A stretch of DNA of 64,000 bases. Source: Bacteroidota bacterium (GTDB lineage: Bacteria > Bacteroidota > Bacteroidia > NS11-12g > UBA955). The notes under the pieces were generated by a model. That model was given only the letters and a program-made list of their open reading frames with translations. It was not told the DNA's origin and searched no databases. Shown one piece after another: positions 1 through 64,000 of the stretch; the first letter of the stretch is position 1; the number at the start of each line of letters is the position of its first letter. The stretch covers positions 1 to 64,000 of the forward strand of contig JAEUUL010000015.1 of NCBI GenBank assembly GCA_016787485.1. The letters are read 5' to 3'. The translations under genes were made by a program, and so were the position numbers.

Positions 1-538
1 GCTGCGCTATCTGTCCATCAAACCCACTCCGCACATTGGCATTCAGGCGGGTGGCTTTGCACAGGGGCAGGCAGGCTACGGCTACTGGTTTCAGACAGAG
101 AGGGACAGCTTTGTAAGCTACACCTGGAATCTGGGCAGTGCAGGCAGCAGCAATCTGGCAACGCCGAGGGTTTATTTCAGCCAATCCAATGCCACAGAGC
201 CGGTAAGTGTGTCGTACACCACCAAATCCGGCTGCACAGGCCGCACAGACACGGTCATCCGTATACTGGGTCTTACGGGTTATTATTTCCCCACTTCCTT
301 TACCCCCAACGGGGATGGCATCAACGATGCGTTCGGCATTGCCGGTCCGGAATATGTGAAACAATACAAACTGCACATTTTCAACCGCTGGGGAGAGAAA
401 GTGTTTTACACGGAAAACCCGTGGGAAACATGGAAACCCCAAACCGAACTACCCGGTCAGTACATCTACAAAGCCGTGGTACAAGACATCTACAGCCGCT
501 GGAAAGAAGTGGACGGGGTGGTGCTGCTTGTGAGGTGA
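1..538 (+). CDS. T9SS type B sorting-domain protein, 3' end only
   Basis: The reading frame is open from base 2 to the stop at 536-538, so this is the C-terminal end of a larger gene that begins before the window. The last ~85 residues carry the gliding-motility-associated (type B) sorting signal: a FTPNGDGINDAF motif, then an IFNRWGEKVF strand, then a GxYIYKAVVQD strand, ending in VLLVR. In known family members this domain directs export through the type IX secretion system and surface attachment. The upstream ~85 residues are Gly/Ser-rich and resemble the end of a beta-sandwich (Ig or PKD-like) domain. The cargo's function cannot be told from this fragment. Confidence 0.85.
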   Translation, partial: LRYLSIKPTPHIGIQAGGFAQGQAGYGYWFQTERDSFVSYTWNLGSAGSSNLATPRVYFSQSNATEPVSVSYTTKSGCTGRTDTVIRILGLTGYYFPTSFTPNGDGINDAFGIAGPEYVKQYKLHIFNRWGEKVFYTENPWETWKPQTELPGQYIYKAVVQDIYSRWKEVDGVVLLVR

Positions 539-562
539 GGAAAAACCTCTGCGGTAATTTCC

Positions 563-570
563 TACCTTTG
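563..570 (+). promoter_or_regulatory. Bacteroidota -7 box upstream of lipA
   Basis: TACCTTTG matches the TAnnTTTG consensus. Its last G lies only five bases before the GTG start at 576, so the transcript is probably leaderless. I see no good -33 TTG at the usual distance. Confidence 0.5.
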
Positions 571-575
571 CACCC

Positions 576-1451
576 GTGCTGGAATTACCTGTTGTAGCCC
601 CAGGGAAAAAAACCATAAGTAAGCCATCCTGGCTGAAAATTGATTTGCCCACCGGGCAGAATTATTCCCGGGTGAAAAAGATTGTGCAGGAGCACAAACT
701 GCACACCATTTGCCAGAGTGGCCATTGTCCCAATATGGGGGAATGCTGGGGTGAGGGTACAGCTACCTTTATGATCCTGGGCAATGTGTGCACCCGCAGT
801 TGCAGTTTCTGCGCTGTAGCCACCGGCCGCCCCACGGAGTACGATGTGGATGAGCCTTTCCGTGTGGCTGAGGCCATTAAATTAATGGGTGTGAAACATG
901 CGGTGATTACCAGCGTAAACCGCGATGAACTGAAGGACAAAGGCGCCTCAGTATGGGCTGCTACCATCCGTGAAGTAAAGCGTCAGAACCCGGATACAAC
1001 GATTGAAACGCTGATACCCGATTTCAAAGGGCAGTGGGATTTGTTGTATCAGGTGCTGGATGAGAGGCCGGAAGTGGTGAGCCACAATATGGAAACCGTA
1101 GAACGCATGTACCGCATCGTGCGTCCTCAGGCGAAATATGAACGCAGTCTGGAACAGATCAAACGCACCCATGAATACGGAGTTCGCACCAAAAGCGGCG
1201 CCATGCTGGGCTGTGGCGAAACCCCTGAAGAAGTTTTTACCCTGATGCATGATTTACACGACAATGGCTGCGATGTTCTTACCCTGGGGCAATACCTGCA
1301 ACCCACCAAAATGCACCTGAATGTAGACCGGTTTGTGCACCCCGACGAGTTTAAGCAATACGAAACGACCGGTCTTGAGATGGGATTTTTGTTTGTGGAA
1401 TCCGGTCCTATGGTACGTAGTTCTTACCATGCGGAAAAGCATGTGAGATAA
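576..1451 (+). CDS. lipA: Lipoyl synthase
   Basis: Radical SAM enzyme that inserts two sulfur atoms into octanoyl groups on lipoyl carrier proteins, in the cytoplasm. The 291-residue length is normal for the family. The auxiliary 4Fe-4S cluster ligands are Cys46, Cys51 and Cys57 ([12 protein letters not shown]), and the radical SAM ligands are Cys72, Cys76 and Cys79 (CTRSCSFC). The C-terminal RSSY motif characteristic of LipA is present near the end. The GTG at 576 is chosen because it follows a -7 box and gives a full-length N-terminus. No lipB is adjacent, so the octanoyl transferase must lie elsewhere. It is flanked by T9SS cargo genes and looks monocistronic. Confidence 0.95.
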
Positions 1452-1592
1452 GGCGTTAACAGCCTTGTCAGTTTTTTGCAACCTTTTTTTGACCTCCCGG
1501 CTATGTTCAACACGGGATTATTGCATAAATTGCGCATCAGTTTTGGGTAAAAACCAAAACCTAACCTGAACAAACAGAGAAACAAAGACCAT

Positions 1593-4232
1593 ATGAGAGT
1601 GAAGAGTTACTTACTGATGGCTGCCAGTGCTGCACTGGTTGCGGGTATTGGCTACACGGCAAATCACAGCGGATACGGAAAGTGGATGCGCAGTGTCGGA
1701 AAAGAAGCCATTGAATCAGAAGAAGAAGGCGAGGCGCAAGGGATTGAAGGCGCTTTGCGTTCAATCTATTCTATGCGTTTGAACGAAAAAACCGGGACCC
1801 TGGAGCCTGAATGGATTCAAGCAGCCATTGAGCAGGCGAATACACTCCGGGTAAAGAACCGTGCCAGTAAAACCCTGACCTGGACCAATATGGGTCCGGA
1901 CAATGTGGGTGGTCGTGTGCGGGCATTGCAACTGCACCGCGATTCTGCCAACCTTTGGTTTATGGGTGGTGTAAGCGGCGGTCTTTTCCGCAGCACCAAT
2001 TCAGGCCAGACATGGACTCCCATTAATGATAATCAGGAAAACCTGAATGTGAACTGCATCACCCAAACGGCCAATGGAACCATCTATTATGGCACGGGTG
2101 AAGGTGGATTTACCAATCTGTCCGGAACACGCAATGGTTCACCGGCCTTTATCGGGAACGGTGTCTATAAATCAACCGATGCGAGTGGTAAGCAGTTTAA
2201 AGTGATAGCCGCTACGGTAAGCGACGGTCGTTTTCAGGTTTGCAACAGCATGGCTTCACACCCCACCGATGATAAGTTCTACGTAGCCACTGAAAGCGGA
2301 TTGTTTGTGTTTACAAACAACGGAAGTACCTTCAGCCTGGCACGTGGCGGACAGTGCAAAGAGGTGAAAGTGGATAAGAACGGCGTTGTCTGGGCAAGTA
2401 TGGGAACCGGACAGGTGTATAAAAGCGATAACAATGGCTCCAACTTCGCGGTAACCAACAGCACAGCAAACAGTGGTGGCCGCATGTCTATCGGCATTTC
2501 TCCACAGGACCCGAACTATGTGTACCTTATGGGGTCAACATCAGGACAGTTTGCAGGCGTATGGCGCACTACAGATGGTGGCAGCACATGGTCTCAGGTT
2601 GTGGCCAAATCTTCAGTAACAGATATGTTTGGCAGCAACAATCAGGGGTGGTATGACAACGTAATCGAAGCAGACCCTCTGAACAAGAACCGCTGCTACA
2701 TGGGTGGTGTAACCTTTGCCACCTGGGACAATCAGAATGGTTTCCGTGAGTTGGCCACTACCTTCGGGGCGCAATTCAGCACGAATTACATTCATGCCGA
2801 CAAGCATATTATCCAGTGGAACATGCGTACTACTCCTCCAACCATGCTGGTGGGCACCGATGGTGGTTTGTTCCGCAGCCAGGATGTAAATACCTGGACC
2901 CCCATCAACCGTGACTTCATTACCTTCCAGTGCTACAATGTGGCAGCCAATTCTCTGGGCCATGTGGTGGGTGGTTCTCAGGACAACGGAACCGTACTTA
3001 TCAATTTCAAAGGCAACAGTGTGGATGGCAAACCCAGCCGCATGGGATTTGATGTATATGGCGGTGACGGATTTGACGCAGAATGCAGCAAATTCAGTCC
3101 TTCAGTTATGTTCTTCAGCACCTACTATGGTGTTGTGGCCCGCAGTGGCAATGCCGGACAGTCCTCAGCAACCTTCTGGGACAACCGCATCAAGCCGGAT
3201 GAAACCGCTACAAATCCTCCGAATTCTGATTTTAACACCACCTTCACCTTGTGGGAAGACAGCATAGGTCGCGACCGCCTGTTCCTTGCCAAAGACGGTG
3301 ATGTATGGGTTGCGATTAATTCCACTGATTTTGTAAATCAGCCCAACTGGTTCCTGGTGGCCTCTGGTTTGGGTAATGACCGCATTATAGAAATGGATGT
3401 AACCAGCGATGGTGATCATCTGTTTGTATGCAAATCAGGCAGGTTGTACCGTATTGACGGATTCAATTCAGCCACTTTCAGCACCACCTTATATCCTGGT
3501 GCACGCACCATCCCTTTGGGAATTGCGACCAAAACCATTACGCCTTCGCAAGCCGGTGGCCGCACCGTTACCAGTGCGAACGTAGACCCCATGGATGACA
3601 ACCATGTGGTTGTTACTCTGGGCGGATATGGCAATGCAACCTATGTGCTTGAAACAAAGAACGCCCTGGATGGCAACCCTACCTGGAAAAATATTACCGG
3701 TGATTTGCCTTCTATGCCGGTATATGATGCCGTTGTTGATGCGGATGACCCGAACAGAATTATTATCGGCACGGACCTGGGTGTTTGGGTTACTGAAAAT
3801 GGCGGCACCAACTGGATAGAGGCCAATACCGGAATGGCCCGTGTGCCTGTGTTTGAAATCCGCGGATATGAGTGGAAACCCTGGGAGGGTATGCACCTGT
3901 ATCTGGGAACACATGGTCGTGGATTCTACACCAGCAAAACGCTGCTGACCGTAGGAAATAAAACCGTGAATAAATCTTCGGTAAAAGCCGATGTGTATCC
4001 CAGCCCGGCCAACCGCGACATTCAGGTTCGTTTTACACTGAGTGCTACTGCCAAAACAAGTGTTGAAGTATATGGCATGAACGGTATGCGTTATGCAAAC
4101 CGCGATGTGCAGGGCAATGCCGGCGCGAACAGTCTGCGCATGGAAACTGCCACCCTGCCTGCAGGATATTATTTTGTGCGCATTACCAGTGGCAAAGAAA
4201 CAGCTACCGTGAAGTTTGCGGTGAGTCGTTGA
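1593..4232 (+). CDS. Secreted Asp-box beta-propeller protein with T9SS type A sorting domain
   Basis: An 879-residue secreted protein. The N-terminus has a hydrophobic segment at residues ~5-20 that fits a signal peptide. Asp-box (BNR) motifs of the S/T-x-D/N-x-G-x-x-W type occur at residues ~134-141 (STNSGQTW), ~326 (TTDGGSTW) and ~734 (TENGGTNW), with a further degenerate copy (SDNNGSNF). They indicate a sialidase- or sortilin-like beta-propeller, a fold used for binding as often as for catalysis. Residues ~800-879 form a type A sorting domain (VYPSPANRD, then a GYYFVRITSG strand and a terminal KFAVSR). I see no sialidase catalytic Arg triad, so I do not assign an enzymatic activity. It is followed by a strong terminator and converges with the VWA gene. 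Confidence 0.85.
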   Translation: MRVKSYLLMAASAALVAGIGYTANHSGYGKWMRSVGKEAIESEEEGEAQGIEGALRSIYSMRLNEKTGTLEPEWIQAAIEQANTLRVKNRASKTLTWTNMGPDNVGGRVRALQLHRDSANLWFMGGVSGGLFRSTNSGQTWTPINDNQENLNVNCITQTANGTIYYGTGEGGFTNLSGTRNGSPAFIGNGVYKSTDASGKQFKVIAATVSDGRFQVCNSMASHPTDDKFYVATESGLFVFTNNGSTFSLARGGQCKEVKVDKNGVVWASMGTGQVYKSDNNGSNFAVTNSTANSGGRMSIGISPQDPNYVYLMGSTSGQFAGVWRTTDGGSTWSQVVAKSSVTDMFGSNNQGWYDNVIEADPLNKNRCYMGGVTFATWDNQNGFRELATTFGAQFSTNYIHADKHIIQWNMRTTPPTMLVGTDGGLFRSQDVNTWTPINRDFITFQCYNVAANSLGHVVGGSQDNGTVLINFKGNSVDGKPSRMGFDVYGGDGFDAECSKFSPSVMFFSTYYGVVARSGNAGQSSATFWDNRIKPDETATNPPNSDFNTTFTLWEDSIGRDRLFLAKDGDVWVAINSTDFVNQPNWFLVASGLGNDRIIEMDVTSDGDHLFVCKSGRLYRIDGFNSATFSTTLYPGARTIPLGIATKTITPSQAGGRTVTSANVDPMDDNHVVVTLGGYGNATYVLETKNALDGNPTWKNITGDLPSMPVYDAVVDADDPNRIIIGTDLGVWVTENGGTNWIEANTGMARVPVFEIRGYEWKPWEGMHLYLGTHGRGFYTSKTLLTVGNKTVNKSSVKADVYPSPANRDIQVRFTLSATAKTSVEVYGMNGMRYANRDVQGNAGANSLRMETATLPAGYYFVRITSGKETATVKFAVSR

Positions 4233-4250
4233 TAAGAGAATCAAAACATA

Positions 4251-4277
4251 AAAAGGCGGCTTTTCAGGCCGCCTTTT
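4251..4277. terminator. Bidirectional intrinsic terminator
   Basis: A 10-bp stem, AAAAGGCGGC at 4251-4260 pairing with GCCGCCTTTT at 4268-4277 around a 7-base loop, followed by further T residues. It lies between two convergent genes and has A-tract and T-tract flanks, so it can serve both. Confidence 0.85.
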
Positions 4278-4333
4278 TTATTATACCCAGGGGTTAATAG
4301 GTACTGAGCTGCAAGTGAATTGCAATGTGGAAC

Positions 4334-5407
4334 TTATTTCTGCAGCACAATCCTTGCAGTTTCCACAGTACGTGTCTCCTTTTGAATGGTTCGCAACAGA
4401 TATAACCCTGGCGCATAGGCTGATAAGTCTGCCCGGGTGTGCTTGCCGCTGAATTCCCATTGCTGCAGCAATGCTCCTGCCTGATTGTATACCTGAATTT
4501 CATAGGTCCCGTAGTTGCTCATTTCCACCGTTACAGGTCCGGTGCCGGGGTTGGGATACACCTTTCCTATCAGGTCTGCCGTTTTCGGTTTCGTGATTTT
4601 TGCCCGTTCACCATCATTGGTGGCCAGCAGCATGGGGTAGAGGTTGGTAGAGATATTGTGTTTCCGGCATACCCGGATTACATCTTCAAGCTGGTACTCT
4701 GCCAGATTGCTGTCCAGTGAAGGCGCATCGCCGATAAGAATGACCATACGGCGACGGGTGCTGTCCCAGTTCATTTTGTTGTGGGCTTCAAAAAAACCGT
4801 CGTATACAGATTCCGGCATATCACCTCCACCTTCTGCTTTTACATCTTCAATCCTGGCCTGCAAACTGTCGAAGTCTTTGCTGAAATCCAGATAGTTGAA
4901 CCAGTTGTCATCGTTGTTTTTGTCACCATAAAAAGCCATGCCGCAGCGAATGTCTTTTTCTTTTTTCAGGGCATTTACAATTTTGTGCAGACCAACTTTT
5001 ATGCTGGCTATGTCATCGTCCATGCTACCGGTTTTGTCTACCAGGAGCAATACATCGGTGCCTTTGCGTAAGTTTCTCCGTATGATGGAAGTTGCACTGC
5101 CCACTACTTCCTGCACATCCCTTATCAGGGTGAATTTGCCGCCGGTTTCACGGGCAAGTCTTGTAAATTCTTTGGCGGCAACCTCGTCAAATTGGGCTTT
5201 TTCAAGTATTGGAGGCAATGTTACCTGTAACCGCATCATGCTGTCGAACAAGCCTGCCGTATCTGGCAATATCTGTTTTACAACCAGCGGTGCTGGTAGC
5301 GGTTTTGGTTCCGGAGACTTGTCGGTAAAGGCAAACCAGGCAGAAACGCTGATACCAGCGGCTGCGATTCCGGCAGCAGCCCATGAAATTTTGCTTGAAT
5401 GGGTCAT
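4334..5407 (-). CDS. von Willebrand factor A domain protein with T9SS type A sorting domain
   Basis: A 357-residue protein with an N-terminal hydrophobic segment (residues ~8-27, AAAGIAAAGISVSAWFA) acting as signal peptide or anchor. A VWA domain spans roughly residues 110-260. Its metal-ion-dependent adhesion site is visible as DKTGSM (D-x-T/S-x-S), and the later GGGDMPES and IGDAP motifs match VWA loops. The C-terminal ~75 residues carry a type A sorting domain (GKVYPNPGTG, then APGLYLLRTIQ), so it is probably secreted or surface-bound. VWA proteins typically bind ligands in a metal-dependent way. It lies 67 bases downstream of dapF on the same strand and could be the last gene of the sigma-factor operon, but could also be independent. 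Confidence 0.85.
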   Translation of the reverse strand: MTHSSKISWAAAGIAAAGISVSAWFAFTDKSPEPKPLPAPLVVKQILPDTAGLFDSMMRLQVTLPPILEKAQFDEVAAKEFTRLARETGGKFTLIRDVQEVVGSATSIIRRNLRKGTDVLLLVDKTGSMDDDIASIKVGLHKIVNALKKEKDIRCGMAFYGDKNNDDNWFNYLDFSKDFDSLQARIEDVKAEGGGDMPESVYDGFFEAHNKMNWDSTRRRMVILIGDAPSLDSNLAEYQLEDVIRVCRKHNISTNLYPMLLATNDGERAKITKPKTADLIGKVYPNPGTGPVTVEMSNYGTYEIQVYNQAGALLQQWEFSGKHTRADLSAYAPGLYLLRTIQKETRTVETARIVLQK

Positions 5408-5474
5408 AGGAGGTTTATTTACAGTCTATTGCAGTTTGCAACAGATGGTAAACGGTTCCCTGACAAAAAATCGT

Positions 5475-6251
5475 TTATTCCGGTAAAATTCCTTCAAACA
5501 CCCGGACAGCCGGACCATTCAGAACCACCTGGGTGAAGCCATTGTTCAGGCGGGCAAATTGCACACTCAAACGGCCGCCTGGTGTATCTACCCTCACGGG
5601 GCCGTTCACCGAGGGATGTGAACTGGCATAAGCCAGTGCTGCCGCAGTAACACCGGTGCCACAACTGTAAGTTTCGTCTTCCACGCCGCGTTCGTAGGTG
5701 CGCATGCGCAGCCATTGCGGCTCATGTATATGCACAAAATTCACGTTGATGCCGTTTTTACTGAATTCAGCGTTATAGCGGATTTCGCGTGCCAGTTTTA
5801 CCACATCCAGTTCTTCCGGGTCTGCCGATACAAACTGCACATAATGGGGCGATCCGGTATTGAGTACAGCCGTTTGCGCATCCCGGAATTCCGGGGCACC
5901 AACATCGATCATCTGCAATGAAACTTCATTGCCCTTCACAATCGCTTCATGCGGGCCATCCACTGCCATAAAACGGAGCATGCCATGATTTCCCAAACCC
6001 AATTGATGCGCGAAATGGGCAATGCAGCGGCCCCCGTTGCCGCACATACTGCTCAGATTGCCATCGCTGTTGTAGTACACCATGGTAAAATCCAGTTCCG
6101 GGTGGGGTGCAAGCAGCATCAGCCCATCGGCACCGACACCGAACCGGCGATGACAAATGGCTGCAACATCCAGGTCTTTTACTTCCTGATTGCGGGCATC
6201 AATAATGACGAAGTCATTTCCGGAGCCCTGATATTTTACAAATGGAATCAA
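5475..6251 (-). CDS. dapF: Diaminopimelate epimerase
   Basis: Converts LL- to meso-diaminopimelate for lysine and peptidoglycan synthesis in the cytoplasm. The two catalytic cysteines are visible: Cys70 in MCGNGGRC and Cys197 in SCGTGVTAAALA. The N-terminal GNDFVIID motif is canonical and the length of 258 residues is usual. The start codon overlaps the stop codon of the upstream anti-sigma-like gene by four bases (ATGA), which implies translational coupling to the sigma/anti-sigma operon. That is an unusual neighbour for a cell-wall enzyme. Confidence 0.96.
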   Translation of the reverse strand: MIPFVKYQGSGNDFVIIDARNQEVKDLDVAAICHRRFGVGADGLMLLAPHPELDFTMVYYNSDGNLSSMCGNGGRCIAHFAHQLGLGNHGMLRFMAVDGPHEAIVKGNEVSLQMIDVGAPEFRDAQTAVLNTGSPHYVQFVSADPEELDVVKLAREIRYNAEFSKNGINVNFVHIHEPQWLRMRTYERGVEDETYSCGTGVTAAALAYASSHPSVNGPVRVDTPGGRLSVQFARLNNGFTQVVLNGPAVRVFEGILPE

Positions 6252-7156
6252 CGGGAAAGTGTTTTCAGCAGACTGGCATCGGTTATGCGGGTTGCAGTCT
6301 GAGACCCTGCCTTATTCGGATAAATCTCATATACAGAGCCACCGGTACGCAAAAAATAGCGGCCACTGTATTGCACAATTTGCGGATTCCCGTCGTAAGG
6401 CAGATTGTAAGCTGTAATCTGGTTGCCTTCAGCAGGATTTATATCTATCCGGGCATCGCGGTCTTTGGTGTTGTTGAAACTCAGTTTAAAACGCCTTTGT
6501 GGTTCAGGCGGTGTTGCAGTTTGTGCGCCGGGGTTGTTTTTCCGGTTTCTCCATTGCTCCATGGTCATTTGGGTGTCCGATGATTTAGCCATGGGCACAT
6601 TGTCTGAGGCCACGTTTACAGAAAGAACCGGAATATTGCTGGCAATAACCACTGCACCTTCATTTTGTGCATTGTCGGCTTTTTTGTCGTCAGCCGATTT
6701 ATCTACTCCGGCAACAGGTGTATTTGTGGTTTTCCCGTTGATTTCAACCGTTTGATTTTTTTCTTTGACTTCTGCATTGACGCTGCCATCCGTTTTTGCA
6801 AGCGCAGCAGAGTCTGTAGCCAATGCCTGACTGCTGTGGCGCTGTGCATTGCGGATAACCAGAACACTGCCAACCAGGACAAGGGCTACGGCTGCCGCTG
6901 CATAATACCAGGTTTTAAATCCTATGCGCATGGCCTGTTTTTGCCGCGTGTGTTGCCGCAGGTAATTTTTCAGCTGGACTTTGCCAAAGTCGTTGATACC
7001 ATTTACAAGCAACCTGCGGAATTCCACATCACGTTTCAGCAAGGGGTCGTGGTCCAGATTGCGAAGGAAGGCATCCAGTTCCCTGCCGTGCAATTCGCCG
7101 CGCAGGTACTTGTCAATGAGGTCATTTTCGGGGTCAAATACATCCATGGTGTTCAA
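6248..7156 (-). CDS. Probable membrane-anchored anti-sigma factor
   Basis: A 302-residue single-span protein. A cytoplasmic N-terminus of ~80 residues (acidic, with a YLRGEL-type segment seen in Bacteroidota anti-sigma proteins) precedes one transmembrane helix at residues ~85-101 (YYAAAAVALVLVGSVLVI). A long Asn/Lys/Ser-rich, probably disordered periplasmic linker follows, then a C-terminal region (about residues 225-302) that looks like a small folded domain. It has no zinc-binding HxxxCxxC motif. The role is inferred from its position five bases after the ECF sigma gene and from its topology. It overlaps dapF by four bases. It could instead be an unrelated membrane protein of the operon. 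Confidence 0.6.
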   Translation of the reverse strand: MNTMDVFDPENDLIDKYLRGELHGRELDAFLRNLDHDPLLKRDVEFRRLLVNGINDFGKVQLKNYLRQHTRQKQAMRIGFKTWYYAAAAVALVLVGSVLVIRNAQRHSSQALATDSAALAKTDGSVNAEVKEKNQTVEINGKTTNTPVAGVDKSADDKKADNAQNEGAVVIASNIPVLSVNVASDNVPMAKSSDTQMTMEQWRNRKNNPGAQTATPPEPQRRFKLSFNNTKDRDARIDINPAEGNQITAYNLPYDGNPQIVQYSGRYFLRTGGSVYEIYPNKAGSQTATRITDASLLKTLSR

Positions 7157-7161
7157 TATCT

Positions 7162-7731
7162 TTACCGTAAAAAGTCTGACATCCGGTACCGTTTCTTCAC
7201 AATCTCCTCCAATTTCTTAAAACACTGATACTTTTTGGCCTTGGCTGTGTCTGCATTGTTGAAATTCAGCGTTTTGGCAATGGTATCCATGTCGTAACCA
7301 TCGAAGTAGAACATGACCAGCAAGGTCCGGCAGGTTTCTCCCATCTCGTCCAGTGCATCACCTATTTTTTTAAGGTCCATGTTCTGTCCGTGGTCTGGGT
7401 TCACACTGTGCGCCTGGGGCTGAATCAGTTCTTCCCCCATCATCCGCCCGTTTTTGCTCAGCTGTTTCAGCCACAGGTTTTTGCACACCGCCATCAGGTA
7501 GGTGCTGATGCGGCTGGTGAGTTCAAACTCTGCTTTACGCACGTTTTGCCATAGCACCACCAGCGACTCCTGCAGCAGATCTTCTGCATCCTCCAGGGCG
7601 CCGTTGTTGCGCAGGACATAGGACTTCACCATGGCAAAATTGCTTTTGTACAACTCCACCAGGGCTTCCTGCTCCCCGTTTCGCAATCGGTCAATGAGGT
7701 TTGCTTCTTCTCCGGAATCCGTTCCAGACAT
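7162..7731 (-). CDS. ECF-family RNA polymerase sigma factor
   Basis: A 189-residue sigma-70 family protein. Region 2 spans residues ~20-90: the EDAEDLLQESLVVLW motif matches the conserved D-AEDxxQE-F-W signature of region 2. Region 4 is the helix-turn-helix around residues 130-180, with the typical LLVMFYFDGYDMDTIAKTL helix before a TAKAKKYQCFKKLEE recognition helix. It leads a minus-strand operon with the presumed anti-sigma gene and dapF. The divergently transcribed neighbour is an HtrA protease, a frequent envelope-stress target, which suggests but does not prove an envelope-stress regulon. Confidence 0.9.
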   Translation of the reverse strand: MSGTDSGEEANLIDRLRNGEQEALVELYKSNFAMVKSYVLRNNGALEDAEDLLQESLVVLWQNVRKAEFELTSRISTYLMAVCKNLWLKQLSKNGRMMGEELIQPQAHSVNPDHGQNMDLKKIGDALDEMGETCRTLLVMFYFDGYDMDTIAKTLNFNNADTAKAKKYQCFKKLEEIVKKRYRMSDFLR

Positions 7732-7852
7732 TTCACAGATATTTAATCACCGTTCACCGAAAAAGGTAAATGGCTGGGTTACAAAGTAAAGGATTGGCAG
7801 GGTTTTTTCCGTTGTAAATTCGGAACAAAATTTGAACAATACTTTTTTGCAT

Positions 7853-9370
7853 ATGGAACCTGTAATAAACAAAAACAAATTTCTCACCCTGGCGTTGGCC
7901 GGTTTGCTGGGTGGTGTTGTATCGCTGGGCGGATATGCCCTGCTGGCTAAAAAAACCGGCAGATCGATTGAAAACCTGCAGAATGCCTCGGGTCAACTGG
8001 CGCGTTATGCCAGTTTGAATACGGTGCCGGCATTCGATTTTACCGGGGTTTCATCCATTGCCACTCCTGCAGTGGTTCACATTAAAACCACCGTTGGCAC
8101 GCAGCAGCCGGAATCCGGAAGAGGCGGGCAACAACCCATGGACCCGTTTGAATTCTTTAATGGTCCCGGCGGCGGTTTCCGCTTTGAAAACCCGGGACCG
8201 AGACAGGCCAGTGGAAGTGGTGTCATTCTCAGCGACGACGGTTATATAGTAACCAATAACCACGTGGTGGAAGGTGCTACCAAAATTGAGGTAGTGCTCA
8301 ATGACAAGCGAACCTATGTAGCCGAGCTGATAGGCACCGATAAGAATACAGACATAGCCCTGATACGCATTCCGGAAAGCAACCTGCCATTTCTGAAACT
8401 GGGAAACAGCGATGATGTGAAAGTGGGACAATGGACTGTAGCGGTTGGCAATCCGTTTAATCTGAACAGCACGGTAACCCTGGGTATTGTGAGTGCGGTT
8501 GGCCGTAACATTGATCTGATCCGCAGTCATGGCAACAAATACGCCATCGAAAACTTTATACAGACCGATGCAGCCATCAATCCGGGCAACAGCGGCGGGG
8601 CGCTGGTAAGCGTGGCAGGGGAACTCATCGGCATCAATACAGCCATTGCCTCAGAAACCGGATCGTATGCCGGCTATGCATTTGCTGTACCAGTAAATCT
8701 GGTAAAAAAGGTTGTGAACGACCTGATGAAGTATGGCAAGGTTCAACGCGGATTGCTGGGCGTGTCCATACAGGAAATCAACCAGCAACTGGCAGATGAA
8801 AAAGGCCTTTCAGACCTGAAGGGAGTATATGTAGCTGAGGTGGTACAGAACAGTGCTGCAGAAAAAGCGGGCATTAAAAAGGGAGACGTGATTTTGAAAA
8901 TCAACGGAACGGAAGTAAACAGCAGCAGCCGCCTGCAGGAGGAAGTAGGCAAGAACAAGCCTGGTGACAAAGTGACAGTAACCCTGCGCCGCAAGGGCGA
9001 TGTGAAAGATGTGGAAGCCACCTTGCTGAGTGAAGATGGCAAAACCAAACTGGAAGTTGCAGAAAAAAGCAGTTCGGAGACCTATCTGGGGCTGAAACTG
9101 ACCAATACCACCCGCGAAGAACGCATGAAACTGACTGTGAAAAACGGGGTAAAGGTAGAAGAAGTTGGAAATGGGGTGTTTAAAGATGCCGGTGTGCCCA
9201 AAGACATGACCATTACGCATATTAACAATGAGCCTGTATATAGTGCACAGGGGGCCATTGCTGCGCTGAAAAACCTGAAAGGGGCCATTACCATTGAAGG
9301 CAAAACTGTGGCTGGTGCCGAAAAGGTGATAGCTGTAAAACTGCCTGCGAAGGCACAGGACGAAGAATAA
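7853..9370 (+). CDS. HtrA/Deg-family periplasmic serine protease
   Basis: A 505-residue protein with an N-terminal signal or anchor helix (residues ~11-32). It has a trypsin-like protease domain with the triad His137 (VTNNHVVEG), Asp167 (NTDIALIRI) and Ser247 (GNSGGALV), followed by two PDZ domains (about residues 300-385 and 405-500). It degrades or refolds misfolded envelope proteins. The ATG at 7853 is chosen over an upstream TTG because a degenerate -7 box (TACTTTTTTG, 7840-7849) lies immediately upstream and the shorter form starts just before the signal sequence. It is divergent from the ECF sigma gene and ends in a perfect terminator. Confidence 0.94.
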   Translation: MEPVINKNKFLTLALAGLLGGVVSLGGYALLAKKTGRSIENLQNASGQLARYASLNTVPAFDFTGVSSIATPAVVHIKTTVGTQQPESGRGGQQPMDPFEFFNGPGGGFRFENPGPRQASGSGVILSDDGYIVTNNHVVEGATKIEVVLNDKRTYVAELIGTDKNTDIALIRIPESNLPFLKLGNSDDVKVGQWTVAVGNPFNLNSTVTLGIVSAVGRNIDLIRSHGNKYAIENFIQTDAAINPGNSGGALVSVAGELIGINTAIASETGSYAGYAFAVPVNLVKKVVNDLMKYGKVQRGLLGVSIQEINQQLADEKGLSDLKGVYVAEVVQNSAAEKAGIKKGDVILKINGTEVNSSSRLQEEVGKNKPGDKVTVTLRRKGDVKDVEATLLSEDGKTKLEVAEKSSSETYLGLKLTNTTREERMKLTVKNGVKVEEVGNGVFKDAGVPKDMTITHINNEPVYSAQGAIAALKNLKGAITIEGKTVAGAEKVIAVKLPAKAQDEE

Positions 9371-9402
9371 AACAATCCGGATTGCATATCCGGCAAATTC
9401 AC

Positions 9403-9434
9403 AAAACAGCACCCCGGATGCGGGGTGCTGTTTT
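9403..9434 (+). terminator. Intrinsic terminator after the HtrA gene
   Basis: A perfect 14-bp stem: AAAACAGCACCCCG (9403-9416) pairs with CGGGGTGCTGTTTT (9421-9434) around a GATG tetraloop. It lies 32 bases after the stop codon and just before the next lipoprotein gene. Confidence 0.85.
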
Positions 9435-9455
9435 CATATTATATTCGCTATTGCA

Positions 9456-10112
9456 ATGAGATGCGTATCGATTAAACCCATATTTTATATGGCATTCCTG
9501 ACCCTGTTTGTTCTGTCATGCTCTGTAAAAGTGAAAACCGAAAAAGACGGGGTACAGATATTAAAAGCGCATAAAAAAATAGCTGTAATTCCGTCTCGGG
9601 TAACACTGGAAAAGAGAAAGGGAATGCCTGAAGAAGCCATTGAAGGATACCAGATTCAGGCGGGATTCGATTATCAGTCTATCATTTATGATTATGTGCA
9701 GGCTTTGTATGAAAAAGGGCAGTTCACGGCCCGGATTATGGATCTGGATTCCGTGAATCAGATATTGACCAAAGCGGGTTACTATAAGGACACCGGGTTT
9801 AAACATGCCCCGCCGGGTGATGTATGCCGTTTGCTCGGTGTAGACGGATATATTTTGTCTTCATTTTATCAGATACATCCTGCCTCAAAAGCAATGGATC
9901 TGGACACTTATGTCTGGACCAATACAGTACCAAACAGCAGCAGCAGTCATGCGCATGGCGGCATAGGTGCGTGGGATGGCAATGCAGGGAAAGTGATGTG
10001 GAATATGAAACTTTCACTCAACAGTTATACCGGAGCAACAGCCCAGGAAATGGTGCGGTATATGATGGAAAAAGCAGTGCAGAGAATACCCTATGTGATT
10101 GTCGAACCCTGA
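9456..10112 (+). CDS. Lipoprotein, possible CsgG/LpoB-like fold
   Basis: A 218-residue protein with a signal sequence ending in a lipobox (LFVLSC, Cys22), so it is probably anchored in the periplasmic or outer-membrane leaflet. The mature part begins with a KKIAVIP strand, followed by a helix-rich region and RLLGVDGYILSSF. That pattern of strand, nucleotide-binding-like helix and LGVDxI resembles the TolB-N/CsgG/LpoB superfamily, but this is a loose resemblance. A Ser/His-rich stretch (SSSSHAHGG) lies at residues ~157-165. No specific function is recognised. An alternative in-frame ATG exists at 9489. It stands alone between a terminator and convergent dnaB. Confidence 0.7.
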   Translation: MRCVSIKPIFYMAFLTLFVLSCSVKVKTEKDGVQILKAHKKIAVIPSRVTLEKRKGMPEEAIEGYQIQAGFDYQSIIYDYVQALYEKGQFTARIMDLDSVNQILTKAGYYKDTGFKHAPPGDVCRLLGVDGYILSSFYQIHPASKAMDLDTYVWTNTVPNSSSSHAHGGIGAWDGNAGKVMWNMKLSLNSYTGATAQEMVRYMMEKAVQRIPYVIVEP

Positions 10113-10237
10113 AGTGAACTGCTGATACAGCCTGGATTTTCATTGCAAAACGGAATCAGTACAATTGCTTAAAATCGTACAGAATTTGTTTCACTCAAGG
10201 GGAACAATCTTATCGGTCTGTCAAAAGCATCACATTT

Positions 10238-11851
10238 TCAATCCACGAAAATGTCAGCACCGGTATTGCCTGAAGAGCCCCATGGGTTGTCTCCATAGTC
10301 GTTTTGTCCGAATGCCATGTCGCTGTTCATTTTGCTGGGCAGGGTTTGCGTGGTGAAAATGGGAGAGGGCGGCTGATCATCCCCTTCGCGCGGAATGAGC
10401 AGTCTTTCTTCGGGTGCAAGATCTACAAACTTGCTGTAAGGACTCACAAACTTGGCATATGCAGTACCTACGGCTCCGTGCCTGTTTTTGCCTATGAGTA
10501 TTTCCACAAGCCCGTCTATCTGGTCTGCGGCAGAAAACTGCGGTTCCTGCCCGCGGGTGGGCTCACCCACACCCATTTTTGTATAGTACTGATCCCGGTA
10601 CAGGAACATAACCATATCGGCGTCTTGTTCGATAGAACCGGATTCACGCAAATCGCTGAGCTGGGGACGTTTGTTCTGCCGTTTTTCAACCTCACGGCTC
10701 AACTGAGCCAGGGCAATCACCGGGATATTGAGTTCCTTGGCCAGACCTTTGAGTGAACGGGAGATAAATGCGATTTCCTGCTCGCGGTTGCCCTGCTGCC
10801 CTTTGGTTTCGTGACGCAACAACTGCAGGTAATCCACCACCACCAAATCCAGACCTTGCTGGCTGTGCACACGGCGACACTTGGCATTAAGGTCGAAAAT
10901 ACTCAGCTGCGGGGTATCATCAATGAATATGCGCGATTCACCCAGCCGTGTTGTGCGGTCATGCAGCCGGCCCCATTCTTCTTCCGTAAGGTCACTTTTG
11001 CGGATTTTGTCTCCGGGAATTTCAGCTTCGCCACTGATGAGGCGATTGACCAGTTGCACATCTGCCATTTCAAGGGAGAAAATCATGACAGATTTTCCGA
11101 AATCTACAGCGGCGTTGCGGACCAGTGAGAGTGCAAAGGCGGTTTTACCCATGGCCGGACGGGCAGCAAGGATAATCAGGTCGCTGGGCTGCCAGCCGCT
11201 GGTAATGCGGTCCAGGTCTGTAAAGCCACTGGCGACCCCGGTAATACCATCATTTTCTGTCTTGCTGCGATCATCCAGCGTTTTCAGCGCCCGTGCAATC
11301 AGTGTATTGATGTCCTGAAAATTGCGTTTCAGGCCTGCGTTCTTTATTTCGTAGAGTTTGCGTTCGCTGTCATCCAGCAATTCAAAACTGTCGGCGCCGT
11401 CATTGTAGGCATCTACAGCAATTTCACCTGAAACACGGATGAGTTCCCGCTGTACAAATTTCTGGGTAAGGATACGGGAGTGAAATTCTATGTTGGCTGC
11501 GCTGGCAACCCGGTTTGTGAGCTGGGCCAGGTAATAACTGCCACCAATGAGTTCCAGTTCACCGCTGTTGCGCAGGGCATTGTTCACAGTGAGCAGGTCT
11601 ATGGCACCTGCACCGTCTTCATAGAGTTTACGGATGGCGCGAAACACCACCTGATTCTCTGGTACATAGAAATGTTTTTCGGAAAGGATGTCAATGACCA
11701 GGTCTACCTTATCCCTTTCCAGCATCATACCACCGAGAACAGCCTCTTCCAGTTCGCGGGTATGCGGTGGTACCCGGCCCTGCATATCTGCCGGCATGGC
11801 TGCCAGAGGATTTGTCCTTCTCTTCTTTTTGTCCTGGGAAGCGTTTTCCAT
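10238..11851 (-). CDS. dnaB: Replicative DNA helicase
   Basis: Hexameric 5'-3' helicase that unwinds DNA at the replication fork. The 537-residue protein has the N-terminal primase-interacting domain (residues ~25-130, with PHTRELEEAVLGGMM) and a RecA-like ATPase domain. Walker A is ARPAMGKTAFAL, Walker B is VVDYLQLL, and the EKRQNKRPQLSDLRESG segment of the DnaB family is present. The N- and C-terminal tails are slightly longer than in E. coli; the C-terminal tail is Asn/Gly/Asp-rich, as in many Bacteroidota DnaB. No intein interrupts the Walker A site. It is divergent from clpC. A TTACTTTG box sits 7 bases upstream of the ATG. Confidence 0.96.
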   Translation of the reverse strand: MENASQDKKKRRTNPLAAMPADMQGRVPPHTRELEEAVLGGMMLERDKVDLVIDILSEKHFYVPENQVVFRAIRKLYEDGAGAIDLLTVNNALRNSGELELIGGSYYLAQLTNRVASAANIEFHSRILTQKFVQRELIRVSGEIAVDAYNDGADSFELLDDSERKLYEIKNAGLKRNFQDINTLIARALKTLDDRSKTENDGITGVASGFTDLDRITSGWQPSDLIILAARPAMGKTAFALSLVRNAAVDFGKSVMIFSLEMADVQLVNRLISGEAEIPGDKIRKSDLTEEEWGRLHDRTTRLGESRIFIDDTPQLSIFDLNAKCRRVHSQQGLDLVVVDYLQLLRHETKGQQGNREQEIAFISRSLKGLAKELNIPVIALAQLSREVEKRQNKRPQLSDLRESGSIEQDADMVMFLYRDQYYTKMGVGEPTRGQEPQFSAADQIDGLVEILIGKNRHGAVGTAYAKFVSPYSKFVDLAPEERLLIPREGDDQPPSPIFTTQTLPSKMNSDMAFGQNDYGDNPWGSSGNTGADIFVD

Positions 11852-11902
11852 GAACCTTCAAAGTAATATCCGGGAAGCGGAAATGGCCCTGTGTGTCCGG
11901 TG

Positions 11903-11945
11903 TTTTATTTCTTCACACCAAATGGTGTGTAAATGGTGAATAAAA
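11903..11945. promoter_or_regulatory. Operator-like inverted repeat between dnaB and clpC
   Basis: A perfect inner palindrome, CACACCA (11914-11920) and TGGTGTG (11923-11929), is flanked by a second inverted pair, TTTTATT (11903-11909) and AATAAAA (11939-11945), slightly off-centre. It sits in the 262-base divergent region. The two-base centre makes it more like a dimer-binding operator than an RNA hairpin. The binding protein is unknown. The rest of this region shows only promoter boxes. Confidence 0.4.
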
Positions 11946-12085
11946 TACCGGATGGCAGTTTCAGACTGCAAGAATGGCAGGTCTTGATTCCGGCCTGATT
12001 TTGGCACTGACCACAGGAGCATACACAAGCCATGGCACTGGTAAAACCAAAGGCCGGCAAATGGCGTATATGCAGAGATAAACAC

Positions 12086-12093
12086 TACATTTG
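12086..12093 (+). promoter_or_regulatory. -7 box of clpC
   Basis: TACATTTG matches TAnnTTTG and lies 20 bases before the clpC ATG, which predicts a leader of about 15 bases. No clear -33 TTG is present. Confidence 0.5.
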
Positions 12094-12113
12094 TAAATAA
12101 GGAAATCCTGTAC

Positions 12114-14657
12114 ATGGAAGCAAAGTTTTCACCCAGAGTAAAAGAAGTTATTCAATACAGCCGTGAAGAGGCCATCCGCCTGGGGCACGACTACATCGGT
12201 TGCGAGCATTTGTTGCTGGGCATCATTCGCGAAGGCGAAGGCAAAGCCCTTCAAACCCTGCGTCTGCTGGATATAGACACCCTGCGCCTGAAGAAGAATA
12301 TCGAAGACACCATACGCGGTACCGCCACAAGAACCACAAATCTGGGCAACATCCCGCTGACCAAGCAAGCCGAAAAGGCCCTGAAAATCACGTACCTTGA
12401 AGCCAAGATTTTCAAAACAGACCTCATTGGTACAGAACATTTGCTTCTAAGCATCTTGCGGGATGAAGACAACATTGCATCCAAAGTACTGGCCCAGTTT
12501 GGTGTGAACTACGATGTATTCAAGAGTGCCCTGGAAGAAGGCGTGGACAGCATCCGCGATGAAATTGGCGGAGAGGATAATGATACTCCCGAGGAATTCT
12601 ATAAAGAAGAACAGAAAGCCACAGAAAGCCGCAGGGGTGGAAAAGGCAAGAGTAAAACCCCCGTGCTGGACAATTTTGGCCGCGACCTGACCAAAGCAGC
12701 CGAAGAAGGCAAACTGGACCCCATCGTGGGCAGGGAAAAGGAAATCGAACGTGTGAGCCAGATTCTCAGCCGCCGCAAAAAAAACAATCCAGTCCTCATC
12801 GGTGAGCCCGGTGTGGGTAAAACCGCCATTGCCGAAGGGCTGGCCCTGCGCATCATTCAGCGCAAGGTGAGCCGTGTGTTGTTCAACAAGCGGGTGGTGA
12901 GCCTGGACCTGGCCAGCATGGTGGCCGGTACCAAGTACCGCGGACAGTTTGAAGAACGCATGAAGGCGCTGATGATGGAACTTGAAAAAGCAGACGATGT
13001 CATTCTGTTTATTGATGAAATACACACGATAGTAGGTGCAGGAGGTGCAAGTGGAAGTCTGGATGCAAGCAACATGTTCAAACCCGCCCTGGCCAGGGGT
13101 GAAATACAGTGCATTGGCGCCACCACCCTGGATGAATACCGGCAGTATATTGAGAAAGATGGAGCCCTGGAACGCCGTTTCCAGATGGTACTGATTGAAC
13201 CTGCCAGTCCTGCAGAAACCGTGGAGATTCTGCACAATATCAAAGAGAAGTACGAAGATCACCACGGAGTAAGCTATACAGACGATGCAATCAAAGCCTG
13301 TGTGGATCTGAGTGTGCGGTATATGAGTGACCGGCATTTGCCGGATAAGGCCATAGATATTCTGGATGAAGCAGGTGCCCGCGTGCATATCAGCAACATC
13401 CATGTGCCGGCCGACATTGTTACCCTTGAAAACAAAATCGAGGAAATAAAAGTAGAAAAGAACAAGGTAGTCAAAAGCCAGAATTTTGAGGAAGCGGCGA
13501 GACTGCGCGATACAGAGAAACGCCTGCTCGAGGATCTGGAAACAGCGAAAGCTGCATGGGAATCACAAACCCGCGAGCAGAAATTCAATGTGGATGAAGA
13601 CGACATTGCCGCTGTGGTGAGCATGATTACCGGCATACCGGTGCGCCGCATGGCAGAAAGCGAAAGCAAACGCCTGCTGCAAATGGGCGAGACGCTGAAG
13701 AAACGGGTGATAGGGCAGGACAAAGCAGTAGAGAAACTCACCCGCAGCATACAGCGCACACGTGCCGGATTTAAAGACCCGAACCGCCCGATAGGCTCAT
13801 TCATTTTTCTGGGACCTACCGGTGTGGGTAAAACCGAGTTGGCCAAAGCCCTTTCTGAGTTTCTGTTCGACAGCGACGATTCACTCATCCGAATAGACAT
13901 GAGTGAGTTTATGGAAAAGTTTGCGGTGAGCCGTTTGGTAGGTGCCCCTCCGGGATATGTTGGTTACGAAGAAGGCGGTATGCTTACCGAAAAGGTAAGG
14001 CGCAAACCCTATGCGGTTATCCTGTTCGATGAAGTGGAAAAAGCCCATCCGGATGTGTTCAATCTGCTGCTGCAGGTGCTGGACGAAGGTCAGATGACAG
14101 ACAGCCTGGGTCGCCGCATCGATTTCAGAAACACGGTGATTATCATGACCTCCAACATCGGCAGCCGTCAACTGAAAGATTTCGGAACCGGAATGGGATT
14201 TGGAACGGTAACCAAAAATGAGAACCGGGAAAAGGAAAGCAAGCAGGTTATTGAAACCCAGTTGAAGAAATTCTTCAGTCCGGAGTTCCTGAACCGTGTA
14301 GACGATGTGGTGGTATTCAACAGCCTGGGTAAAGAGGAATTGATTCAGATTCTGGATTTGCGTATGACCAAAATGCTGAACCGCATTGCAGAAATAGGGT
14401 ACAAAGTAACATTGACCAAATCTGCCAAGGAATTTCTGGCAGAGAAAGGGTTTGACCCGGATTTTGGAGCAAGACCCCTGCAAAGGGCTTTGCAAAAATA
14501 CCTGGAAGAACCCCTGGCAGAGGAAGTGCTGAAAGGCACGACCCATGAAGGCGATGAGTTAAAGGTAGACCGTAAAAAGAATGCCGAGGAACTCACCATT
14601 TCCGTTGCCAAAGCCAGGAATAAGGAGTTGCCGGAAGAAAAGCAGGCCGGCGAATAA
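12114..14657 (+). CDS. clpC: ATP-dependent Clp protease ATP-binding subunit ClpC
   Basis: AAA+ unfoldase that feeds substrates to ClpP. The 847-residue protein has two Clp-N repeats (residues ~1-145, with [12 protein letters not shown] and [12 protein letters not shown]) and a first AAA+ domain with Walker A GEPGVGKT near residue 230. A middle UVR/coiled-coil segment follows at ~440-480 ([20 protein letters not shown]). The second AAA+ domain has Walker A GPTGVGKT near residue 566, then the C-terminal D2-small domain. The UVR motif distinguishes ClpC from ClpA and ClpB. No adaptor gene (mecA, mcsB) or ctsR is adjacent. Confidence 0.96.
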
Positions 14658-14668
14658 TCCCGACCCAT

Positions 14669-15940
14669 TTGCAAGCACGTACCCGCATACAATGGTTTTG
14701 TGTATTGGCAGGGTTGCTCACGCTGTATTACAGTTTCAATCAGAACCTGCGGTTTCCGGTACATCACTACAACAGTGAGATTTGGGCCGACAAGGCAGGA
14801 TATTACGTATATCTGCCCGCTACCTTTATTTACAATTGGGATGCAAATGCATTTCCCGCCCGGGCCGACACGCTGAGTGGTGAAGGGTTTAAGCTGAATA
14901 GCAACGGCACTGTTTTTACAAAGTACCCACCCGGAGTGGCCATGATGGAATTGCCGGTATTTCTGGCGGTGCATAGCTACATGAAATGGTTTCAGCCGGG
15001 CAGAGCAGATGGTTTTCAGCAACCCTACGAAACCGGGCTGATTGTAAGTGCAGAACTGGCTTGGTTTATGGGGTTGTATCTGCTGGGATTGCTTGCCCTG
15101 AAGCATGGATGGTCAACCCGGCGCACAGTGGGTTTATTGCTGGCCGTCCTTGTGGCCACACATACAGCCTACTTTGCCATTTGGCAGCCTGCCATGAGCC
15201 ACGGGTATACCTTTTTGCTGGTAGCATGGCTGTTATGGCTGCATCACAAAGAGGTAAATGTAAGAAACGCACTGGTCACAGCCGGTATAGTGGCCCTGAT
15301 TGGGTGTATACGTCCTGTAAACCTGTTGGTGATTTCACCCTTGTTATGGGTTATTGTGAAAAGGCAATGGCAAACAATAACAGAATGGAAGTGGAGAGGA
15401 ATACAGGCTGTATGCCTGATGCTGGGATTGCTCCCGTTGATTCTGCACAGCCTGTACAACAGGCATGCCGGTGAGGTGGCCTATGCAGGGGAAGGGTTCA
15501 CCCACTGGAAAGCGCCCTGGATTCATGCCATCCTGTTCAGTGCGAGCAACGGGGTGGCCGTGTATACCCCCTTTCTGTTTTTTCTGATTGCCTGGGTGTT
15601 TCGCAGCGCAGTTTACGCTTCATCCGGATGGTCGCCTTCCCGCATTGCCGCCCTGTGTGTTCTCATCACCTTATTCCTGTATGGCAGTTGGTGGATTCCC
15701 ACCCTGAGTTGCGGATTGAGCCACAGGGCCTTTCTAGACATACTTCCATTGATTTTCTGGGCTGGTATGCAGGCGGACTGGGAAAAGTTGTGGCGTGGCA
15801 AACCTGTATGGATTTTCGCCCTGATTTGCGGCATTTACACCAGCTATCTGGCCGTGCAGTATCCCAGTTGCCTCAACGATGCGAAAGGCACCAACCCCTG
15901 GATCTGGAGTGAGTATTTCGGGTTGTGGAGAACCAGTTAG
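14669..15940 (+). CDS. Polytopic membrane protein, possible GT-C type transferase
   Basis: A 423-residue integral membrane protein with about 9-11 predicted transmembrane helices. The first helix is at residues ~9-19. A large non-membrane loop at residues ~35-90 contains the conserved-looking DKAGYYVYLPATFIY and FTKYPPGVAMMELP segments. That layout (a long first extracytoplasmic loop with acidic and aromatic residues, then many helices) is typical of GT-C polyprenyl-phosphate sugar transferases and their relatives, so this is a guess from topology. The start is TTG at 14669, eleven bases after the clpC stop, since no ATG or GTG is available before the first helix. Its stop codon directly abuts that of the convergent T9SS gene. 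Confidence 0.65.
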   Translation: MQARTRIQWFCVLAGLLTLYYSFNQNLRFPVHHYNSEIWADKAGYYVYLPATFIYNWDANAFPARADTLSGEGFKLNSNGTVFTKYPPGVAMMELPVFLAVHSYMKWFQPGRADGFQQPYETGLIVSAELAWFMGLYLLGLLALKHGWSTRRTVGLLLAVLVATHTAYFAIWQPAMSHGYTFLLVAWLLWLHHKEVNVRNALVTAGIVALIGCIRPVNLLVISPLLWVIVKRQWQTITEWKWRGIQAVCLMLGLLPLILHSLYNRHAGEVAYAGEGFTHWKAPWIHAILFSASNGVAVYTPFLFFLIAWVFRSAVYASSGWSPSRIAALCVLITLFLYGSWWIPTLSCGLSHRAFLDILPLIFWAGMQADWEKLWRGKPVWIFALICGIYTSYLAVQYPSCLNDAKGTNPWIWSEYFGLWRTS

Positions 15941-17974
15941 TTACAAAACCCAAATTTTTTCCCAATAACCCCCATTCACCTTCACGAAATACAAGCCGGG
16001 AGAAGCAGCAAAAGGAATAAAGGCCTTTTTCGAGCCTGAAATCCGGTATTCCTGTAGTTTGCGACCTTCTGTTGTGTAAATATCTGCAGAGTAAATTGGA
16101 ATCTGAGCAGATTGAATATGGAATCCACCCGGGGTGGGGTTGGGGAAAATGAAAATTGAGGATTGAGTTAGTGTTTTGGAACTTAATGTAGTAACATTTA
16201 TACTATCAAATCCACTGTAACAATTTACAGGAACTACACCCTGCACTTTGTACCATGCGGTATCTAACAGTTTAAAACCAACACCCGATTTCCCCGTAAA
16301 TGTAATGCCTTTATACCATTGGTATTGCACGCCATTTTCTGCATTGCTTACAAAAAGGCTATCTCCTTTGCGCAAAATTATGGGTGTATCCGGTGCGGCT
16401 TTTTCATAAACTTTAATGGTATCAAAATATGTACAAAAAACCGGGTTACAGGTTTCTATTATATACATGCCTGCTGTATCTGCTTTTATGTGGTCTATAT
16501 AGGTTTCAATGCCCTTGGGTTTTTTCCATGTATAACAGTTCATGCCCTTGGGGCCTTGTATTGTAATAGGAAATGCATTGCCACAATAGCCAATGTCTTT
16601 TCCGAGAAAGCCGGGTTTCAGAATGGGGAATATTTCAATTTCCTTGATTACGCTATCTGTTCTTGTTCCATTTGAGGCTACATATTTCACCTGCCAAATG
16701 CCGGTATCGGTAAACAAGTGCTTGATATTTTTGGTTGTATAATGAAATTCATTGTTACCCTTGTTTATTTTCCAGTTATAAGTGCTGGCTCTAAAAGTAT
16801 CTACACCCATAAATTCAAAGCCATTTGTAGTGCAATTTTGCTTGTATTTGTAATTAATAGAAGGGGTATAAAAATAGCTTTGGTTGGTATTGTAGTTGCC
16901 AAAACGGCAGGTTCCCTGAATCAATGTTACTGCTTTATTTACAAAATCGCATTGAGGGTAGGGCTTGTTTGCGTTATTTATTATACTAATGAAATTTTGT
17001 TTTTCTCGAGTAATAAGAACTTTACCTCCGGGTGCGTTTCTGGCACAACCACCTAAAAAATTCGGATCACTATAAAGCGTTTTTCGTGAATTTAAAATAC
17101 TTGTCCTATCCCATTTTTTTAATGAATACTGAGCATAGGAATAATTGTTTGGGTCAATATACATAAAGGAATCATTGTCACTGAATATGCCAGAAAAAAA
17201 TATTCCTTCAATATTCTTTAGTTCATCGCTTAATGATCCCTTTTGTGAATTGAATTTAAAAAGACTATGTTGAAAGTTCTTTGGAGTAGCAGAAAAAGAC
17301 AAAAAATTACCACTTGGAGAAATTGAAATGTTTGTAAACCGATTTGTTGATGTTAAATTAGTTTCACCTAAATTAGATATGGAAATGCATCTATTTAGTC
17401 CTGATTCTGTTAAAAGAAACATGTAAAAAGTGTCCCCATATAAACTATGATTCAAAATGGTAATATCCCTTCCATTTTGATGATTTACTGCAGCTATTCC
17501 TTCACTAATTAAAGTTTGTAGAATTTCCTTTTTGACTATGAATTTTGCGGTATCATTTTCAATGATAAATGCAGTATGATACAACCTAGATTGCTGCCAA
17601 CCTATATATTTATTAGTAAATACATGGTAATAATCAGATTCAGGATGTTTTAAAATCAATTTGCCTTGAGTACTGCTCCAATCACCGCCTAAATCAAAGT
17701 CTTTATTGAGCTTTTCATGTTTTGCATTGTAAATATCTACACCGTTGGTGTAAAACAGTAAATTTCCTAAGCTATCGCTAATGCCTCCGCTTCCCTCTTC
17801 ACCTTTGAGGTTATACCAATCGTTACTAATAGGGGTTTTGCCATTTATCCATTGTATTCCTGCGCTGTCTGCTAAAAACCAGTTCCATGCTTCTTTTTGG
17901 GCTGATACAGATTGCGAGAATGCAGAAAGGAAGACAAGAAAAGTAATTGGCAGCAGTGTTTTATGGCGTATCAC
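15941..17974 (-). CDS. AT-rich T9SS type A cargo protein
   Basis: A 677-residue secreted protein with a signal peptide (cleavage probably after SVSAQ at residue ~26). The N-terminal half contains GGISDSLGNLLFYTNG, a segment common in large Bacteroidota surface proteins with propeller-like N-domains. A PKD-like region lies around residues 380-450 and Ig-like segments follow. The end (residues ~600-677) is a type A sorting domain (SSIFIFPNPTPGG, then ASPGLYFVKVNGG). The start is GTG (17972-17974), four bases after a -7 box (TAAATTTG on the minus strand, 17979-17986), so it is probably leaderless. The 5' half of the gene is visibly richer in A and T than its neighbours, which suggests recent acquisition. 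Confidence 0.85.
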   Translation of the reverse strand: MIRHKTLLPITFLVFLSAFSQSVSAQKEAWNWFLADSAGIQWINGKTPISNDWYNLKGEEGSGGISDSLGNLLFYTNGVDIYNAKHEKLNKDFDLGGDWSSTQGKLILKHPESDYYHVFTNKYIGWQQSRLYHTAFIIENDTAKFIVKKEILQTLISEGIAAVNHQNGRDITILNHSLYGDTFYMFLLTESGLNRCISISNLGETNLTSTNRFTNISISPSGNFLSFSATPKNFQHSLFKFNSQKGSLSDELKNIEGIFFSGIFSDNDSFMYIDPNNYSYAQYSLKKWDRTSILNSRKTLYSDPNFLGGCARNAPGGKVLITREKQNFISIINNANKPYPQCDFVNKAVTLIQGTCRFGNYNTNQSYFYTPSINYKYKQNCTTNGFEFMGVDTFRASTYNWKINKGNNEFHYTTKNIKHLFTDTGIWQVKYVASNGTRTDSVIKEIEIFPILKPGFLGKDIGYCGNAFPITIQGPKGMNCYTWKKPKGIETYIDHIKADTAGMYIIETCNPVFCTYFDTIKVYEKAAPDTPIILRKGDSLFVSNAENGVQYQWYKGITFTGKSGVGFKLLDTAWYKVQGVVPVNCYSGFDSINVTTLSSKTLTQSSIFIFPNPTPGGFHIQSAQIPIYSADIYTTEGRKLQEYRISGSKKAFIPFAASPGLYFVKVNGGYWEKIWVL

Positions 17975-18313
17975 ACCCCAAATTTACAAATAAAGCACTC
18001 ACTAAGGAAAAGTTCACTTTTATTTGACGACGGACAGGATTCTCTAATTAAAAAACACACTCTCAGTGTAACTCCCAATCCATTTCACGACCTGTTGGAA
18101 ATTACCTACTTAAGCAATCCAGATGCACAGGTTGAAATAAGCATCATTGATCTGAATGGAAAAGTGGTACAAAAAGTTTGTAATTGTCAAACAGATGCAA
18201 AAGGGATGCTGAAACGGAAGATAGACGCACGCGACTTCTCGCCTGGCAGTTATCTTATAAAAGTGAATGAAAATGGACGGATTGTGACGGGGAAATTGGT
18301 AAAGTGGGAGTGA
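17963..18313 (+). pseudogene. Orphan T9SS type A sorting-domain fragment
   Basis: A frame open from 17912 encodes, from the ATG at 17963, a 116-residue product. Residues ~35-116 are a clear type A sorting domain: LSVTPNPFHDLLEIT, then an EISIIDLNGKVV strand, then SPGSYLIKVNENG and a final GKLVKW. It has no signal peptide and no cargo domain, and its first bases overlap the 5' end of the divergent cargo gene. The simplest reading is the 3' remnant of a cargo gene whose body was lost when the AT-rich cargo was inserted or rearranged. A functional short gene is less likely. The stretch from 18314 to 18375 holds nothing I can name. Confidence 0.6.
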
Positions 18314-18375
18314 GATGTCACCAGAGATATGCAGAGAATGTCCTGGGCCGGATATGCGGAACAGAAAGAATGAAT

Positions 18376-18903
18376 TCAGCGCAAAATCCTGCGGATACCC
18401 AGGAACCGGGTTTTGTAGTATCCCAGGCTCAGGCTGTCATGCCGCACCCCGCCATTCAGTGCTGAATGGATGAAATAAATCTCGGTCGGGGTGACTTCGG
18501 TAATAATCCCCACGTGGCCTATGCTGCGGTTGTAGGCATTGGAACCTGTAAAACAAATTACATCTCCGGGCCGGGCCTGTGCTTTGCTCACAGCTGTGCC
18601 GTGCATGTAGTAGGAGGTTGCACTGGGTGAAAGCGGAATGCCACAGGCGGTTTTGTAGCAGTACATCACGAATCCGCTGCAGTCAAATCCTCCGGGCTGT
18701 TTGCCGGCATAGCGATAGGGTGTGCCAAGATTGCTTTCGGCCACACGCAGCAGCTTGTTTATTTCTACCAGAAAAGTATTTGTGGTATCTGCCTTTACCG
18801 TTTTAGCGGTGTCATTCAGTGCCTTTTGCACGGTACTGTCCGCCTGGCTCCACAAGGGAGACGCTGAGAGAAACAGGATGAAACTGATCAGATATTTTCT
18901 CAT
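18376..18903 (-). CDS. NlpC/P60 (C40) cell-wall endopeptidase
   Basis: A secreted 175-residue cysteine hydrolase that cleaves peptidoglycan stem peptides. It has a signal peptide (residues 1-20). The C40 domain occupies residues ~50-170 with the catalytic Cys in FDCSGFVMYCY, His in GHVGIIT, and the third polar residue in YFIHSALNGG. The N-terminal extension (residues ~22-48) is Thr/Asp-rich. Its ATG shares one base with the TGA stop of the upstream M48 peptidase gene (TGATG), so the two are translationally coupled. Confidence 0.92.
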   Translation of the reverse strand: MRKYLISFILFLSASPLWSQADSTVQKALNDTAKTVKADTTNTFLVEINKLLRVAESNLGTPYRYAGKQPGGFDCSGFVMYCYKTACGIPLSPSATSYYMHGTAVSKAQARPGDVICFTGSNAYNRSIGHVGIITEVTPTEIYFIHSALNGGVRHDSLSLGYYKTRFLGIRRILR

Positions 18904-19706
18904 CAGGGCAGCAGGTTTTTAAAGGTTTTATACTCTGCAGGATAGGTTTGTCCTACTTTGCCACCCAGGGTGAGCCATTTGGCATGGATGGCCTGTACCC
19001 TGTTGTCCGGACTGGGGTGTGTACTTAAAAATACTGGAGTTCCCCCTCCCTGTCCCATGGCAATGAGTTTTTCGAAGAAGCCGGCTGCACCCCTTGCGTC
19101 ATAATTGGTGGGATACAGATAATCCACCGAGAAAGCATCTGCTTCGGTTTCCGCCTTACGGCTGTACTGCAGTTCTTTCAGCCCCACTGCAATGCGGGCA
19201 AGTTGTCCTTTGTCTTTGCCAAACACCACATCCAGCAGCACGCTGAGGCCATACTGTCTGGTCAGTGCATCGGTACTGTGGCGGCGGTCTGCATGCGCCA
19301 TTTCATGGCCCATAACCCCGGCCAGGTGGTGGGTACTGTCCAGGAACTTCAGCAGTCCGGTATAGAAATAAATGTATCCACCCGGGGTACAAAATGCATT
19401 GAGGGTAGTGTCATTGCGTATAATGCGGACCCTCCAGGGGAATTCGTTCTTATAAATGATCTGACCGGAATTGAGAATGGCGGTGCGTATATCGTACAAA
19501 AACTTGTAGGCAGAGGTATTGGTGGCAGAATCCAGTATTTTTACCGTAGGGTCCTGCTCAATTTGCGCTGCGGTTTGGGCACCCAGATTCAGGTCGTCCT
19601 GAATGGAAAACAGGTTTACATCGCCGGTTTGGTCTTTACAGGCCTGTATGGCAATTAAGCCGCTGGTAACAGCGAGCAGTAAAAGGTGTTTCAGGTGCTT
19701 TTTCAT
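18903..19706 (-). CDS. M48-family metallopeptidase lipoprotein
   Basis: A 267-residue zinc metallopeptidase. The start at 19706 (MKKHLKHLL) is chosen over a longer open frame because it begins a lipoprotein signal with Cys23 (AIQAC) and lies 21 bases from a -7 box. The zinc motif is HEMAH (GHEMAHADRRHS), with the downstream glutamate in SRKAETEADAFSVDYL, as in BepA/LoiP-type periplasmic peptidases. Those proteins monitor outer-membrane protein assembly, which fits the neighbouring Omp85-family gene. It overlaps the C40 hydrolase gene by one base. Confidence 0.92.
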   Translation of the reverse strand: MKKHLKHLLLLAVTSGLIAIQACKDQTGDVNLFSIQDDLNLGAQTAAQIEQDPTVKILDSATNTSAYKFLYDIRTAILNSGQIIYKNEFPWRVRIIRNDTTLNAFCTPGGYIYFYTGLLKFLDSTHHLAGVMGHEMAHADRRHSTDALTRQYGLSVLLDVVFGKDKGQLARIAVGLKELQYSRKAETEADAFSVDYLYPTNYDARGAAGFFEKLIAMGQGGGTPVFLSTHPSPDNRVQAIHAKWLTLGGKVGQTYPAEYKTFKNLLP

Positions 19707-19727
19707 AAGAGTATATCCGAAAAGGTG

Positions 19728-19735
19728 CAAAAATA
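19728..19735 (-). promoter_or_regulatory. -7 box of the M48 peptidase gene
   Basis: CAAAAATA on the plus strand reads TATTTTTG on the minus strand, matching TAnnTTTG. It is 21 bases upstream of the start. It implies that the M48 and C40 genes can be transcribed separately from the Omp85 gene upstream. Confidence 0.45.
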
Positions 19736-19789
19736 GTTCCTTTTTTTGTGAAAGCCCATGAAAAGGGTAATTCAGACCGCAGGCAGGAC

Positions 19790-22159
19790 CTAAAAAGGAT
19801 AACCGATTCCTATGGCCAGGGCGGTTTCTTTTTTGGCAAAATCCCAGGGATCCAGGAAGTAATCGCGGGTAAACATCCACCGGCTGCCGGCCGCCTTCCC
19901 GGGGTCGCGAATGGGCACTCCCCAATCGATGCGAAACAGGAAGAACTTAAAATCAAACCTGAAACCCAGCCCTGTATTCAGCGCCAGTTCGTCGCCCAGT
20001 GTCTGATAGGCCAGCAGACCTTTGGTGCCGCTGCTTTGCCCTTTATGGTTCAGATTCCAGATGTTGCCCATATCAAAAAACAGGGCAGATTCCAGGAACC
20101 CGCCAATGAGGGTAAAACGGTACTCGAAATTGGATTCAAACAAGAATTCACCGGAACGGTCCAGAATTGAAGTTGTTGTATCCGGGGTATTTCCCGGCCC
20201 CAGCCGGCGGGGCCTCCAGGCACGCAAACTGTTGCTGCCACCTATAAAGTAACGCTTGTCATAAGGCACTGCCGAACTGTTGCCATAGGGCAGCACCACG
20301 CCGGAGTTTACCCGCAGAATCACTGTATTCAGTGCATCAATGGTTTGCCGCAACCTGATTTCTCCTTCCATTTTGGCATATTGGAAATAGTTTACCCCCA
20401 GAAACTTGTAATCTTTGGAAGCATCGAAATCCTTACCTATGCTGCGAATAAGGCGGTGCAAATTGCCGCTGGTCTCAAATCCGGCCCGGGTAAAGAAATA
20501 GGTTTCCCCGGGTTTGGTGCGGTTATTGGCATAAATGAAACCGGTTTTTGCTGCGGAAATAAATTGATCTACAAAAACCCTGTTCACAAAATCCTGATCC
20601 AACTGGGGCAGCGAAGCTTTGTAGACAGGATTGATGCGGTTGCGGTTGTAGCTTACTTCCAGCGGGGTATAGTAAAAGCTGAATTTGGGCTTGATAAACT
20701 GCAGCGAAAGACTGGCAGGCAGCGAGCTGCGGCGGAAATTGGGGTTGTTCTCGAACTGGTATGACAGTGATAGTACGGTGTTCCGGCGATGGAAACGGCC
20801 CCTCGAATCCACCAGATTGTCCAGCAGGTTGAAATGCGGTAAACTCAGTTGTGCGTTGAATCCCTGCTGAAAACCAAAGAGAGGGCTGCTGTTGCTGGTA
20901 TTGCGCTTTACGATGGCTTCATAAGATGTAACGCTGCTAAGTCTGAAATTCTCACCATTGCCGAACAAATTGCGGTTATTGAAACTGAGAATGCCGGCCA
21001 GACCAAAACTACGCTGGTTCTGGGTTTGAAAATTCGTGCCGGATGTACCCTGAGGGGAATACAATCCCTGGGGTTCCAGCGACCGGAACATACGGGGCAA
21101 TGCTTTCAGATAGATATAGGGCGTAACGGTATGTGTAGGGGTATCTGTAAAGTAGCGGATATCTACAATGCTGAAAAGGCCCATTTCTGCCAGGGAAGTA
21201 TAAGACTGCTCTGCCTTGGCCTGGCTGTAAAGGGCTCCACTGTCCATGCGGATAAGCCTGTTCAGGGTTGAAGCATGGATGGGGTAACGGTTCAGAACCA
21301 AAGTATGACCCGGCAGATGCACAGAATCCGGATTGCGTGTGCGCATATAGGCATCACTGCACTCCAGAAACAGGCGGACATGGCCAAACCTGTACAACTC
21401 ATGCCGGCCATTTTCCGGATTGTCCATCATCAATACAACTTTCGCTTCCTTTTTGTCATTGAGGGTATCTATTTCAAAACGGAAATGGGTGGGATTTACC
21501 AGATAATATCCGCGGTTGCGCATTTCGCGGGCCAGATAATTCCGGGCTTCGCCCAATTTGTTTAAATCTGCCGGCCACCACAATCTGAAATAGTCTGAAG
21601 CCATTGAGATGGTGTCCAGCACTGGTAGCAGTGAGGAGTCCTTTGGCTGTCGGAAAAAGGAATTGACCAGATAGGGTTTTCCGGGGTGTACCCTGTACTT
21701 TACTTTGGCTTTGCGCTTCCCCAGCTGGAATTTGTACCAGACATCCGCATCAAAATACCCTTTGTTGAAGAGATAATTCCGGATATTGTCTGCCGATAGG
21801 TGCACCAGAGTGGTATCCAGCAATACCGGAGGCTCTCCTTTTTCATTGCGCCAGTTTTTACGCCAGGGGGTACTGTCACTCAATGCAGGGTTTTTGCGTT
21901 TGGTGGCGAATGCATACATCCACAGATAAAACGGTACACGGTTCAGCAGAATCCGCTTGTTGGCCCGGTGCAGGATCTGGGCGCTGAGTTCTGAGCTTCT
22001 GATTGCGGATTTTTCAACCTTAATTACGTTTTTCTTCAGCAACCAGGCATTTTTGGGTGTTACCCGGCGCACCCCACAGGCCTGAATGAACACAGACAGC
22101 AACAGGAGGATATACACCCATGCGGTATTTGTGGGATATTTGCGGAAAAACGATGCCAT
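19790..22159 (-). CDS. Omp85-family outer-membrane assembly lipoprotein (TamL-like)
   Basis: A 789-residue outer-membrane protein. It starts with a lipoprotein-type signal (Cys28 in VFIQACG), which is the mark of the Bacteroidota TamL branch rather than BamA. POTRA-like periplasmic segments follow (residues ~30-350, with NIRNYLFNKGYFDADVWY typical of a POTRA domain). The C-terminal half is a surface-antigen beta-barrel containing the conserved RYFIGGSNSLRAWRPRRLGPG segment, and the protein ends in a terminal Phe (IGIGYPF). In known systems TamL works with TamB in outer-membrane protein or lipid transport. No tamB is next to it here. It lies upstream of an M48 peptidase and a C40 hydrolase, together forming an envelope cluster. 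Confidence 0.9.
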   Translation of the reverse strand: MASFFRKYPTNTAWVYILLLLSVFIQACGVRRVTPKNAWLLKKNVIKVEKSAIRSSELSAQILHRANKRILLNRVPFYLWMYAFATKRKNPALSDSTPWRKNWRNEKGEPPVLLDTTLVHLSADNIRNYLFNKGYFDADVWYKFQLGKRKAKVKYRVHPGKPYLVNSFFRQPKDSSLLPVLDTISMASDYFRLWWPADLNKLGEARNYLAREMRNRGYYLVNPTHFRFEIDTLNDKKEAKVVLMMDNPENGRHELYRFGHVRLFLECSDAYMRTRNPDSVHLPGHTLVLNRYPIHASTLNRLIRMDSGALYSQAKAEQSYTSLAEMGLFSIVDIRYFTDTPTHTVTPYIYLKALPRMFRSLEPQGLYSPQGTSGTNFQTQNQRSFGLAGILSFNNRNLFGNGENFRLSSVTSYEAIVKRNTSNSSPLFGFQQGFNAQLSLPHFNLLDNLVDSRGRFHRRNTVLSLSYQFENNPNFRRSSLPASLSLQFIKPKFSFYYTPLEVSYNRNRINPVYKASLPQLDQDFVNRVFVDQFISAAKTGFIYANNRTKPGETYFFTRAGFETSGNLHRLIRSIGKDFDASKDYKFLGVNYFQYAKMEGEIRLRQTIDALNTVILRVNSGVVLPYGNSSAVPYDKRYFIGGSNSLRAWRPRRLGPGNTPDTTTSILDRSGEFLFESNFEYRFTLIGGFLESALFFDMGNIWNLNHKGQSSGTKGLLAYQTLGDELALNTGLGFRFDFKFFLFRIDWGVPIRDPGKAAGSRWMFTRDYFLDPWDFAKKETALAIGIGYPF

Positions 22160-22887
22160 CCAATGCTGAACTGAAACAGTACGCTGCGCTGAAACTGCCG
22201 AAGTACAGGCAAAAATATGGCCAATTCATGGTGGAAGGCCGCAAAGCGGTGTCCGAAGTATTCCACAGTGACATGGAAGTAGTCACTATTCTGGCCACAA
22301 AAGCCTTTCAGGAAAAGGAGAAGCCCCCATTCGGCTGCGACATCATTTCGGAAACCGAAATGAAAAAACTCTCCTCATTTACCACCCCACCTGGTGTGGT
22401 GGCTATTGTGAAAATACCTGAAAACGCATCCGGTTCCGTCGATTTCAATGCACCGGTTATTCTCGCGCTGGATGGAATCTCAGACCCCGGGAATCTGGGT
22501 ACCATCATTCGCACGGCAGACTGGTATGGGGTGTCTCATGTTCTGCTCTCTGAGAATTGTACGGATTTTTACAATCCCAAATGCCTTGCAGCCACAATGG
22601 GTTCTTTTATCCGGGTAAAACCGGTTTATGGTGACCTTAAAAAATTATTGACGGGTAAAAACGTATACGGCTGCTACCTTACCGGGGAAAACATGCATAT
22701 ACATACCTTCCGGTATCCGGCCATTTTGCTCATTGGCAGCGAATCACACGGCATATCTGCGGACCTGGCAGACTGTGTGAAAACCCGTGTAACCATACCG
22801 GCTTACGGACAGGCTGAAAGTTTAAATGCCGGGATTGCTGCTGCTGTTGTGCTGGACAGAATGGTGTCCGGTCATACAGGCATTTGA
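22153..22887 (+). CDS. TrmH/SpoU-family RNA methyltransferase
   Basis: A 244-residue methyltransferase that modifies ribose 2'-O positions in tRNA or rRNA. It has the N-terminal substrate-binding domain (GQFMVEGRKAVSEV) and a SPOUT knot with the three signatures: ALDGISDPGNLGTIIRTA, LLIGSESHGIS and IPAYGQAESLNAGIAAAVVL. The ATG at 22153 fits family N-termini. A longer start at 22120, preceded by AGGAGG at 22104-22109, is possible. The chosen ATG overlaps the divergent Omp85 start, the two sharing ATGCCAT. The exact RNA target cannot be predicted. Confidence 0.9.
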   Translation: MPSNAELKQYAALKLPKYRQKYGQFMVEGRKAVSEVFHSDMEVVTILATKAFQEKEKPPFGCDIISETEMKKLSSFTTPPGVVAIVKIPENASGSVDFNAPVILALDGISDPGNLGTIIRTADWYGVSHVLLSENCTDFYNPKCLAATMGSFIRVKPVYGDLKKLLTGKNVYGCYLTGENMHIHTFRYPAILLIGSESHGISADLADCVKTRVTIPAYGQAESLNAGIAAAVVLDRMVSGHTGI

Positions 22888-22921
22888 ACAAACACTTGTA
22901 TTTCTCAGGTTATATTTGTCC

Positions 22922-23428
22922 GTGCGCTTAGTCTTCTTTTTGCTGCTTCTTTCCACTCAGGGTGTGTATGGTCAGGAAAAAAGCCGGTTTACACCCCGCG
23001 GTTTTGCAGGTTTTTCTGCATTTTTCACGCATGTCCTGGAGGGCGAAGTATACAGAACCTGCGGGTTGCAGGCAGGGTACAATTTCAACTGCCTTAGCCG
23101 GAAAACCTGGAACATTTCTATTGAACCCAATGTGGGAATAGGGCAGTCTGTTTCGCTGGAAAACCGCAAGCAAAAGCACACCTTTTACGATTTAACCGCC
23201 TGCCTGATTGCAAGAAAAAAACTGGGCCCGCTGGTATTGGGTTTGGGCTATTACGGAGGCGCATCAATCATACGGAATGACTATACCTATACCGGTTATG
23301 CAGGGGCAACATTCCGGGTCGGGTGCGCAGTTTCACGTCACATTTTTGCCGAAGCGGCCCTGTCTGCGGCCCATGGCGGTGAAGAGGGAATCGGCAATGC
23401 CGGTATCCGGCTTGTTTTCAGCCGCTAA
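22922..23428 (+). CDS. Small outer-membrane beta-barrel-like protein
   Basis: A 168-residue secreted protein of unknown function. The GTG at 22922 gives a clean signal peptide (RLVFFLLLLSTQGVYGQ). The mature part alternates aromatic and small residues in short strands (AFFTHVLEGEVYRTCGLQAGYNF, read in pieces), and ends GIRLVFSR, as small outer-membrane barrels do. TATATTTG (22911-22918) precedes the start by three bases, so either the mRNA is leaderless or the start lies elsewhere. It follows the methyltransferase gene by 34 bases. Confidence 0.6.
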   Translation: MRLVFFLLLLSTQGVYGQEKSRFTPRGFAGFSAFFTHVLEGEVYRTCGLQAGYNFNCLSRKTWNISIEPNVGIGQSVSLENRKQKHTFYDLTACLIARKKLGPLVLGLGYYGGASIIRNDYTYTGYAGATFRVGCAVSRHIFAEAALSAAHGGEEGIGNAGIRLVFSR

Positions 23429-23515
23429 TGCCATATTCTGTTGCAGGAAATAAATTTTTGTCCGATTCGTTTACTTTATGACAGAATCGCGGTATTGAAA
23501 TGCTGCAATTGATGT

Positions 23516-23523
23516 TATTTTTG
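23516..23523 (+). promoter_or_regulatory. Promoter of the DUF4175 gene
   Basis: TATTTTTG (23516-23523) is preceded by TTG at 23495-23497 with an 18-base spacer, a good match to the Bacteroidota -33/-7 promoter. The ATG follows five bases after the box, so the mRNA is predicted to be leaderless or nearly so. Confidence 0.6.
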
Positions 23524-23528
23524 TAAAC

Positions 23529-26500
23529 ATGGCCACTGGCGAAATCCGCGAAAAACTGGATGCTTTCATCCGCAAGTATTACCTGAACCAGCTGGTGCGG
23601 GGCGGACTGCTTGCGGCAGCACTTTTGCTGGGCCTGTTTCTGCTTATCAACCTTGGAGAATATTACGGGCATTTCAGCACACCGGTGAGGGCCACATTGT
23701 TCTGGGGTTTTGCCCTTTCTCTGGGTGGGATTTTGTATTTCTGGGTGCTTCGCCCCTTACAAGGTCTTTTTCGCCTGGGTCCGGTGCTGGGTTATAGTGA
23801 AGCAGCGGTTATCATAGGCCGGCATTTCAGCCATGTAGAAGACAAATTGCTCAATTTGCTTCAGTTGGAAGAAATGCATCAGTCGCACCCCGAGAGCAGT
23901 TTGTTGCTGGCAGGCATAGAACAAAAAATGAAGGAATTGCGGCCAGTGCCATTTACAGGTGCAATCCGCCTTCAGGAAAACAGGAAATATCTCAAGTTCC
24001 TTGCTGTTCCTGTGGCCATGCTGGCTGTGATTTTACTTTTCCAAAGCAGCATCATCACAGACGGGGCGCAGCGCATCATTCAATACAACCGACACTTCAA
24101 AATCAAGGCCCCCTTTGAATTTCAACTGCGCAACAAGAGTCTTTCGGCGAACCGGGGCGCAGACTTCGTTATAGAAATGGCTGTGCGGGGCAAATCTCTT
24201 CCCGATGAGGTTTTTGTGGTAAGCAACGGGCAACCCATAAAGATGCTGAAGGACGAAAAAGGCATTTATCGTTACGAATTAAAGAACCTAACTGTCAATC
24301 AGGAATTTCACTTTGAAGCTGCGGGATTTGCCTCGGATGCATATGCCATTGTGGTGAAACCCGTACCCGCAATTTCCTCGGCAGAGGTGCGTATACAGTA
24401 TCCTGCATACACCCGTCGGGGGGAAGAAGTAGTGCAGAATGCCAGTGATTTTTCTGTACCCGAGGGCAGCACCCTCACATGGAAATTTGCCACCCGTGAC
24501 GCGGAGTCACTGCAAATTGAACAAGGGGGCAAAACAGAAACCCTGACCAGAAACAACAAGCAGGGCATGTTCACATTCAGTCGGCGGTTTTTGCAGAATT
24601 CAGTATGCAGAGTGCAACTCCGCAATGGATCTGTTGCAGGCAAAGACACGCTGCGCTATGCCGTTCAGGTGATACCAGACCGTGCACCTTCCCTGTTTGT
24701 AGAGAAGAAAGACGACAGCACCAACATACGGCAATTTTATTTCCTGGGTCAGGCTGGTGATGATTATGGTGTGAGCCGTGTGTCTGTTGCCTGGCGTTTT
24801 GTAAAATCCGAAATACCCGGGAAAACTGCCCAGGGATTCCGGCAGTTGCCACTAAGCATTACCCCCGGTGCCGATGTAACGTTTTATTACATTCTGAATA
24901 TGGATGCGTTGAGTGTAGCACCCGGCGATGAAGTGGAGTATTTCTTTGAGGCCTGGGACAACGACGGTGTGCATGGCCCCAAGGTAACCCGCACACAACC
25001 ACAGGTTTTGCGCCGCGAGACGCTGGAGGAAGTGCGGCAGAAAGCCGATGCCACCGGTAGCAAAGTGCAGAATATGATGCAGGAAGCGTACAAGGAATCG
25101 CAGAAACTGGTGAACAAGAGCAAGGAATTGCAGGACAGGTTTAACCGTCAGCGCAATCTGAACTGGGATGAGAAAGACAAATTACGCGACCTGCTGGAAA
25201 TGCAGCAGAAACAGAATGAAAAACTGGAACAAATAAAAAAAGAGCAGGAGAAATTGCTGCAGCAGCAACAGGAATTTCAGGCACCCAAACCGGAAGCCCT
25301 GGACAAGCAGAGACAGATGGAAGAAATGCTGAAGCAAATGGAAAATCCTGAGTTGAAAAAATTGCTTGAACAATTGCAGGAATTGCTGCAAAAACAAGCA
25401 CCCAAAGAGGATATAAACAATAAACTGCAACAAATGCAGGAACTGAACCGGGAGAATGCCAAAGAGATGGACAAACTCCTTGAACAGTTTAAGCAATTGC
25501 AGCTGGAACAGAAGCTGGAAGACAATATCAACAGACTGGAGAAACTCGCAGAAAAACAGGAGAAACTGGCTGAAAAAACACTGCAGGAAAAAAGCAATAA
25601 AACCGGAGAATTAAAATCTGAACAGCAGGAATTAAAAGAAGAACTGCACCGCATACAGGAAGAGTTGAAAGAGGCGGAGCAGATGAACAAAGGGCTGGAA
25701 GAGCCCATGAAACTGGATATGGGCGAGGAGGAGCAGAAACAGGCAGAGGAGCAGATGAAGCAATCCGGTGACAACCTGGATAAGGGCAAAGGAGGAAAGG
25801 CAGGAGAGAACCAGAAGAATGCCGCTGAACAGATGAAAAAAGCGGCCGAGAAAATGAAACAAAGCCTTGCCAAAGAAAAAGAGCAGCGCCTGGCAGAGGA
25901 TTATCAGAAAATCCGCATCCTTCTGGAAGGTCTGGTAGAAACCTCTTTCAATCAGGAGGAGATATTTACAGAGTTGAGTAAATTGAGGGAGTACAACCCG
26001 AAATATGTTGAACTGAACCGGCGGCAGATGACGGTGAAAGAGGCCTGTGCTTTTCTGGAAGACAGCCTCCGTGCCCTGGCCAAGCGTCAGCCGATGGTGA
26101 GCAGTTTCATTACGAAAGAAATCAACCGGATCAACACAAACATGTCCTATGCCCTGGACCAGTTGAAAATTCGAAATCTGGCCGAGGCAAGTATGCGGGA
26201 ACAGTATGTGATGACGGGGTTGAACAATCTGGCGGTGATGCTGATGGAAAGCATGCAGAATATGCAGGCACAGATGGCTCAGCAGCAGCAGAGCAAAGGG
26301 AGCAAGAGTTGCAATAACCCAAACAAGCAGGGCAATGGTAAAAAAGGTCAGCCCCGCAAAGGTGATAAACTGAGTAAAAGCCAGGAGCAACTCGGGCAGA
26401 TGCTGCAGGAACTGCAGAAAAAAGCCCAGGAACAACGCAATGGAAAAGCCGGTAAACCCGGCGAAGGCAACGGAAATCCAAAAGAGGGAGATAAGCCCGG

Positions 26501-26939
26501 TGACAAAGAATTGAATAAATCCTATGCTCAAATGGCACTGATGCAGGAAGCGCTGCGCAGGAAGCTGGCCGAAATGCGGCAAAAACTGGCCGAAAAAGGC
26601 GAATCTGAAGCGGCAAGACAACTGGACCAAACGGCGGAAATGATGGAGCAGCAGGAAAGGGAACTGGTAAACAAACGGATTACTCCCGAAATGATAAACC
26701 GGCAGAAAGAGATAGAAACCCGTTTGCTCGAGCATGAAAAGGCAGACCGTACCCAGGAGACAGAAGACAAAAGAGAGTCTAAATCCCCGGGACAGATACC
26801 TCCAACACTGCCACCTGCTCTGCAAACGTATATGAAGGAAAAACAGCGGGAGAGAGAAATGCTGCGCACAACGCCGGCGGAGTTGACCCCCTGGTACCGC
26901 GAAAAGGTGAAAGAATACCTGAAATCTGTAGGCCGATGA
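23529..26939 (+). CDS. DUF4175-family membrane protein with giant coiled-coil region
   Basis: A 1136-residue protein. Two transmembrane helices near residues 25-45 and 55-75 and a third near 158-175 anchor it. Beta-rich domains follow (residues ~180-490, with VPAISSAEVRIQYPAYTRRG and a later cadherin/Ig-like segment). Residues ~500-800 are an extremely Gln/Lys/Glu-rich predicted coiled coil with long QEKL and LEQL heptads. Further helical and Asn/Gln/Gly/Lys-rich low-complexity regions run to the end. The N-terminal and middle segments match what is known as DUF4175 in Bacteroidota; its molecular function is not established. The next gene, a DCC oxidoreductase, overlaps it by four bases. Large antisense open frames here are by-products of the repetitive sequence. 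Confidence 0.85.
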   Translation: MATGEIREKLDAFIRKYYLNQLVRGGLLAAALLLGLFLLINLGEYYGHFSTPVRATLFWGFALSLGGILYFWVLRPLQGLFRLGPVLGYSEAAVIIGRHFSHVEDKLLNLLQLEEMHQSHPESSLLLAGIEQKMKELRPVPFTGAIRLQENRKYLKFLAVPVAMLAVILLFQSSIITDGAQRIIQYNRHFKIKAPFEFQLRNKSLSANRGADFVIEMAVRGKSLPDEVFVVSNGQPIKMLKDEKGIYRYELKNLTVNQEFHFEAAGFASDAYAIVVKPVPAISSAEVRIQYPAYTRRGEEVVQNASDFSVPEGSTLTWKFATRDAESLQIEQGGKTETLTRNNKQGMFTFSRRFLQNSVCRVQLRNGSVAGKDTLRYAVQVIPDRAPSLFVEKKDDSTNIRQFYFLGQAGDDYGVSRVSVAWRFVKSEIPGKTAQGFRQLPLSITPGADVTFYYILNMDALSVAPGDEVEYFFEAWDNDGVHGPKVTRTQPQVLRRETLEEVRQKADATGSKVQNMMQEAYKESQKLVNKSKELQDRFNRQRNLNWDEKDKLRDLLEMQQKQNEKLEQIKKEQEKLLQQQQEFQAPKPEALDKQRQMEEMLKQMENPELKKLLEQLQELLQKQAPKEDINNKLQQMQELNRENAKEMDKLLEQFKQLQLEQKLEDNINRLEKLAEKQEKLAEKTLQEKSNKTGELKSEQQELKEELHRIQEELKEAEQMNKGLEEPMKLDMGEEEQKQAEEQMKQSGDNLDKGKGGKAGENQKNAAEQMKKAAEKMKQSLAKEKEQRLAEDYQKIRILLEGLVETSFNQEEIFTELSKLREYNPKYVELNRRQMTVKEACAFLEDSLRALAKRQPMVSSFITKEINRINTNMSYALDQLKIRNLAEASMREQYVMTGLNNLAVMLMESMQNMQAQMAQQQQSKGSKSCNNPNKQGNGKKGQPRKGDKLSKSQEQLGQMLQELQKKAQEQRNGKAGKPGEGNGNPKEGDKPGDKELNKSYAQMALMQEALRRKLAEMRQKLAEKGESEAARQLDQTAEMMEQQERELVNKRITPEMINRQKEIETRLLEHEKADRTQETEDKRESKSPGQIPPTLPPALQTYMKEKQREREMLRTTPAELTPWYREKVKEYLKSVGR

Positions 26940-27331
26940 GCCATCCTGTAGTTCTTTTCGATGGGGTGTGCAATCTGTGCAATGGCACTGTACAATGGTT
27001 GCTGAAGAGGGACCATAAAAAACACCTGAGGTTTGCCGCATTGCAGGGACCCGCGGCTCAGGGTTTACTCGCGGTTTATGCAGGCAGCCAGCCCGCGCCG
27101 GACAGTATCGTCTTTGTGTACAGGGAAAAGGTCTATTACAAGAGTGCGGCCGTGTTGCGCATAACCCGCATGTTGGACTGGCCCTGGAAAATGGCATGGA
27201 TATTTATCCTGGTTCCCCGGTTTATCCGTGATTTTGTGTATGACTACATATCCAGCAACCGTTACAAATGGTTTGGACATAAAAATGAATGCTGGATACC
27301 CTCACCAGAGTGGGACGGAAGATTTCTCTGA
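26936..27331 (+). CDS. DCC-family thiol-disulfide oxidoreductase (DUF393)
   Basis: A 131-residue cytoplasmic protein with the family-defining motif near the N-terminus, FDGVCNLC (Cys12 and Cys15), and the downstream SDSIVFV-like strand and SAAVLRI segment. The family is predicted to be thioredoxin-fold oxidoreductases; substrates are unknown. The ATG overlaps the TGA of the DUF4175 gene (ATGA), implying translational coupling. Confidence 0.9.
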   Translation: MSHPVVLFDGVCNLCNGTVQWLLKRDHKKHLRFAALQGPAAQGLLAVYAGSQPAPDSIVFVYREKVYYKSAAVLRITRMLDWPWKMAWIFILVPRFIRDFVYDYISSNRYKWFGHKNECWIPSPEWDGRFL

Positions 27332-27350
27332 GGATTTTTCCCGGAGCATA

Positions 27351-27381
27351 TTGCTGAAATCAAAATGAATGCCTACTTTTG
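27351..27381 (+). promoter_or_regulatory. Promoter of rpmH-rnpA-yidD
   Basis: TTG at 27351-27353, a 20-base spacer, then TACTTTTG (27374-27381). This is among the best matches to the -33/-7 consensus in the window. The ATG of rpmH is 18 bases after the -7 box. Confidence 0.65.
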
Positions 27382-27399
27382 CAGCCCAATTTCTGCAAC

Positions 27400-27561
27400 A
27401 TGACCAAGCGTACTTATCAACCTTCGAACAGAAAACGCGCCAACCGTCACGGATTCCGCACCCGTATGGAATCGTCAAACGGTCGCCGTGTACTGGCTGC
27501 CCGTCGTGCACGTGGTCGTCATAAACTTACAACCTCCGACGAACGGGGCCACAAAGGTTAA
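27400..27561 (+). CDS. rpmH: 50S ribosomal protein bL34
   Basis: A 53-residue, Arg- and Lys-rich ribosomal protein. The sequence opens [19 protein letters not shown] and contains [21 protein letters not shown], the classic L34 pattern. The ATG at 27400 is chosen over an upstream in-frame TTG that lies inside the promoter. The order rpmH-rnpA-yidD is conserved widely. Here the usual oriC-side partner yidC is not the next gene. Confidence 0.97.
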
Positions 27562-27584
27562 TCTGGCCTGCTGAGGGCAATGCG

Positions 27585-28001
27585 ATGGAAACGCGCAACC
27601 CCCTTTCCGGACCTTTTACACTCTCAAAGGCCGAACGCCTTTGCAGCCAAAAAATCATTGCCGGGTTGTTTCAGCCCGGTTTTTTTGTCTCTGCATTTCC
27701 CATCCGTATCCATTGGCTGTGGGTGAATTCCGAACCCGTTTCCGGTGTGCCTGCCCAGGTCCTGTTCTCTGTAGGAAAGCGCAGGTTTAAAAAGGCCAGC
27801 GACCGCAACCGCATACGCCGCCAGTTGCGTGAACTGTACCGTCTCGAAAAACCCGCATTCCTGGCACAAATCCCTCCGGGAAAAGGCATGCTGGCACTTG
27901 CTGTGATATATACGGGTTCTGAGCCGCTGGCATATCCCCGGTTGAAGCAGGCTTTTGACAAAGCCATGGCCAAATGCATTCAATCACTGAATCATGCGTA
28001 A
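27585..28001 (+). CDS. rnpA: Ribonuclease P protein component
   Basis: A 138-residue basic protein subunit of RNase P, which processes tRNA 5' ends together with its RNA. The RNA-binding signature is visible as KKASDRNRIRRQLRE, and the N-terminal LSKAERLCSQKIIAGLF helix fits the family. It lies 23 bases after rpmH and overlaps yidD by eight bases. Confidence 0.95.
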   Translation: METRNPLSGPFTLSKAERLCSQKIIAGLFQPGFFVSAFPIRIHWLWVNSEPVSGVPAQVLFSVGKRRFKKASDRNRIRRQLRELYRLEKPAFLAQIPPGKGMLALAVIYTGSEPLAYPRLKQAFDKAMAKCIQSLNHA

Positions 28002-28203
28002 ACTGGCCATTCTGCTCATACGAACATACCAGTATGCACTGGCTCCGCTGATTCCCAAAAGCTGCCGGTATACTCCCAGTTGCAGCGAATATGGCATTGA
28101 AGCATTCAGAAAGTACCCCTTTTTCAAGGCACTGAAACTTACCGCCTCCCGCATAGCCCGCTGCCATCCATGGGGTGGGCATGGCCACGATCCTGTGCCC
28201 TGA
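27994..28203 (+). CDS. yidD: Membrane protein insertion efficiency factor YidD
   Basis: A 69-residue peripheral membrane protein with the invariant CRYTPSCSEYGIEAF motif and the later HPWGGHGHDPVP ending. It assists YidC-dependent membrane insertion. It overlaps rnpA by eight bases. yidC does not follow; a DUF4173 protein with its own promoter does. Confidence 0.95.
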   Translation: MRKLAILLIRTYQYALAPLIPKSCRYTPSCSEYGIEAFRKYPFFKALKLTASRIARCHPWGGHGHDPVP

Positions 28204-28262
28204 TGGTCGTTATTTCCTGCCATTGTATAGAATTCAACAAATGGCAGACAATGAATTTTGGC

Positions 28263-28270
28263 TACTTTCG
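28263..28270 (+). promoter_or_regulatory. -7 box of the DUF4173 gene
   Basis: TACTTTCG is a TAnnTTTG variant that recurs before crtZ in this window. It ends 11 bases before the ATG at 28282, giving a predicted leader of about five bases. Confidence 0.45.
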
Positions 28271-28281
28271 TTTCCTATCTC

Positions 28282-29790
28282 ATGCATCCACGCATCCGTT
28301 TTTCCATCAGCGTTATTCTGGCCGTGCTTTTTCTCTGGCTTTTTTACAGGCAATCTCCAGGGCTGAACTATGGTGTTTTTGGTTTTGCGGTGGCAGTTGC
28401 CACCTTTTGGCTGCGGCGCAATGAACCAAGGGGATTGTTGTACTGGTGCAGTACCGGGCTGGTTATGGGCCTGTCATTTGCCGTTGCCTGGCACGGTGAG
28501 ACCTGGTCATTTGTCATGCTCGGTTTATCCGCGTTTGTCCTGTCCGGCTCAGCCATAGTGCCGCTGGTTCCGGATGTGTTTGCTTCTATGAAGGAAGCCT
28601 TTGCCAATCTGTTTCTGGCCCAGCAGAATTTCTTTTCCATGCGAAAAGGCAGTGTCCCCGGAAAACGCAGGTTTTCTGTAACACGTGCACTGATGATTTA
28701 TGGCATCCCCTTCCTGATTATCCTGCTTTTTCTCACATTTTACAGGGGAAGCAATCCACTGTTTGACGGATGGATCCGCACTGTACTTGACAAGCTTGGC
28801 AACCTCACGGATTACCTGAACCTCACCGCCATTCTTGTGTTTTTACTGGGACTTTTCATCTCCAATCTGTATATACAGTCCTTGCCGGATGAAAATGCCA
28901 TGAAAATATGGCTGCAGAAGCCCGTGAATATGGTACGTAAACCCTTTCGCAGAAGATACCGGCGCGAAGGACTGCACCGCAATCTGCTGGTGGAATACAA
29001 GGCCGCCATGTTTCTCATTGTCAGCCTCAATGTGCTGTTGTTGCTGCTGAATATCAGTGATTTCAAACTGGTATGGCTTGGTTTTACCTGGTCCGGGCAA
29101 TTGCTCAAGAGTTTTGTACACGAGGGCACCTGGTACCTTATTGCGAGTATATTGATTGCAGCCGGTACCATTCTTTTCTATTTCAGGGGCAATCTCAATT
29201 TTCTGGCCAGGGCCGAAGGACTGAAGTGGATGGTATACCTGTGGCTGTTTCAGAATTTCTTTCTGGCATGCAGTGTGGCCGTACGCAATTACCGGTATAT
29301 AGAGCATTATGGGCTGGCCTATCGCCGCATAGGTGTCATTTTCTTTCTGCTCGCGATTTTACTGGGCCTGATCTGGGTTTTTCTGAAAGTGCACCGGAAA
29401 GAAGCGCTGCAAACGCTGGTGTCCAGACTTTCGGTTACCGGTTTTGCTGTTCTTGCCGTAAGTGGTTTGCCGGATTGGTCTGGCATCATCACTTCATACA
29501 ACCTCGAACATTATAAAAAATCATATGTACACATGGAGTTTCTGGCCGAAATGCCTGACCATGTATTGCCGGTTTTGAAAAAATGGGAGCCCATGCTGGG
29601 TCAGATCAGAATAGAGCAGGAACAAAGGAAATTCCGCTTTTCGGATACCATTAACGGGAAGACCTTTTCAGCGGTGTTGCAGGAAAGGATAGACCGGTTT
29701 CGCCGGGATTGGCCGAAGAAGCACTGGCAGGAATGGAGTCTGGAAGACAGCAGGGCCTGGTGGGAATTGCAGACGCTTTCTGAAAAATAG
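28282..29790 (+). CDS. DUF4173-family polytopic membrane protein
   Basis: A 502-residue membrane protein with roughly 10-12 transmembrane helices. The conserved signature of the family, RYIEHYGLAYRRIGVIFF, lies near residues ~345-362. A soluble C-terminal tail of ~110 residues follows. The function of the family is unknown. The ATG at 28282 follows a TACTTTCG box; a longer in-frame TTG start lies upstream of that box and is less likely. It is followed by the rpsF operon with its own promoter. Confidence 0.8.
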   Translation: MHPRIRFSISVILAVLFLWLFYRQSPGLNYGVFGFAVAVATFWLRRNEPRGLLYWCSTGLVMGLSFAVAWHGETWSFVMLGLSAFVLSGSAIVPLVPDVFASMKEAFANLFLAQQNFFSMRKGSVPGKRRFSVTRALMIYGIPFLIILLFLTFYRGSNPLFDGWIRTVLDKLGNLTDYLNLTAILVFLLGLFISNLYIQSLPDENAMKIWLQKPVNMVRKPFRRRYRREGLHRNLLVEYKAAMFLIVSLNVLLLLLNISDFKLVWLGFTWSGQLLKSFVHEGTWYLIASILIAAGTILFYFRGNLNFLARAEGLKWMVYLWLFQNFFLACSVAVRNYRYIEHYGLAYRRIGVIFFLLAILLGLIWVFLKVHRKEALQTLVSRLSVTGFAVLAVSGLPDWSGIITSYNLEHYKKSYVHMEFLAEMPDHVLPVLKKWEPMLGQIRIEQEQRKFRFSDTINGKTFSAVLQERIDRFRRDWPKKHWQEWSLEDSRAWWELQTLSEK

Positions 29791-29798
29791 CCAGACCC

Positions 29799-29829
29799 TT
29801 GGTTTTTTCGGGGAGAACCGCTACTTTTG
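29799..29829 (+). promoter_or_regulatory. Promoter of rpsF-rpsR-rplI
   Basis: TTG at 29799-29801, a 20-base spacer, then TACTTTTG (29822-29829). It strongly resembles the rpmH promoter, including the following CAGCCC. The ATG is 19 bases downstream. The rpsF leader shows no SD. Confidence 0.65.
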
Positions 29830-29848
29830 CAGCCCCAAAAACACCACA

Positions 29849-30229
29849 ATGAGCATGAATCAGTATGAAACTGTAATCATTTTAACACCCGTGCTCTCTG
29901 AACAGCAAATGAAAGATGCTGTTAAAAGCTACAGAGAGTTGATTACAGGCAACGGTGGGGAGATGGTCCACGAAGACAACTGGGGCCTGACCAAACTAGC
30001 TTACCCTATCGACAAAAAAGGCACGGGATTCTATCATTTGTTTGAGTATCGGGCAAACCCCGAATTCATCCGCACCATGGAAATCGCTTTCCGCCGTGAT
30101 GAACGCGTTATGCGTTACCTCACCGTGAAACTGGACAAATGGGCTGTTGAGTACAACGACAAAAAACGGCGCGGAGAAATTACCCGCAAGCCGGAAACCA
30201 ACAAAACCGAAGAGGAGGTTGCATCATGA
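29849..30229 (+). CDS. rpsF: 30S ribosomal protein bS6
   Basis: A 126-residue ribosomal protein. The [16 protein letters not shown] opening and [20 protein letters not shown] segment are typical. In the ribosome it pairs with bS18 on the platform. In Bacteroidota, bS6 and bS18 (with bS21) line the pocket that hides the 16S anti-SD. Start could be 29849 or the ATG two codons later. It overlaps rpsR by four bases. Confidence 0.97.
30213..30218 (+). promoter_or_regulatory. Strong Shine-Dalgarno site of rpsR
   Basis: AGGAGG, followed by T, lies seven bases upstream of the rpsR ATG, inside the last codons of rpsF. Strong SD sites are rare in this window, where most genes have none. Confidence 0.6.
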
Positions 30230-30489
30230 GCAAAGACGCCAATTTCGTATTCAATCAAACGCCGCAGGTACTGCAAAAGAAAAAGTATTGCCGTTTCAAG
30301 AAGCACGGTATCCGCTACATCGACTACAAGGACAAAGATTTTCTGTTGAAGTTCGTAAACGAACAAGGCAAAATTCTTCCCCGTCGCATCACCGGTACGT
30401 CTCTGAAATTTCAGCGTAAGATTTCAGTTGCCATCAAGCGCGCACGTCACCTTTCACTGCTGCCTTTCGTAGCCGATGGTTTGAAATAA
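30226..30489 (+). CDS. rpsR: 30S ribosomal protein bS18
   Basis: An 87-residue basic ribosomal protein. The [16 protein letters not shown] and [18 protein letters not shown] segments are canonical. The start overlaps the rpsF stop (ATGA) and is preceded by AGGAGG. The N-terminal extension ([20 protein letters not shown]) is longer than in E. coli. bS18 contributes to anti-SD sequestration in Bacteroidota ribosomes, so the SD in its own message may allow feedback. Confidence 0.97.
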
Positions 30490-30494
30490 TTCAC

Positions 30495-30500
30495 AGGAGG
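30495..30500 (+). promoter_or_regulatory. Strong Shine-Dalgarno site of rplI
   Basis: AGGAGG lies nine bases upstream of the rplI ATG, in the 20-base gap after rpsR. Confidence 0.6.
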
Positions 30501-30509
30501 AAACGAAGT

Positions 30510-30950
30510 ATGAAAGTGATTCTGACACAAGACGTAAAAAACCTGGGCCACAAAGACGATGTGGTTGCTGTAAAAGACGGATACGGACGCAATTATCTCA
30601 TTCCCAAAGGCAAAGCCAAACTGGCTACCGACGGTGCAATGAAAATGCTTGCAGAAGATATTCGCCAGCGCGGGTTCAAAATGGAAAAACTGCGTAAAGA
30701 TGCTGAGGCGATTGCTGAAAAACTGAATGGCATGACCATTACAGTAAACGCAAAAGCAGGTACCAGCGGCAAAATCTTTGGCAGTGTTACTGCCCTGCAG
30801 ATTGCCAATGCCATCAAGGACAAAGGATTTGAAGTGGACCGTCGCAAAATCGCGGTGGACGACATCAAAAATCTGGGTAGCTATGAGGCAATTCTGAACC
30901 TGTTCAAAGACATCAGTGCTACAATTACCGTAGAGGTAGTTGCAGAGTGA
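30510..30950 (+). CDS. rplI: 50S ribosomal protein bL9
   Basis: A 146-residue ribosomal protein. The N-terminal domain carries VILTQDVKNLGHKDDVV and VKDGYGRNYLIPKG, and the C-terminal domain KAGTSGKIFGSVT and the terminal strand TITVEVVAE. It closes the rpsF-rpsR-rplI operon, which ends in an intrinsic terminator. Confidence 0.97.
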   Translation: MKVILTQDVKNLGHKDDVVAVKDGYGRNYLIPKGKAKLATDGAMKMLAEDIRQRGFKMEKLRKDAEAIAEKLNGMTITVNAKAGTSGKIFGSVTALQIANAIKDKGFEVDRRKIAVDDIKNLGSYEAILNLFKDISATITVEVVAE

Positions 30951-30970
30951 TTGAAACATAATTTTCAAGC

Positions 30971-31000
30971 AAAAAGGCCATCGAACGATGGCCTTTTTTT
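30971..31000 (+). terminator. Intrinsic terminator of the rpsF operon
   Basis: GGCCATC (30976-30982) pairs with GATGGCC (30987-30993) around a GAAC tetraloop, extended by AAAAA and followed by a run of seven T residues. Confidence 0.85.
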
Positions 31001-31132
31001 ATCCGTTATTTTCCGGGTGATCTGCTGATTCTTTCACACAAACAAGTTGCAGTGCCATTGTTTTTATAGGTCTGTAGCTGCCTTTCCACCCCGATTCCTT
31101 TCTAAACCTTACCTTTGCCCCTTTTACAACCC

Positions 31133-33571
31133 ATGTGGGATCGTATAGCCACCTATATTCTTAAAAACCGACTGGTATTTGTCATCGGCATCCTTTTGTT
31201 TACAGGCGTTGCTGCCTGGTTTTCATCCAAAGCCGAACTGGCCTACGATATGCAGAAACTCATCCCCAAGGATGATCCTGAATTCGTGGTTTACCAGGAT
31301 TTTAAAAAGACATTTGGAGAAGATGGAAATAAGGTTGTGATTGGGTTTGAAACCCGGGACCTCTTCAAACTCCCCCTGTTTACAGATTTTCACAAACTGG
31401 GAAATGAGATAAGCAGGCAGGATGGTGTGCTGGATGTGCTGAGTCCGGCCCGGGTATACAACCTGCAGCTGGATACCTCAGACATGTTTGGCATTACCGC
31501 GCTGGCCGACAGCATTCCCGCTACCCAGCAGGAACTGGACAGCATAGGTGAGATATTCCTGAACATGCGCTTTTACGAGGGGTTGCTGTACAACCGCAAA
31601 AACAATGTGGCCCTGATGGTTGTGTCGCTGAAAGACAGCGTGCTCAACAGCAAAGGACGTATACCTCTTATCCAGAATATACAACGATTGTGCGATGAAT
31701 TCGGCAAGCGCCAGAAACTGGAAATGCACTATAGCGGTCTTCCATTTGTGCGAACCGAGTTTGCAACCAATGTGCGCCGCGAAATCGTGCTCTTTACCAT
31801 TATTGCCTTTTTTGTAACTGCCCTGCTGATTCTTGCCTTTTTCCGCAGTTTCAGTACCCTGCTGGTTTCCATGTTGTTTATTGTGATAGGTGTGGTAACC
31901 ATGCTGGGAGTTTCCGGCATCCTGGGCTATAAACTTACCCTGCTTACCGGCACTTTGCCGCCGCTACTTGTCGTCATAGGGGTGCAGAACACCATCTATC
32001 TCATCAATAAATACCATGAGGAGTACAAGCGGCACCGCAACAAAGCAAGGGCCCTGTCGCGTATCATTTCAAAAATAGGCGTGGCCACCTTTCTTATCAA
32101 TTTTACTACTGCCATTGGTTTTGGCACTTTCTATTTTACCAAGACTACCGTACTGGAGCAGTTTGGAGTGGTGGCGTTTATCACCATCAATATCATCTTT
32201 TTCATCAACATCATTGGCATACCTGCATTGTACAGTTTTCTGCCCGTACCCAGCGATAAGCAGACTGCGCATCTGGATAACCGCACGATAAACAATTTCC
32301 TCAGTTGGGTGCGTTACAGTGCATTCAACCGCAAACGCCGCATTTACTTCTGGAGCATCGTTCTCACCGCCTTCAGTTGTGTCTATATCGTAAAACTGCG
32401 TCCCCTGGCATTTATGGTAGACGACATTCCCCATAGCAGCAAGGTGTATCAGGATTTGGTCTTTTTCCAGAAAAACTTCAAAGGTGTGATGCCGCTGGAA
32501 ATCATAGTGACCTGCTATGAAGGCCCCGAGGATTATGAAGCAGAGTCGGAAACAGACAGTGCGGCAACCCGGAAAAAAGCCGAGGCCGGCACACGCAGGG
32601 TGAAAGAAGGCGGTGCCAGCAGTGCAGAAGTGCTGAACAAGGCAAACAGCCTGCAGAAGGCCCTGCGGCGATTCGATGCTGAACTGAGCAAACCCATCAG
32701 TCTGGTAGAGATGGTGAGTTTTGCAAACCAGGTATACAATGAGAATGACCCCGTGCAGTACAGAGTGCCCAATGCAACCAATCTGGGCGATATCAGCAGC
32801 CGGATTCCTGAGGCCAAACCCGGAGGTAAAAACCTGCTGGCCGGCCTGCTTGACAAGGGACAAACCAAGCTGCGCATCAGCTACCAGATGAAAGATGTGG
32901 GCAGCATACGCATGGACAGCCTGATCAGTGAAATCAAACAGATCGCGGGGGGCATCTTTCCAAAAGAACGGTACGATGTTTCCGTAACCGGGACCTCGGC
33001 TGTGTTCCTCAAGGGCAATTCATACCTGTATGAGAGTTTGTGGAGTTCCACCCTGTGGTCGCTGCTCATCATCAGCCTCACCATGGCCCTGCTTTTCCCT
33101 TCGTTCAAAATGATCATCATTTCGGTCATCCCCAATATCATTCCGCTGCTGGTAACGGCCGGACTGATGGGCTATTTTGCCATACCGCTGAAACCCAGCA
33201 CCATTCTTGTGTTCAGTATTGCCTTCGGGATTACCATTGATGCCACCATTCACTTCATGAGCACCCTGCGAAGGGAATTGCTGCATACACAAAAAACCCT
33301 GCGCGAAGCGTTGAGTGATACCATCATGGAAGTGGGTCTGAGTATGATTTATACCATGGTGGCCCTGTTTGCCGGCTTCCTCATCTTTGTGTTCTCCCGT
33401 TTTCAGGGTACCCAAAGCCTGGGCTGGCTTACAGCAGTGACCCTGTTCACAGGTCTGGCAGCAAATTTGTTTCTTTTACCTGCATTGATTCTCAGTTTTG
33501 AAAAAGGATTGAACCCCAAGGAAGAACTCAAGGAATCAGTGCTGGAACTGCCCGATGAAAACGAAGATTAA
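31133..33571 (+). CDS. RND-superfamily (MMPL-type) membrane exporter
   Basis: An 812-residue inner-membrane protein with the RND layout: a first helix at residues ~10-30, a large periplasmic domain (~35-215) opening AYDMQKLIPKDDPEF, five or six helices (~220-370), a second periplasmic domain, and five or six more helices to ~790. Helix motifs include GVSGILGYKLTLLTGTLPPLL and FSIAFGITIDATIHFM, where the Asp in the latter fits the proton-relay position. A charged, Ala/Glu-rich insert (about residues 465-505) breaks the second periplasmic domain. The start at 31133 follows TACCTTTG (31110-31117). It overlaps the next gene by 17 bases. The substrate is not predictable. Confidence 0.88.
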   Translation: MWDRIATYILKNRLVFVIGILLFTGVAAWFSSKAELAYDMQKLIPKDDPEFVVYQDFKKTFGEDGNKVVIGFETRDLFKLPLFTDFHKLGNEISRQDGVLDVLSPARVYNLQLDTSDMFGITALADSIPATQQELDSIGEIFLNMRFYEGLLYNRKNNVALMVVSLKDSVLNSKGRIPLIQNIQRLCDEFGKRQKLEMHYSGLPFVRTEFATNVRREIVLFTIIAFFVTALLILAFFRSFSTLLVSMLFIVIGVVTMLGVSGILGYKLTLLTGTLPPLLVVIGVQNTIYLINKYHEEYKRHRNKARALSRIISKIGVATFLINFTTAIGFGTFYFTKTTVLEQFGVVAFITINIIFFINIIGIPALYSFLPVPSDKQTAHLDNRTINNFLSWVRYSAFNRKRRIYFWSIVLTAFSCVYIVKLRPLAFMVDDIPHSSKVYQDLVFFQKNFKGVMPLEIIVTCYEGPEDYEAESETDSAATRKKAEAGTRRVKEGGASSAEVLNKANSLQKALRRFDAELSKPISLVEMVSFANQVYNENDPVQYRVPNATNLGDISSRIPEAKPGGKNLLAGLLDKGQTKLRISYQMKDVGSIRMDSLISEIKQIAGGIFPKERYDVSVTGTSAVFLKGNSYLYESLWSSTLWSLLIISLTMALLFPSFKMIIISVIPNIIPLLVTAGLMGYFAIPLKPSTILVFSIAFGITIDATIHFMSTLRRELLHTQKTLREALSDTIMEVGLSMIYTMVALFAGFLIFVFSRFQGTQSLGWLTAVTLFTGLAANLFLLPALILSFEKGLNPKEELKESVLELPDENED

Positions 33572-34616
33572 ATTATTTCTGATTGCAGTGGCAAGTCTGC
33601 CCCTGGCCGGACTGAATGCCCAGTTTTCACAATTGTACAGGAAAGCTCCGAAGCTCAGTTATCCTTATTTATCTGACGCAGCCACCTGGGGCGATTGGGT
33701 GTATGACAGCCTGAGCCGGCAGAATTCACTGCTGTACAAAGCCGAACTCCGCGCCACCTTTTTCTCCGATAAAAACCTGCGGATTCTGAAAGATCGGAAA
33801 TTTGAGGGGGATACCGGCAATATGCTGAAACAGCTGGCGGTGGAAAAACTGCGGCATTTGCAGGATACAGGGAGTGTGTGGTGCGATTCTACAGTGACCA
33901 CATACCGCCTGCAACCTGGTGAAGATTGCCTGGACATCCGGGATCATTTTTCTGATTTTCACCTGGACAGGATTTACATTCAGGGGGCTTTTCCACCCTC
34001 TGAAACCGGAGAAACCCGCTATGTGCTGGCCTGTGTGATTGGTTATTACGAAGGGGCCTTTTATACCTCACTGCTCGTGGGGGTCAACAGCAAGGGTGAA
34101 ATTACCCGCATATATGACCTGAGCTGGAGTGCCCCCAATTACGGCAATGCCAATGAGATGTACCGCAGGGCACGGCTGAAGGCAGATAAGCTGGAATCCT
34201 GGGAAAGAAGGTGGAATGACGGAACAACCGGCATCCTTTTCCGAAGCACAGATTTTGACAAAGGTATGACCCGTTCAGAATGGCTGTATTATACCGGACT
34301 GTATGTGGATACCCTGGGGGGTGAAGCCCTGTTTGTCAGCAATGACCAAAACGGATACCGCGTGGAGTATTTCAATCTGGCCACCCGTAAGAAGCAATCC
34401 CTGCTGGTGGCATCCCGCGATGAGGCCGGGTTTAGTTTCCGGTTTCCGGGCGAGGAAATTTCCCATCAGGTGTCCTTTATCCGCGATATGCTGGTTTGGA
34501 CCAAACCCAACCGCAACAGGCTGCTGCTCACCCGTCAATCCATGTATTATTTCGATTCGGATACGGAAAACCCGGGCAGCCTGTTTCCTGATATCCTGTA
34601 CGAAGACCAGGAGTAG
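33555..34616 (+). CDS. Secreted protein of unknown function, coupled to the RND exporter
   Basis: A 353-residue protein with a signal peptide (IKLFLIAVASLPLAGLNAQ). I recognise no named domain. It is rich in aromatic and charged residues, with many short strands, and contains two Cys residues far apart. The start lies within the last 17 bases of the exporter gene, so the two are probably translated together, and the product may be a periplasmic partner or a substrate. It ends one base before the stop of the convergent LuxE-like gene, leaving no room for a terminator. Confidence 0.65.
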   Translation: MKTKIKLFLIAVASLPLAGLNAQFSQLYRKAPKLSYPYLSDAATWGDWVYDSLSRQNSLLYKAELRATFFSDKNLRILKDRKFEGDTGNMLKQLAVEKLRHLQDTGSVWCDSTVTTYRLQPGEDCLDIRDHFSDFHLDRIYIQGAFPPSETGETRYVLACVIGYYEGAFYTSLLVGVNSKGEITRIYDLSWSAPNYGNANEMYRRARLKADKLESWERRWNDGTTGILFRSTDFDKGMTRSEWLYYTGLYVDTLGGEALFVSNDQNGYRVEYFNLATRKKQSLLVASRDEAGFSFRFPGEEISHQVSFIRDMLVWTKPNRNRLLLTRQSMYYFDSDTENPGSLFPDILYEDQE

Positions 34617-34617
34617 C

Positions 34618-35595
34618 TCAGCCCATCATCAGGTTACAACCCCGCACATCGCTGAAATCCAGACGGCCCAACACCTCAAAACTTCCGTTGGGATGCAGTT
34701 TGCCCAAATCGTCGGTGGCGATGAAACTGCAACTGTAAACATTCGCTAAATCCACCACGCAAATGCGCCCGGTTTTGCCGGCCGGCAGCCAGGTACCCGG
34801 GTCGGTGGCATCCTGAATCAATACCTGCATCCATGGCGGACTGCGGAATATGCCGTTTCCCTTGCTGTATGCCTGCGATAACAGTTCAGTCATTCCGTAT
34901 TCACTGTGGATATGGTTGACACCCAATTTCGTGCAAAGGATTTCATGAATTTCTGCTCTTACCCTTTCAGGCCCGTGGCCTTTCATACCACCCGTTTCCA
35001 TGATCAGGGTGTGCTTGAGAATTGGTCCTTGCCATTGCTCAGCCAACGATAACAATGCATGGGTGACTCCAAGCAACAGAGTAGGAGTGGCCGTGGCTTC
35101 GCTATCTTTCAAAGCCTCCAGAAAGTCTGAATTTGCCCGGCTGAACAGCCCGGACCCGGGCATGCCCCGCTGTACCAGACCACGGCACATATATACCAGG
35201 CTGCTATGCTCACGGTCCATGTAGCCCGGCAGCAGGCAGAGCAAGCGGTAATTTCCCGCAGGTCCGTAGACCAGCTCAAATCCACGGCTGTAACTTTTAT
35301 GGTACAATTCAGTATCATATACCAGATGCTGTGATATGCCCGAACCAGAAGTGCTGCTGCTTTCGAAAATGGTATGCACCAGATGACCGGTATGCACCAC
35401 ACGATGTGTTTTGAAGAAAGAAACCGGTAAAAATGGAATGTCTGTAATTTGCCGAAAGGGCCTGTTGCCTGCTGTCAATTGCAACCACTTTGTAAAAACA
35501 GGGCAATCCCGTTGCTGCCGGTGGAATATTTCCATTGCCAATTCGTTACTTTTGGCAACAGATTCAGTGAAAATGAGCTCCGGATGGAAAGGCAT
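34618..35595 (-). CDS. LuxE/PaaK-like acyl-protein synthetase
   Basis: A 325-residue enzyme of the LuxE branch of the adenylate-forming superfamily. The AMP-binding Ser/Thr/Gly loop appears as FESSSTSGSG, the ETGGMKGHGP segment and the downstream HSEYGMTELLSQAY motif match the family, and the end contains LGRLDFSDVRGCNLMMG. Such enzymes activate a carboxylic acid and pass it to a protein thiol. No partner reductase (luxC) or carrier protein is adjacent, so the substrate is open. The ATG at 35595 is chosen; a longer frame begins at 35637. Its 5' end overlaps the divergent lipoprotein gene by 23 bases. Confidence 0.75.
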   Translation of the reverse strand: MPFHPELIFTESVAKSNELAMEIFHRQQRDCPVFTKWLQLTAGNRPFRQITDIPFLPVSFFKTHRVVHTGHLVHTIFESSSTSGSGISQHLVYDTELYHKSYSRGFELVYGPAGNYRLLCLLPGYMDREHSSLVYMCRGLVQRGMPGSGLFSRANSDFLEALKDSEATATPTLLLGVTHALLSLAEQWQGPILKHTLIMETGGMKGHGPERVRAEIHEILCTKLGVNHIHSEYGMTELLSQAYSKGNGIFRSPPWMQVLIQDATDPGTWLPAGKTGRICVVDLANVYSCSFIATDDLGKLHPNGSFEVLGRLDFSDVRGCNLMMG

Positions 35596-36094
35596 GTGGG
35601 TTGTGGTCCTGTTGCTGTGTGGTTGCAGACCCGACAAAAATAAGTTCCCGGATGAACCTTACCTCCGCTTATTACAGGCAAATGTTTTCAATAACGGGGT
35701 AGACAAGGACAGTTTCATCCTTCTGAATTTGTACTATCATGATGGAGATGGTGATCTGGGGCTGAATCCCGGAGATACCTCACCTCCTTTCAATGCAACA
35801 GGCACAGAGTTCTTCAATTTACATGTGTGGATGTATGAACGCAAAAACGGACAATGGGTGAAACCGGTGAATTTACTTTCACCCACAAAAGATACACTGA
35901 ATTTTCATGAACGGATCCCCCGGATTACACCAACCGGTCGCAGCAAATGGGTGGAGGGCAATCTGGATTTGCGCATACCTGCAGAACCAGTGGGCCTGAA
36001 ACCGGATACTGTGAAAATTACCGTACAACTTACAGACCGTGCGCGCAGGAAAAGTGCTGTTGCAGAAACAGAAGCAATTGTACTCAAGCACTAA
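35573..36094 (+). CDS. Lipoprotein of unknown function
   Basis: A 173-residue protein with a lipobox (LLLCGC) after a short hydrophobic signal. The mature part includes an acidic loop, YHDGDGDLG, which could bind calcium, and a beta-rich remainder ending in a repeat-like VKITVQLTDRARRKSAVAETEAIVL. No domain is recognised with certainty. The ATG at 35573 is preceded by TACTTTTG (35547-35554). The first 23 bases overlap the divergent LuxE-like gene. Confidence 0.7.
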   Translation: MSSGWKGMWVVVLLLCGCRPDKNKFPDEPYLRLLQANVFNNGVDKDSFILLNLYYHDGDGDLGLNPGDTSPPFNATGTEFFNLHVWMYERKNGQWVKPVNLLSPTKDTLNFHERIPRITPTGRSKWVEGNLDLRIPAEPVGLKPDTVKITVQLTDRARRKSAVAETEAIVLKH

Positions 36095-36170
36095 AAGGCC
36101 ATAGAAATGAGGTATTTTCGCAGGCCCGTTTACCTTTGGCACACCATTTGGAATATAAACACTGAAGTAT

Positions 36171-36716
36171 ATGATTAAGCACATCGCAATAGCAGCAATG
36201 GCTACGGTTGCAAGCAGCCTTTCAGCCCAAAAAATGGGATTTGTAGACACAGATCTCATACTTGGCAAACTTCCCGAATATAAATCCGCCCAGAAACAAC
36301 TGGACGACCTGAGTGCCCAATGGCAGCAGAAGGCTACTGATTTGCAGGCTGGACTGGATCAGATGTACAAAGACTTTAAAGGCGAAGAATTGCTCCTGAG
36401 TGCAGAGCAGAAACGGATGAAGGAAGATGCGATTGTAGAAAAGGAAAAAGAACTGTTCAAATTCCGTGAGGATAAATTCGGACAGAATGGTGAATTGTTT
36501 AAAAAGCGGGAAGAACTGATTAAACCCGTGCAGGACAAAGTATACGAAGCCGTGCAGAAAGTGGCCAAAAAAGAAGGCCTCAGTTTTATGTTTGATAAGG
36601 CCGGTGGAGTGCTTATGCTCTACGCAGACCAAAAGTACGACAAAACCTATGAGGTGATGGAAGAGTTGGGTATCCCAGTGGAGACCCCCGGAACTCCCGC
36701 CCCCGGAGACAAATAA
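36171..36716 (+). CDS. OmpH/Skp-family periplasmic chaperone, copy 1
   Basis: A 181-residue secreted protein with a signal peptide (IAIAAMATVASSLSAQ) and the family-opening KMGFVDTDLILGKLPEYK. The central part is a long amphipathic coiled coil (residues ~40-120, charged heptads), matching the Skp tentacles that hold unfolded outer-membrane proteins. The tail (~160-181) is Pro/Gly-rich. It is followed 24 bases later by a second, diverged copy. Confidence 0.9.
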   Translation: MIKHIAIAAMATVASSLSAQKMGFVDTDLILGKLPEYKSAQKQLDDLSAQWQQKATDLQAGLDQMYKDFKGEELLLSAEQKRMKEDAIVEKEKELFKFREDKFGQNGELFKKREELIKPVQDKVYEAVQKVAKKEGLSFMFDKAGGVLMLYADQKYDKTYEVMEELGIPVETPGTPAPGDK

Positions 36717-36740
36717 CAAAAAAACAAACACAGATACAGA

Positions 36741-37295
36741 ATGAAGAAATTGATTTTTGCCGCAGCGGTATTGCTGCTGAGTGTAAGTGCCGCAAGCGGC
36801 CAGGCCCAAAAGATTGCCTTTGTAAACATACAGTCTATCATAGACACGCTGCCAGACAAGGATACTGCGGAGAAAAAACTGGCAGCCATTGCCTACTCCT
36901 ATGACGAGCAGTTGCAGCAATTGCAAATGGAGATTGAAGCCAAACAGAAGGAGTATGAGAAAATTTCCCGCGAAACCCCGGTTTCACAAATCAAGCTGGA
37001 ATTGGTTAAAAACAAGTATGAACAACTGACCAATGAATACAAACGTACAGAAGAACTGGGCAGTCAGGATGTGCAGATGCAAAGAGCCAATCTGCTGAAA
37101 CCTATATTGGATGATGTGAAGAAAGCAATTGCTGAGGTTGCCAAAGCCAAAGGGTACTCCCATGTGGTAGACAACAGTGCGGGAATCGTGCTATACTCTG
37201 CCAATACCAGCGATGACATTACCAATCTGGTGATTTCGGGCATGCTGGCAAAAGTAAAAACAGCCCCCAAAGCTCCGGCCACACCGGGTAAGTAA
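36741..37295 (+). CDS. OmpH/Skp-family periplasmic chaperone, copy 2
   Basis: A 184-residue paralogue of the preceding gene: signal peptide, then KIAFVNIQSIIDTLPDKD, then a coiled coil to residue ~130 and a C-terminal SHVVDNSAGIVLYSA strand. The two share layout but differ in sequence, so the duplication is old. Tandem Skp copies are common in Bacteroidota. A terminator follows directly. Confidence 0.9.
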   Translation: MKKLIFAAAVLLLSVSAASGQAQKIAFVNIQSIIDTLPDKDTAEKKLAAIAYSYDEQLQQLQMEIEAKQKEYEKISRETPVSQIKLELVKNKYEQLTNEYKRTEELGSQDVQMQRANLLKPILDDVKKAIAEVAKAKGYSHVVDNSAGIVLYSANTSDDITNLVISGMLAKVKTAPKAPATPGK

Positions 37296-37317
37296 AAGAT
37301 AAAACAATGATAGAAAA

Positions 37318-37347
37318 AGTCCGGCCGGGTAGGCCGGGCTTTTTTTT
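37318..37347 (+). terminator. Intrinsic terminator after the skp pair
   Basis: AGTCCGGCC (37318-37326) pairs with GGCCGGGCT (37332-37340) with one G-T wobble and a five-base loop, followed by seven T residues. Confidence 0.85.
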
Positions 37348-37376
37348 ATTGCAGCACGGCTGTTCCTTTGCAAAGC

Positions 37377-38201
37377 ATGTCAGGCCCCATAGGTGTTTTT
37401 GACTCCGGGTACGGTGGACTCACTGTGCTAAAGGAGTTTGTGCAGCGTATGCCGCACTGGGATTACCTGTATTTGGGCGACAACGCGCGGGCACCGTATG
37501 GTCCGCGTTCCTTTGAGTCTGTATATGAGTATACCCTGGAATGCGTGGAGTGGTTGTTCGGTCAGGGTTGCCCGCTGGTGATTCTGGCCTGCAACACGGC
37601 CTCGGCCAAGGCACTGAGGACCATACAACAGAAAGACCTGCCCGGCATGGACCCCGCTTTGCGTGTTCTGGGTGTCATACGTCCCACTACAGAGGTTATT
37701 GGCAATTATTCGGCAACGGGCAATGTAGGTATACTCGGCACAGCAGGCACTGTCATTTCAGGTTCCTATCCCATTGAGATTGAACGTTTTTTCCCGGGCA
37801 CCAGGGTGTATCAGGAGGCCTGCCCCATGTGGGTGCCACTGGTGGAAAATGACGAATACGACAAACCGGGCGCCGACTATTTTGTGCAGCAGCACCTGAC
37901 TACGCTGTTGGCTCAGGGCAATATCGATACCTTGTTGCTGGCTTGTACCCATTACCCGCTGCTTTTGCCCAAAATAAAGCAATACATACCAGATGGTATT
38001 CAAGTGCTTTCCCAGGGCTCGCTTGTGGCGGAGAGCCTGAAAGGATATTTGGAACGGCATCCGGAAATGGAGGCAAAACTGAGCAGAAACGCGAGTCAAA
38101 CCTTTGTTACTACGGATAGTACAACTGATTTTGACACACATGCTTCCCGGTTTTTTGGCCGTCCCGTGCATTCGGTTCACCTGGATTTGAGTGCCGGATA
38201 A
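37377..38201 (+). CDS. murI: Glutamate racemase
   Basis: A 274-residue cytoplasmic enzyme that makes D-glutamate for peptidoglycan. Asp9-Ser10 (FDSGYGGLTVL), the first catalytic Cys72 (ACNTAS) and the second Cys190 (LACTHYPLLLP) are present. The ATG at 37377 is preferred to an in-frame TTG nine bases earlier. It begins a run of convergent-free plus-strand genes with uvrC. Confidence 0.95.
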   Translation: MSGPIGVFDSGYGGLTVLKEFVQRMPHWDYLYLGDNARAPYGPRSFESVYEYTLECVEWLFGQGCPLVILACNTASAKALRTIQQKDLPGMDPALRVLGVIRPTTEVIGNYSATGNVGILGTAGTVISGSYPIEIERFFPGTRVYQEACPMWVPLVENDEYDKPGADYFVQQHLTTLLAQGNIDTLLLACTHYPLLLPKIKQYIPDGIQVLSQGSLVAESLKGYLERHPEMEAKLSRNASQTFVTTDSTTDFDTHASRFFGRPVHSVHLDLSAG

Positions 38202-38216
38202 ATTCCAAGAATCTGC

Positions 38217-40031
38217 ATGGCGCCCGAGCAATTGAAGAAAACCCTGCGAATGCTGCCCGATAAACCCGGGGTATACAAGTATTTCGATAAAGAAGGAACC
38301 ATTATTTATGTGGGAAAAGCCCGCAGCCTTAAAAAACGGGTGAGCAGCTACTTTAACAAGCAGGTGCATGAAAACCGGAAAACCGCTGTACTTGTAAACC
38401 GGATTGAGAATATTGATTTTACCGTGGTGGATACAGAAATGGATGCACTATTGCTGGAAAACAGCCTCATCAAGGAGTTTCAGCCTCGGTACAACATCAA
38501 CCTGAAGGACGATAAGAGTTATCCTTTTATTCGTGTGACCAAAGACCGGTTTCCCAAGGTATTTGCCATGCGCAATCCCGTAAAGGATGGCAGTGAATAT
38601 TTTGGCCCATATGCTTCACCCCGGGTGATGCACACGGTGCTGGAACTGATTAAAAAACTGTACCCTACCCGCAATTGCAACCTGTTGCTGACCCCGGAAA
38701 ATATAGAAGCCGGTAAATTCAGGATTTGCCTGGAATACCAGATAGGAAATTGCAAGGGTCCCTGTGAAGGCAGACAAACAGAAGAGGATTACAATGAAAG
38801 CATCCGGCAGATACGGCATTTGTTAAAGGGAAATCTCAGTGAAGTGCGAAAGCACCTGAAGGAGCATATGCAGGAATGTGCAGGGCACCTGCAGTTTGAA
38901 CTGGCTCAGCAGTTTAAGGAAAAGCTGGATTTGCTGGAAAAATATCAGGCCCGCAGTTCGGTGGTGAGCCAGAGTGTGGGAAATGTGGATGTGATTTCTG
39001 TAAGCAGCACCGATAAAGTAGCTTTCGTGAATTTTCTGCGGGTCGCGAACGGATTGATTATCACCACGCGCAACATGGAATTTCGCAAAAAACTGGACGA
39101 AACCGATGCAGAAATCCTGCAGGCCGCATTGGGTGAAACACGGGCGACATATGGATCTGTTGGGTTCAACGAAGTGGTGGTGCCATTCGAATTGGAAATA
39201 GGAGAAGAGGAAAGCCTGCGCTTTACAGTGCCTAAAGCTGGAGAGAAAAGAAAACTGCTGGATCTAAGCCTGAAAAACGCTACCCTTTTCCGCCGTGAAA
39301 AATTGGAGCAATATGAAAAGCTGAATCCGGAAGTGCGTGTGGACCGGTTGATGGAGCAAATGAAAACCGACCTGAAACTCCAGGAGCAGCCGCGTCATAT
39401 GGAGTGTTTTGACAACAGCAATTTTCACGGAGATTACCCCGTTTCGGCCTGTGTGGTGTTTGTAGATGGCAAACCTGCCCGGAGTGAATACCGGCATTTC
39501 AACGTAAAAACCGTAGTGGGGCCCGATGATTTTGCCACCATGAAAGAAGTGATTACGCGCAGATACAGTCGTCAGGTTGAAGAAGGCAAACCCCTGCCTC
39601 AACTCATTGTGATAGACGGCGGTAAAGGACAGCTGGGTGCGGCTGTAGAGGCGCTGGGGGAGTTGGGGCTATACGGGAAACTTGCAGTGGTGGGTATCGC
39701 CAAACGGTTGGAGGAAATCTATTATCCCGGCGACCCTCTGCCCCTGTATATCGACAAAAAGAGTGAGTCGCTGAAAATCATTCAGCAAATGCGGGATGAA
39801 GCCCACCGGTTTGGTATCACACACCACCGCAAGCGCCGCGACAAAGGCACGCTGAAAACCGAACTAACTGAAATTGAAGGTATAGGCAGCGAAACTGCCC
39901 GTAAATTGTTATCGTCTTTTAAGTCCATGAAGAAAATAAGGGAAGCCAGCCTTGAGTCCCTTGCGGAAGTGGTGGGGGAGTCCCGCGCCAAAGCCATTCA
40001 ACAGTATTTTAACGGAGATGGAATCAGCTGA
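38217..40031 (+). CDS. uvrC: Excinuclease ABC subunit C
   Basis: A 604-residue nucleotide excision repair nuclease that makes both incisions. The GIY-YIG domain is at residues ~15-95 (GVYKYFDKEGTIIYVGKA), the UVR motif near ~205-240 binds UvrB, the RNase H-like second nuclease follows (ECFDNSNFHGDYPV with Asp), and the C-terminal helix-hairpin-helix pair is at ~550-600 (LTEIEGIGSETARKLL). It starts 15 bases after murI, and overlaps pabB by 14 bases. Confidence 0.96.
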   Translation: MAPEQLKKTLRMLPDKPGVYKYFDKEGTIIYVGKARSLKKRVSSYFNKQVHENRKTAVLVNRIENIDFTVVDTEMDALLLENSLIKEFQPRYNINLKDDKSYPFIRVTKDRFPKVFAMRNPVKDGSEYFGPYASPRVMHTVLELIKKLYPTRNCNLLLTPENIEAGKFRICLEYQIGNCKGPCEGRQTEEDYNESIRQIRHLLKGNLSEVRKHLKEHMQECAGHLQFELAQQFKEKLDLLEKYQARSSVVSQSVGNVDVISVSSTDKVAFVNFLRVANGLIITTRNMEFRKKLDETDAEILQAALGETRATYGSVGFNEVVVPFELEIGEEESLRFTVPKAGEKRKLLDLSLKNATLFRREKLEQYEKLNPEVRVDRLMEQMKTDLKLQEQPRHMECFDNSNFHGDYPVSACVVFVDGKPARSEYRHFNVKTVVGPDDFATMKEVITRRYSRQVEEGKPLPQLIVIDGGKGQLGAAVEALGELGLYGKLAVVGIAKRLEEIYYPGDPLPLYIDKKSESLKIIQQMRDEAHRFGITHHRKRRDKGTLKTELTEIEGIGSETARKLLSSFKSMKKIREASLESLAEVVGESRAKAIQQYFNGDGIS

Positions 40032-41217
40032 AATTTCAGGCAGATTGCTGGCATATGCCCGCAATTTTGACCATGCTGCCATATTGCACAGCCACTCATT
40101 TCCGGATCCTTATGGTCGTTGGGAATGGCTGGCTGGCTTTGGGGTTGCTGAAGCATTCACACAGCCCGGAGAAGTAGAAGCATCAGGGACCCTGAAATTC
40201 GGTTTTATCAGTTACGACCTTAAAAACCAATACGAAAAACTCAGCAGCAAACACGATGCAGCGGTTGCGGTGCCGGATTTCTGGTTTTTTGAACCCCGGC
40301 AATGGATAGGAAAATTGCGAAATGGTGAAATCTGTGGCAACCTGGCATTGCATGCCTTACCCGCCGCAGAGAAGGATGCATTACCTACATGTCAACCCAT
40401 TCACTGGCAGGCATGCACGGGCAGAGAGCAATATCTCCATTCCGTTGCCCGGATCAGAGAATGTATTGCCGCCGGTGATTTTTACGAAATGAACCACTGT
40501 ATTCAATTTGAGGCCGAAACGGAGCTTGATCCTTTTACAGCTTTTAGCAGGTTGCAGATGACCGCGCCGGCTCCATTCAGTGCCTTTTATAAGTTTGGAG
40601 GGAAATACCTGCTTTGCAGCAGTCCGGAAAGGTTCCTCCGCAAACAGGGCGAGTGGCTCATAAGTCAACCCATCAAAGGCACACGGAGGAGGCAACCCAC
40701 GCGTGAAGCGGATATGCAGGCGGTGGCCGAATTGTACAACAGCCAGAAAGAAAGGGCAGAGAATACCATGATTGTGGATTTGGTCAGAAATGACCTTTCT
40801 CATGTTTGCCGCAATGGCAGTGTTACCGTTCCGGAATTATGCGGAATTCACAGTTTCAGCCATGTGCATCAGATGATCTCTACGGTTACCGGCAGGTTAT
40901 TGCCTGGAAAGAGCCTGAATGATATTCTGGCTGCCTCTTTTCCCATGGGCAGTATGACCGGTGCGCCCAAGATCGAAGTAATGCAGGACACCGAACGGTT
41001 TGAGAATTTCAGGCGAGGCTGGTACAGTGGTTCTGCAGGGTACTGGGAAAACGGCGATTTCGACCTCAATGTGGTTATTCGCAGCCTGCAATATGACCAG
41101 GCATTGCAAAAACTGGTTTACAATGTGGGTTCTGCCATTACGTACGACAGTGTGGCGGAAGAAGAATTTCAGGAGTGTATGGACAAGGCAGCAGGAATTC
41201 TGGCCGCCTTGCAATGA
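40018..41217 (+). CDS. pabB: Aminodeoxychorismate synthase component I
   Basis: A 399-residue chorismate-binding enzyme that makes 4-amino-4-deoxychorismate for folate. The catalytic core shows PIKGTRRRQPT, ENTMIVDLVRNDLSHV, and the GSMTGAPK active-site motif, then SGSAGYWENGDFDLNVVIRS. It lacks the N-terminal tryptophan-binding LLES motif of TrpE, which favours PabB. The start at 40018 lies within the uvrC tail. No pabA or pabC partner is adjacent, so the glutaminase subunit is elsewhere. Confidence 0.88.
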   Translation: MESAEISGRLLAYARNFDHAAILHSHSFPDPYGRWEWLAGFGVAEAFTQPGEVEASGTLKFGFISYDLKNQYEKLSSKHDAAVAVPDFWFFEPRQWIGKLRNGEICGNLALHALPAAEKDALPTCQPIHWQACTGREQYLHSVARIRECIAAGDFYEMNHCIQFEAETELDPFTAFSRLQMTAPAPFSAFYKFGGKYLLCSSPERFLRKQGEWLISQPIKGTRRRQPTREADMQAVAELYNSQKERAENTMIVDLVRNDLSHVCRNGSVTVPELCGIHSFSHVHQMISTVTGRLLPGKSLNDILAASFPMGSMTGAPKIEVMQDTERFENFRRGWYSGSAGYWENGDFDLNVVIRSLQYDQALQKLVYNVGSAITYDSVAEEEFQECMDKAAGILAALQ

Positions 41218-41218
41218 T

Positions 41219-41908
41219 TTAAACTACGTCGAATTTATATCCTACCCCTTTTACGGTAAAGATGTATTTTTCGTCCAGTTTTTCGCGGATTTTGCGCACA
41301 TGTACGTCAATGGTGCGGTCAACAACAAGCACTTCATTGCCCCATACATTCTCAAGTATTTCATCCCGGCTGAAAACACGGCCAGGTCTCGAAGCCAGAA
41401 AGGCCAGCAGTTCGAATTCCTTGCGGGGAAACTGCATGGATTTGCCATTGTACTCCACAACAAATTTTTCCCGGTTGATTTTGAGATTGCCAAAATCCAT
41501 GGTTTCTGAAGTGGGTTGCTGTATGGCATTCCTGCGCCGCAGAATGGCTTTCAACCGGCTTAACAGCACACGCGGACGAATGGGTTTACTGATATAATCG
41601 TCTGCACCGGCTTCAAAACCGGCCAATTCAGCAAATTCCTCGCTGCGCGCCGTGAGAAATACGATAGCAATGCCTTTAGTTTCAGGGTCTTCTTTCAATT
41701 GACGGCAGGCTTCCATTCCATCCATTACCGGCATCATCACGTCCATCAATATCAATTCGGGGTGTATGCGCCGGGCTTGTTCCAGCGCCTGGGCACCATT
41801 TGCGGCCACATGAACTTCAAACCCTTCCTTGTTCAGCGTATGCCGTATGATTTCCAGGATGTCCTGTTCATCGTCAACTACGAGAATCTTTGGCATTTGC
41901 TTCATCAT
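41219..41908 (-). CDS. OmpR/PhoB-family response regulator
   Basis: A 229-residue two-component regulator. The receiver domain (residues ~5-120) has the acidic pocket VVDDE, the phospho-Asp in LILMDVMMPVMDG and the conserved Lys in YISKPI. A winged-helix DNA-binding domain follows (~130-229), with VWGNEVLVVDRTIDVHVRKIREKL and GVGYKFDVV. The start is one of several in-frame codons (GTG 41911, ATG 41908, ATG 41905, ATG 41896). A minus-strand -7 box (TAGCTTTG, 41916-41923) ends seven bases before the ATG at 41908, so the mRNA is near-leaderless. No histidine kinase is adjacent; it is an orphan in this window. Confidence 0.93.
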   Translation of the reverse strand: MMKQMPKILVVDDEQDILEIIRHTLNKEGFEVHVAANGAQALEQARRIHPELILMDVMMPVMDGMEACRQLKEDPETKGIAIVFLTARSEEFAELAGFEAGADDYISKPIRPRVLLSRLKAILRRRNAIQQPTSETMDFGNLKINREKFVVEYNGKSMQFPRKEFELLAFLASRPGRVFSRDEILENVWGNEVLVVDRTIDVHVRKIREKLDEKYIFTVKGVGYKFDVV

Positions 41909-42004
41909 CACGTTACAAAGCTATCACCGCCTTGTTACCCGTGCTTGAATGCAATATTAAGTTAATATTACCCTGTTCCGTGTGACAGGGGTCATGAAAC
42001 GGAG

Positions 42005-43213
42005 TTATTTGCCCAGCAATTCTTCCAGTTTGGCTTGCAATTGCTCACCACGCAGGCCTTTGGCAATAATCTTGCCTTCCTTGTCCAGCAAATAGGTGGC
42101 AGGTATAGATTTCACCTGATACAATTTTGCCGCACTGCTGCCCCATCCGCCCAAATCACTTACATGGTACCAGGTAAGACTGTCTTTGGCTATGGCCGAT
42201 CTCCATTTTCCAGCATCGTCGTCCAGAGAAACGCCATACACTTCAAATCCTTTGGGATGAAATTTCTTGTACAGATTCACATTAAAAGGATTTTCCCTGC
42301 GGCAGGGACCACACCAGGAAGCCCAGAAATCTATCAATACGTATTTGCCTTTCAGGCTGCTCAGTGCGAGGGTTTTGCCATCCGGCTGACTCAGGTTGAT
42401 TTCCGGAGCCACGGCACCTATACCTATGCGTTTTTCGGTCTCGTACCTGGCTGTCAGATCACGGGTGTACTGCGAGTTTGGGTTTAACGCCCTGGCCGAT
42501 TCCACACCTTTGGCAAACATTTCAACATCCGGGCTTTCCAGCAGTCCGAACATGAGGATGAAATAGGGAATAAACGATTTTTTGCGGCTCACAGAAAACT
42601 CACGTATATTTTTGGTTCTCTCTGCCAGCAGGCCATAGTATTGTTTTTGCAGCGCTTCTGCCTGCTGATAACCTTCGGCTGTATTTGGAATGGTTTGAGC
42701 CTGTTGCTCCAAACGTTGCAGTTGCAGTCCGTAACTGGTATTCAAGTCCATCAGTTCTTTTAGTTCGCTGCTGGCTTCTATGCCTTTACCTTCCAGGCTG
42801 TAACGCATGGATGCGCCTTCGCCATCGATCTGCAGGCGGGCCTGGGTATTGTTGTCCACAGCCAGCAACAGACTGCCTGTTTCCGACCATTGCAACTGGC
42901 AAAACAGCATTTCCTTCAGGTTGCCCTTAATCACAAAATCACCTTTGGCATCTGTGCGTGCGCTGTCGATCATCACCAGGTTTTCCGGGCGTACTTCAAA
43001 CAATACCACCAGATTGTTGGGTTTGTTTTTGATATTTCCCTTCACTTCATAGCCCGCATTCACCTTTTCCAGGGAGCTTTCACTGGGTGTAAGCAGGTTG
43101 TTCAGCCAACCTGAAAAACGGTTGCCGGCATCGCCGGCATTCAATCGGGTGCAGGCGCCGAGAGTGGCGGTAAGTGCTATGATGGCCGCAGAAAAGCGTA
43201 ACATTCGAATCAT
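42005..43213 (-). CDS. Thioredoxin-fold lipoprotein (TlpA/ResA-like) with DUF4369 domain
   Basis: A 402-residue lipoprotein (lipobox LGAC, Cys21). The N-terminal ~220 residues match the DUF4369 type of Bacteroidota, with the VKGNIKNKPNN and DFVIKG segments. A thioredoxin domain follows (about 265-402) with the active site WASWCGPCRRE. It is probably a periplasmic disulfide reductase or oxidoreductase. A TTACTTTG box is nine bases upstream of the 43213 start; an ATG at 43204 is an alternative. Confidence 0.9.
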   Translation of the reverse strand: MIRMLRFSAAIIALTATLGACTRLNAGDAGNRFSGWLNNLLTPSESSLEKVNAGYEVKGNIKNKPNNLVVLFEVRPENLVMIDSARTDAKGDFVIKGNLKEMLFCQLQWSETGSLLLAVDNNTQARLQIDGEGASMRYSLEGKGIEASSELKELMDLNTSYGLQLQRLEQQAQTIPNTAEGYQQAEALQKQYYGLLAERTKNIREFSVSRKKSFIPYFILMFGLLESPDVEMFAKGVESARALNPNSQYTRDLTARYETEKRIGIGAVAPEINLSQPDGKTLALSSLKGKYVLIDFWASWCGPCRRENPFNVNLYKKFHPKGFEVYGVSLDDDAGKWRSAIAKDSLTWYHVSDLGGWGSSAAKLYQVKSIPATYLLDKEGKIIAKGLRGEQLQAKLEELLGK

Positions 43214-43268
43214 TTGGAATTACAAAGTAACAAAAACCGGCCCAAACTTTTCAACCGGCGTTGGTTGT

Positions 43269-43955
43269 TTATAGGACGTTGTTTTCAGTCCCGGGGTTGC
43301 CTGCCTGAACCAATAATGGGGAAATGGCATTTTCAAGCCGGTAATCGCCTATGCGCGTGCGAACCAGTTTGCTCAGGTGACCAAGTGTCCCAAGTGCTTT
43401 CGCAAAGTCATGCGCAAGTGAACGGATGTAGGTGCCCTTGCTGCACACCACCCTGAAATGCAGTTCATTTCCAGCTATTTTTTCAATGTCAAACCGATAA
43501 ATGTGTGTGGGTCTGAGTTTCATTTCGTGGGACTGGCCGCTGCGGGCTATTTCATAGGCGCGTTTGCCACTCACTTTAATGGCGGAGTACAGCGGTGGTG
43601 CCTGCATGATTTCCCCGCGAAAAGCAGGCAAGGTTTGTTCTATGAGTTCTGGTGTTACAAATTCCCAGGGTTTGTGTTCATCGGGTTCTGTCTCCAGATC
43701 AAAACTGGGGGTGCTGCTTCCCAGTGTGATTATACCGGTATATTCTTTTTCTGCAGCCTGTATTTCTTCAATTTTCCGGGTGCTGCCTTCTGTGCAAACG
43801 ATGAGCAAGCCGGTTGCCAGCGGGTCCAGCGTGCCGGCATGACCCACCCGCCGGGCTTTTAGTGTGTATTTTATTTTTTTTACTGCCTGAAAACTGGTCC
43901 AGCCAAGCGGTTTGTCGATAAGGAGTATTTCTCCCGGTGGCCTGGGCGTGCTCAC
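43269..43955 (-). CDS. truB: tRNA pseudouridine-55 synthase
   Basis: A 228-residue enzyme that makes pseudouridine 55 in the T-arm of tRNAs. Catalytic Asp44 lies in GHAGTLDPLATGLL, and LIDKPLGWTSF and the later YSAIKVSGKRAYE motif fit the family. It lacks the C-terminal PUA domain, as do many Bacteroidota TruB. Its start overlaps the stop of the upstream T9SS cargo gene by four bases. Confidence 0.95.
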   Translation of the reverse strand: MSTPRPPGEILLIDKPLGWTSFQAVKKIKYTLKARRVGHAGTLDPLATGLLIVCTEGSTRKIEEIQAAEKEYTGIITLGSSTPSFDLETEPDEHKPWEFVTPELIEQTLPAFRGEIMQAPPLYSAIKVSGKRAYEIARSGQSHEMKLRPTHIYRFDIEKIAGNELHFRVVCSKGTYIRSLAHDFAKALGTLGHLSKLVRTRIGDYRLENAISPLLVQAGNPGTENNVL

Positions 43956-45844
43956 TCAAATACCACCTTTTGTGAAAGTGCTTTTTGCCCTTCAGGGTTT
44001 CTCAGTACCAATTGGTAAACACCATTGGCCACATCATTGGCATGAAGCCTGAATAAATTGGTGCCCGCTTCCAGGTCGAACGGTTGCTCATCCCGTACCC
44101 GGTTGCCTGCCATATCGGTCAGATACACCAGGTATCTGCCGGGTTGTGTGAGTTTAATTTCAATCAGCATGTCCTGCTGTTGCAACGCCGGATTGGGGAA
44201 TACCCTCACATCCTCCACCGGTTGATTCAGTACCTTGTCGTTGACTTTGATGCGGGCTACCCAGGCAAACATACTTTGCTGTTTGCCGTAGGAACCAACC
44301 ATATAAAATACTCCGGGCTCGTTGTATTTGGGCTGTATGCCTTCATAGTCGCCCCAACGCTGTTCGCCCTTGGGTATATACGTGTAATAAATCAGGCTCT
44401 GTCCGGTTTTTACCTTTACTATGTCGCTGTATTCCCCATACCGGTTGTGGTAAAGTACTGCGGTACCCGGGTAATGCCAGGGACTGCTGTAAACCATGGC
44501 AATGATTGTGCTTGGGTCATTTGCACTTTTCCCGGCAGCACAAATGGCCGGGTAACCCATATCCAGACTGTCATCGGTTATCATTCTTGCCTCTATGCGG
44601 GGGCTGCTGCTGATATTGTATATGGTATTATGGGTAAGGTGTGCCTGATATGTGCCGAAGTTGATGCTGTTCTGCAGGTATTGAATGGTGTTGCCCAGTC
44701 GCAGCGCGGTAAGCACCCGGCAGTCGTTGGTGCGCAGCTTGTAACTGGTGTCGGGCTGCAGGGCACTCGGCGGAAACCCATATTTCATGGGTGATTTCAG
44801 TTGCTGCAATTCCAGATTTGCATTTCCACTGCGCTGGGTATTGGTTACGCGCAGCAAAAACACCGTATCATTGATTTTATCAATGGGCCTTACGCTGATA
44901 AAGTAATTGTCAGTTCCGTCCGGCATAGGGCCGTTCTGTATAGCGCAAATGCTGCGCAATGATTTGCCTTTGTATTTGATGTTGCTGTAGAAATTCTTGT
45001 GAAGTGTGTCGCCATTGTAACCGTCCTGTTTATTGATTTGCCAGATAATGGCCTCGGTGAACCCCTCTTCCCAGGAGGCGCCCACACCTATAAGATTAAC
45101 TGTAAAAAACAGGTCGGTACGGTTGTGGGCCACGATGGGATAATCACTCCATATACTGTCTTTGGTGGGTTTGCCGGGTATGGCATACACATTCCATGGG
45201 TCCAGGGGATTGCTGCTGCTGCTGAATCCTACAATGATTTTGCTGGTTTTATCCGTGGTACCCTCCATAAACAAAACGATATAGCGGTCGGTAAACGGGT
45301 CGTACAGCACACGGGGGTCAAATACGCGGTTTAGCTGGGGTATGGGCTTCACCTGTTTATTGGGCAAATTGATAAAATTCTCCAGGCTCCATCCTTTGAT
45401 TTGCTTGCCGCTGGCATCGTAGGCGCGGATTACGGTGTTCATCACTGAGATAAATTTGCCATCGTTCCCTACCGCCACATGGTTGTCGTTGGGGGTACCA
45501 CCGCCCTGGGAGCCATCCCACCCCCCTTCAATCACTCCGTTAAGCGATGCAGCGGGAGTGGGGTTGCCGGTAAGATTGCCACGTTTTTTTACATTGCGCT
45601 GGTTGTATGCACTGCGTTCTGCATCCACCTTGCGCCGCATGCTGCTGCTGCCGGCAGCCGGTTCGGGCATTTCCACACCAGCCTGCTCTATCCATGTTTC
45701 TTTCACATCCGCAGGATTGAAAACGTGCATCCGCGCGGTTTTCAGGTTGCGTTGTATCTCCGGGGTGCTGAAACCCTTCTGCGCCTGAATGGAACCTGCT
45801 GCAAAAAACGCAAGCACGGTCGTCCAATTCGCCTTTGTACTCAT
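43952..45844 (-). CDS. T9SS type A cargo protein
   Basis: A 630-residue secreted protein with a signal peptide (TTVLAFFAAGSIQAQ). Residues ~100-540 contain repeated beta-strand segments with Asp-rich turns (FDPRVLYDPFTDRYIVLF; SNPLDPWNVYAIPG) suggesting a propeller-like or exo-alpha-sialidase-like fold, though no catalytic residues are evident. The C-terminal ~80 residues form a type A sorting domain (VRVFPNPALQQQ, then ANGVYQLVLRN). It is coupled by four bases to truB, an unusual combination of surface cargo and tRNA-modifying enzyme. It looks like the first gene of that unit. Confidence 0.83.
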   Translation of the reverse strand: MSTKANWTTVLAFFAAGSIQAQKGFSTPEIQRNLKTARMHVFNPADVKETWIEQAGVEMPEPAAGSSSMRRKVDAERSAYNQRNVKKRGNLTGNPTPAASLNGVIEGGWDGSQGGGTPNDNHVAVGNDGKFISVMNTVIRAYDASGKQIKGWSLENFINLPNKQVKPIPQLNRVFDPRVLYDPFTDRYIVLFMEGTTDKTSKIIVGFSSSSNPLDPWNVYAIPGKPTKDSIWSDYPIVAHNRTDLFFTVNLIGVGASWEEGFTEAIIWQINKQDGYNGDTLHKNFYSNIKYKGKSLRSICAIQNGPMPDGTDNYFISVRPIDKINDTVFLLRVTNTQRSGNANLELQQLKSPMKYGFPPSALQPDTSYKLRTNDCRVLTALRLGNTIQYLQNSINFGTYQAHLTHNTIYNISSSPRIEARMITDDSLDMGYPAICAAGKSANDPSTIIAMVYSSPWHYPGTAVLYHNRYGEYSDIVKVKTGQSLIYYTYIPKGEQRWGDYEGIQPKYNEPGVFYMVGSYGKQQSMFAWVARIKVNDKVLNQPVEDVRVFPNPALQQQDMLIEIKLTQPGRYLVYLTDMAGNRVRDEQPFDLEAGTNLFRLHANDVANGVYQLVLRNPEGQKALSQKVVFE

Positions 45845-45971
45845 TTATGCAAAGTTCGGGAAAATGCAGGGGATTTTGTGGGGAATAACAGTCATTTCAG
45901 TAGATTCCTTCTATAATTTAAACCTTTAACTTTTGAATGCATCTTATTAACACAATCAATAATACAATCCT

Positions 45972-46364
45972 ATGAAACGCATGAAATGGTTATTCGTCTT
46001 ACCCGCACTGATGCTGTGTGCTTTTATGGCTGCGCCGGGTCCCCGCTGGGAGTTGCTGGGCTCACGGGTAGTAAACTACAGCCTGGATCACGATGAAATT
46101 CTGGTAACCGGGGCTGAAGGGAAATTTGATGCCGTAAAAATCAAGGTACTTCGCGCACCCCTGAATATGCGCAGGGTGGTGGTGCATTTTGCAAACGGAA
46201 CAGAGCAGGATTTGGCTATACGGGATAACTTCCGTGCAGGCAGTGAAAGCCGGGTGATAGACCTGACAGGAAATGACCGTATAATCCGGCGCATCAGCCT
46301 CTGGTACGATACCAAAAACGCTTCACGGAAAAAGGCGCTGGTGGAAGTCTGGGGCCGGCATTGA
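45972..46364 (+). CDS. Secreted DUF2541-like protein
   Basis: A 130-residue protein with a signal peptide (WLFVLPALMLCAFMAAP). The mature part has WELLGSRVVNYSLDHDEILV, VVHFANGTEQDLAI and SRVIDLTGNDRIIRRISLWYD, which resemble the periplasmic DUF2541 family. The function is unknown. It ends close to a hairpin that probably terminates the convergent T9SS gene. Confidence 0.75.
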   Translation: MKRMKWLFVLPALMLCAFMAAPGPRWELLGSRVVNYSLDHDEILVTGAEGKFDAVKIKVLRAPLNMRRVVVHFANGTEQDLAIRDNFRAGSESRVIDLTGNDRIIRRISLWYDTKNASRKKALVEVWGRH

Positions 46365-46397
46365 TGATGAGCCGGATTTAACATTGACCTAAAAAAA

Positions 46398-46427
46398 GAA
46401 AGAAGCGCCACAGGGGACACTTCTTTC
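46398..46427 (-). terminator. Intrinsic terminator of the FN3-containing T9SS gene
   Basis: Read on the minus strand, GAAAGAAG and CTTCTTTC (46398-46405 and 46420-46427) form an 8-bp stem with a 14-base loop, followed by seven T residues. Confidence 0.65.
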
Positions 46428-46445
46428 CAGGGATGTAGGGAGGGT

Positions 46446-47999
46446 TTATCGTGTTACCTGAATCTTCTTCACGGTTTGGTTCAGGAAAATGAAATAGGTG
46501 CCATCAGCCAGTGCACTTACATCCAGGGCCTGTGTCCCGGGTTTCATCTTTCCTTTCAGCTGGATGCGACCGGAAATGTCCCGGACCTGGAAGTCTCCGC
46601 CAGCGGAGGTGGTCACCTGCGTGCTTGCTGAGGCAGGGTTCGGATACACGGAAATCTGTGCTGTCTGTATATCTGCAACCGAGGCCGTTCCGAATTGGAC
46701 CTGATTGCTGCGGAACCTTATACTTCCTTTTCCGGATCCGCAATCTACCTCAGCAATGATAGCAATATAATAGCGGTTGCTCCCCTGAGGAGGATTCAGG
46801 TCTGAATAAGAGTTTTTTGTGGAAGCCACCCTGTCAATTTCCTGAAATGCTCCGCTGCCATTGCTGCGGTATATGGCGTAACCATTCAACGGATAGGCAC
46901 CCAGATAGGGTGACCAGTTCAGGTTGTTTTCACCCGATACCCCAAGGCTGGCGGTAAGGTGAGAGGTGGTGTGTATATAATAAATGGATTCCTCTGCAGC
47001 GTTGCCGCAAGAATCTATGGCCTTCAGGTAATAACTGTAGGCACGTTGTCTGGGATTGGAATTACTGTCAATAAACTTTGGGGTGGATGAGTAATTCACT
47101 GTCCCGATTTTCTCATATCCTCCGTTGTTTGCCTCCCGGTAGATTTCATATTTTTCTGTCCGTTTGCCAGGTGTTTTCTTCCACATCAGCATGTTTTTTC
47201 CGGTGTTACTGTCATTGGTCACCATACACAGGCTCTCAGCAAATGGCTCGAAAACAGTGATCATCACTGTATCTGAATAGGCAACGCAGCCCAAAGTTTG
47301 CTCCATGGCTATGGCATAATGCGGACCGGAAACGGTAGCCCGGACTTTACCATCATAACCGTATGGATACCAGCTTATTTTATTTGCCGAGCTGGCTTCG
47401 AGCCAGGTGGTATCCTGTTTGCAAATTGTTGTTTTTCCGGTTACGGTAATTTTGGGTTTATCCACTTTGATTTCTGTGATGTCCAGTATGTTGCTGGTGT
47501 CTTTACATCCGCTGTCGCTGGTGCTTACAAAATAGTATTTTCCTCCGCTGTTTATCGTAATTTCTGATTGGGTGCTTCCTGTATTCCATTTGCCGGGATA
47601 CTGGGAAGATGCAGTAAGGGTAAGGCTGCTGCCAGCGCAGAATGTTGTATAGAATGTGTTGCTGTAGGCATATACTTTGTTGTCCTGAATCTCAACAGAA
47701 ATACTTGCTGTAGTATCGAAGCAGCCTGCTGAATCCAATGCATATGCATAGTATACACCGGAATTATAAACCATCGTCTGGCCGCCAAAATTGCCTGTGC
47801 TCCAGACAATGAAAGGGGATCCGTTGCTCTTGGTTTCAAGAGTCACAGGGTCACAAGCGGTAATTTTTTTGTTACCGGATGTTAACTCCAAACCAAACTG
47901 ATTTGAAAAGCAGGAATTGGAATCCGGCAAAAATTGCGCATACACTTTTTGCGTAAGGCAGAAAAGGGCTAGAAATGTCAGAATGAACTGTTTTTTCAT
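46446..47999 (-). CDS. Ig/FN3 repeat protein with T9SS type A sorting domain
   Basis: A 517-residue secreted protein with a signal peptide (ILTFLALFCLTQKVYAQ). The N-terminal half has several Cys-paired Ig-like segments with the CDPVTLETKS and CKDTSN motifs. Two fibronectin type III repeats follow around residues ~260-430 (EKYEIYREANNGGYEKIG; NGYAIYRSNGSGAFQEID). The type A sorting domain closes it (ISVYPNPASASTQV, then ADGTYFIFLNQ). The start at 47999 (MKKQ) is preferred to an ATG or other start five codons upstream. Likely an adhesin or surface scaffold. Confidence 0.85.
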   Translation of the reverse strand: MKKQFILTFLALFCLTQKVYAQFLPDSNSCFSNQFGLELTSGNKKITACDPVTLETKSNGSPFIVWSTGNFGGQTMVYNSGVYYAYALDSAGCFDTTASISVEIQDNKVYAYSNTFYTTFCAGSSLTLTASSQYPGKWNTGSTQSEITINSGGKYYFVSTSDSGCKDTSNILDITEIKVDKPKITVTGKTTICKQDTTWLEASSANKISWYPYGYDGKVRATVSGPHYAIAMEQTLGCVAYSDTVMITVFEPFAESLCMVTNDSNTGKNMLMWKKTPGKRTEKYEIYREANNGGYEKIGTVNYSSTPKFIDSNSNPRQRAYSYYLKAIDSCGNAAEESIYYIHTTSHLTASLGVSGENNLNWSPYLGAYPLNGYAIYRSNGSGAFQEIDRVASTKNSYSDLNPPQGSNRYYIAIIAEVDCGSGKGSIRFRSNQVQFGTASVADIQTAQISVYPNPASASTQVTTSAGGDFQVRDISGRIQLKGKMKPGTQALDVSALADGTYFIFLNQTVKKIQVTR

Positions 48000-48010
48000 A
48001 CAGAGGAAAC

Positions 48011-48034
48011 ACAAAACCCTTTGATTGGTTTTGT
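48011..48034 (-). terminator. Weak hairpin after murB
   Basis: ACAAAACC (48011-48018) and GGTTTTGT (48027-48034) pair around an eight-base loop in the 112-base gap after murB. There is no clean T run, so termination is uncertain. It could also act in the leader of the downstream gene. Confidence 0.35.
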
Positions 48035-48111
48035 TTCTTCTGTCATAAAATTAACATATAGATTTCAGTGATAACCGGAGTTCTGTTCACCCCAATTACA
48101 AATAACCCATC

Positions 48112-49122
48112 CTACACAATATTTACTTCCATCTCCAACTGAACACCAAACTTTTCGAGCACGGATTGTTGCACATCCTGCGCCAGTTGTCGGATTTCTG
48201 CGCCGGTTCCACCACCGTAATTCACAAGCACCAGCGCCTGCCGGGAGTGCACACCCACCGCGCCGCGCCGGAATCCTTTCCAGCCTGCCTTTTCTATCAG
48301 CCAGCCCGCTGCCAGTTTTGTCCGGCCGGGACCAGCCTCAAATCGTTTCAGTTCGGGGTATTCTTCCTGCAGGTGGTCTGCCAGTGCTGAGTCCACCACC
48401 GGATTTTTGAAAAAACTGCCACAATTGCCCAGTTCAGCAGGATCGGGCAGTTTGCTGCGTCGAATGGCAATCACCGCTTCTGCTACTTCTTTGATCCCCG
48501 GATTACTAACACCCATAGCAGCCAACTCAGCCTGAATGTCTCCATAGCGGGTATGAACCGCCGGTTTTTTATTCAGTTTTAACAGAACCTGGAGAATAAA
48601 ATATCTGCCTTTCCCTTTATTTTTAAACAGACTATCGCGGTACCCGAAATGGCAGTCGGAGTAATGAAATGTGCGCAACATACCGGTATGCATGTCAAAG
48701 GCAATCAGGCTGTGAAACACGTCTTTCAGTTCCACACCGTAGGCTCCGATGTTTTGCACCGGCGCGGCGCCCACTGTGCCTGGTATCAGGCTCATATTCT
48801 CTATTCCTCCCCATCCCTGATTGACAGACCATTGCACACACGCATGCCAGTTTTCCCCACCGCCCAGTTCAACCAAAACGTTTTCTTCGTCCTCCTGAAT
48901 TATCGTCCTGCCCGGAACCCGGTTCAGCAAAACCAGTCCTTCATAATCCCGGGTGAAAACAATGTTGCTTCCTCCCCCAAGTATTAGCATTGGTTGATGC
49001 AGCTTACCTTCATTGTAAAGTACCCCGAGGTCTGCAGCACTTTTTATTTCACACAGTGAATCAGCAGTAGCCTGCAGGTGAAAGGTGTTGTACGGCAGCA
49101 GAGAAACGTCGTGCTGAATCAC
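48112..49122 (-). CDS. murB: UDP-N-acetylenolpyruvoylglucosamine reductase
   Basis: A 336-residue FAD enzyme that makes UDP-N-acetylmuramate. The FAD-binding signature GGGSNIVF, the SLIPGTVGAAPVQNIGAYG segment, the YRDSLFK motif and the catalytic Ser in NCGSFFKNPVV are present, with the C-terminal MurB domain to ~330. The YGDIQAEL segment fits the E. coli type (type I). The start is GTG (49120-49122), only five bases after a TAATTTG-like box, so it is probably leaderless. Confidence 0.95.
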   Translation of the reverse strand: MIQHDVSLLPYNTFHLQATADSLCEIKSAADLGVLYNEGKLHQPMLILGGGSNIVFTRDYEGLVLLNRVPGRTIIQEDEENVLVELGGGENWHACVQWSVNQGWGGIENMSLIPGTVGAAPVQNIGAYGVELKDVFHSLIAFDMHTGMLRTFHYSDCHFGYRDSLFKNKGKGRYFILQVLLKLNKKPAVHTRYGDIQAELAAMGVSNPGIKEVAEAVIAIRRSKLPDPAELGNCGSFFKNPVVDSALADHLQEEYPELKRFEAGPGRTKLAAGWLIEKAGWKGFRRGAVGVHSRQALVLVNYGGGTGAEIRQLAQDVQQSVLEKFGVQLEMEVNIV

Positions 49123-49198
49123 AATGGCAAATTACGGGCTATTGAACTGTATCACGGGAATTAACATCACAATTTCATGACATTTGAAACCATTTGCC

Positions 49199-49206
49199 TA
49201 CTTTCG
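49199..49206 (+). promoter_or_regulatory. -7 box of the crtZ operon
   Basis: TACTTTCG, the same variant as before the DUF4173 gene, ends 13 bases before the crtZ ATG. Confidence 0.45.
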
Positions 49207-49219
49207 TGTTTATTCAGTC

Positions 49220-49675
49220 ATGGAATTGCTTGGGCATTTTACCGTGTTGCTTGGCTTCTTCTTTCTCATGGAAGGGGTAGCCTGGTTTACACACAAATAT
49301 ATTATGCACGGCTTCGGCTGGATTTTGCACAAAAGTCATCATGAACCCAGAAAAGGGGCATTTGAACTCAACGATTTATATGGATTTATTTTTGCAATTC
49401 CCTCGGTTTGGCTCATTGTAGCAGGATCTGCTGAAATGGACTGGCGCTTCTTCGCGGGGTTGGGAATTGCCTTATATGGATTGGCTTATTTCCTGGTTCA
49501 TGATGTTTTCGTCCATCAGCGGGTAAAATGGTTGAAACGCACTCAGGTGCCTTATTTCCGGGCCATGCGCAAAACCCATCATTTGCATCATTCCGTGCAT
49601 ACAAAAGAACATGCCCAGGCTTTCGGATTTTTGTTTGTGCTGCCCAAATTTTACAGGAGGTACAGCCGTGGCTAA
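49220..49675 (+). CDS. crtZ: Beta-carotene 3-hydroxylase
   Basis: A 151-residue membrane di-iron hydroxylase that adds 3-hydroxyl groups to beta-ionone rings. The four histidine motifs are present: HKYIMH, HKSHH, HDVFVHQ and HHLHH. Three or four transmembrane helices are visible. The ATG at 49220 is used because the promoter lies between it and the upstream in-frame TTG. It overlaps crtI by eight bases. Its substrate needs a beta ring, yet no lycopene cyclase is in the window. Confidence 0.93.
   Translation: MELLGHFTVLLGFFFLMEGVAWFTHKYIMHGFGWILHKSHHEPRKGAFELNDLYGFIFAIPSVWLIVAGSAEMDWRFFAGLGIALYGLAYFLVHDVFVHQRVKWLKRTQVPYFRAMRKTHHLHHSVHTKEHAQAFGFLFVLPKFYRRYSRG
49655..49660 (+). promoter_or_regulatory. 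Shine-Dalgarno site of crtI
   Basis: AGGAGG, followed by T, sits seven bases before the GTG at 49668 and inside the crtZ tail. It decides the crtI start. Confidence 0.55.
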
Positions 49676-51149
49676 AACAGCATTGGTGGTGGGCGCAGGT
49701 CTGGGCGGTCTTGCAACGGCATTGCGGCTTCACAAGCAGGGTTACCAGGTGCAGGTGGTTGAAAAACACAGTACCGCAGGCGGCCGGCTGAACGTTTTGG
49801 AAAAGGACGGATTCCGCTGGGATATTGGCCCCTCCTTTTTTTCAATGAGCTATGAGTTCAGGGAATTGTTCGCTTATCTGGAAGAGCCCATTCCATTCGA
49901 ATTGGTTGAACTGGACCCCCTGTATGCCGTGAACATAGCGGGCAACCCCCGCACTTATCTGATATACAAAGACCTGGCCCGACTGGCTGAAGAGTTTGCC
50001 GATGTGGAACCGAATATGGAATTCAAGGCCAGAAAATATCTGGATTCTGCGGCACGCATCTTTCACGATACCGAGCATCTCATCATTAAACGCAACTTCG
50101 ATGGGATACTTTCCTATATCATGAGTCTGGCCAGGGTGCCAAAAAAACACCTGCCCAAACTTTTCCGCAGTTTCTGGACTGAACTGGAACGACATTTTGA
50201 AAGTGAAGAAGTGAAAATCATTTTCTCTCTGGTCGCGTTCTTCCTCGGTGCTACTCCATTCAATACCCCAAGCATTTACAGTTTGCTGAACTATACAGAA
50301 CTCGAACACGACGGCTACTGGAATGTGAAAGGAGGGATGTATAACATCGTCACCGGAATTCTGGAACTGATGGAGAAGAAAGGCATTGCCATTTATTACA
50401 ACACGGAAATTGTGAGCCATACCCCAAATGGCAAGGGCCTGAAATACCTGATGGATACAACAGGGAAGCAATGGCAGGCAGACCTGTTCGTCATCAATGG
50501 AGATGCTGCCGGGTTTCGCGGACAGGTATTCCAGCGCAAGAAGTACAGCGAAGAAAAACTGGACAAGATGGACTGGACCATGGCACCGTTTACCATGTAT
50601 CTGGGTGTAAAAGGCAAACTGGATAAGATCCACCATCACAACTATTATCTGGGCAACAATTTCAGGGGGTATGCCGATGCCATTTTCAGGCAGGGTGTAG
50701 CTCCGGAAAAACCTTATTACTACGTGAATGTGCACAGCAAGAGCAATCCGGAATGCGCCCCGGAAGGCCATGAGGCGGTTTTCATCCTATGCCCGGTCCC
50801 CGATTTGCGTCTGAAGCCGGACTGGTCTGATGCGGATGTGCTTGGGGATGAAATTATCAAGGATTTAAGCCAGCGCAGCGGAGTGGATATTGCAAACAAT
50901 CTCGTAAGCAAAACTGTTTATACCCCTGTGGAATGGCAGAATATGTTCAATTTGTACAGAGGCAGTGGTTTGGGTCTTGCCCATGGAATGATGCAGATAG
51001 GGGCCCTTCGTCCGGCAAATAAAGACGAGGAGTTTCCAAACGTATATTATGTGGGTGCAAGCACGCACCCCGGCACTGGTCTTCCTATCGTAGTCATTGG
51101 CAGTAAATTGGTAACTGAAAGAATTGTACATGAGCATCCACTTGTTTGA
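49668..51149 (+). CDS. crtI: Phytoene desaturase
   Basis: A 493-residue FAD-dependent desaturase that converts phytoene to neurosporene or lycopene. The dinucleotide-binding motif GAGLGGLATALRLHKQGY opens the protein, followed by GGRLNVLEKDGFRWDIGPSFF. The C-terminal GASTHPGTGLPIVVIG motif is the CrtI signature. The GTG at 49668 is set by a strong SD and by the FAD motif. It overlaps crtZ by eight bases and crtB by 20 bases. Confidence 0.94.
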   Translation: MAKTALVVGAGLGGLATALRLHKQGYQVQVVEKHSTAGGRLNVLEKDGFRWDIGPSFFSMSYEFRELFAYLEEPIPFELVELDPLYAVNIAGNPRTYLIYKDLARLAEEFADVEPNMEFKARKYLDSAARIFHDTEHLIIKRNFDGILSYIMSLARVPKKHLPKLFRSFWTELERHFESEEVKIIFSLVAFFLGATPFNTPSIYSLLNYTELEHDGYWNVKGGMYNIVTGILELMEKKGIAIYYNTEIVSHTPNGKGLKYLMDTTGKQWQADLFVINGDAAGFRGQVFQRKKYSEEKLDKMDWTMAPFTMYLGVKGKLDKIHHHNYYLGNNFRGYADAIFRQGVAPEKPYYYVNVHSKSNPECAPEGHEAVFILCPVPDLRLKPDWSDADVLGDEIIKDLSQRSGVDIANNLVSKTVYTPVEWQNMFNLYRGSGLGLAHGMMQIGALRPANKDEEFPNVYYVGASTHPGTGLPIVVIGSKLVTERIVHEHPLV

Positions 51150-51981
51150 CCATACCGCGAAGGCCATAAGCAGACGGGTTGCACTGAATTACAGTACCAG
51201 TTTCTCGCTGGGCATCCGCTTGTTGGCCAAGGAATACCGCTGGCCTGTATTTGCCATTTATGGTTTTGTGCGGGTAGCAGATGAAATTGTAGATACCTTT
51301 CATGGGCACGATAAAGCCCGGTTGCTGGCAGAATTCCGTGAGCAAACTTACCGTGCGCTGCAAGATGGAATCAGCACCAATCCCGTACTGCACAGTTTTC
51401 AGCTGGCAGCAAACCAATACAGCATTGGAAAGGATTTGATAGAGCCATTTTTTGAAAGCATGGCTGAAGACCTGAAAAAAGACAGCCATACACAGCGCAC
51501 CTACTCTGAATACATCTATGGCAGCGCAGAAGTCGTGGGCCTCATGTGCCTGAAAGTGTTCTGCAGGGGCAATCAAAAGCAGTATCAAAGTCTGGAACCC
51601 AATGCGCGCAGCCTGGGCGCAGCTTTCCAAAAAGTAAACTTCCTGCGCGACATGCGCAGCGATCTGGAAGACCGTGGCAGGGTATATTTCCCCGGTGTGG
51701 ATTTTCAGTCGTTCTCAGATGCCGATAAAATTAAAATCATACAGGATGTAAAAGCCGATTTCAAACATGCCTATGCCGGAATTGTAAGGCTGCCTGTAGG
51801 TTCCAGACTGGGTGTGTATACAGCCTATATCTATTATCTCAAGTTGCTTGAAAAAATAGAACGTACCACGGCAAGAGAAATTCTGGAGAGCCGGATCCGC
51901 ATACCCAATTCACAGAAACTGGTGCTGCTGGCAAAAAGCTATGTGAAGGAAAAGCTGATGCACGCTGCGATATACCTGTAA
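51130..51981 (+). CDS. crtB: Phytoene synthase
   Basis: A 283-residue enzyme that condenses two geranylgeranyl diphosphates to phytoene. The first Asp-rich motif is DEIVD (residues 51-55) and the second is RDMRSD, with Asp174 and Asp178, in NFLRDMRSDLEDRGRVYFP. The length is normal. It overlaps crtI by 20 bases. With crtZ and crtI it forms a three-gene operon; GGPP synthase and cyclase are absent. Confidence 0.95.
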   Translation: MSIHLFDHTAKAISRRVALNYSTSFSLGIRLLAKEYRWPVFAIYGFVRVADEIVDTFHGHDKARLLAEFREQTYRALQDGISTNPVLHSFQLAANQYSIGKDLIEPFFESMAEDLKKDSHTQRTYSEYIYGSAEVVGLMCLKVFCRGNQKQYQSLEPNARSLGAAFQKVNFLRDMRSDLEDRGRVYFPGVDFQSFSDADKIKIIQDVKADFKHAYAGIVRLPVGSRLGVYTAYIYYLKLLEKIERTTAREILESRIRIPNSQKLVLLAKSYVKEKLMHAAIYL

Positions 51982-52039
51982 CAGGTTTTTTGGTTAACCG
52001 CATGCGCAGGCCCGCCATTTGAAGACAGCTTCTGTGTCA

Positions 52040-53395
52040 TCATCCGAACAACCAGCCAAAGACCTCATCCACCCGCGCAAAAGTGTGAATCCGGATTTTG
52101 AAATCCTTTCGGGTAATCTTGTTGTAACGGGAAATAACGATGTCTTCAAAGCCCAGTTTTTCTGCTTCAGCGATGCGCTGTTCTATGCGCTGAACCGCCC
52201 TTAGTTCGCCACTCAGACCTATTTCTCCGCAAAACACACAGTTGCCGGGGACCAACATGCCCTGATAGCTGCTCATGATGGCAGTAGCCAGTGCGATATC
52301 CAGGCCGGGATCTTCTATACGAATGCCACCGGCAATGTTTACGAATACATCCTGCTGCCCCAGCCTGAAACCGCAGCGTTTTTCCAGCACAGCGAGCAAC
52401 ATATTCAGCCTGCGCAGGTCGAATCCTGTGGAGGATCGTTGCGGGGTACCATAAACTGCGCTGCTTACAAGAGCCTGCGTTTCTATCATCAGTGGGCGCA
52501 TGCCTTCCAGTGCCGCAGCTACAGCTATGCCACTGAGGGGCTCATCACGCTGGGCAAGCAGGATTTCACTGGGGTTTTTTACCCCTGTCAGCCCGTTTCC
52601 TGTCATTTCATAGATGCCCATTTCATGGGTGCTGCCAAAGCGGTTTTTCAGGGTGCGAAGGATGCGGTACGCGTGGTGTCGGTCTCCCTCAAACTGCAAT
52701 ACCGTATCCACCATGTGTTCCAGCAGCTTGGGACCGGCAATGCTGCCGTCTTTGGTAATATGACCGATAAGAAAAACGGGAACATGTTCTTCCTTGGCAA
52801 ACCGCAACAGCCGTCCTGTGCATTCCCTTATCTGTGATATGCTTCCCGGTGTGGCATCCAGTGCCTCGGTATACAGGGTTTGCACGGAATCTATAATTAC
52901 CAGGCCGGGCTTGCTTGTATCCATGGCTTCCAGAATATTTTCCAGCAGAGTTTCCGCCAATACTTCGCATTCCCGGTTATGGATGCCGGTGCGTTCTGCC
53001 CTCAGCCGTATTTGTTCTTCACTTTCTTCCCCGCTTACATAAAGTACTTTTTGTTTTGCCTGTAAGGCAAGCTGCAGCAACAAAGTGCTTTTGCCTATGC
53101 CGGGTTCTCCTCCCAGCAATATCACACTGCCGGGTACAATGCCGCCTCCCAACACCAGATTCAGTTCTTCATCCGAAACCGGAATGCGGGGTGCAGCATC
53201 TGGTGCAATGTCTTCAATTTTCCGGGGCTGTGGCTTTTCCCGTTTCTGGTTTTTGCCCCAGGCTGCAACTTTGGTGGCTTGAATCACTTCCTCGGCAAAG
53301 GTATTCCACTCCCCGCAGGACGGGCATTTCCCAATCCATTTGCTGCTTTCATGGCCACAATTGCGGCAGAAATATGTAGTGCGGCTTTTGGCCAT
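52040..53395 (-). CDS. radA: DNA repair protein RadA (Sms)
   Basis: A 451-residue branch-migration ATPase. The N-terminal zinc finger has Cys10, Cys13, Cys24 and Cys27. Walker A is GGEPGIGKSTLLL, and the RadA-specific KNRFGSTHEMGIYEM motif is present. A Lon-protease-like domain closes the protein (~300-451). It stands alone on the minus strand. Confidence 0.96.
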   Translation of the reverse strand: MAKSRTTYFCRNCGHESSKWIGKCPSCGEWNTFAEEVIQATKVAAWGKNQKREKPQPRKIEDIAPDAAPRIPVSDEELNLVLGGGIVPGSVILLGGEPGIGKSTLLLQLALQAKQKVLYVSGEESEEQIRLRAERTGIHNRECEVLAETLLENILEAMDTSKPGLVIIDSVQTLYTEALDATPGSISQIRECTGRLLRFAKEEHVPVFLIGHITKDGSIAGPKLLEHMVDTVLQFEGDRHHAYRILRTLKNRFGSTHEMGIYEMTGNGLTGVKNPSEILLAQRDEPLSGIAVAAALEGMRPLMIETQALVSSAVYGTPQRSSTGFDLRRLNMLLAVLEKRCGFRLGQQDVFVNIAGGIRIEDPGLDIALATAIMSSYQGMLVPGNCVFCGEIGLSGELRAVQRIEQRIAEAEKLGFEDIVISRYNKITRKDFKIRIHTFARVDEVFGWLFG

Positions 53396-53582
53396 GCTGC
53401 AAAATTCCCTTTCCCGGGTGGTTTGCTGTCAGCAAGTTTTGCACCGGCCGTATCTTCGTCTCCTCCTGCATGGGTAAGACTGATTACCAGCGTTATAGAA
53501 GGACAAAGCCAACAGTGTAAGCAGAAGGAAAGCAACTCCTTATATTATTTAGAAACATTCTAATTTGATTCGGTCCGGATTG

Positions 53583-53590
53583 TATCTTTG
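53583..53590 (+). promoter_or_regulatory. -7 box of the Nfu gene
   Basis: TATCTTTG matches TAnnTTTG and ends 14 bases before the ATG. The 209-base gap 53396-53604 contains this box, and I see no other feature in it. Confidence 0.5.
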
Positions 53591-53604
53591 CAGTACAGTT
53601 TATC

Positions 53605-54174
53605 ATGGAAAAGCAAATGCAGGACATCGTAACCGTATATGCCGAAGCAACACCCAACCCGGCCAGTATGAAATTTGTAGCCAGCCGGATGTTGCTGCCC
53701 AATGACAGTGCAGACTTCCGAACCAGGGAAAGTGCCACAGACAGCCCTCTGGCAACCGCATTGTTTGAGCTGCCTTTTGTGAAGGGTGTCTTTATCATGA
53801 ACAATTTTGTTTCTGTAACCAAGAATGATGATTACGAATGGTTCGACCTGATAGCTGACCTGCGTGGCTTTGTCACAGAATGGATTGAAGCAGGCAAGCC
53901 GGTAGTGAATCCCAAAAAAGCACTCAGCCCGGAAGAAGAAACCGAAGTAGAACGCAAAATCCGCCAGTTGCTGGAAGACCATGTGAAGCCTGCCGTTGAG
54001 ATGGACGGTGGTGCAATTGACTTTAAAAGCTTCGAAAATGGGGTGGTAACCGTTCAAATGAAGGGAAGTTGCAGTGGTTGTCCCTCTTCCACCATGACCC
54101 TGAAGGCCGGTATCGAAAACCTGCTGAAACGCATGGTGCCTGAGGTTCAGGCTGTTGAGGCCGAGGCGGTCTAA
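53605..54174 (+). CDS. Nfu-type iron-sulfur cluster scaffold
   Basis: A 189-residue protein that carries and delivers Fe-S clusters. The N-terminal Nfu_N domain (residues ~5-95: YAEATPNPASMKFV, ELPFVKGVFIMNNFVSVTK) precedes a NifU-C domain (~110-185) with the cluster-binding CxxC in GSCSGCPSS. The combination is typical of Bacteroidota Nfu proteins. It may start at the ATG at 53617 as well. Confidence 0.93.
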   Translation: MEKQMQDIVTVYAEATPNPASMKFVASRMLLPNDSADFRTRESATDSPLATALFELPFVKGVFIMNNFVSVTKNDDYEWFDLIADLRGFVTEWIEAGKPVVNPKKALSPEEETEVERKIRQLLEDHVKPAVEMDGGAIDFKSFENGVVTVQMKGSCSGCPSSTMTLKAGIENLLKRMVPEVQAVEAEAV

Positions 54175-54249
54175 CCTTTTCCACAAAAAAACACATTTTT
54201 TTTCGGCGTTTAGTATTTTATACTCTTGCGCAATTGAATTTACATTCCT

Positions 54250-54257
54250 TACATTCG
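54250..54257 (+). promoter_or_regulatory. -7 box of the PKD-cargo gene
   Basis: TACATTCG, a TTCG variant of the box, with TTG at 54226-54228 and a 21-base spacer. The ATG follows 11 bases downstream. Confidence 0.45.
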
Positions 54258-54268
54258 TAGTTCAACGA

Positions 54269-57172
54269 ATGGAAGGATTAAGAAGAGTTCTCTTCTTGTT
54301 TCTATTGTTGGGGGGATGGATTTCGGCGCAAGCCGGTACATATTACGTGGACGGCGATTTCGGGGATGATGCCTGGAATGGTCAGGCTGCCTCTTATGTG
54401 AGTGGGACCATTGGTCCTAAGAAGTCCATTGGTGCTGCCCTTGCAATAGCAAACGACCTGGATCAGATCCAGATTCTTGGCGGTAACTATTCCGAGTGTC
54501 TTTTTATTACAAAAACCCTTTCCCTCGTTTTATCCGGCAATAGCTCTGTGAAGTGTCTGGTGATGAATGGGGTAGGCAAAAGGCTGAGTCTTACCGGCAG
54601 CGAACTCTCCATTCTGGATTCACTGGTGTTGCGTCGCGGCTGGATAGATGCCTCTCTGGCCAATCTCGTAGCCGTACCCTCTTGTAAGGTCTCAGGTGGC
54701 GCACCCGCCAGTTTTGTAGAAGGACGTTTGTACCGGGCGAACACACTCACATCCGTTTCCGACCTGTATTTCCCGGTTGGCGCAGGCAAAGATTTCCGGC
54801 CTGTTTTCCTCAGTTTTAGTCAGAATACCACTGCCACAAACCGCTATTCCGCACAGGCATCTCAGGCAGCATTGCCTCCAATAGGGGTGCCGGCCGGCAT
54901 TAAGAATATCTCCAAAGTTCATTACTGGACCCTGCGGGTAACCGGCTCTGCCGTTTCAAGTGGTTTCGATATCAAAGCACAATACGACAGTGGCGCGCTG
55001 GACGATGAAGTGATTGATCCTGTGAATCTGCGGTTGTTACTGAAGTATCCTGGAAGAAATGATTTCCACAATTTGGGAGGCACAGGCACAGCCAAATTCC
55101 GGGGAACCATTACATCCACAGTAAAAACGGATACATTGGGTAGTTTAACCCTTGGAAATGTGTTTGGCGGACTCAATTCCCTTGGTCGCAAAGAGCCTGT
55201 TCCCAGATTTGTACCCAAAGGCAAGTGCGTGGGCAGTCCTGTGCAGTTTCTGGATTCCTCTTTTTCCTACAAGAGCAATATCACAAAATGGTCCTGGAAT
55301 TTTGGTGCCCCGGGCAATGCCGATACGGCCAATGTTAAGAATCCTTTCTGGACTTACACTTCCACCGGACCCTTCTTTGTTACCCTTTTTGTAACCAATA
55401 ATCTGGGCTTTACCGATTCTTTCGGCAGGTGGATTACCCTCAGACCAAGACCCAATTCGGCCTTCTCATCTACCGACGCCTGCTTCAAGAATCCACAGAA
55501 TTTTTCAGACCTGAGCACCGCTGCATCGCCAGACACGATTAAAAGCCGCACCTGGTTTTTGGGCGATGGAAATACACGCACCCAAAAGACATTTACCTAT
55601 ACCTACGCTTTTACCGGCAGTTACAATGTGCGGCTGGCAGTGGTTTCTGGCAGTGGCTGCACAGACACATTGCTGAAAAAGGTCAACGTGTTTGGCAAAC
55701 CTGCACCCAATATGGCATTTACCGGTATTTGTCTCGGTCAGGGCACTTTGTTTCAGGGTGCAGGCGGCACTTCCGGCGATACGGTTTCCGGCTGGGAGTG
55801 GTATGTGGATGGTGCCTTTGCCAACAGTTCCAGAAATTTCAGCAGCACACTTACATCGGCAAAAAATTATGCTGTGCGTCTGTCGGTCATTTCTCAGAAT
55901 GGTTGCCGGGATACTGTATTCCGCACCCTCACCATATACAGGCCCCCGTCAGCCCGGTTTGATCTGGACTCAGCAGTGCCTGGCAATACCGGGATTCAGT
56001 GTTTCCGCAACAACCGGTTTACCATGAAAAACAAGTCGGTCACCTATCAGGGACAGACCATGACCCCACAGTTTTTCTGGGGTAGTAACGGTATACCCGG
56101 CAACAATCAGTTCAGCTCTTCCGAACAGGGGGTGTTGCCGGTAAAACTGCTGGTAACAAGCGATATGGGTTGCCGTGACAGCATGATTAAAAACTATCTG
56201 GTGCGCGATTCCATTTTGCTGAAATACTCAGTAGCAACCTACTGCCTGCCTAAACCTGCTACGTTTTCAGATTCCAGTACAGCAGGTTCTGCAACCATTG
56301 TATCACGGATATGGAGGTATGGAGATGGCAATATCGGTACCGGTGTTCAGTCCTCCTATGTTTACCCGAATGGCGGGTATTATATTGTATGGTTGAAGGT
56401 AACCACCAATGAAGGCTGCACAGACAGTATGACCCAGGCCGCATTTGTTACAAATCAGCCCACAATCAATGTGAGTATCACCGGCAGAAACCCCATGTGT
56501 CCGGGAGACAGCGTGAAGGCGAAGGTAACAGGAGGCAATTTTGTGCGCTGGGGAGATCAGGATACAAACCGGGTTCGTTGTTTTTCCACTGCCGGCAAGT
56601 TTTTTGTGAATGCTTACACAAGTGCTTTCTGCAGTGTGGGCGACAGCGTGGAAACCACGATTCTTCCGCCGGTTTATGCCGATGCCGGGCCGGATACATC
56701 ATTGATCCGCGGCCGGTACATCATTTTAAAGGGTGATGGAGGTGTAAAATTCGAATGGACGCCCAAAAGTCAGGTGAGTACTCCGGACTCTGCCCGCACA
56801 AGGGTAAAGCCACAGACCAGCACTACATATTATCTCAAAGTAACGGATGCCAATGGCTGCACAGATACAGACAGTGTCCGCGTAAAAGTGATTGAACCGC
56901 TTTTCATACGCATACCCAATATGATTACACCCAACGGGGATGGAAAAAATGATGCCTGGGATTTGCGTGAAGTGCCAAATGTGGAAACAGCCCGTGTGAC
57001 CATTTTCTCATCTACCGGAGAGGTAGTCTATGTGCAGGAAAGTGGCTGGGACCACACCTGGTCAGGTACCGGAACAAATGGGGATAAACTTAAATCCGGA
57101 ACCTATATGTTTGTAATCGAAGTTCCTACTGAAAAGGAACCATTTAAGGGCTATTTGCAGATTATGAGATGA
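54269..57172 (+). CDS. Large PKD-repeat cargo protein with T9SS type B sorting domain
   Basis: A 967-residue secreted protein with a signal peptide (VLFLFLLLGGWISAQA). The N-terminal ~120 residues (YYVDGDFGDDAWNGQ and the following repeated strands) resemble the DUF1565 beta-helix start. Four PKD-like domains follow between residues ~330 and ~760 (WSWNFGAPGNADT, RTWFLGDGN, WEWYVDGAF, WRYGDGNIG). An Ig-like stretch precedes the C-terminal type B domain: ITPNGDGKNDAWDL, then FSSTGEVVYVQ and GTYMFVIEV. PKD arrays and this sorting signal are typical of gliding adhesin-like proteins. Its stop overlaps the start of the PorP/SprF-like gene by four bases. Confidence 0.9.
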   Translation: MEGLRRVLFLFLLLGGWISAQAGTYYVDGDFGDDAWNGQAASYVSGTIGPKKSIGAALAIANDLDQIQILGGNYSECLFITKTLSLVLSGNSSVKCLVMNGVGKRLSLTGSELSILDSLVLRRGWIDASLANLVAVPSCKVSGGAPASFVEGRLYRANTLTSVSDLYFPVGAGKDFRPVFLSFSQNTTATNRYSAQASQAALPPIGVPAGIKNISKVHYWTLRVTGSAVSSGFDIKAQYDSGALDDEVIDPVNLRLLLKYPGRNDFHNLGGTGTAKFRGTITSTVKTDTLGSLTLGNVFGGLNSLGRKEPVPRFVPKGKCVGSPVQFLDSSFSYKSNITKWSWNFGAPGNADTANVKNPFWTYTSTGPFFVTLFVTNNLGFTDSFGRWITLRPRPNSAFSSTDACFKNPQNFSDLSTAASPDTIKSRTWFLGDGNTRTQKTFTYTYAFTGSYNVRLAVVSGSGCTDTLLKKVNVFGKPAPNMAFTGICLGQGTLFQGAGGTSGDTVSGWEWYVDGAFANSSRNFSSTLTSAKNYAVRLSVISQNGCRDTVFRTLTIYRPPSARFDLDSAVPGNTGIQCFRNNRFTMKNKSVTYQGQTMTPQFFWGSNGIPGNNQFSSSEQGVLPVKLLVTSDMGCRDSMIKNYLVRDSILLKYSVATYCLPKPATFSDSSTAGSATIVSRIWRYGDGNIGTGVQSSYVYPNGGYYIVWLKVTTNEGCTDSMTQAAFVTNQPTINVSITGRNPMCPGDSVKAKVTGGNFVRWGDQDTNRVRCFSTAGKFFVNAYTSAFCSVGDSVETTILPPVYADAGPDTSLIRGRYIILKGDGGVKFEWTPKSQVSTPDSARTRVKPQTSTTYYLKVTDANGCTDTDSVRVKVIEPLFIRIPNMITPNGDGKNDAWDLREVPNVETARVTIFSSTGEVVYVQESGWDHTWSGTGTNGDKLKSGTYMFVIEVPTEKEPFKGYLQIMR

Positions 57173-58572
57173 AGAGACTATACGCGGTTGTTGTTTTGGG
57201 ATTATTGGTGTTTGGAACCGCGATGGGGCAGCTGGCCAGCAGGATTGACCAGTACTATCAGGATTTCTCTATAATCAACCCTGCAAGCATCAATGCTTCT
57301 TATAACTCAAGGCTTAGTCTGTTTTACAACCGCCTGTATACCGCTATACCGGGCAGCCCGAACAACATCTTTGCATCTGTTGTTTTGCCAAATCCGGATA
57401 AACGAATTGGTTTTGGCGCCAACTTCGGTCAGGAACGCATCGGTTTTTCCACATTGTATAACGGCTATATTACGTATGCCTACACCATGCCATTTACAAG
57501 CCGCAGCCGGTTGCATACCGCAGCTTCTCTGGGACTGCTCACCCAGCGGTTCAATCCCAATGCCATTGATGTAATCAATCAGGACGATCCATTGTATCTC
57601 TCGTTACAGCAGGGTCGTCCGGAAACCCGATTTGACCTCAAACTTTCTGCCTGTTTTCAATCCGGAGGGTTTCAGTTCGGTATCAGCAGCGGGCGCATCA
57701 CACGACCCCGTTTTGCGTTCGACTATTACACCTACCGCAGCAATTATTACCTTGATAATCTCAGCAGTGTATACACATCTTTCAGGATGAAGGTATCAAA
57801 TGATATCATTCTGCAACCTGTGGCAGTGGCAAATGTGTTTGACTGGCGTGAACTTATGTTGCAGTGGGGTGTAAATATGCATCTGCGCGACGTGATGTGG
57901 GTAGGCCTCCATAGTGCCGGCAATAAAAACCTTTCTGTACATGTAGGCGGACAGGTGAAAAATACCATACGTATCGGCTATTCCTACAGCATGCCATTTT
58001 CTGCCAGTTCCAAGTTGCTTGGATCCGGTCATGAATTCTACACCGCCATATTGCTGGGTAAAACCGAAAACCTGATCAAGGGCATGTCCGAAGACGCAAT
58101 TTTACTCACCAAACTGCACAATGACACCACTGCTGCTGATTACAATACGGATATTGAAAAGCCGGTGCGCAAGCAGAAAAAGGGACAGGAAGAAAATCAG
58201 GAAAAAGAAACTTACAAGGTTGAGTCTATCAAAATGAGCAATGACACCATCTTCATCAATTCATTTGAAGAAATGAAGGTATTGCGTTTTGGCTATGACA
58301 CAGCCAAAATTGCACTGCATGATATACCACTGGCTCAGCCTCAGGAAGGGTATTATGTTACTGTGGGCGTGTTTAAAAATGAGGCCAACGCCAACAAGCA
58401 GGTAAAAATCATGTATGCCAAAGGCATTACCTCCTTCAAATTCTACCTGCCTGAGAATAAATATTATTACGTTTACATTTTCCGTGGAGAAACCCCTGAA
58501 GAAGCCGATGAGGTAAAATGGCAGGAGCAGCTTGAGATTCCGGACATCTGGACCAAGCGCATCCATCGCTAG
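57169..58572 (+). CDS. PorP/SprF-family protein with C-terminal SPOR-like domain
   Basis: A 467-residue outer-membrane protein. After the signal peptide (residues 1-20) the PorP/SprF domain fills ~20-300, including the opening YYQDFSIINPASINASYNSRL that the family shares. PorP/SprF proteins pair with type B cargos and help deliver them through T9SS. Usual members are about 300-350 residues. This one adds a charged linker (~325-355, RKQKKGQEENQEKE) and a segment at ~392-455 whose sequence (GYYVTVGVFKNEANANKQ, then KYYYVYIFRG) closely matches SPOR domains, which bind peptidoglycan. The start overlaps the stop of the cargo gene (ATGA). Confidence 0.88.
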   Translation: MKRLYAVVVLGLLVFGTAMGQLASRIDQYYQDFSIINPASINASYNSRLSLFYNRLYTAIPGSPNNIFASVVLPNPDKRIGFGANFGQERIGFSTLYNGYITYAYTMPFTSRSRLHTAASLGLLTQRFNPNAIDVINQDDPLYLSLQQGRPETRFDLKLSACFQSGGFQFGISSGRITRPRFAFDYYTYRSNYYLDNLSSVYTSFRMKVSNDIILQPVAVANVFDWRELMLQWGVNMHLRDVMWVGLHSAGNKNLSVHVGGQVKNTIRIGYSYSMPFSASSKLLGSGHEFYTAILLGKTENLIKGMSEDAILLTKLHNDTTAADYNTDIEKPVRKQKKGQEENQEKETYKVESIKMSNDTIFINSFEEMKVLRFGYDTAKIALHDIPLAQPQEGYYVTVGVFKNEANANKQVKIMYAKGITSFKFYLPENKYYYVYIFRGETPEEADEVKWQEQLEIPDIWTKRIHR

Positions 58573-58653
58573 AACATCACAGGGTCAAATACCCTGGTTG
58601 CCGTTTTGTTGCTTGTTATCTTTTATTCATATTTGTCGGTCTAAAACCGGCCT

Positions 58654-60573
58654 ATGTCTTACATGCAATACGCTGAAAGCAGGAAACTCACCGAACCAGG
58701 TTTTCGTTCCCTGCATGAATTCTTACTGAATACTGCGCACAATATTCACAACCCGGAACGGGAATACCTGTTTGAAAAGGAGAAGGGAACCTGGCACGGA
58801 ATTACATATGGCAGGTTGCTGGAATTTGTAGATGCACTCACTGCCTGGTTCATGAGTCAGGGGCTGGAAAAAGGAGACCGCGTCGCAATCATTCTGGAGA
58901 ATTGCCCGGAATACTACTATATCGATCAGTCGCTGCAAAAGCTTGGATTGATAAATGTTTCCATTTACCCCACACTTACTCCGGATGAAACTGCTTTTAT
59001 CCTTACTGACAGTGGGGCGAAAATCCTGATCGTTGGTAATCATTTTCTGTTGAAGAAATTCCGCAAGGTTGAGTTCAAATGTCCGGAAGTCTTCCGTGTG
59101 GTAAGTATACCTGAAGACATAGAGGCAGACGGGAAATTCCTCACATGGTCATCGGTGGTGGCCCAGGGTGGCAGTCTGTATTCAGGCTGGAAAGACCGCA
59201 TAGCCGAGAGATTTGCCAGTGTGGGACACGACGATCTGGCTACATTGATATATACCAGTGGAACCACAGGTGTGCCTAAAGGTGCCATGCTCACCCATTA
59301 TAATTTTATGAGCAACTGTTATGATGCCGCCGAACTGGTGCCGGATATCAACAAAGATGACTTGTTCATGAGTTTCCTGCCGCTGAGTCACGTATATGAG
59401 AGAATGGCAACCTATTACCTGGGAACCTATGTAGGTGCTCAGGTGGCTTTTGCTGAGAATATAGACAAAGTGGCCCAGAACATTGGTGAAATGCGGCCCA
59501 CCATCATGGCCTGTGTACCTAGGTTGCTGGAAAAAGTGCATGACAAAGTATATAAAAATGCAACAGACACCGGTGGAATCAAGAAAGCCATTTTCATGTG
59601 GGCGGTGCGCACTGGCGAAAAAGTACGCAAAAAGACAGATGCGGGTAAATGGGTGAACCCATGGCTGAAATTGCAGCATAAGCTGGCTCATAAACTGGTT
59701 TATAGTAAGATACTGGAAAAAATGGGTGGTCGTATGCGACTGTTCGTATCAGGAGGTGGAGCTCTGCCCCCTCATGTGGGCGAATTCTTTGCCAACCTGG
59801 GGATGAAAGTGCAGGAGGGGTTCGGATTAACCGAAACATCACCTTTTATTACGGTCAATGAATTCAACAGGCAGGTGTATGGCACCGTAGGGCGTGTTGC
59901 TCCCAGGCAGGCTGTTGCTATTCAGGACATAGAAACCGGCAGAATCATCACCATACAAACCTCAGATTCCTTCGACCCGGCATTTGAATCCGCTGAAGGC
60001 GAAATATTGGCCAAAGGCCCGAATATTATGAAAGGGTACTGGAACAATAAAGCTGAAACCGATAAAGTATTTGATGCAGAGGGGTGGTTCCATACCGGAG
60101 ATATTGGCCGCTTCGACCGTGGATATCTGAAAATTACTGACAGACTGAAGAATATGTTCTGCACCTCGGTTGGTAAGAATATTTACCCCACACAGGTTGA
60201 AAACAATTATCTCCAAAGCCATAAAATAGAACAGATATTCTTGCTGGGAGATATGCAGGAGTATGTAACTGCCATTATCGTTCCTGCACGGGAAGAGTTG
60301 CAACAGGCCTTTGGTTTGAATGATTCATTTTTTGAGGAAAAAGACGATTTTATCCGCGATGAAAAAATGATACACTGGGTAAATGAGGATGTGAAAAAAT
60401 TATCTGAAAATCTGGCCAAATTTGAACGCATCAAACACTTTATCCTCAAGCGCCGGCCCTTTACCCAGGAAGATGGAGAAGTAACCATCACCCTCAAGGT
60501 AAAGCGCAAGGTAATTATGGAAAAATACGCGGATGAAATTGCCACTCTCTATCCTGCAGCAACTGTAGGATAA
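58654..60573 (+). CDS. Long-chain acyl-CoA synthetase
   Basis: A 639-residue AMP-binding enzyme that activates long-chain fatty acids with CoA. The P-loop is YTSGTTGVPKGAML (near residue 205), the AMP-motif is GLTETSPFI, and the GWFHTGDIGRFDRGYLKITDRLKN signature follows near ~475-500. The C-terminal lysine region (KRKVIMEKY) fits. It resembles bacterial FadD-type and long-chain FAA1-type ligases. It sits between the PorP/SprF gene and a WecA-like transferase, with an 81-base gap on each side. Confidence 0.93.
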   Translation: MSYMQYAESRKLTEPGFRSLHEFLLNTAHNIHNPEREYLFEKEKGTWHGITYGRLLEFVDALTAWFMSQGLEKGDRVAIILENCPEYYYIDQSLQKLGLINVSIYPTLTPDETAFILTDSGAKILIVGNHFLLKKFRKVEFKCPEVFRVVSIPEDIEADGKFLTWSSVVAQGGSLYSGWKDRIAERFASVGHDDLATLIYTSGTTGVPKGAMLTHYNFMSNCYDAAELVPDINKDDLFMSFLPLSHVYERMATYYLGTYVGAQVAFAENIDKVAQNIGEMRPTIMACVPRLLEKVHDKVYKNATDTGGIKKAIFMWAVRTGEKVRKKTDAGKWVNPWLKLQHKLAHKLVYSKILEKMGGRMRLFVSGGGALPPHVGEFFANLGMKVQEGFGLTETSPFITVNEFNRQVYGTVGRVAPRQAVAIQDIETGRIITIQTSDSFDPAFESAEGEILAKGPNIMKGYWNNKAETDKVFDAEGWFHTGDIGRFDRGYLKITDRLKNMFCTSVGKNIYPTQVENNYLQSHKIEQIFLLGDMQEYVTAIIVPAREELQQAFGLNDSFFEEKDDFIRDEKMIHWVNEDVKKLSENLAKFERIKHFILKRRPFTQEDGEVTITLKVKRKVIMEKYADEIATLYPAATVG

Positions 60574-60595
60574 ATTGGGCATAGGGATAAACTCC

Positions 60596-60625
60596 TTGTG
60601 TTTTTCGAAAGTATATGTAATTTTG
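60596..60625 (+). promoter_or_regulatory. Promoter of the WecA-like transferase gene
   Basis: TTG at 60596-60598, a 19-base spacer and TAATTTTG (60618-60625). The TTG start codon lies 26 bases beyond the box. Confidence 0.6.
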
Positions 60626-60651
60626 CCGAAACCTAATTAAAAGGTATCGGC

Positions 60652-61668
60652 TTGAATCTCACCCTGCTGTTAAGTACCATTTCAGGATGCAGTCTTGGCG
60701 CCGTTGTTTTTTTGCGGCTGGCTCAGAAATACGGATTGCATGACCATCCCAATGGCCGCAGTTCCCACCGGCAACCTACCGTAACGGGCATGGGAATCAT
60801 TGTGGTACTGGGTTTCCTCATTTACCTCCTTTGGCAACCCTTTGAACTGCAGGCCAATTTTGTAATCGGATTTCTGCTCCTCACCACCATTTCATTTATC
60901 GATGATATCTATTTTCTGAAGCACAGTTTCAGGCTGTTTTTTCAGGTGCTCGCCATGGCATTTATGGTACTGCAACTCCCGTTTCAGAGTTCCGGTCTGG
61001 AAGCGATGGTGCTCGGCTCTGCTGCCGTCATATTTGGGGTGGGAGTGCTCAATGCCTACAATTTCATGGACGGTGTGAATGGCATGCTAACCCTGCATGC
61101 CCTGCTGGTATTGGGTTGTTTGCTGTATCTGAATGAGACCCTGACTGATGCTGCAGGGCAGGCCATTCAATTCACAAACAGCAATTTCATCATTGCCATT
61201 ATTGTGCCCATGGCCATATTTGGTTTTTTTAATTTCCGGAAACATGCACTGGCCTTCATAGGAGACGTGGGTAGCATTGGTATTGCCTTCATTACGGTTT
61301 ACCTAATGTATTCTCTTTTGTTGCATACAGGAAACTACACCTATCTCCTGCTATTCTGTATTTTTGGGGCGGATGCCGGTTTGACCGTGATATACAAACT
61401 CATTCTCCGTGAGAATATTTTTGTGCCGCACCGCGATTTCCTGTTTAAGAAAATGGCTCATATTGCGCGGGTACCGCACCTTAGCATCAGTATTTACTAC
61501 TTCCTTGCTCAGTTGGTCATTAATCTGCTGGTGCTGTTTGCTTTCCCCAAAACACCCAAACTGAGCACACAAATGGCGCTGCTTTTCATCATCGTAGTGG
61601 CCATGGTGGCCGTATACATCTATTTTCAGAATGAGTTTGCCCGCCGCAAATCAGGCAGGCAGAAGTAA
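60652..61668 (+). CDS. WecA/MraY-family glycosyl-1-phosphate transferase
   Basis: A 338-residue polytopic enzyme (about 10 helices) that transfers a sugar-1-phosphate to undecaprenyl phosphate. Family motifs: FIDD, NAYNFMDGVNGM, FIGDVGSIG, and the cytoplasmic HRDFLFKKMAH. It starts a surface-glycan lipid intermediate, probably UDP-HexNAc dependent, but the sugar cannot be told. The start is TTG; no better codon exists near it. The 3' end overlaps the convergent cruF gene by 18 bases. Confidence 0.9.
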   Translation: MNLTLLLSTISGCSLGAVVFLRLAQKYGLHDHPNGRSSHRQPTVTGMGIIVVLGFLIYLLWQPFELQANFVIGFLLLTTISFIDDIYFLKHSFRLFFQVLAMAFMVLQLPFQSSGLEAMVLGSAAVIFGVGVLNAYNFMDGVNGMLTLHALLVLGCLLYLNETLTDAAGQAIQFTNSNFIIAIIVPMAIFGFFNFRKHALAFIGDVGSIGIAFITVYLMYSLLLHTGNYTYLLLFCIFGADAGLTVIYKLILRENIFVPHRDFLFKKMAHIARVPHLSISIYYFLAQLVINLLVLFAFPKTPKLSTQMALLFIIVVAMVAVYIYFQNEFARRKSGRQK

Positions 61669-62292
61669 ATTTCCTGCCCAAAGCAGTCCGAAAAAAGCAG
61701 CTTGTATCCAGAAAAGTTTTGCTGCAACAGGGTTTTTCACCGGTTTTCCATATCGCTGATACAGAAAGTGGAACATTCCACTGCAAATGAACCAGGCTAT
61801 GTAATTCTGCATGGGTATGGTTCCGTTATCCCATTGCCAGAAATCATATGCGATGGCAGATGGTTCCAACAGAAAATCGTACAAGGTCATAAGTAAGGCA
61901 CCTATCAGCGGAGCAATGGGATATTTGGCCCATTTGTGCATTACAGCCTGACTGTAATAAACCATGGCCGCCCAGTTCAGTCCAATCAACCACGGAATAC
62001 CCTGCCAGCCCGGCCCCAAAGTAGCACCATAATGGTATCGGCCAAACAGCAAACCGGTATGGACCCCTGCGTATTCAATAAAGAATCCCATTGCAGCCGT
62101 AACAAGTAAACAAACCACAGATCCCCGATCCCATTTTGGATGCAGAAACAGAACCAATATAAGACTGCCGGCTATGGAAAACGGAGTGACTGCGATAAAC
62201 CAGGGTCTGCTTACCGGCCACAGATAACCCCCAATGCCCACTGTGTAGAAAACACAGAAGAGGAGAGGGATATGTTTTTTGTTCAATTTCAT
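61651..62292 (-). CDS. cruF: Carotenoid 1',2'-hydratase
   Basis: A 213-residue integral membrane protein, about six to seven helices, of the DUF422 carotenoid family, with FIEYAGVHTGLLFGRYHYG and GLNWAAMVYYS and the conserved DFLLEPSAIAYDFW. CruF-type enzymes add water to the psi end of an acyclic or monocyclic carotenoid, giving a 1'-hydroxyl. The ATG at 62292 (MKLNKKH) overlaps the TGA of the upstream crtD (ATGA). Substrate assignment is by family and neighbour, not by direct evidence. Confidence 0.8.
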   Translation of the reverse strand: MKLNKKHIPLLFCVFYTVGIGGYLWPVSRPWFIAVTPFSIAGSLILVLFLHPKWDRGSVVCLLVTAAMGFFIEYAGVHTGLLFGRYHYGATLGPGWQGIPWLIGLNWAAMVYYSQAVMHKWAKYPIAPLIGALLMTLYDFLLEPSAIAYDFWQWDNGTIPMQNYIAWFICSGMFHFLYQRYGKPVKNPVAAKLFWIQAAFFGLLWAGNLLLPA

Positions 62293-63758
62293 GTTTTGTT
62301 TTCGGGAATCAGGTTTGCCACAATTCTGGCCCCGAGCAGACAAAGGGGTATCCCACCTCCGGGATGGACTGATCCGCCACAGAAATACAACCCCTTCACC
62401 GCGGAACTGAAATTGGCCTGTCTGAAGAAGGCCGCCATGCGGGAGTTGCTGCTTGTGCCATAAAGACTTCCTTTGTTGCTTCCGGTGCGGGATTCGATGC
62501 GAACCGGGTCCAGGTAATCCTCATAATCGATGAGGGGTTCAATATCACAGCCCAATTGCGCAGATAGTTTTTTCAGCACGCTTGAACGGGTGCGTTTCCG
62601 CAGTTCTTCCCAGTCCTGACCTGTATTGGCAGGGGCATTTACCATTACAAACCAGTTTTCGCATCCACGCGGAGCATCTACCGGTATTTTTTTCGAGGTG
62701 ATGTTGATATATACCGTTGGGTCGTCAGTAATGTTTCCCTCGTTGAAAAGCAAATCGAACTCTTTTTCATAATCGGCGCTGAAGAATATGTTGTGCACAT
62801 CCAATTCCGGAAAATCACGACGAACCCCCCAGTAAAAGATAAGTGCCGAACTGCTGTTTTCTGCCTTTTGTATCCGGCCCGGTACCGGAAGATTAAGCAG
62901 GCGGGTATAGGTAAGTTTCGCATCTATGCCGGAAACCACCACATCTGCTTCCAATTCCTGTCCGGAGTGGGTGCGCACGGATTGAATGCGTTTGTTCCGG
63001 GTGATGATCTCAGCAACTGCGCAATTGAGGCGAATCTCAACCCCCAGACTTTCGGCTTTTTTCACCAGTACGTCTGTGATATCCTGCATGCCTTTTGCAG
63101 GCAGCCAGGCTCCCAAACTGTATTCAAGGTGCGAAATTACATTCAGCGTTGCCGGTGCTTTGTATGGATTGGAGCCATTGTAGGTTGCGTATCTGTTAAA
63201 GAGTTGTACCGTTTTCGGATTTTTAAACCATGTCCGGTTTGCCTTGTCCATGCTGCGCAGCATATCGATGCGCCAAAGGTTTAATATTCCGCGAAAGCCA
63301 TTTTTACTGAAATAAGTGCGCAGTTTGTGCAGTGAATTCTCCAGGAATACCGGACTGGTGATACCATAAACGAGTGCGCTTTTGTTCAGATAAGCTTTCA
63401 CCCTGTGGCGGTCTTCACCGAGTTTTGAGCTGATAAGTAAGGCCAGCGCATCTCTGGATGCAGGGGTTTGGAGTTGCGTACCATCCGGATAGAAGTAATG
63501 GCATACCGGGTCTAGTGCCAGCACATGAAACCCGGAGCTCAGATCATCAGTGCCCATTTTAAGCAGGTCGTAAACCAACTGCGGCAGGGTAAACAGAGAG
63601 GGACCGGCATCAAACCTGTAACCCTTTTCGGTAAAAGAGGTGAGCTTCCCTCCGGGATATGACGCAGCTTCAAGCAATTGTACCGAATGACCTGCTGCCG
63701 CAAGCCGGATGGAAACTGCCAGACCGGAGACCCCGGCTCCGCAAACGATGACCTTCAC
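62289..63758 (-). CDS. crtD: Carotenoid 3',4'-desaturase (CrtD-like)
   Basis: A 489-residue CrtI-superfamily FAD enzyme. The FAD motif VKVIVCGAGVSGLAVSIRLAAAG opens the protein and GGSVHPGGGIPLCLLG closes it. Its order with cruF, and the sequence distance to the CrtI encoded at 49668, make CrtD (3',4'-desaturation of a 1'-hydroxy carotenoid) the best reading. The GTG at 63758 is chosen because it begins right at the FAD motif; the open frame continues upstream to 63932 but with nothing domain-like. It may instead be a CrtI paralogue of another desaturation specificity. Confidence 0.82.
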   Translation of the reverse strand: MKVIVCGAGVSGLAVSIRLAAAGHSVQLLEAASYPGGKLTSFTEKGYRFDAGPSLFTLPQLVYDLLKMGTDDLSSGFHVLALDPVCHYFYPDGTQLQTPASRDALALLISSKLGEDRHRVKAYLNKSALVYGITSPVFLENSLHKLRTYFSKNGFRGILNLWRIDMLRSMDKANRTWFKNPKTVQLFNRYATYNGSNPYKAPATLNVISHLEYSLGAWLPAKGMQDITDVLVKKAESLGVEIRLNCAVAEIITRNKRIQSVRTHSGQELEADVVVSGIDAKLTYTRLLNLPVPGRIQKAENSSSALIFYWGVRRDFPELDVHNIFFSADYEKEFDLLFNEGNITDDPTVYINITSKKIPVDAPRGCENWFVMVNAPANTGQDWEELRKRTRSSVLKKLSAQLGCDIEPLIDYEDYLDPVRIESRTGSNKGSLYGTSSNSRMAAFFRQANFSSAVKGLYFCGGSVHPGGGIPLCLLGARIVANLIPENKT

Positions 63759-63825
63759 AAGGCAAAAGAACAATACAGAGGCTGGAAATGTTGGATATAA
63801 CCATAAAAAATCCGCATCAAACCGG

Positions 63826-63833
63826 TATATTTG
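63826..63833 (+). promoter_or_regulatory. Possible upstream -7 box before the last gene
   Basis: TATATTTG matches TAnnTTTG and reads toward the partial gene at 63955. I see no -33 partner, so it is weaker than the box at 63919. Confidence 0.3.
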
Positions 63834-63896
63834 CACTGTACAGAGCATACGTTGAGATGCCCGGGGCAAATTTTTCAAAAAAAAACTAAAAACCCC

Positions 63897-63926
63897 TTGC
63901 AATTTTCTGAGATGGTTGTAATTTTG
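63897..63926 (+). promoter_or_regulatory. Promoter of the last gene
   Basis: TTG at 63897-63899, a 19-base spacer and TAATTTTG (63919-63926). The ATG is 28 bases downstream. The 196-base gap from 63759 contains this and one weaker box. Confidence 0.65.
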
Positions 63927-63954
63927 CGCCACATTTAATCAGGAAGTAAACAAA

Positions 63955-64000
63955 ATGAAAAAAATCTCTTTCGCCATCGCTGCTTGCGCTATGTTCGCTT
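63955..64000 (+). CDS. Secreted or envelope protein, 5' end only
   Basis: Only the first 15 codons lie in the window. They encode a signal-peptide-like start, MKKISFAIAACAMFA, with two Lys then a hydrophobic stretch. The gene continues beyond the end, so nothing more can be said. Its strong promoter suggests an abundant product. Confidence 0.65.
   Translation, partial: MKKISFAIAACAMFA

Follow-up and report, generated by a model that had tools for sequence, protein, structure and literature searches.

Surface holding of type B adhesins after T9SS export has only recently come to be understood, and two modes are known: attachment to a moving track via the cysteines of SprF, or a proposed static anchor via PorE. 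In Porphyromonas gingivalis, the lipoprotein PorE binds peptidoglycan through its OmpA-type domain and forms a complex with PorP, by which the type B cargo PG1035 is held. PorE is thought to bridge peptidoglycan to PorP and its cargo (PMC9143113). In Flavobacterium johnsoniae, cognate pairing of cargo and carrier has been shown, and a cargo whose gene lies with those for a carrier and for a homologue of PorE was static; anchoring by the homologue has been proposed (PMC12618676). SprF, too, is the cognate carrier of a type B cargo and has a C-tail that functions in the periplasm, where the Cys-X-Cys motif of the tail is disulfide-bonded to GldK of the movement track (PMC12635249).

The locus described here lies in a window of 64,000 nucleotides (the whole stretch of DNA analyzed) and encodes a PorP/SprF carrier that ends in a SPOR domain. 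As in the PorP-PorE-PG1035 complex, a PorP-like barrel would hold a type B cargo in connection with peptidoglycan; in P. gingivalis, however, wall contact is made by the separate PorE with its OmpA-type domain (PMC9143113), whereas here the putative wall link, a SPOR domain, is built into the carrier chain itself. The Fjoh_3952/3951/3950 operon similarly combines a cargo with its cognate SprF-like carrier and a protein proposed to anchor them to the wall, but this protein, a PorE homologue, has its own downstream gene and is not a domain of the carrier (PMC12618676). In contrast to SprF, the tail has a SPOR domain and no cysteine. The nearest precedent for SPOR on an outer-membrane component of a secretion system is the Legionella secretin LspD, in which a SPOR-like domain is also fused to such a component, but in a T2SS and at the secretin N-terminus (PMC9239104). 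Among open-licence papers on SPOR with PorP, T9SS or Cytophaga hutchinsonii, no PorP/SprF-SPOR fusion was found; domain databases may well already show such an architecture.

Results

A PorP/SprF carrier with a C-terminal SPOR domain

The cargo and carrier genes comprise the following features.

54269..57172, + strand: type B T9SS cargo, 967 aa, with signal peptide, PKD domains and C-terminal CHU_C
56906..57163, + strand: type B secretion signal (CHU_C), private subtype with NDAWDL ... KGYLQIMR and without NRWG motif
57169..57172, + strand: stop of the cargo and start of the carrier overlapping in ATGA, read from the sequence; putative translational coupling
57169..58572, + strand: SPOR-tailed PorP/SprF carrier of 467 aa (ORF and profile matches)
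57235..58056, + strand: PorP/SprF 14-strand barrel, residues 23-296 (PF11751 at 23-291, AF2 strands 47-296, Foldseek)
58120..58242, + strand: disordered charged linker, residues 318-358 (pLDDT <50)
58249..58341, + strand: short conserved pre-SPOR element, residues 361-391 (D377 invariant, T378 conserved)
58342..58569, + strand: SPOR domain, residues 392-467, beta-alpha-beta-beta-alpha-beta (PF05036, AF2, PDB matches, hhalign)

The carrier matched PorP_SprF (PF11751) at residues 23-291 with 1.1e-29 and 104.2 bits against a cut-off of 22.3, and TIGR03519 (model length 292) with 132.8 bits against 90.55. The initial annotation had proposed that a tail of roughly 120-150 residues, with SPOR at about 392-455 behind a charged linker, was added to the usual carrier. 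The protein indeed exceeds tailless carriers (about 300-350 aa) by ~120-165 residues, and Pfam SPOR (PF05036) matched residues 392-449 with 5e-07 and 30.4 bits against the gathering cut-off of 21, or with 2.9e-08 when the tail was scanned alone. With an HMM made from SPOR domains of Bacteroidota other than carrier tails, the tail scored 23.6 bits and none of 2000 shuffles more than 9.2, and hhalign of the domain to other Bacteroidota SPOR domains gave 96.9%. By the membership tests made, the protein belongs both to the PorP/SprF carriers and to the proteins with a SPOR fold.

It differs from both known holding systems. The Pfam scan found no OmpA match in the carrier, setting it apart from PorE-type anchors with their OmpA C-terminal domain, TPR and beta-propeller. 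The tail lacks cysteine and hence the Cys-X-Cys of SprF, and any cysteine occurs in only 1 of 32 compared tails. Judged by its cysteines, the carrier is not a track carrier of the SprF type.

The tail is predicted to adopt the SPOR fold

AlphaFold2, run on the window protein together with its relatives (36 sequences in all), yielded a 14-stranded barrel (47-296), a linker of low confidence, which agrees with the charged linker annotated initially, and then an ordered, SPOR-like tail. In this predicted model, the barrel has the FadL-like outer-membrane architecture typical of PorP/SprF, and Foldseek matched it to FadL and to the T9SS carrier chains 8gl6_F and 6h3i_F of solved complexes. Since the predicted strand number is even, both ends of the carrier would lie in the periplasm, on the wall side. 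The tail elements (beta394-402, alpha405-417, beta423-427, beta432-440, alpha443-451 and beta461-465, pLDDT mostly about 85-92) follow the SPOR order over about 75 residues, and the tail modelled alone reached a pLDDT of 89 and a pTM of 0.84.

Foldseek ranked the SPOR domain of CwlC first (probability 1.00) and DedD second for the tail model, with RlpA, FtsN and DamX SPOR also within the top 16. In VIA-align, six chains stood out at Z 4.3-8.7, the remaining rows running from 3.8 down. The highest was 6ozd (BPSS2145), and five of the six are known SPOR structures (CwlC, RlpA twice, DedD and DamX). The SPOR domain of Pseudomonas aeruginosa RlpA aligned over 72 residues at Z 6.3 and rmsd 3.7. Sequence searches of the PDB with the whole carrier or the tail profile gave no usable match; the fold search alone succeeded. 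The initial annotation had named a missing SPOR match, an unlike fold or a tail absent from close homologues as grounds for dropping the assignment, and none of these occurred.

The upstream cargo carries a private sorting signal

The cargo start ATG was picked by its signal peptide, MEGLRRVLFLFLLLGGWISAQA. Pfam identified PKD_4 (7.6e-34, four stretches) and CHU_C (1.6e-20) in the protein and no match in its N-terminal region. The cargo stop and the carrier ATG share 4 nt, so that the PorP/SprF gene directly adjoins a gene for a cargo with a type B CTD. This agrees with the annotated coupling to a PKD-rich type B cargo, translational coupling itself being suggested by the overlap.

The genome of the window holds 36 CHU_C matches, 32 of them above cut-off, versus only four PorP/SprF genes. 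Two of these four carriers are tailless and, on sequence inspection, adjoin a PorU-like gene and a gldKLMN-like cluster. When the CTDs were scored with an HMM of the SPOR-linked CTDs of relatives, the two SPOR-linked cargos of the genome reached 136 and 97 bits (97 for the window cargo) and the best unlinked CTD 54. The subtype comprises 2 of 28 CTDs of the genome. An NRWG-like motif is absent from all 37 linked CTDs of relatives and present in 25 of the 28 CTDs. A private subtype fits cognate cargo-carrier pairing as found in F. johnsoniae (PMC12618676).

Conservation and distribution of carrier tails

Relatives were gathered by a profile scan of named genomes, which yielded 38 loci, 37 of them with a near-complete gene. 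All 37 near-complete homologues keep the tail, in line with the initial expectation for close homologues, and all 37 immediately follow a gene whose product ends in a type B sorting domain; the spacing is mostly 1-12 bases, depending on the ATG chosen. Conservation of this extent, together with the HMM score above every shuffle, rules out a chance match or artefact, and SPOR-tailed relatives in other genomes rule out an oddity of one genome. Across 32 tails, D377, K413, K424, Y434, V435 and W461 are invariant. The Pfam SPOR model at E up to 1 matched only 8 of 15 family members. A second SPOR-tailed operon in the genome of the window (contig C16) encodes a carrier 32% identical over its length, whose SPOR score of 16.3 falls just under the Pfam cut-off of 21.

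Within the same order, the SPOR-tailed type occurs in most genera of the window's family that have a match. Another family, f2, has several kinds of SPOR-tailed carriers with SPOR matches up to 1.1e-12 (L172), long carriers of about 650-690 aa with SPOR at the end (L180), and also carriers that end in OmpA instead, at the position equivalent to the SPOR tail (L036, OmpA 1e-20). In a carrier tree whose deep branches are weak and whose long rows L008, L009, L115 and L140 are unsure, SPOR carriers of family f1 grouped together (100/100), and f1 tailless carriers joined those of other families (98/94).

A phylum survey covered 148 genomes, with only the best candidates per genome scored and more distant barrels uncounted. 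It gave 98 carrier matches past 1e-25 outside the genome of the window, and most carrier open frames measured 300-350 aa. Only one match, in genome G105 (L115, SPOR 7e-09), spans the tail, even though the survey favoured tailed carriers because the query profile includes the SPOR tail. Carrier tails are thus rare outside the window's order (one SPOR tail in 98 carrier matches).

SPOR-tailed carriers lack a neighbouring PorE-like gene

PorE-like neighbours were defined as OmpA-containing genes of about 630-730 aa directly downstream of the carrier. Of 23 tailless carriers, 17 are followed by such a gene (all 3 in the window's family and 14 of the 20 in other families). None of 49 SPOR-tailed carriers in related genomes is, a contrast with a Fisher p of 7e-12, which is uncorrected for relatedness and overstates the weight because the loci are related by descent. 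Two of the three genomes of the window's family that have a tailless carrier with a PorE-like gene also hold SPOR-tailed carriers, and taxonomy alone does not explain the contrast within the family. At L056, a small OmpA gene of 220 aa lies 238 bases off and was not counted as PorE-like. The absence is weaker at a few loci, such as L043 and L045, because little downstream sequence is left. The genome of the window itself encodes one unlinked PorE-like protein (C7), which by inspection has a repeat region, propeller-type repeats and OmpA, so that a trans anchor is still present.

Glycan-contact residues are replaced in the tails

In the RlpA-glycan structure, contacts are mostly main chain, with side chains contributed by Gln270 and an Arg patch (PMC6895207). 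This canonical denuded-glycan site (Gln in beta1, Arg in beta3) is not kept in the 32 tails compared. The position of Q270 is Val in 30 tails, Thr in one and Cys in one, that of R309 is Tyr in all 32, that of R311 Tyr or Phe, and that of F274 mostly His. The predicted tail therefore resembles RlpA SPOR in fold but not in its Gln and Arg contacts. Gln is also absent from 9 of 12 SPOR domains sampled from other Bacteroidota genomes (one of the nine, L201, is itself the L115 carrier tail), and since most of the sampled domains lack it, its replacement weakens glycan binding as a reading and does not exclude it. A single MAFFT alignment places the tail's invariant W461 and its K/R463 opposite W416 and K418 of DamX, both linked to glycan binding; hhalign with DamX alone gave a probability of 2.2%, and we treat the match as a lead only.

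These results divide the initial proposal of contact with denuded peptidoglycan. The exchange with PorE and the OmpA-tailed siblings lend indirect support to wall contact, but binding specific for denuded glycan is not supported, given the replaced Gln and Arg positions in 32 tails.

Discussion

We propose, with moderate confidence, that the tail works as a PorE-like anchor in cis, keeping the carrier and its adhesin in a static position on the cell wall. The PKD adhesin of the upstream gene would thus have an outer-membrane carrier dedicated to it. As with other PorP/SprF proteins, the T9SS translocon would hand the type B cargo to the barrel, which would remain bound to the sorting domain at the surface. 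Because both barrel ends are predicted to face the periplasm, the disordered linker would hang the SPOR domain there, where it may bind cell-wall glycan, keep carrier and adhesin in place and so give a static display. One chain would thereby do the job that PorP and the separate lipoprotein PorE share in P. gingivalis and, as has been proposed, in some F. johnsoniae operons. The carrier itself has no OmpA and is not a PorE. By analogy with PorP-PorE, the annotated tie between cargo delivery and the wall would hold as surface anchoring of the cargo after secretion, but not as delivery.

Domain make-up, predicted fold, conservation, linkage to a cargo, the private sorting-signal subtype and the mutual exclusion with a PorE gene next door are the observations behind the cis anchor; wall binding is what we infer from them. 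Support also comes from OmpA, a different wall-binding domain, at the equivalent place in siblings, and from the missing Cys pair that SprF has (PMC12635249). Against it stand the replaced side-chain contacts of RlpA, the paralogue tail below cut-off, the Pfam SPOR match in only 8 of 15 family members, the PorE homologue elsewhere in the genome and the relatedness of the genomes behind the exclusion.

Possible, though doubtful, is septal targeting, in which the SPOR tail would recognize denuded glycan and the adhesin would be shown at septa and young poles. A SPOR domain of Cytophaga hutchinsonii reportedly localizes to the septum in E. coli. Denuded glycan, which is enriched at septa, is the ligand of SPOR domains whose function is known (PMC6895207), the alignment of W461 and K/R463 with DamX points the same way, and the missing Gln, being common in the phylum sample, excludes nothing by itself. 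The RlpA site is nevertheless replaced at Gln, at both beta3 Arg positions and usually at Phe, hhalign lends the DamX alignment no support, and OmpA-tailed siblings would not be expected at septa. A broader version, which we consider unlikely, treats the type B carrier tail as an address label that can be exchanged (no tail but a PorE gene, a cis OmpA or SPOR domain, or Cys leading to the moving track); the SPOR label would send the adhesin to sites of wall remodelling, and display would follow the cell cycle.

The loss of the canonical glycan site could also mean that the SPOR-like domain docks to a protein instead, for example the GldK/GldN hub, GldJ or another periplasmic protein. The family-specific invariants D377, K413, K424, Y434 and W461, the extra conserved element before the domain and the scores of several SPOR-like tails, which lie close to the Pfam cut-off or under it, would all suit such docking. 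We nevertheless consider it improbable, as some f2 tails and the L115 tail are ordinary SPOR domains well above cut-off (1.1e-12 and 7e-09), and as docking predicts neither the exchange of OmpA for SPOR nor the missing PorE neighbour.

Under the cis-anchor reading, a carrier with its own domain of wall-binding type, whose relatives lack a neighbouring PorE, provides evidence in the manner of a natural experiment that PorE-type partners serve static wall anchoring. The one-chain system allows static anchoring to be tested, and it suggests that the tail of a carrier may be enough to tell a mobile adhesin from a static one.

Wall-binding-type domains at the C-terminus of PorP/SprF carriers were of more than one kind. 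An OmpA peptidoglycan-binding-type domain forms the C-terminal end of five carriers of f2, the second family of the order (L036, L037, L039, L186 and L191), and of L137 (594 aa), a carrier from another family. Thrombospondin type 3-like repeats were seen in the linker of one of these OmpA-ending proteins; the OmpA-ending carriers, too, are adjoined by type B cargos. The long f2 carriers L178-L182 (about 650-690 aa) terminate in a SPOR-like domain and have an enlarged middle part with a weak TSP3 match.

Among the tailless carriers (L204-L226), those adjoining a PorE gene most commonly end in S/T-P-R-Y/F-F; several with no adjoining PorE gene close with CPKAFW/CTNRFW or other motifs. These final residues may represent a docking signal. 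The tailless carrier adjoining a PorU-like gene (L008:4022-5077) ends in WCVPPGRHVFKPLRCPEF, which holds two widely spaced cysteines, whereas SprF features Cys-X-Cys, absent from this end. A link to the track is possible.

By sequence inspection only, carotenoid-type genes (phytoene desaturase-like, phytoene synthase-like, a second desaturase-like gene and a CruF-like membrane protein) flank the cargo-carrier operon on either side (window 49611-51981 and 61651-63932).

Type B cargos in the window genome (contigs C1-C41) number ~32, against only four PorP/SprF carriers. Two of these carriers are paired with a cargo of their own, which leaves ~30 cargos that have to make do with one or two shared carriers.
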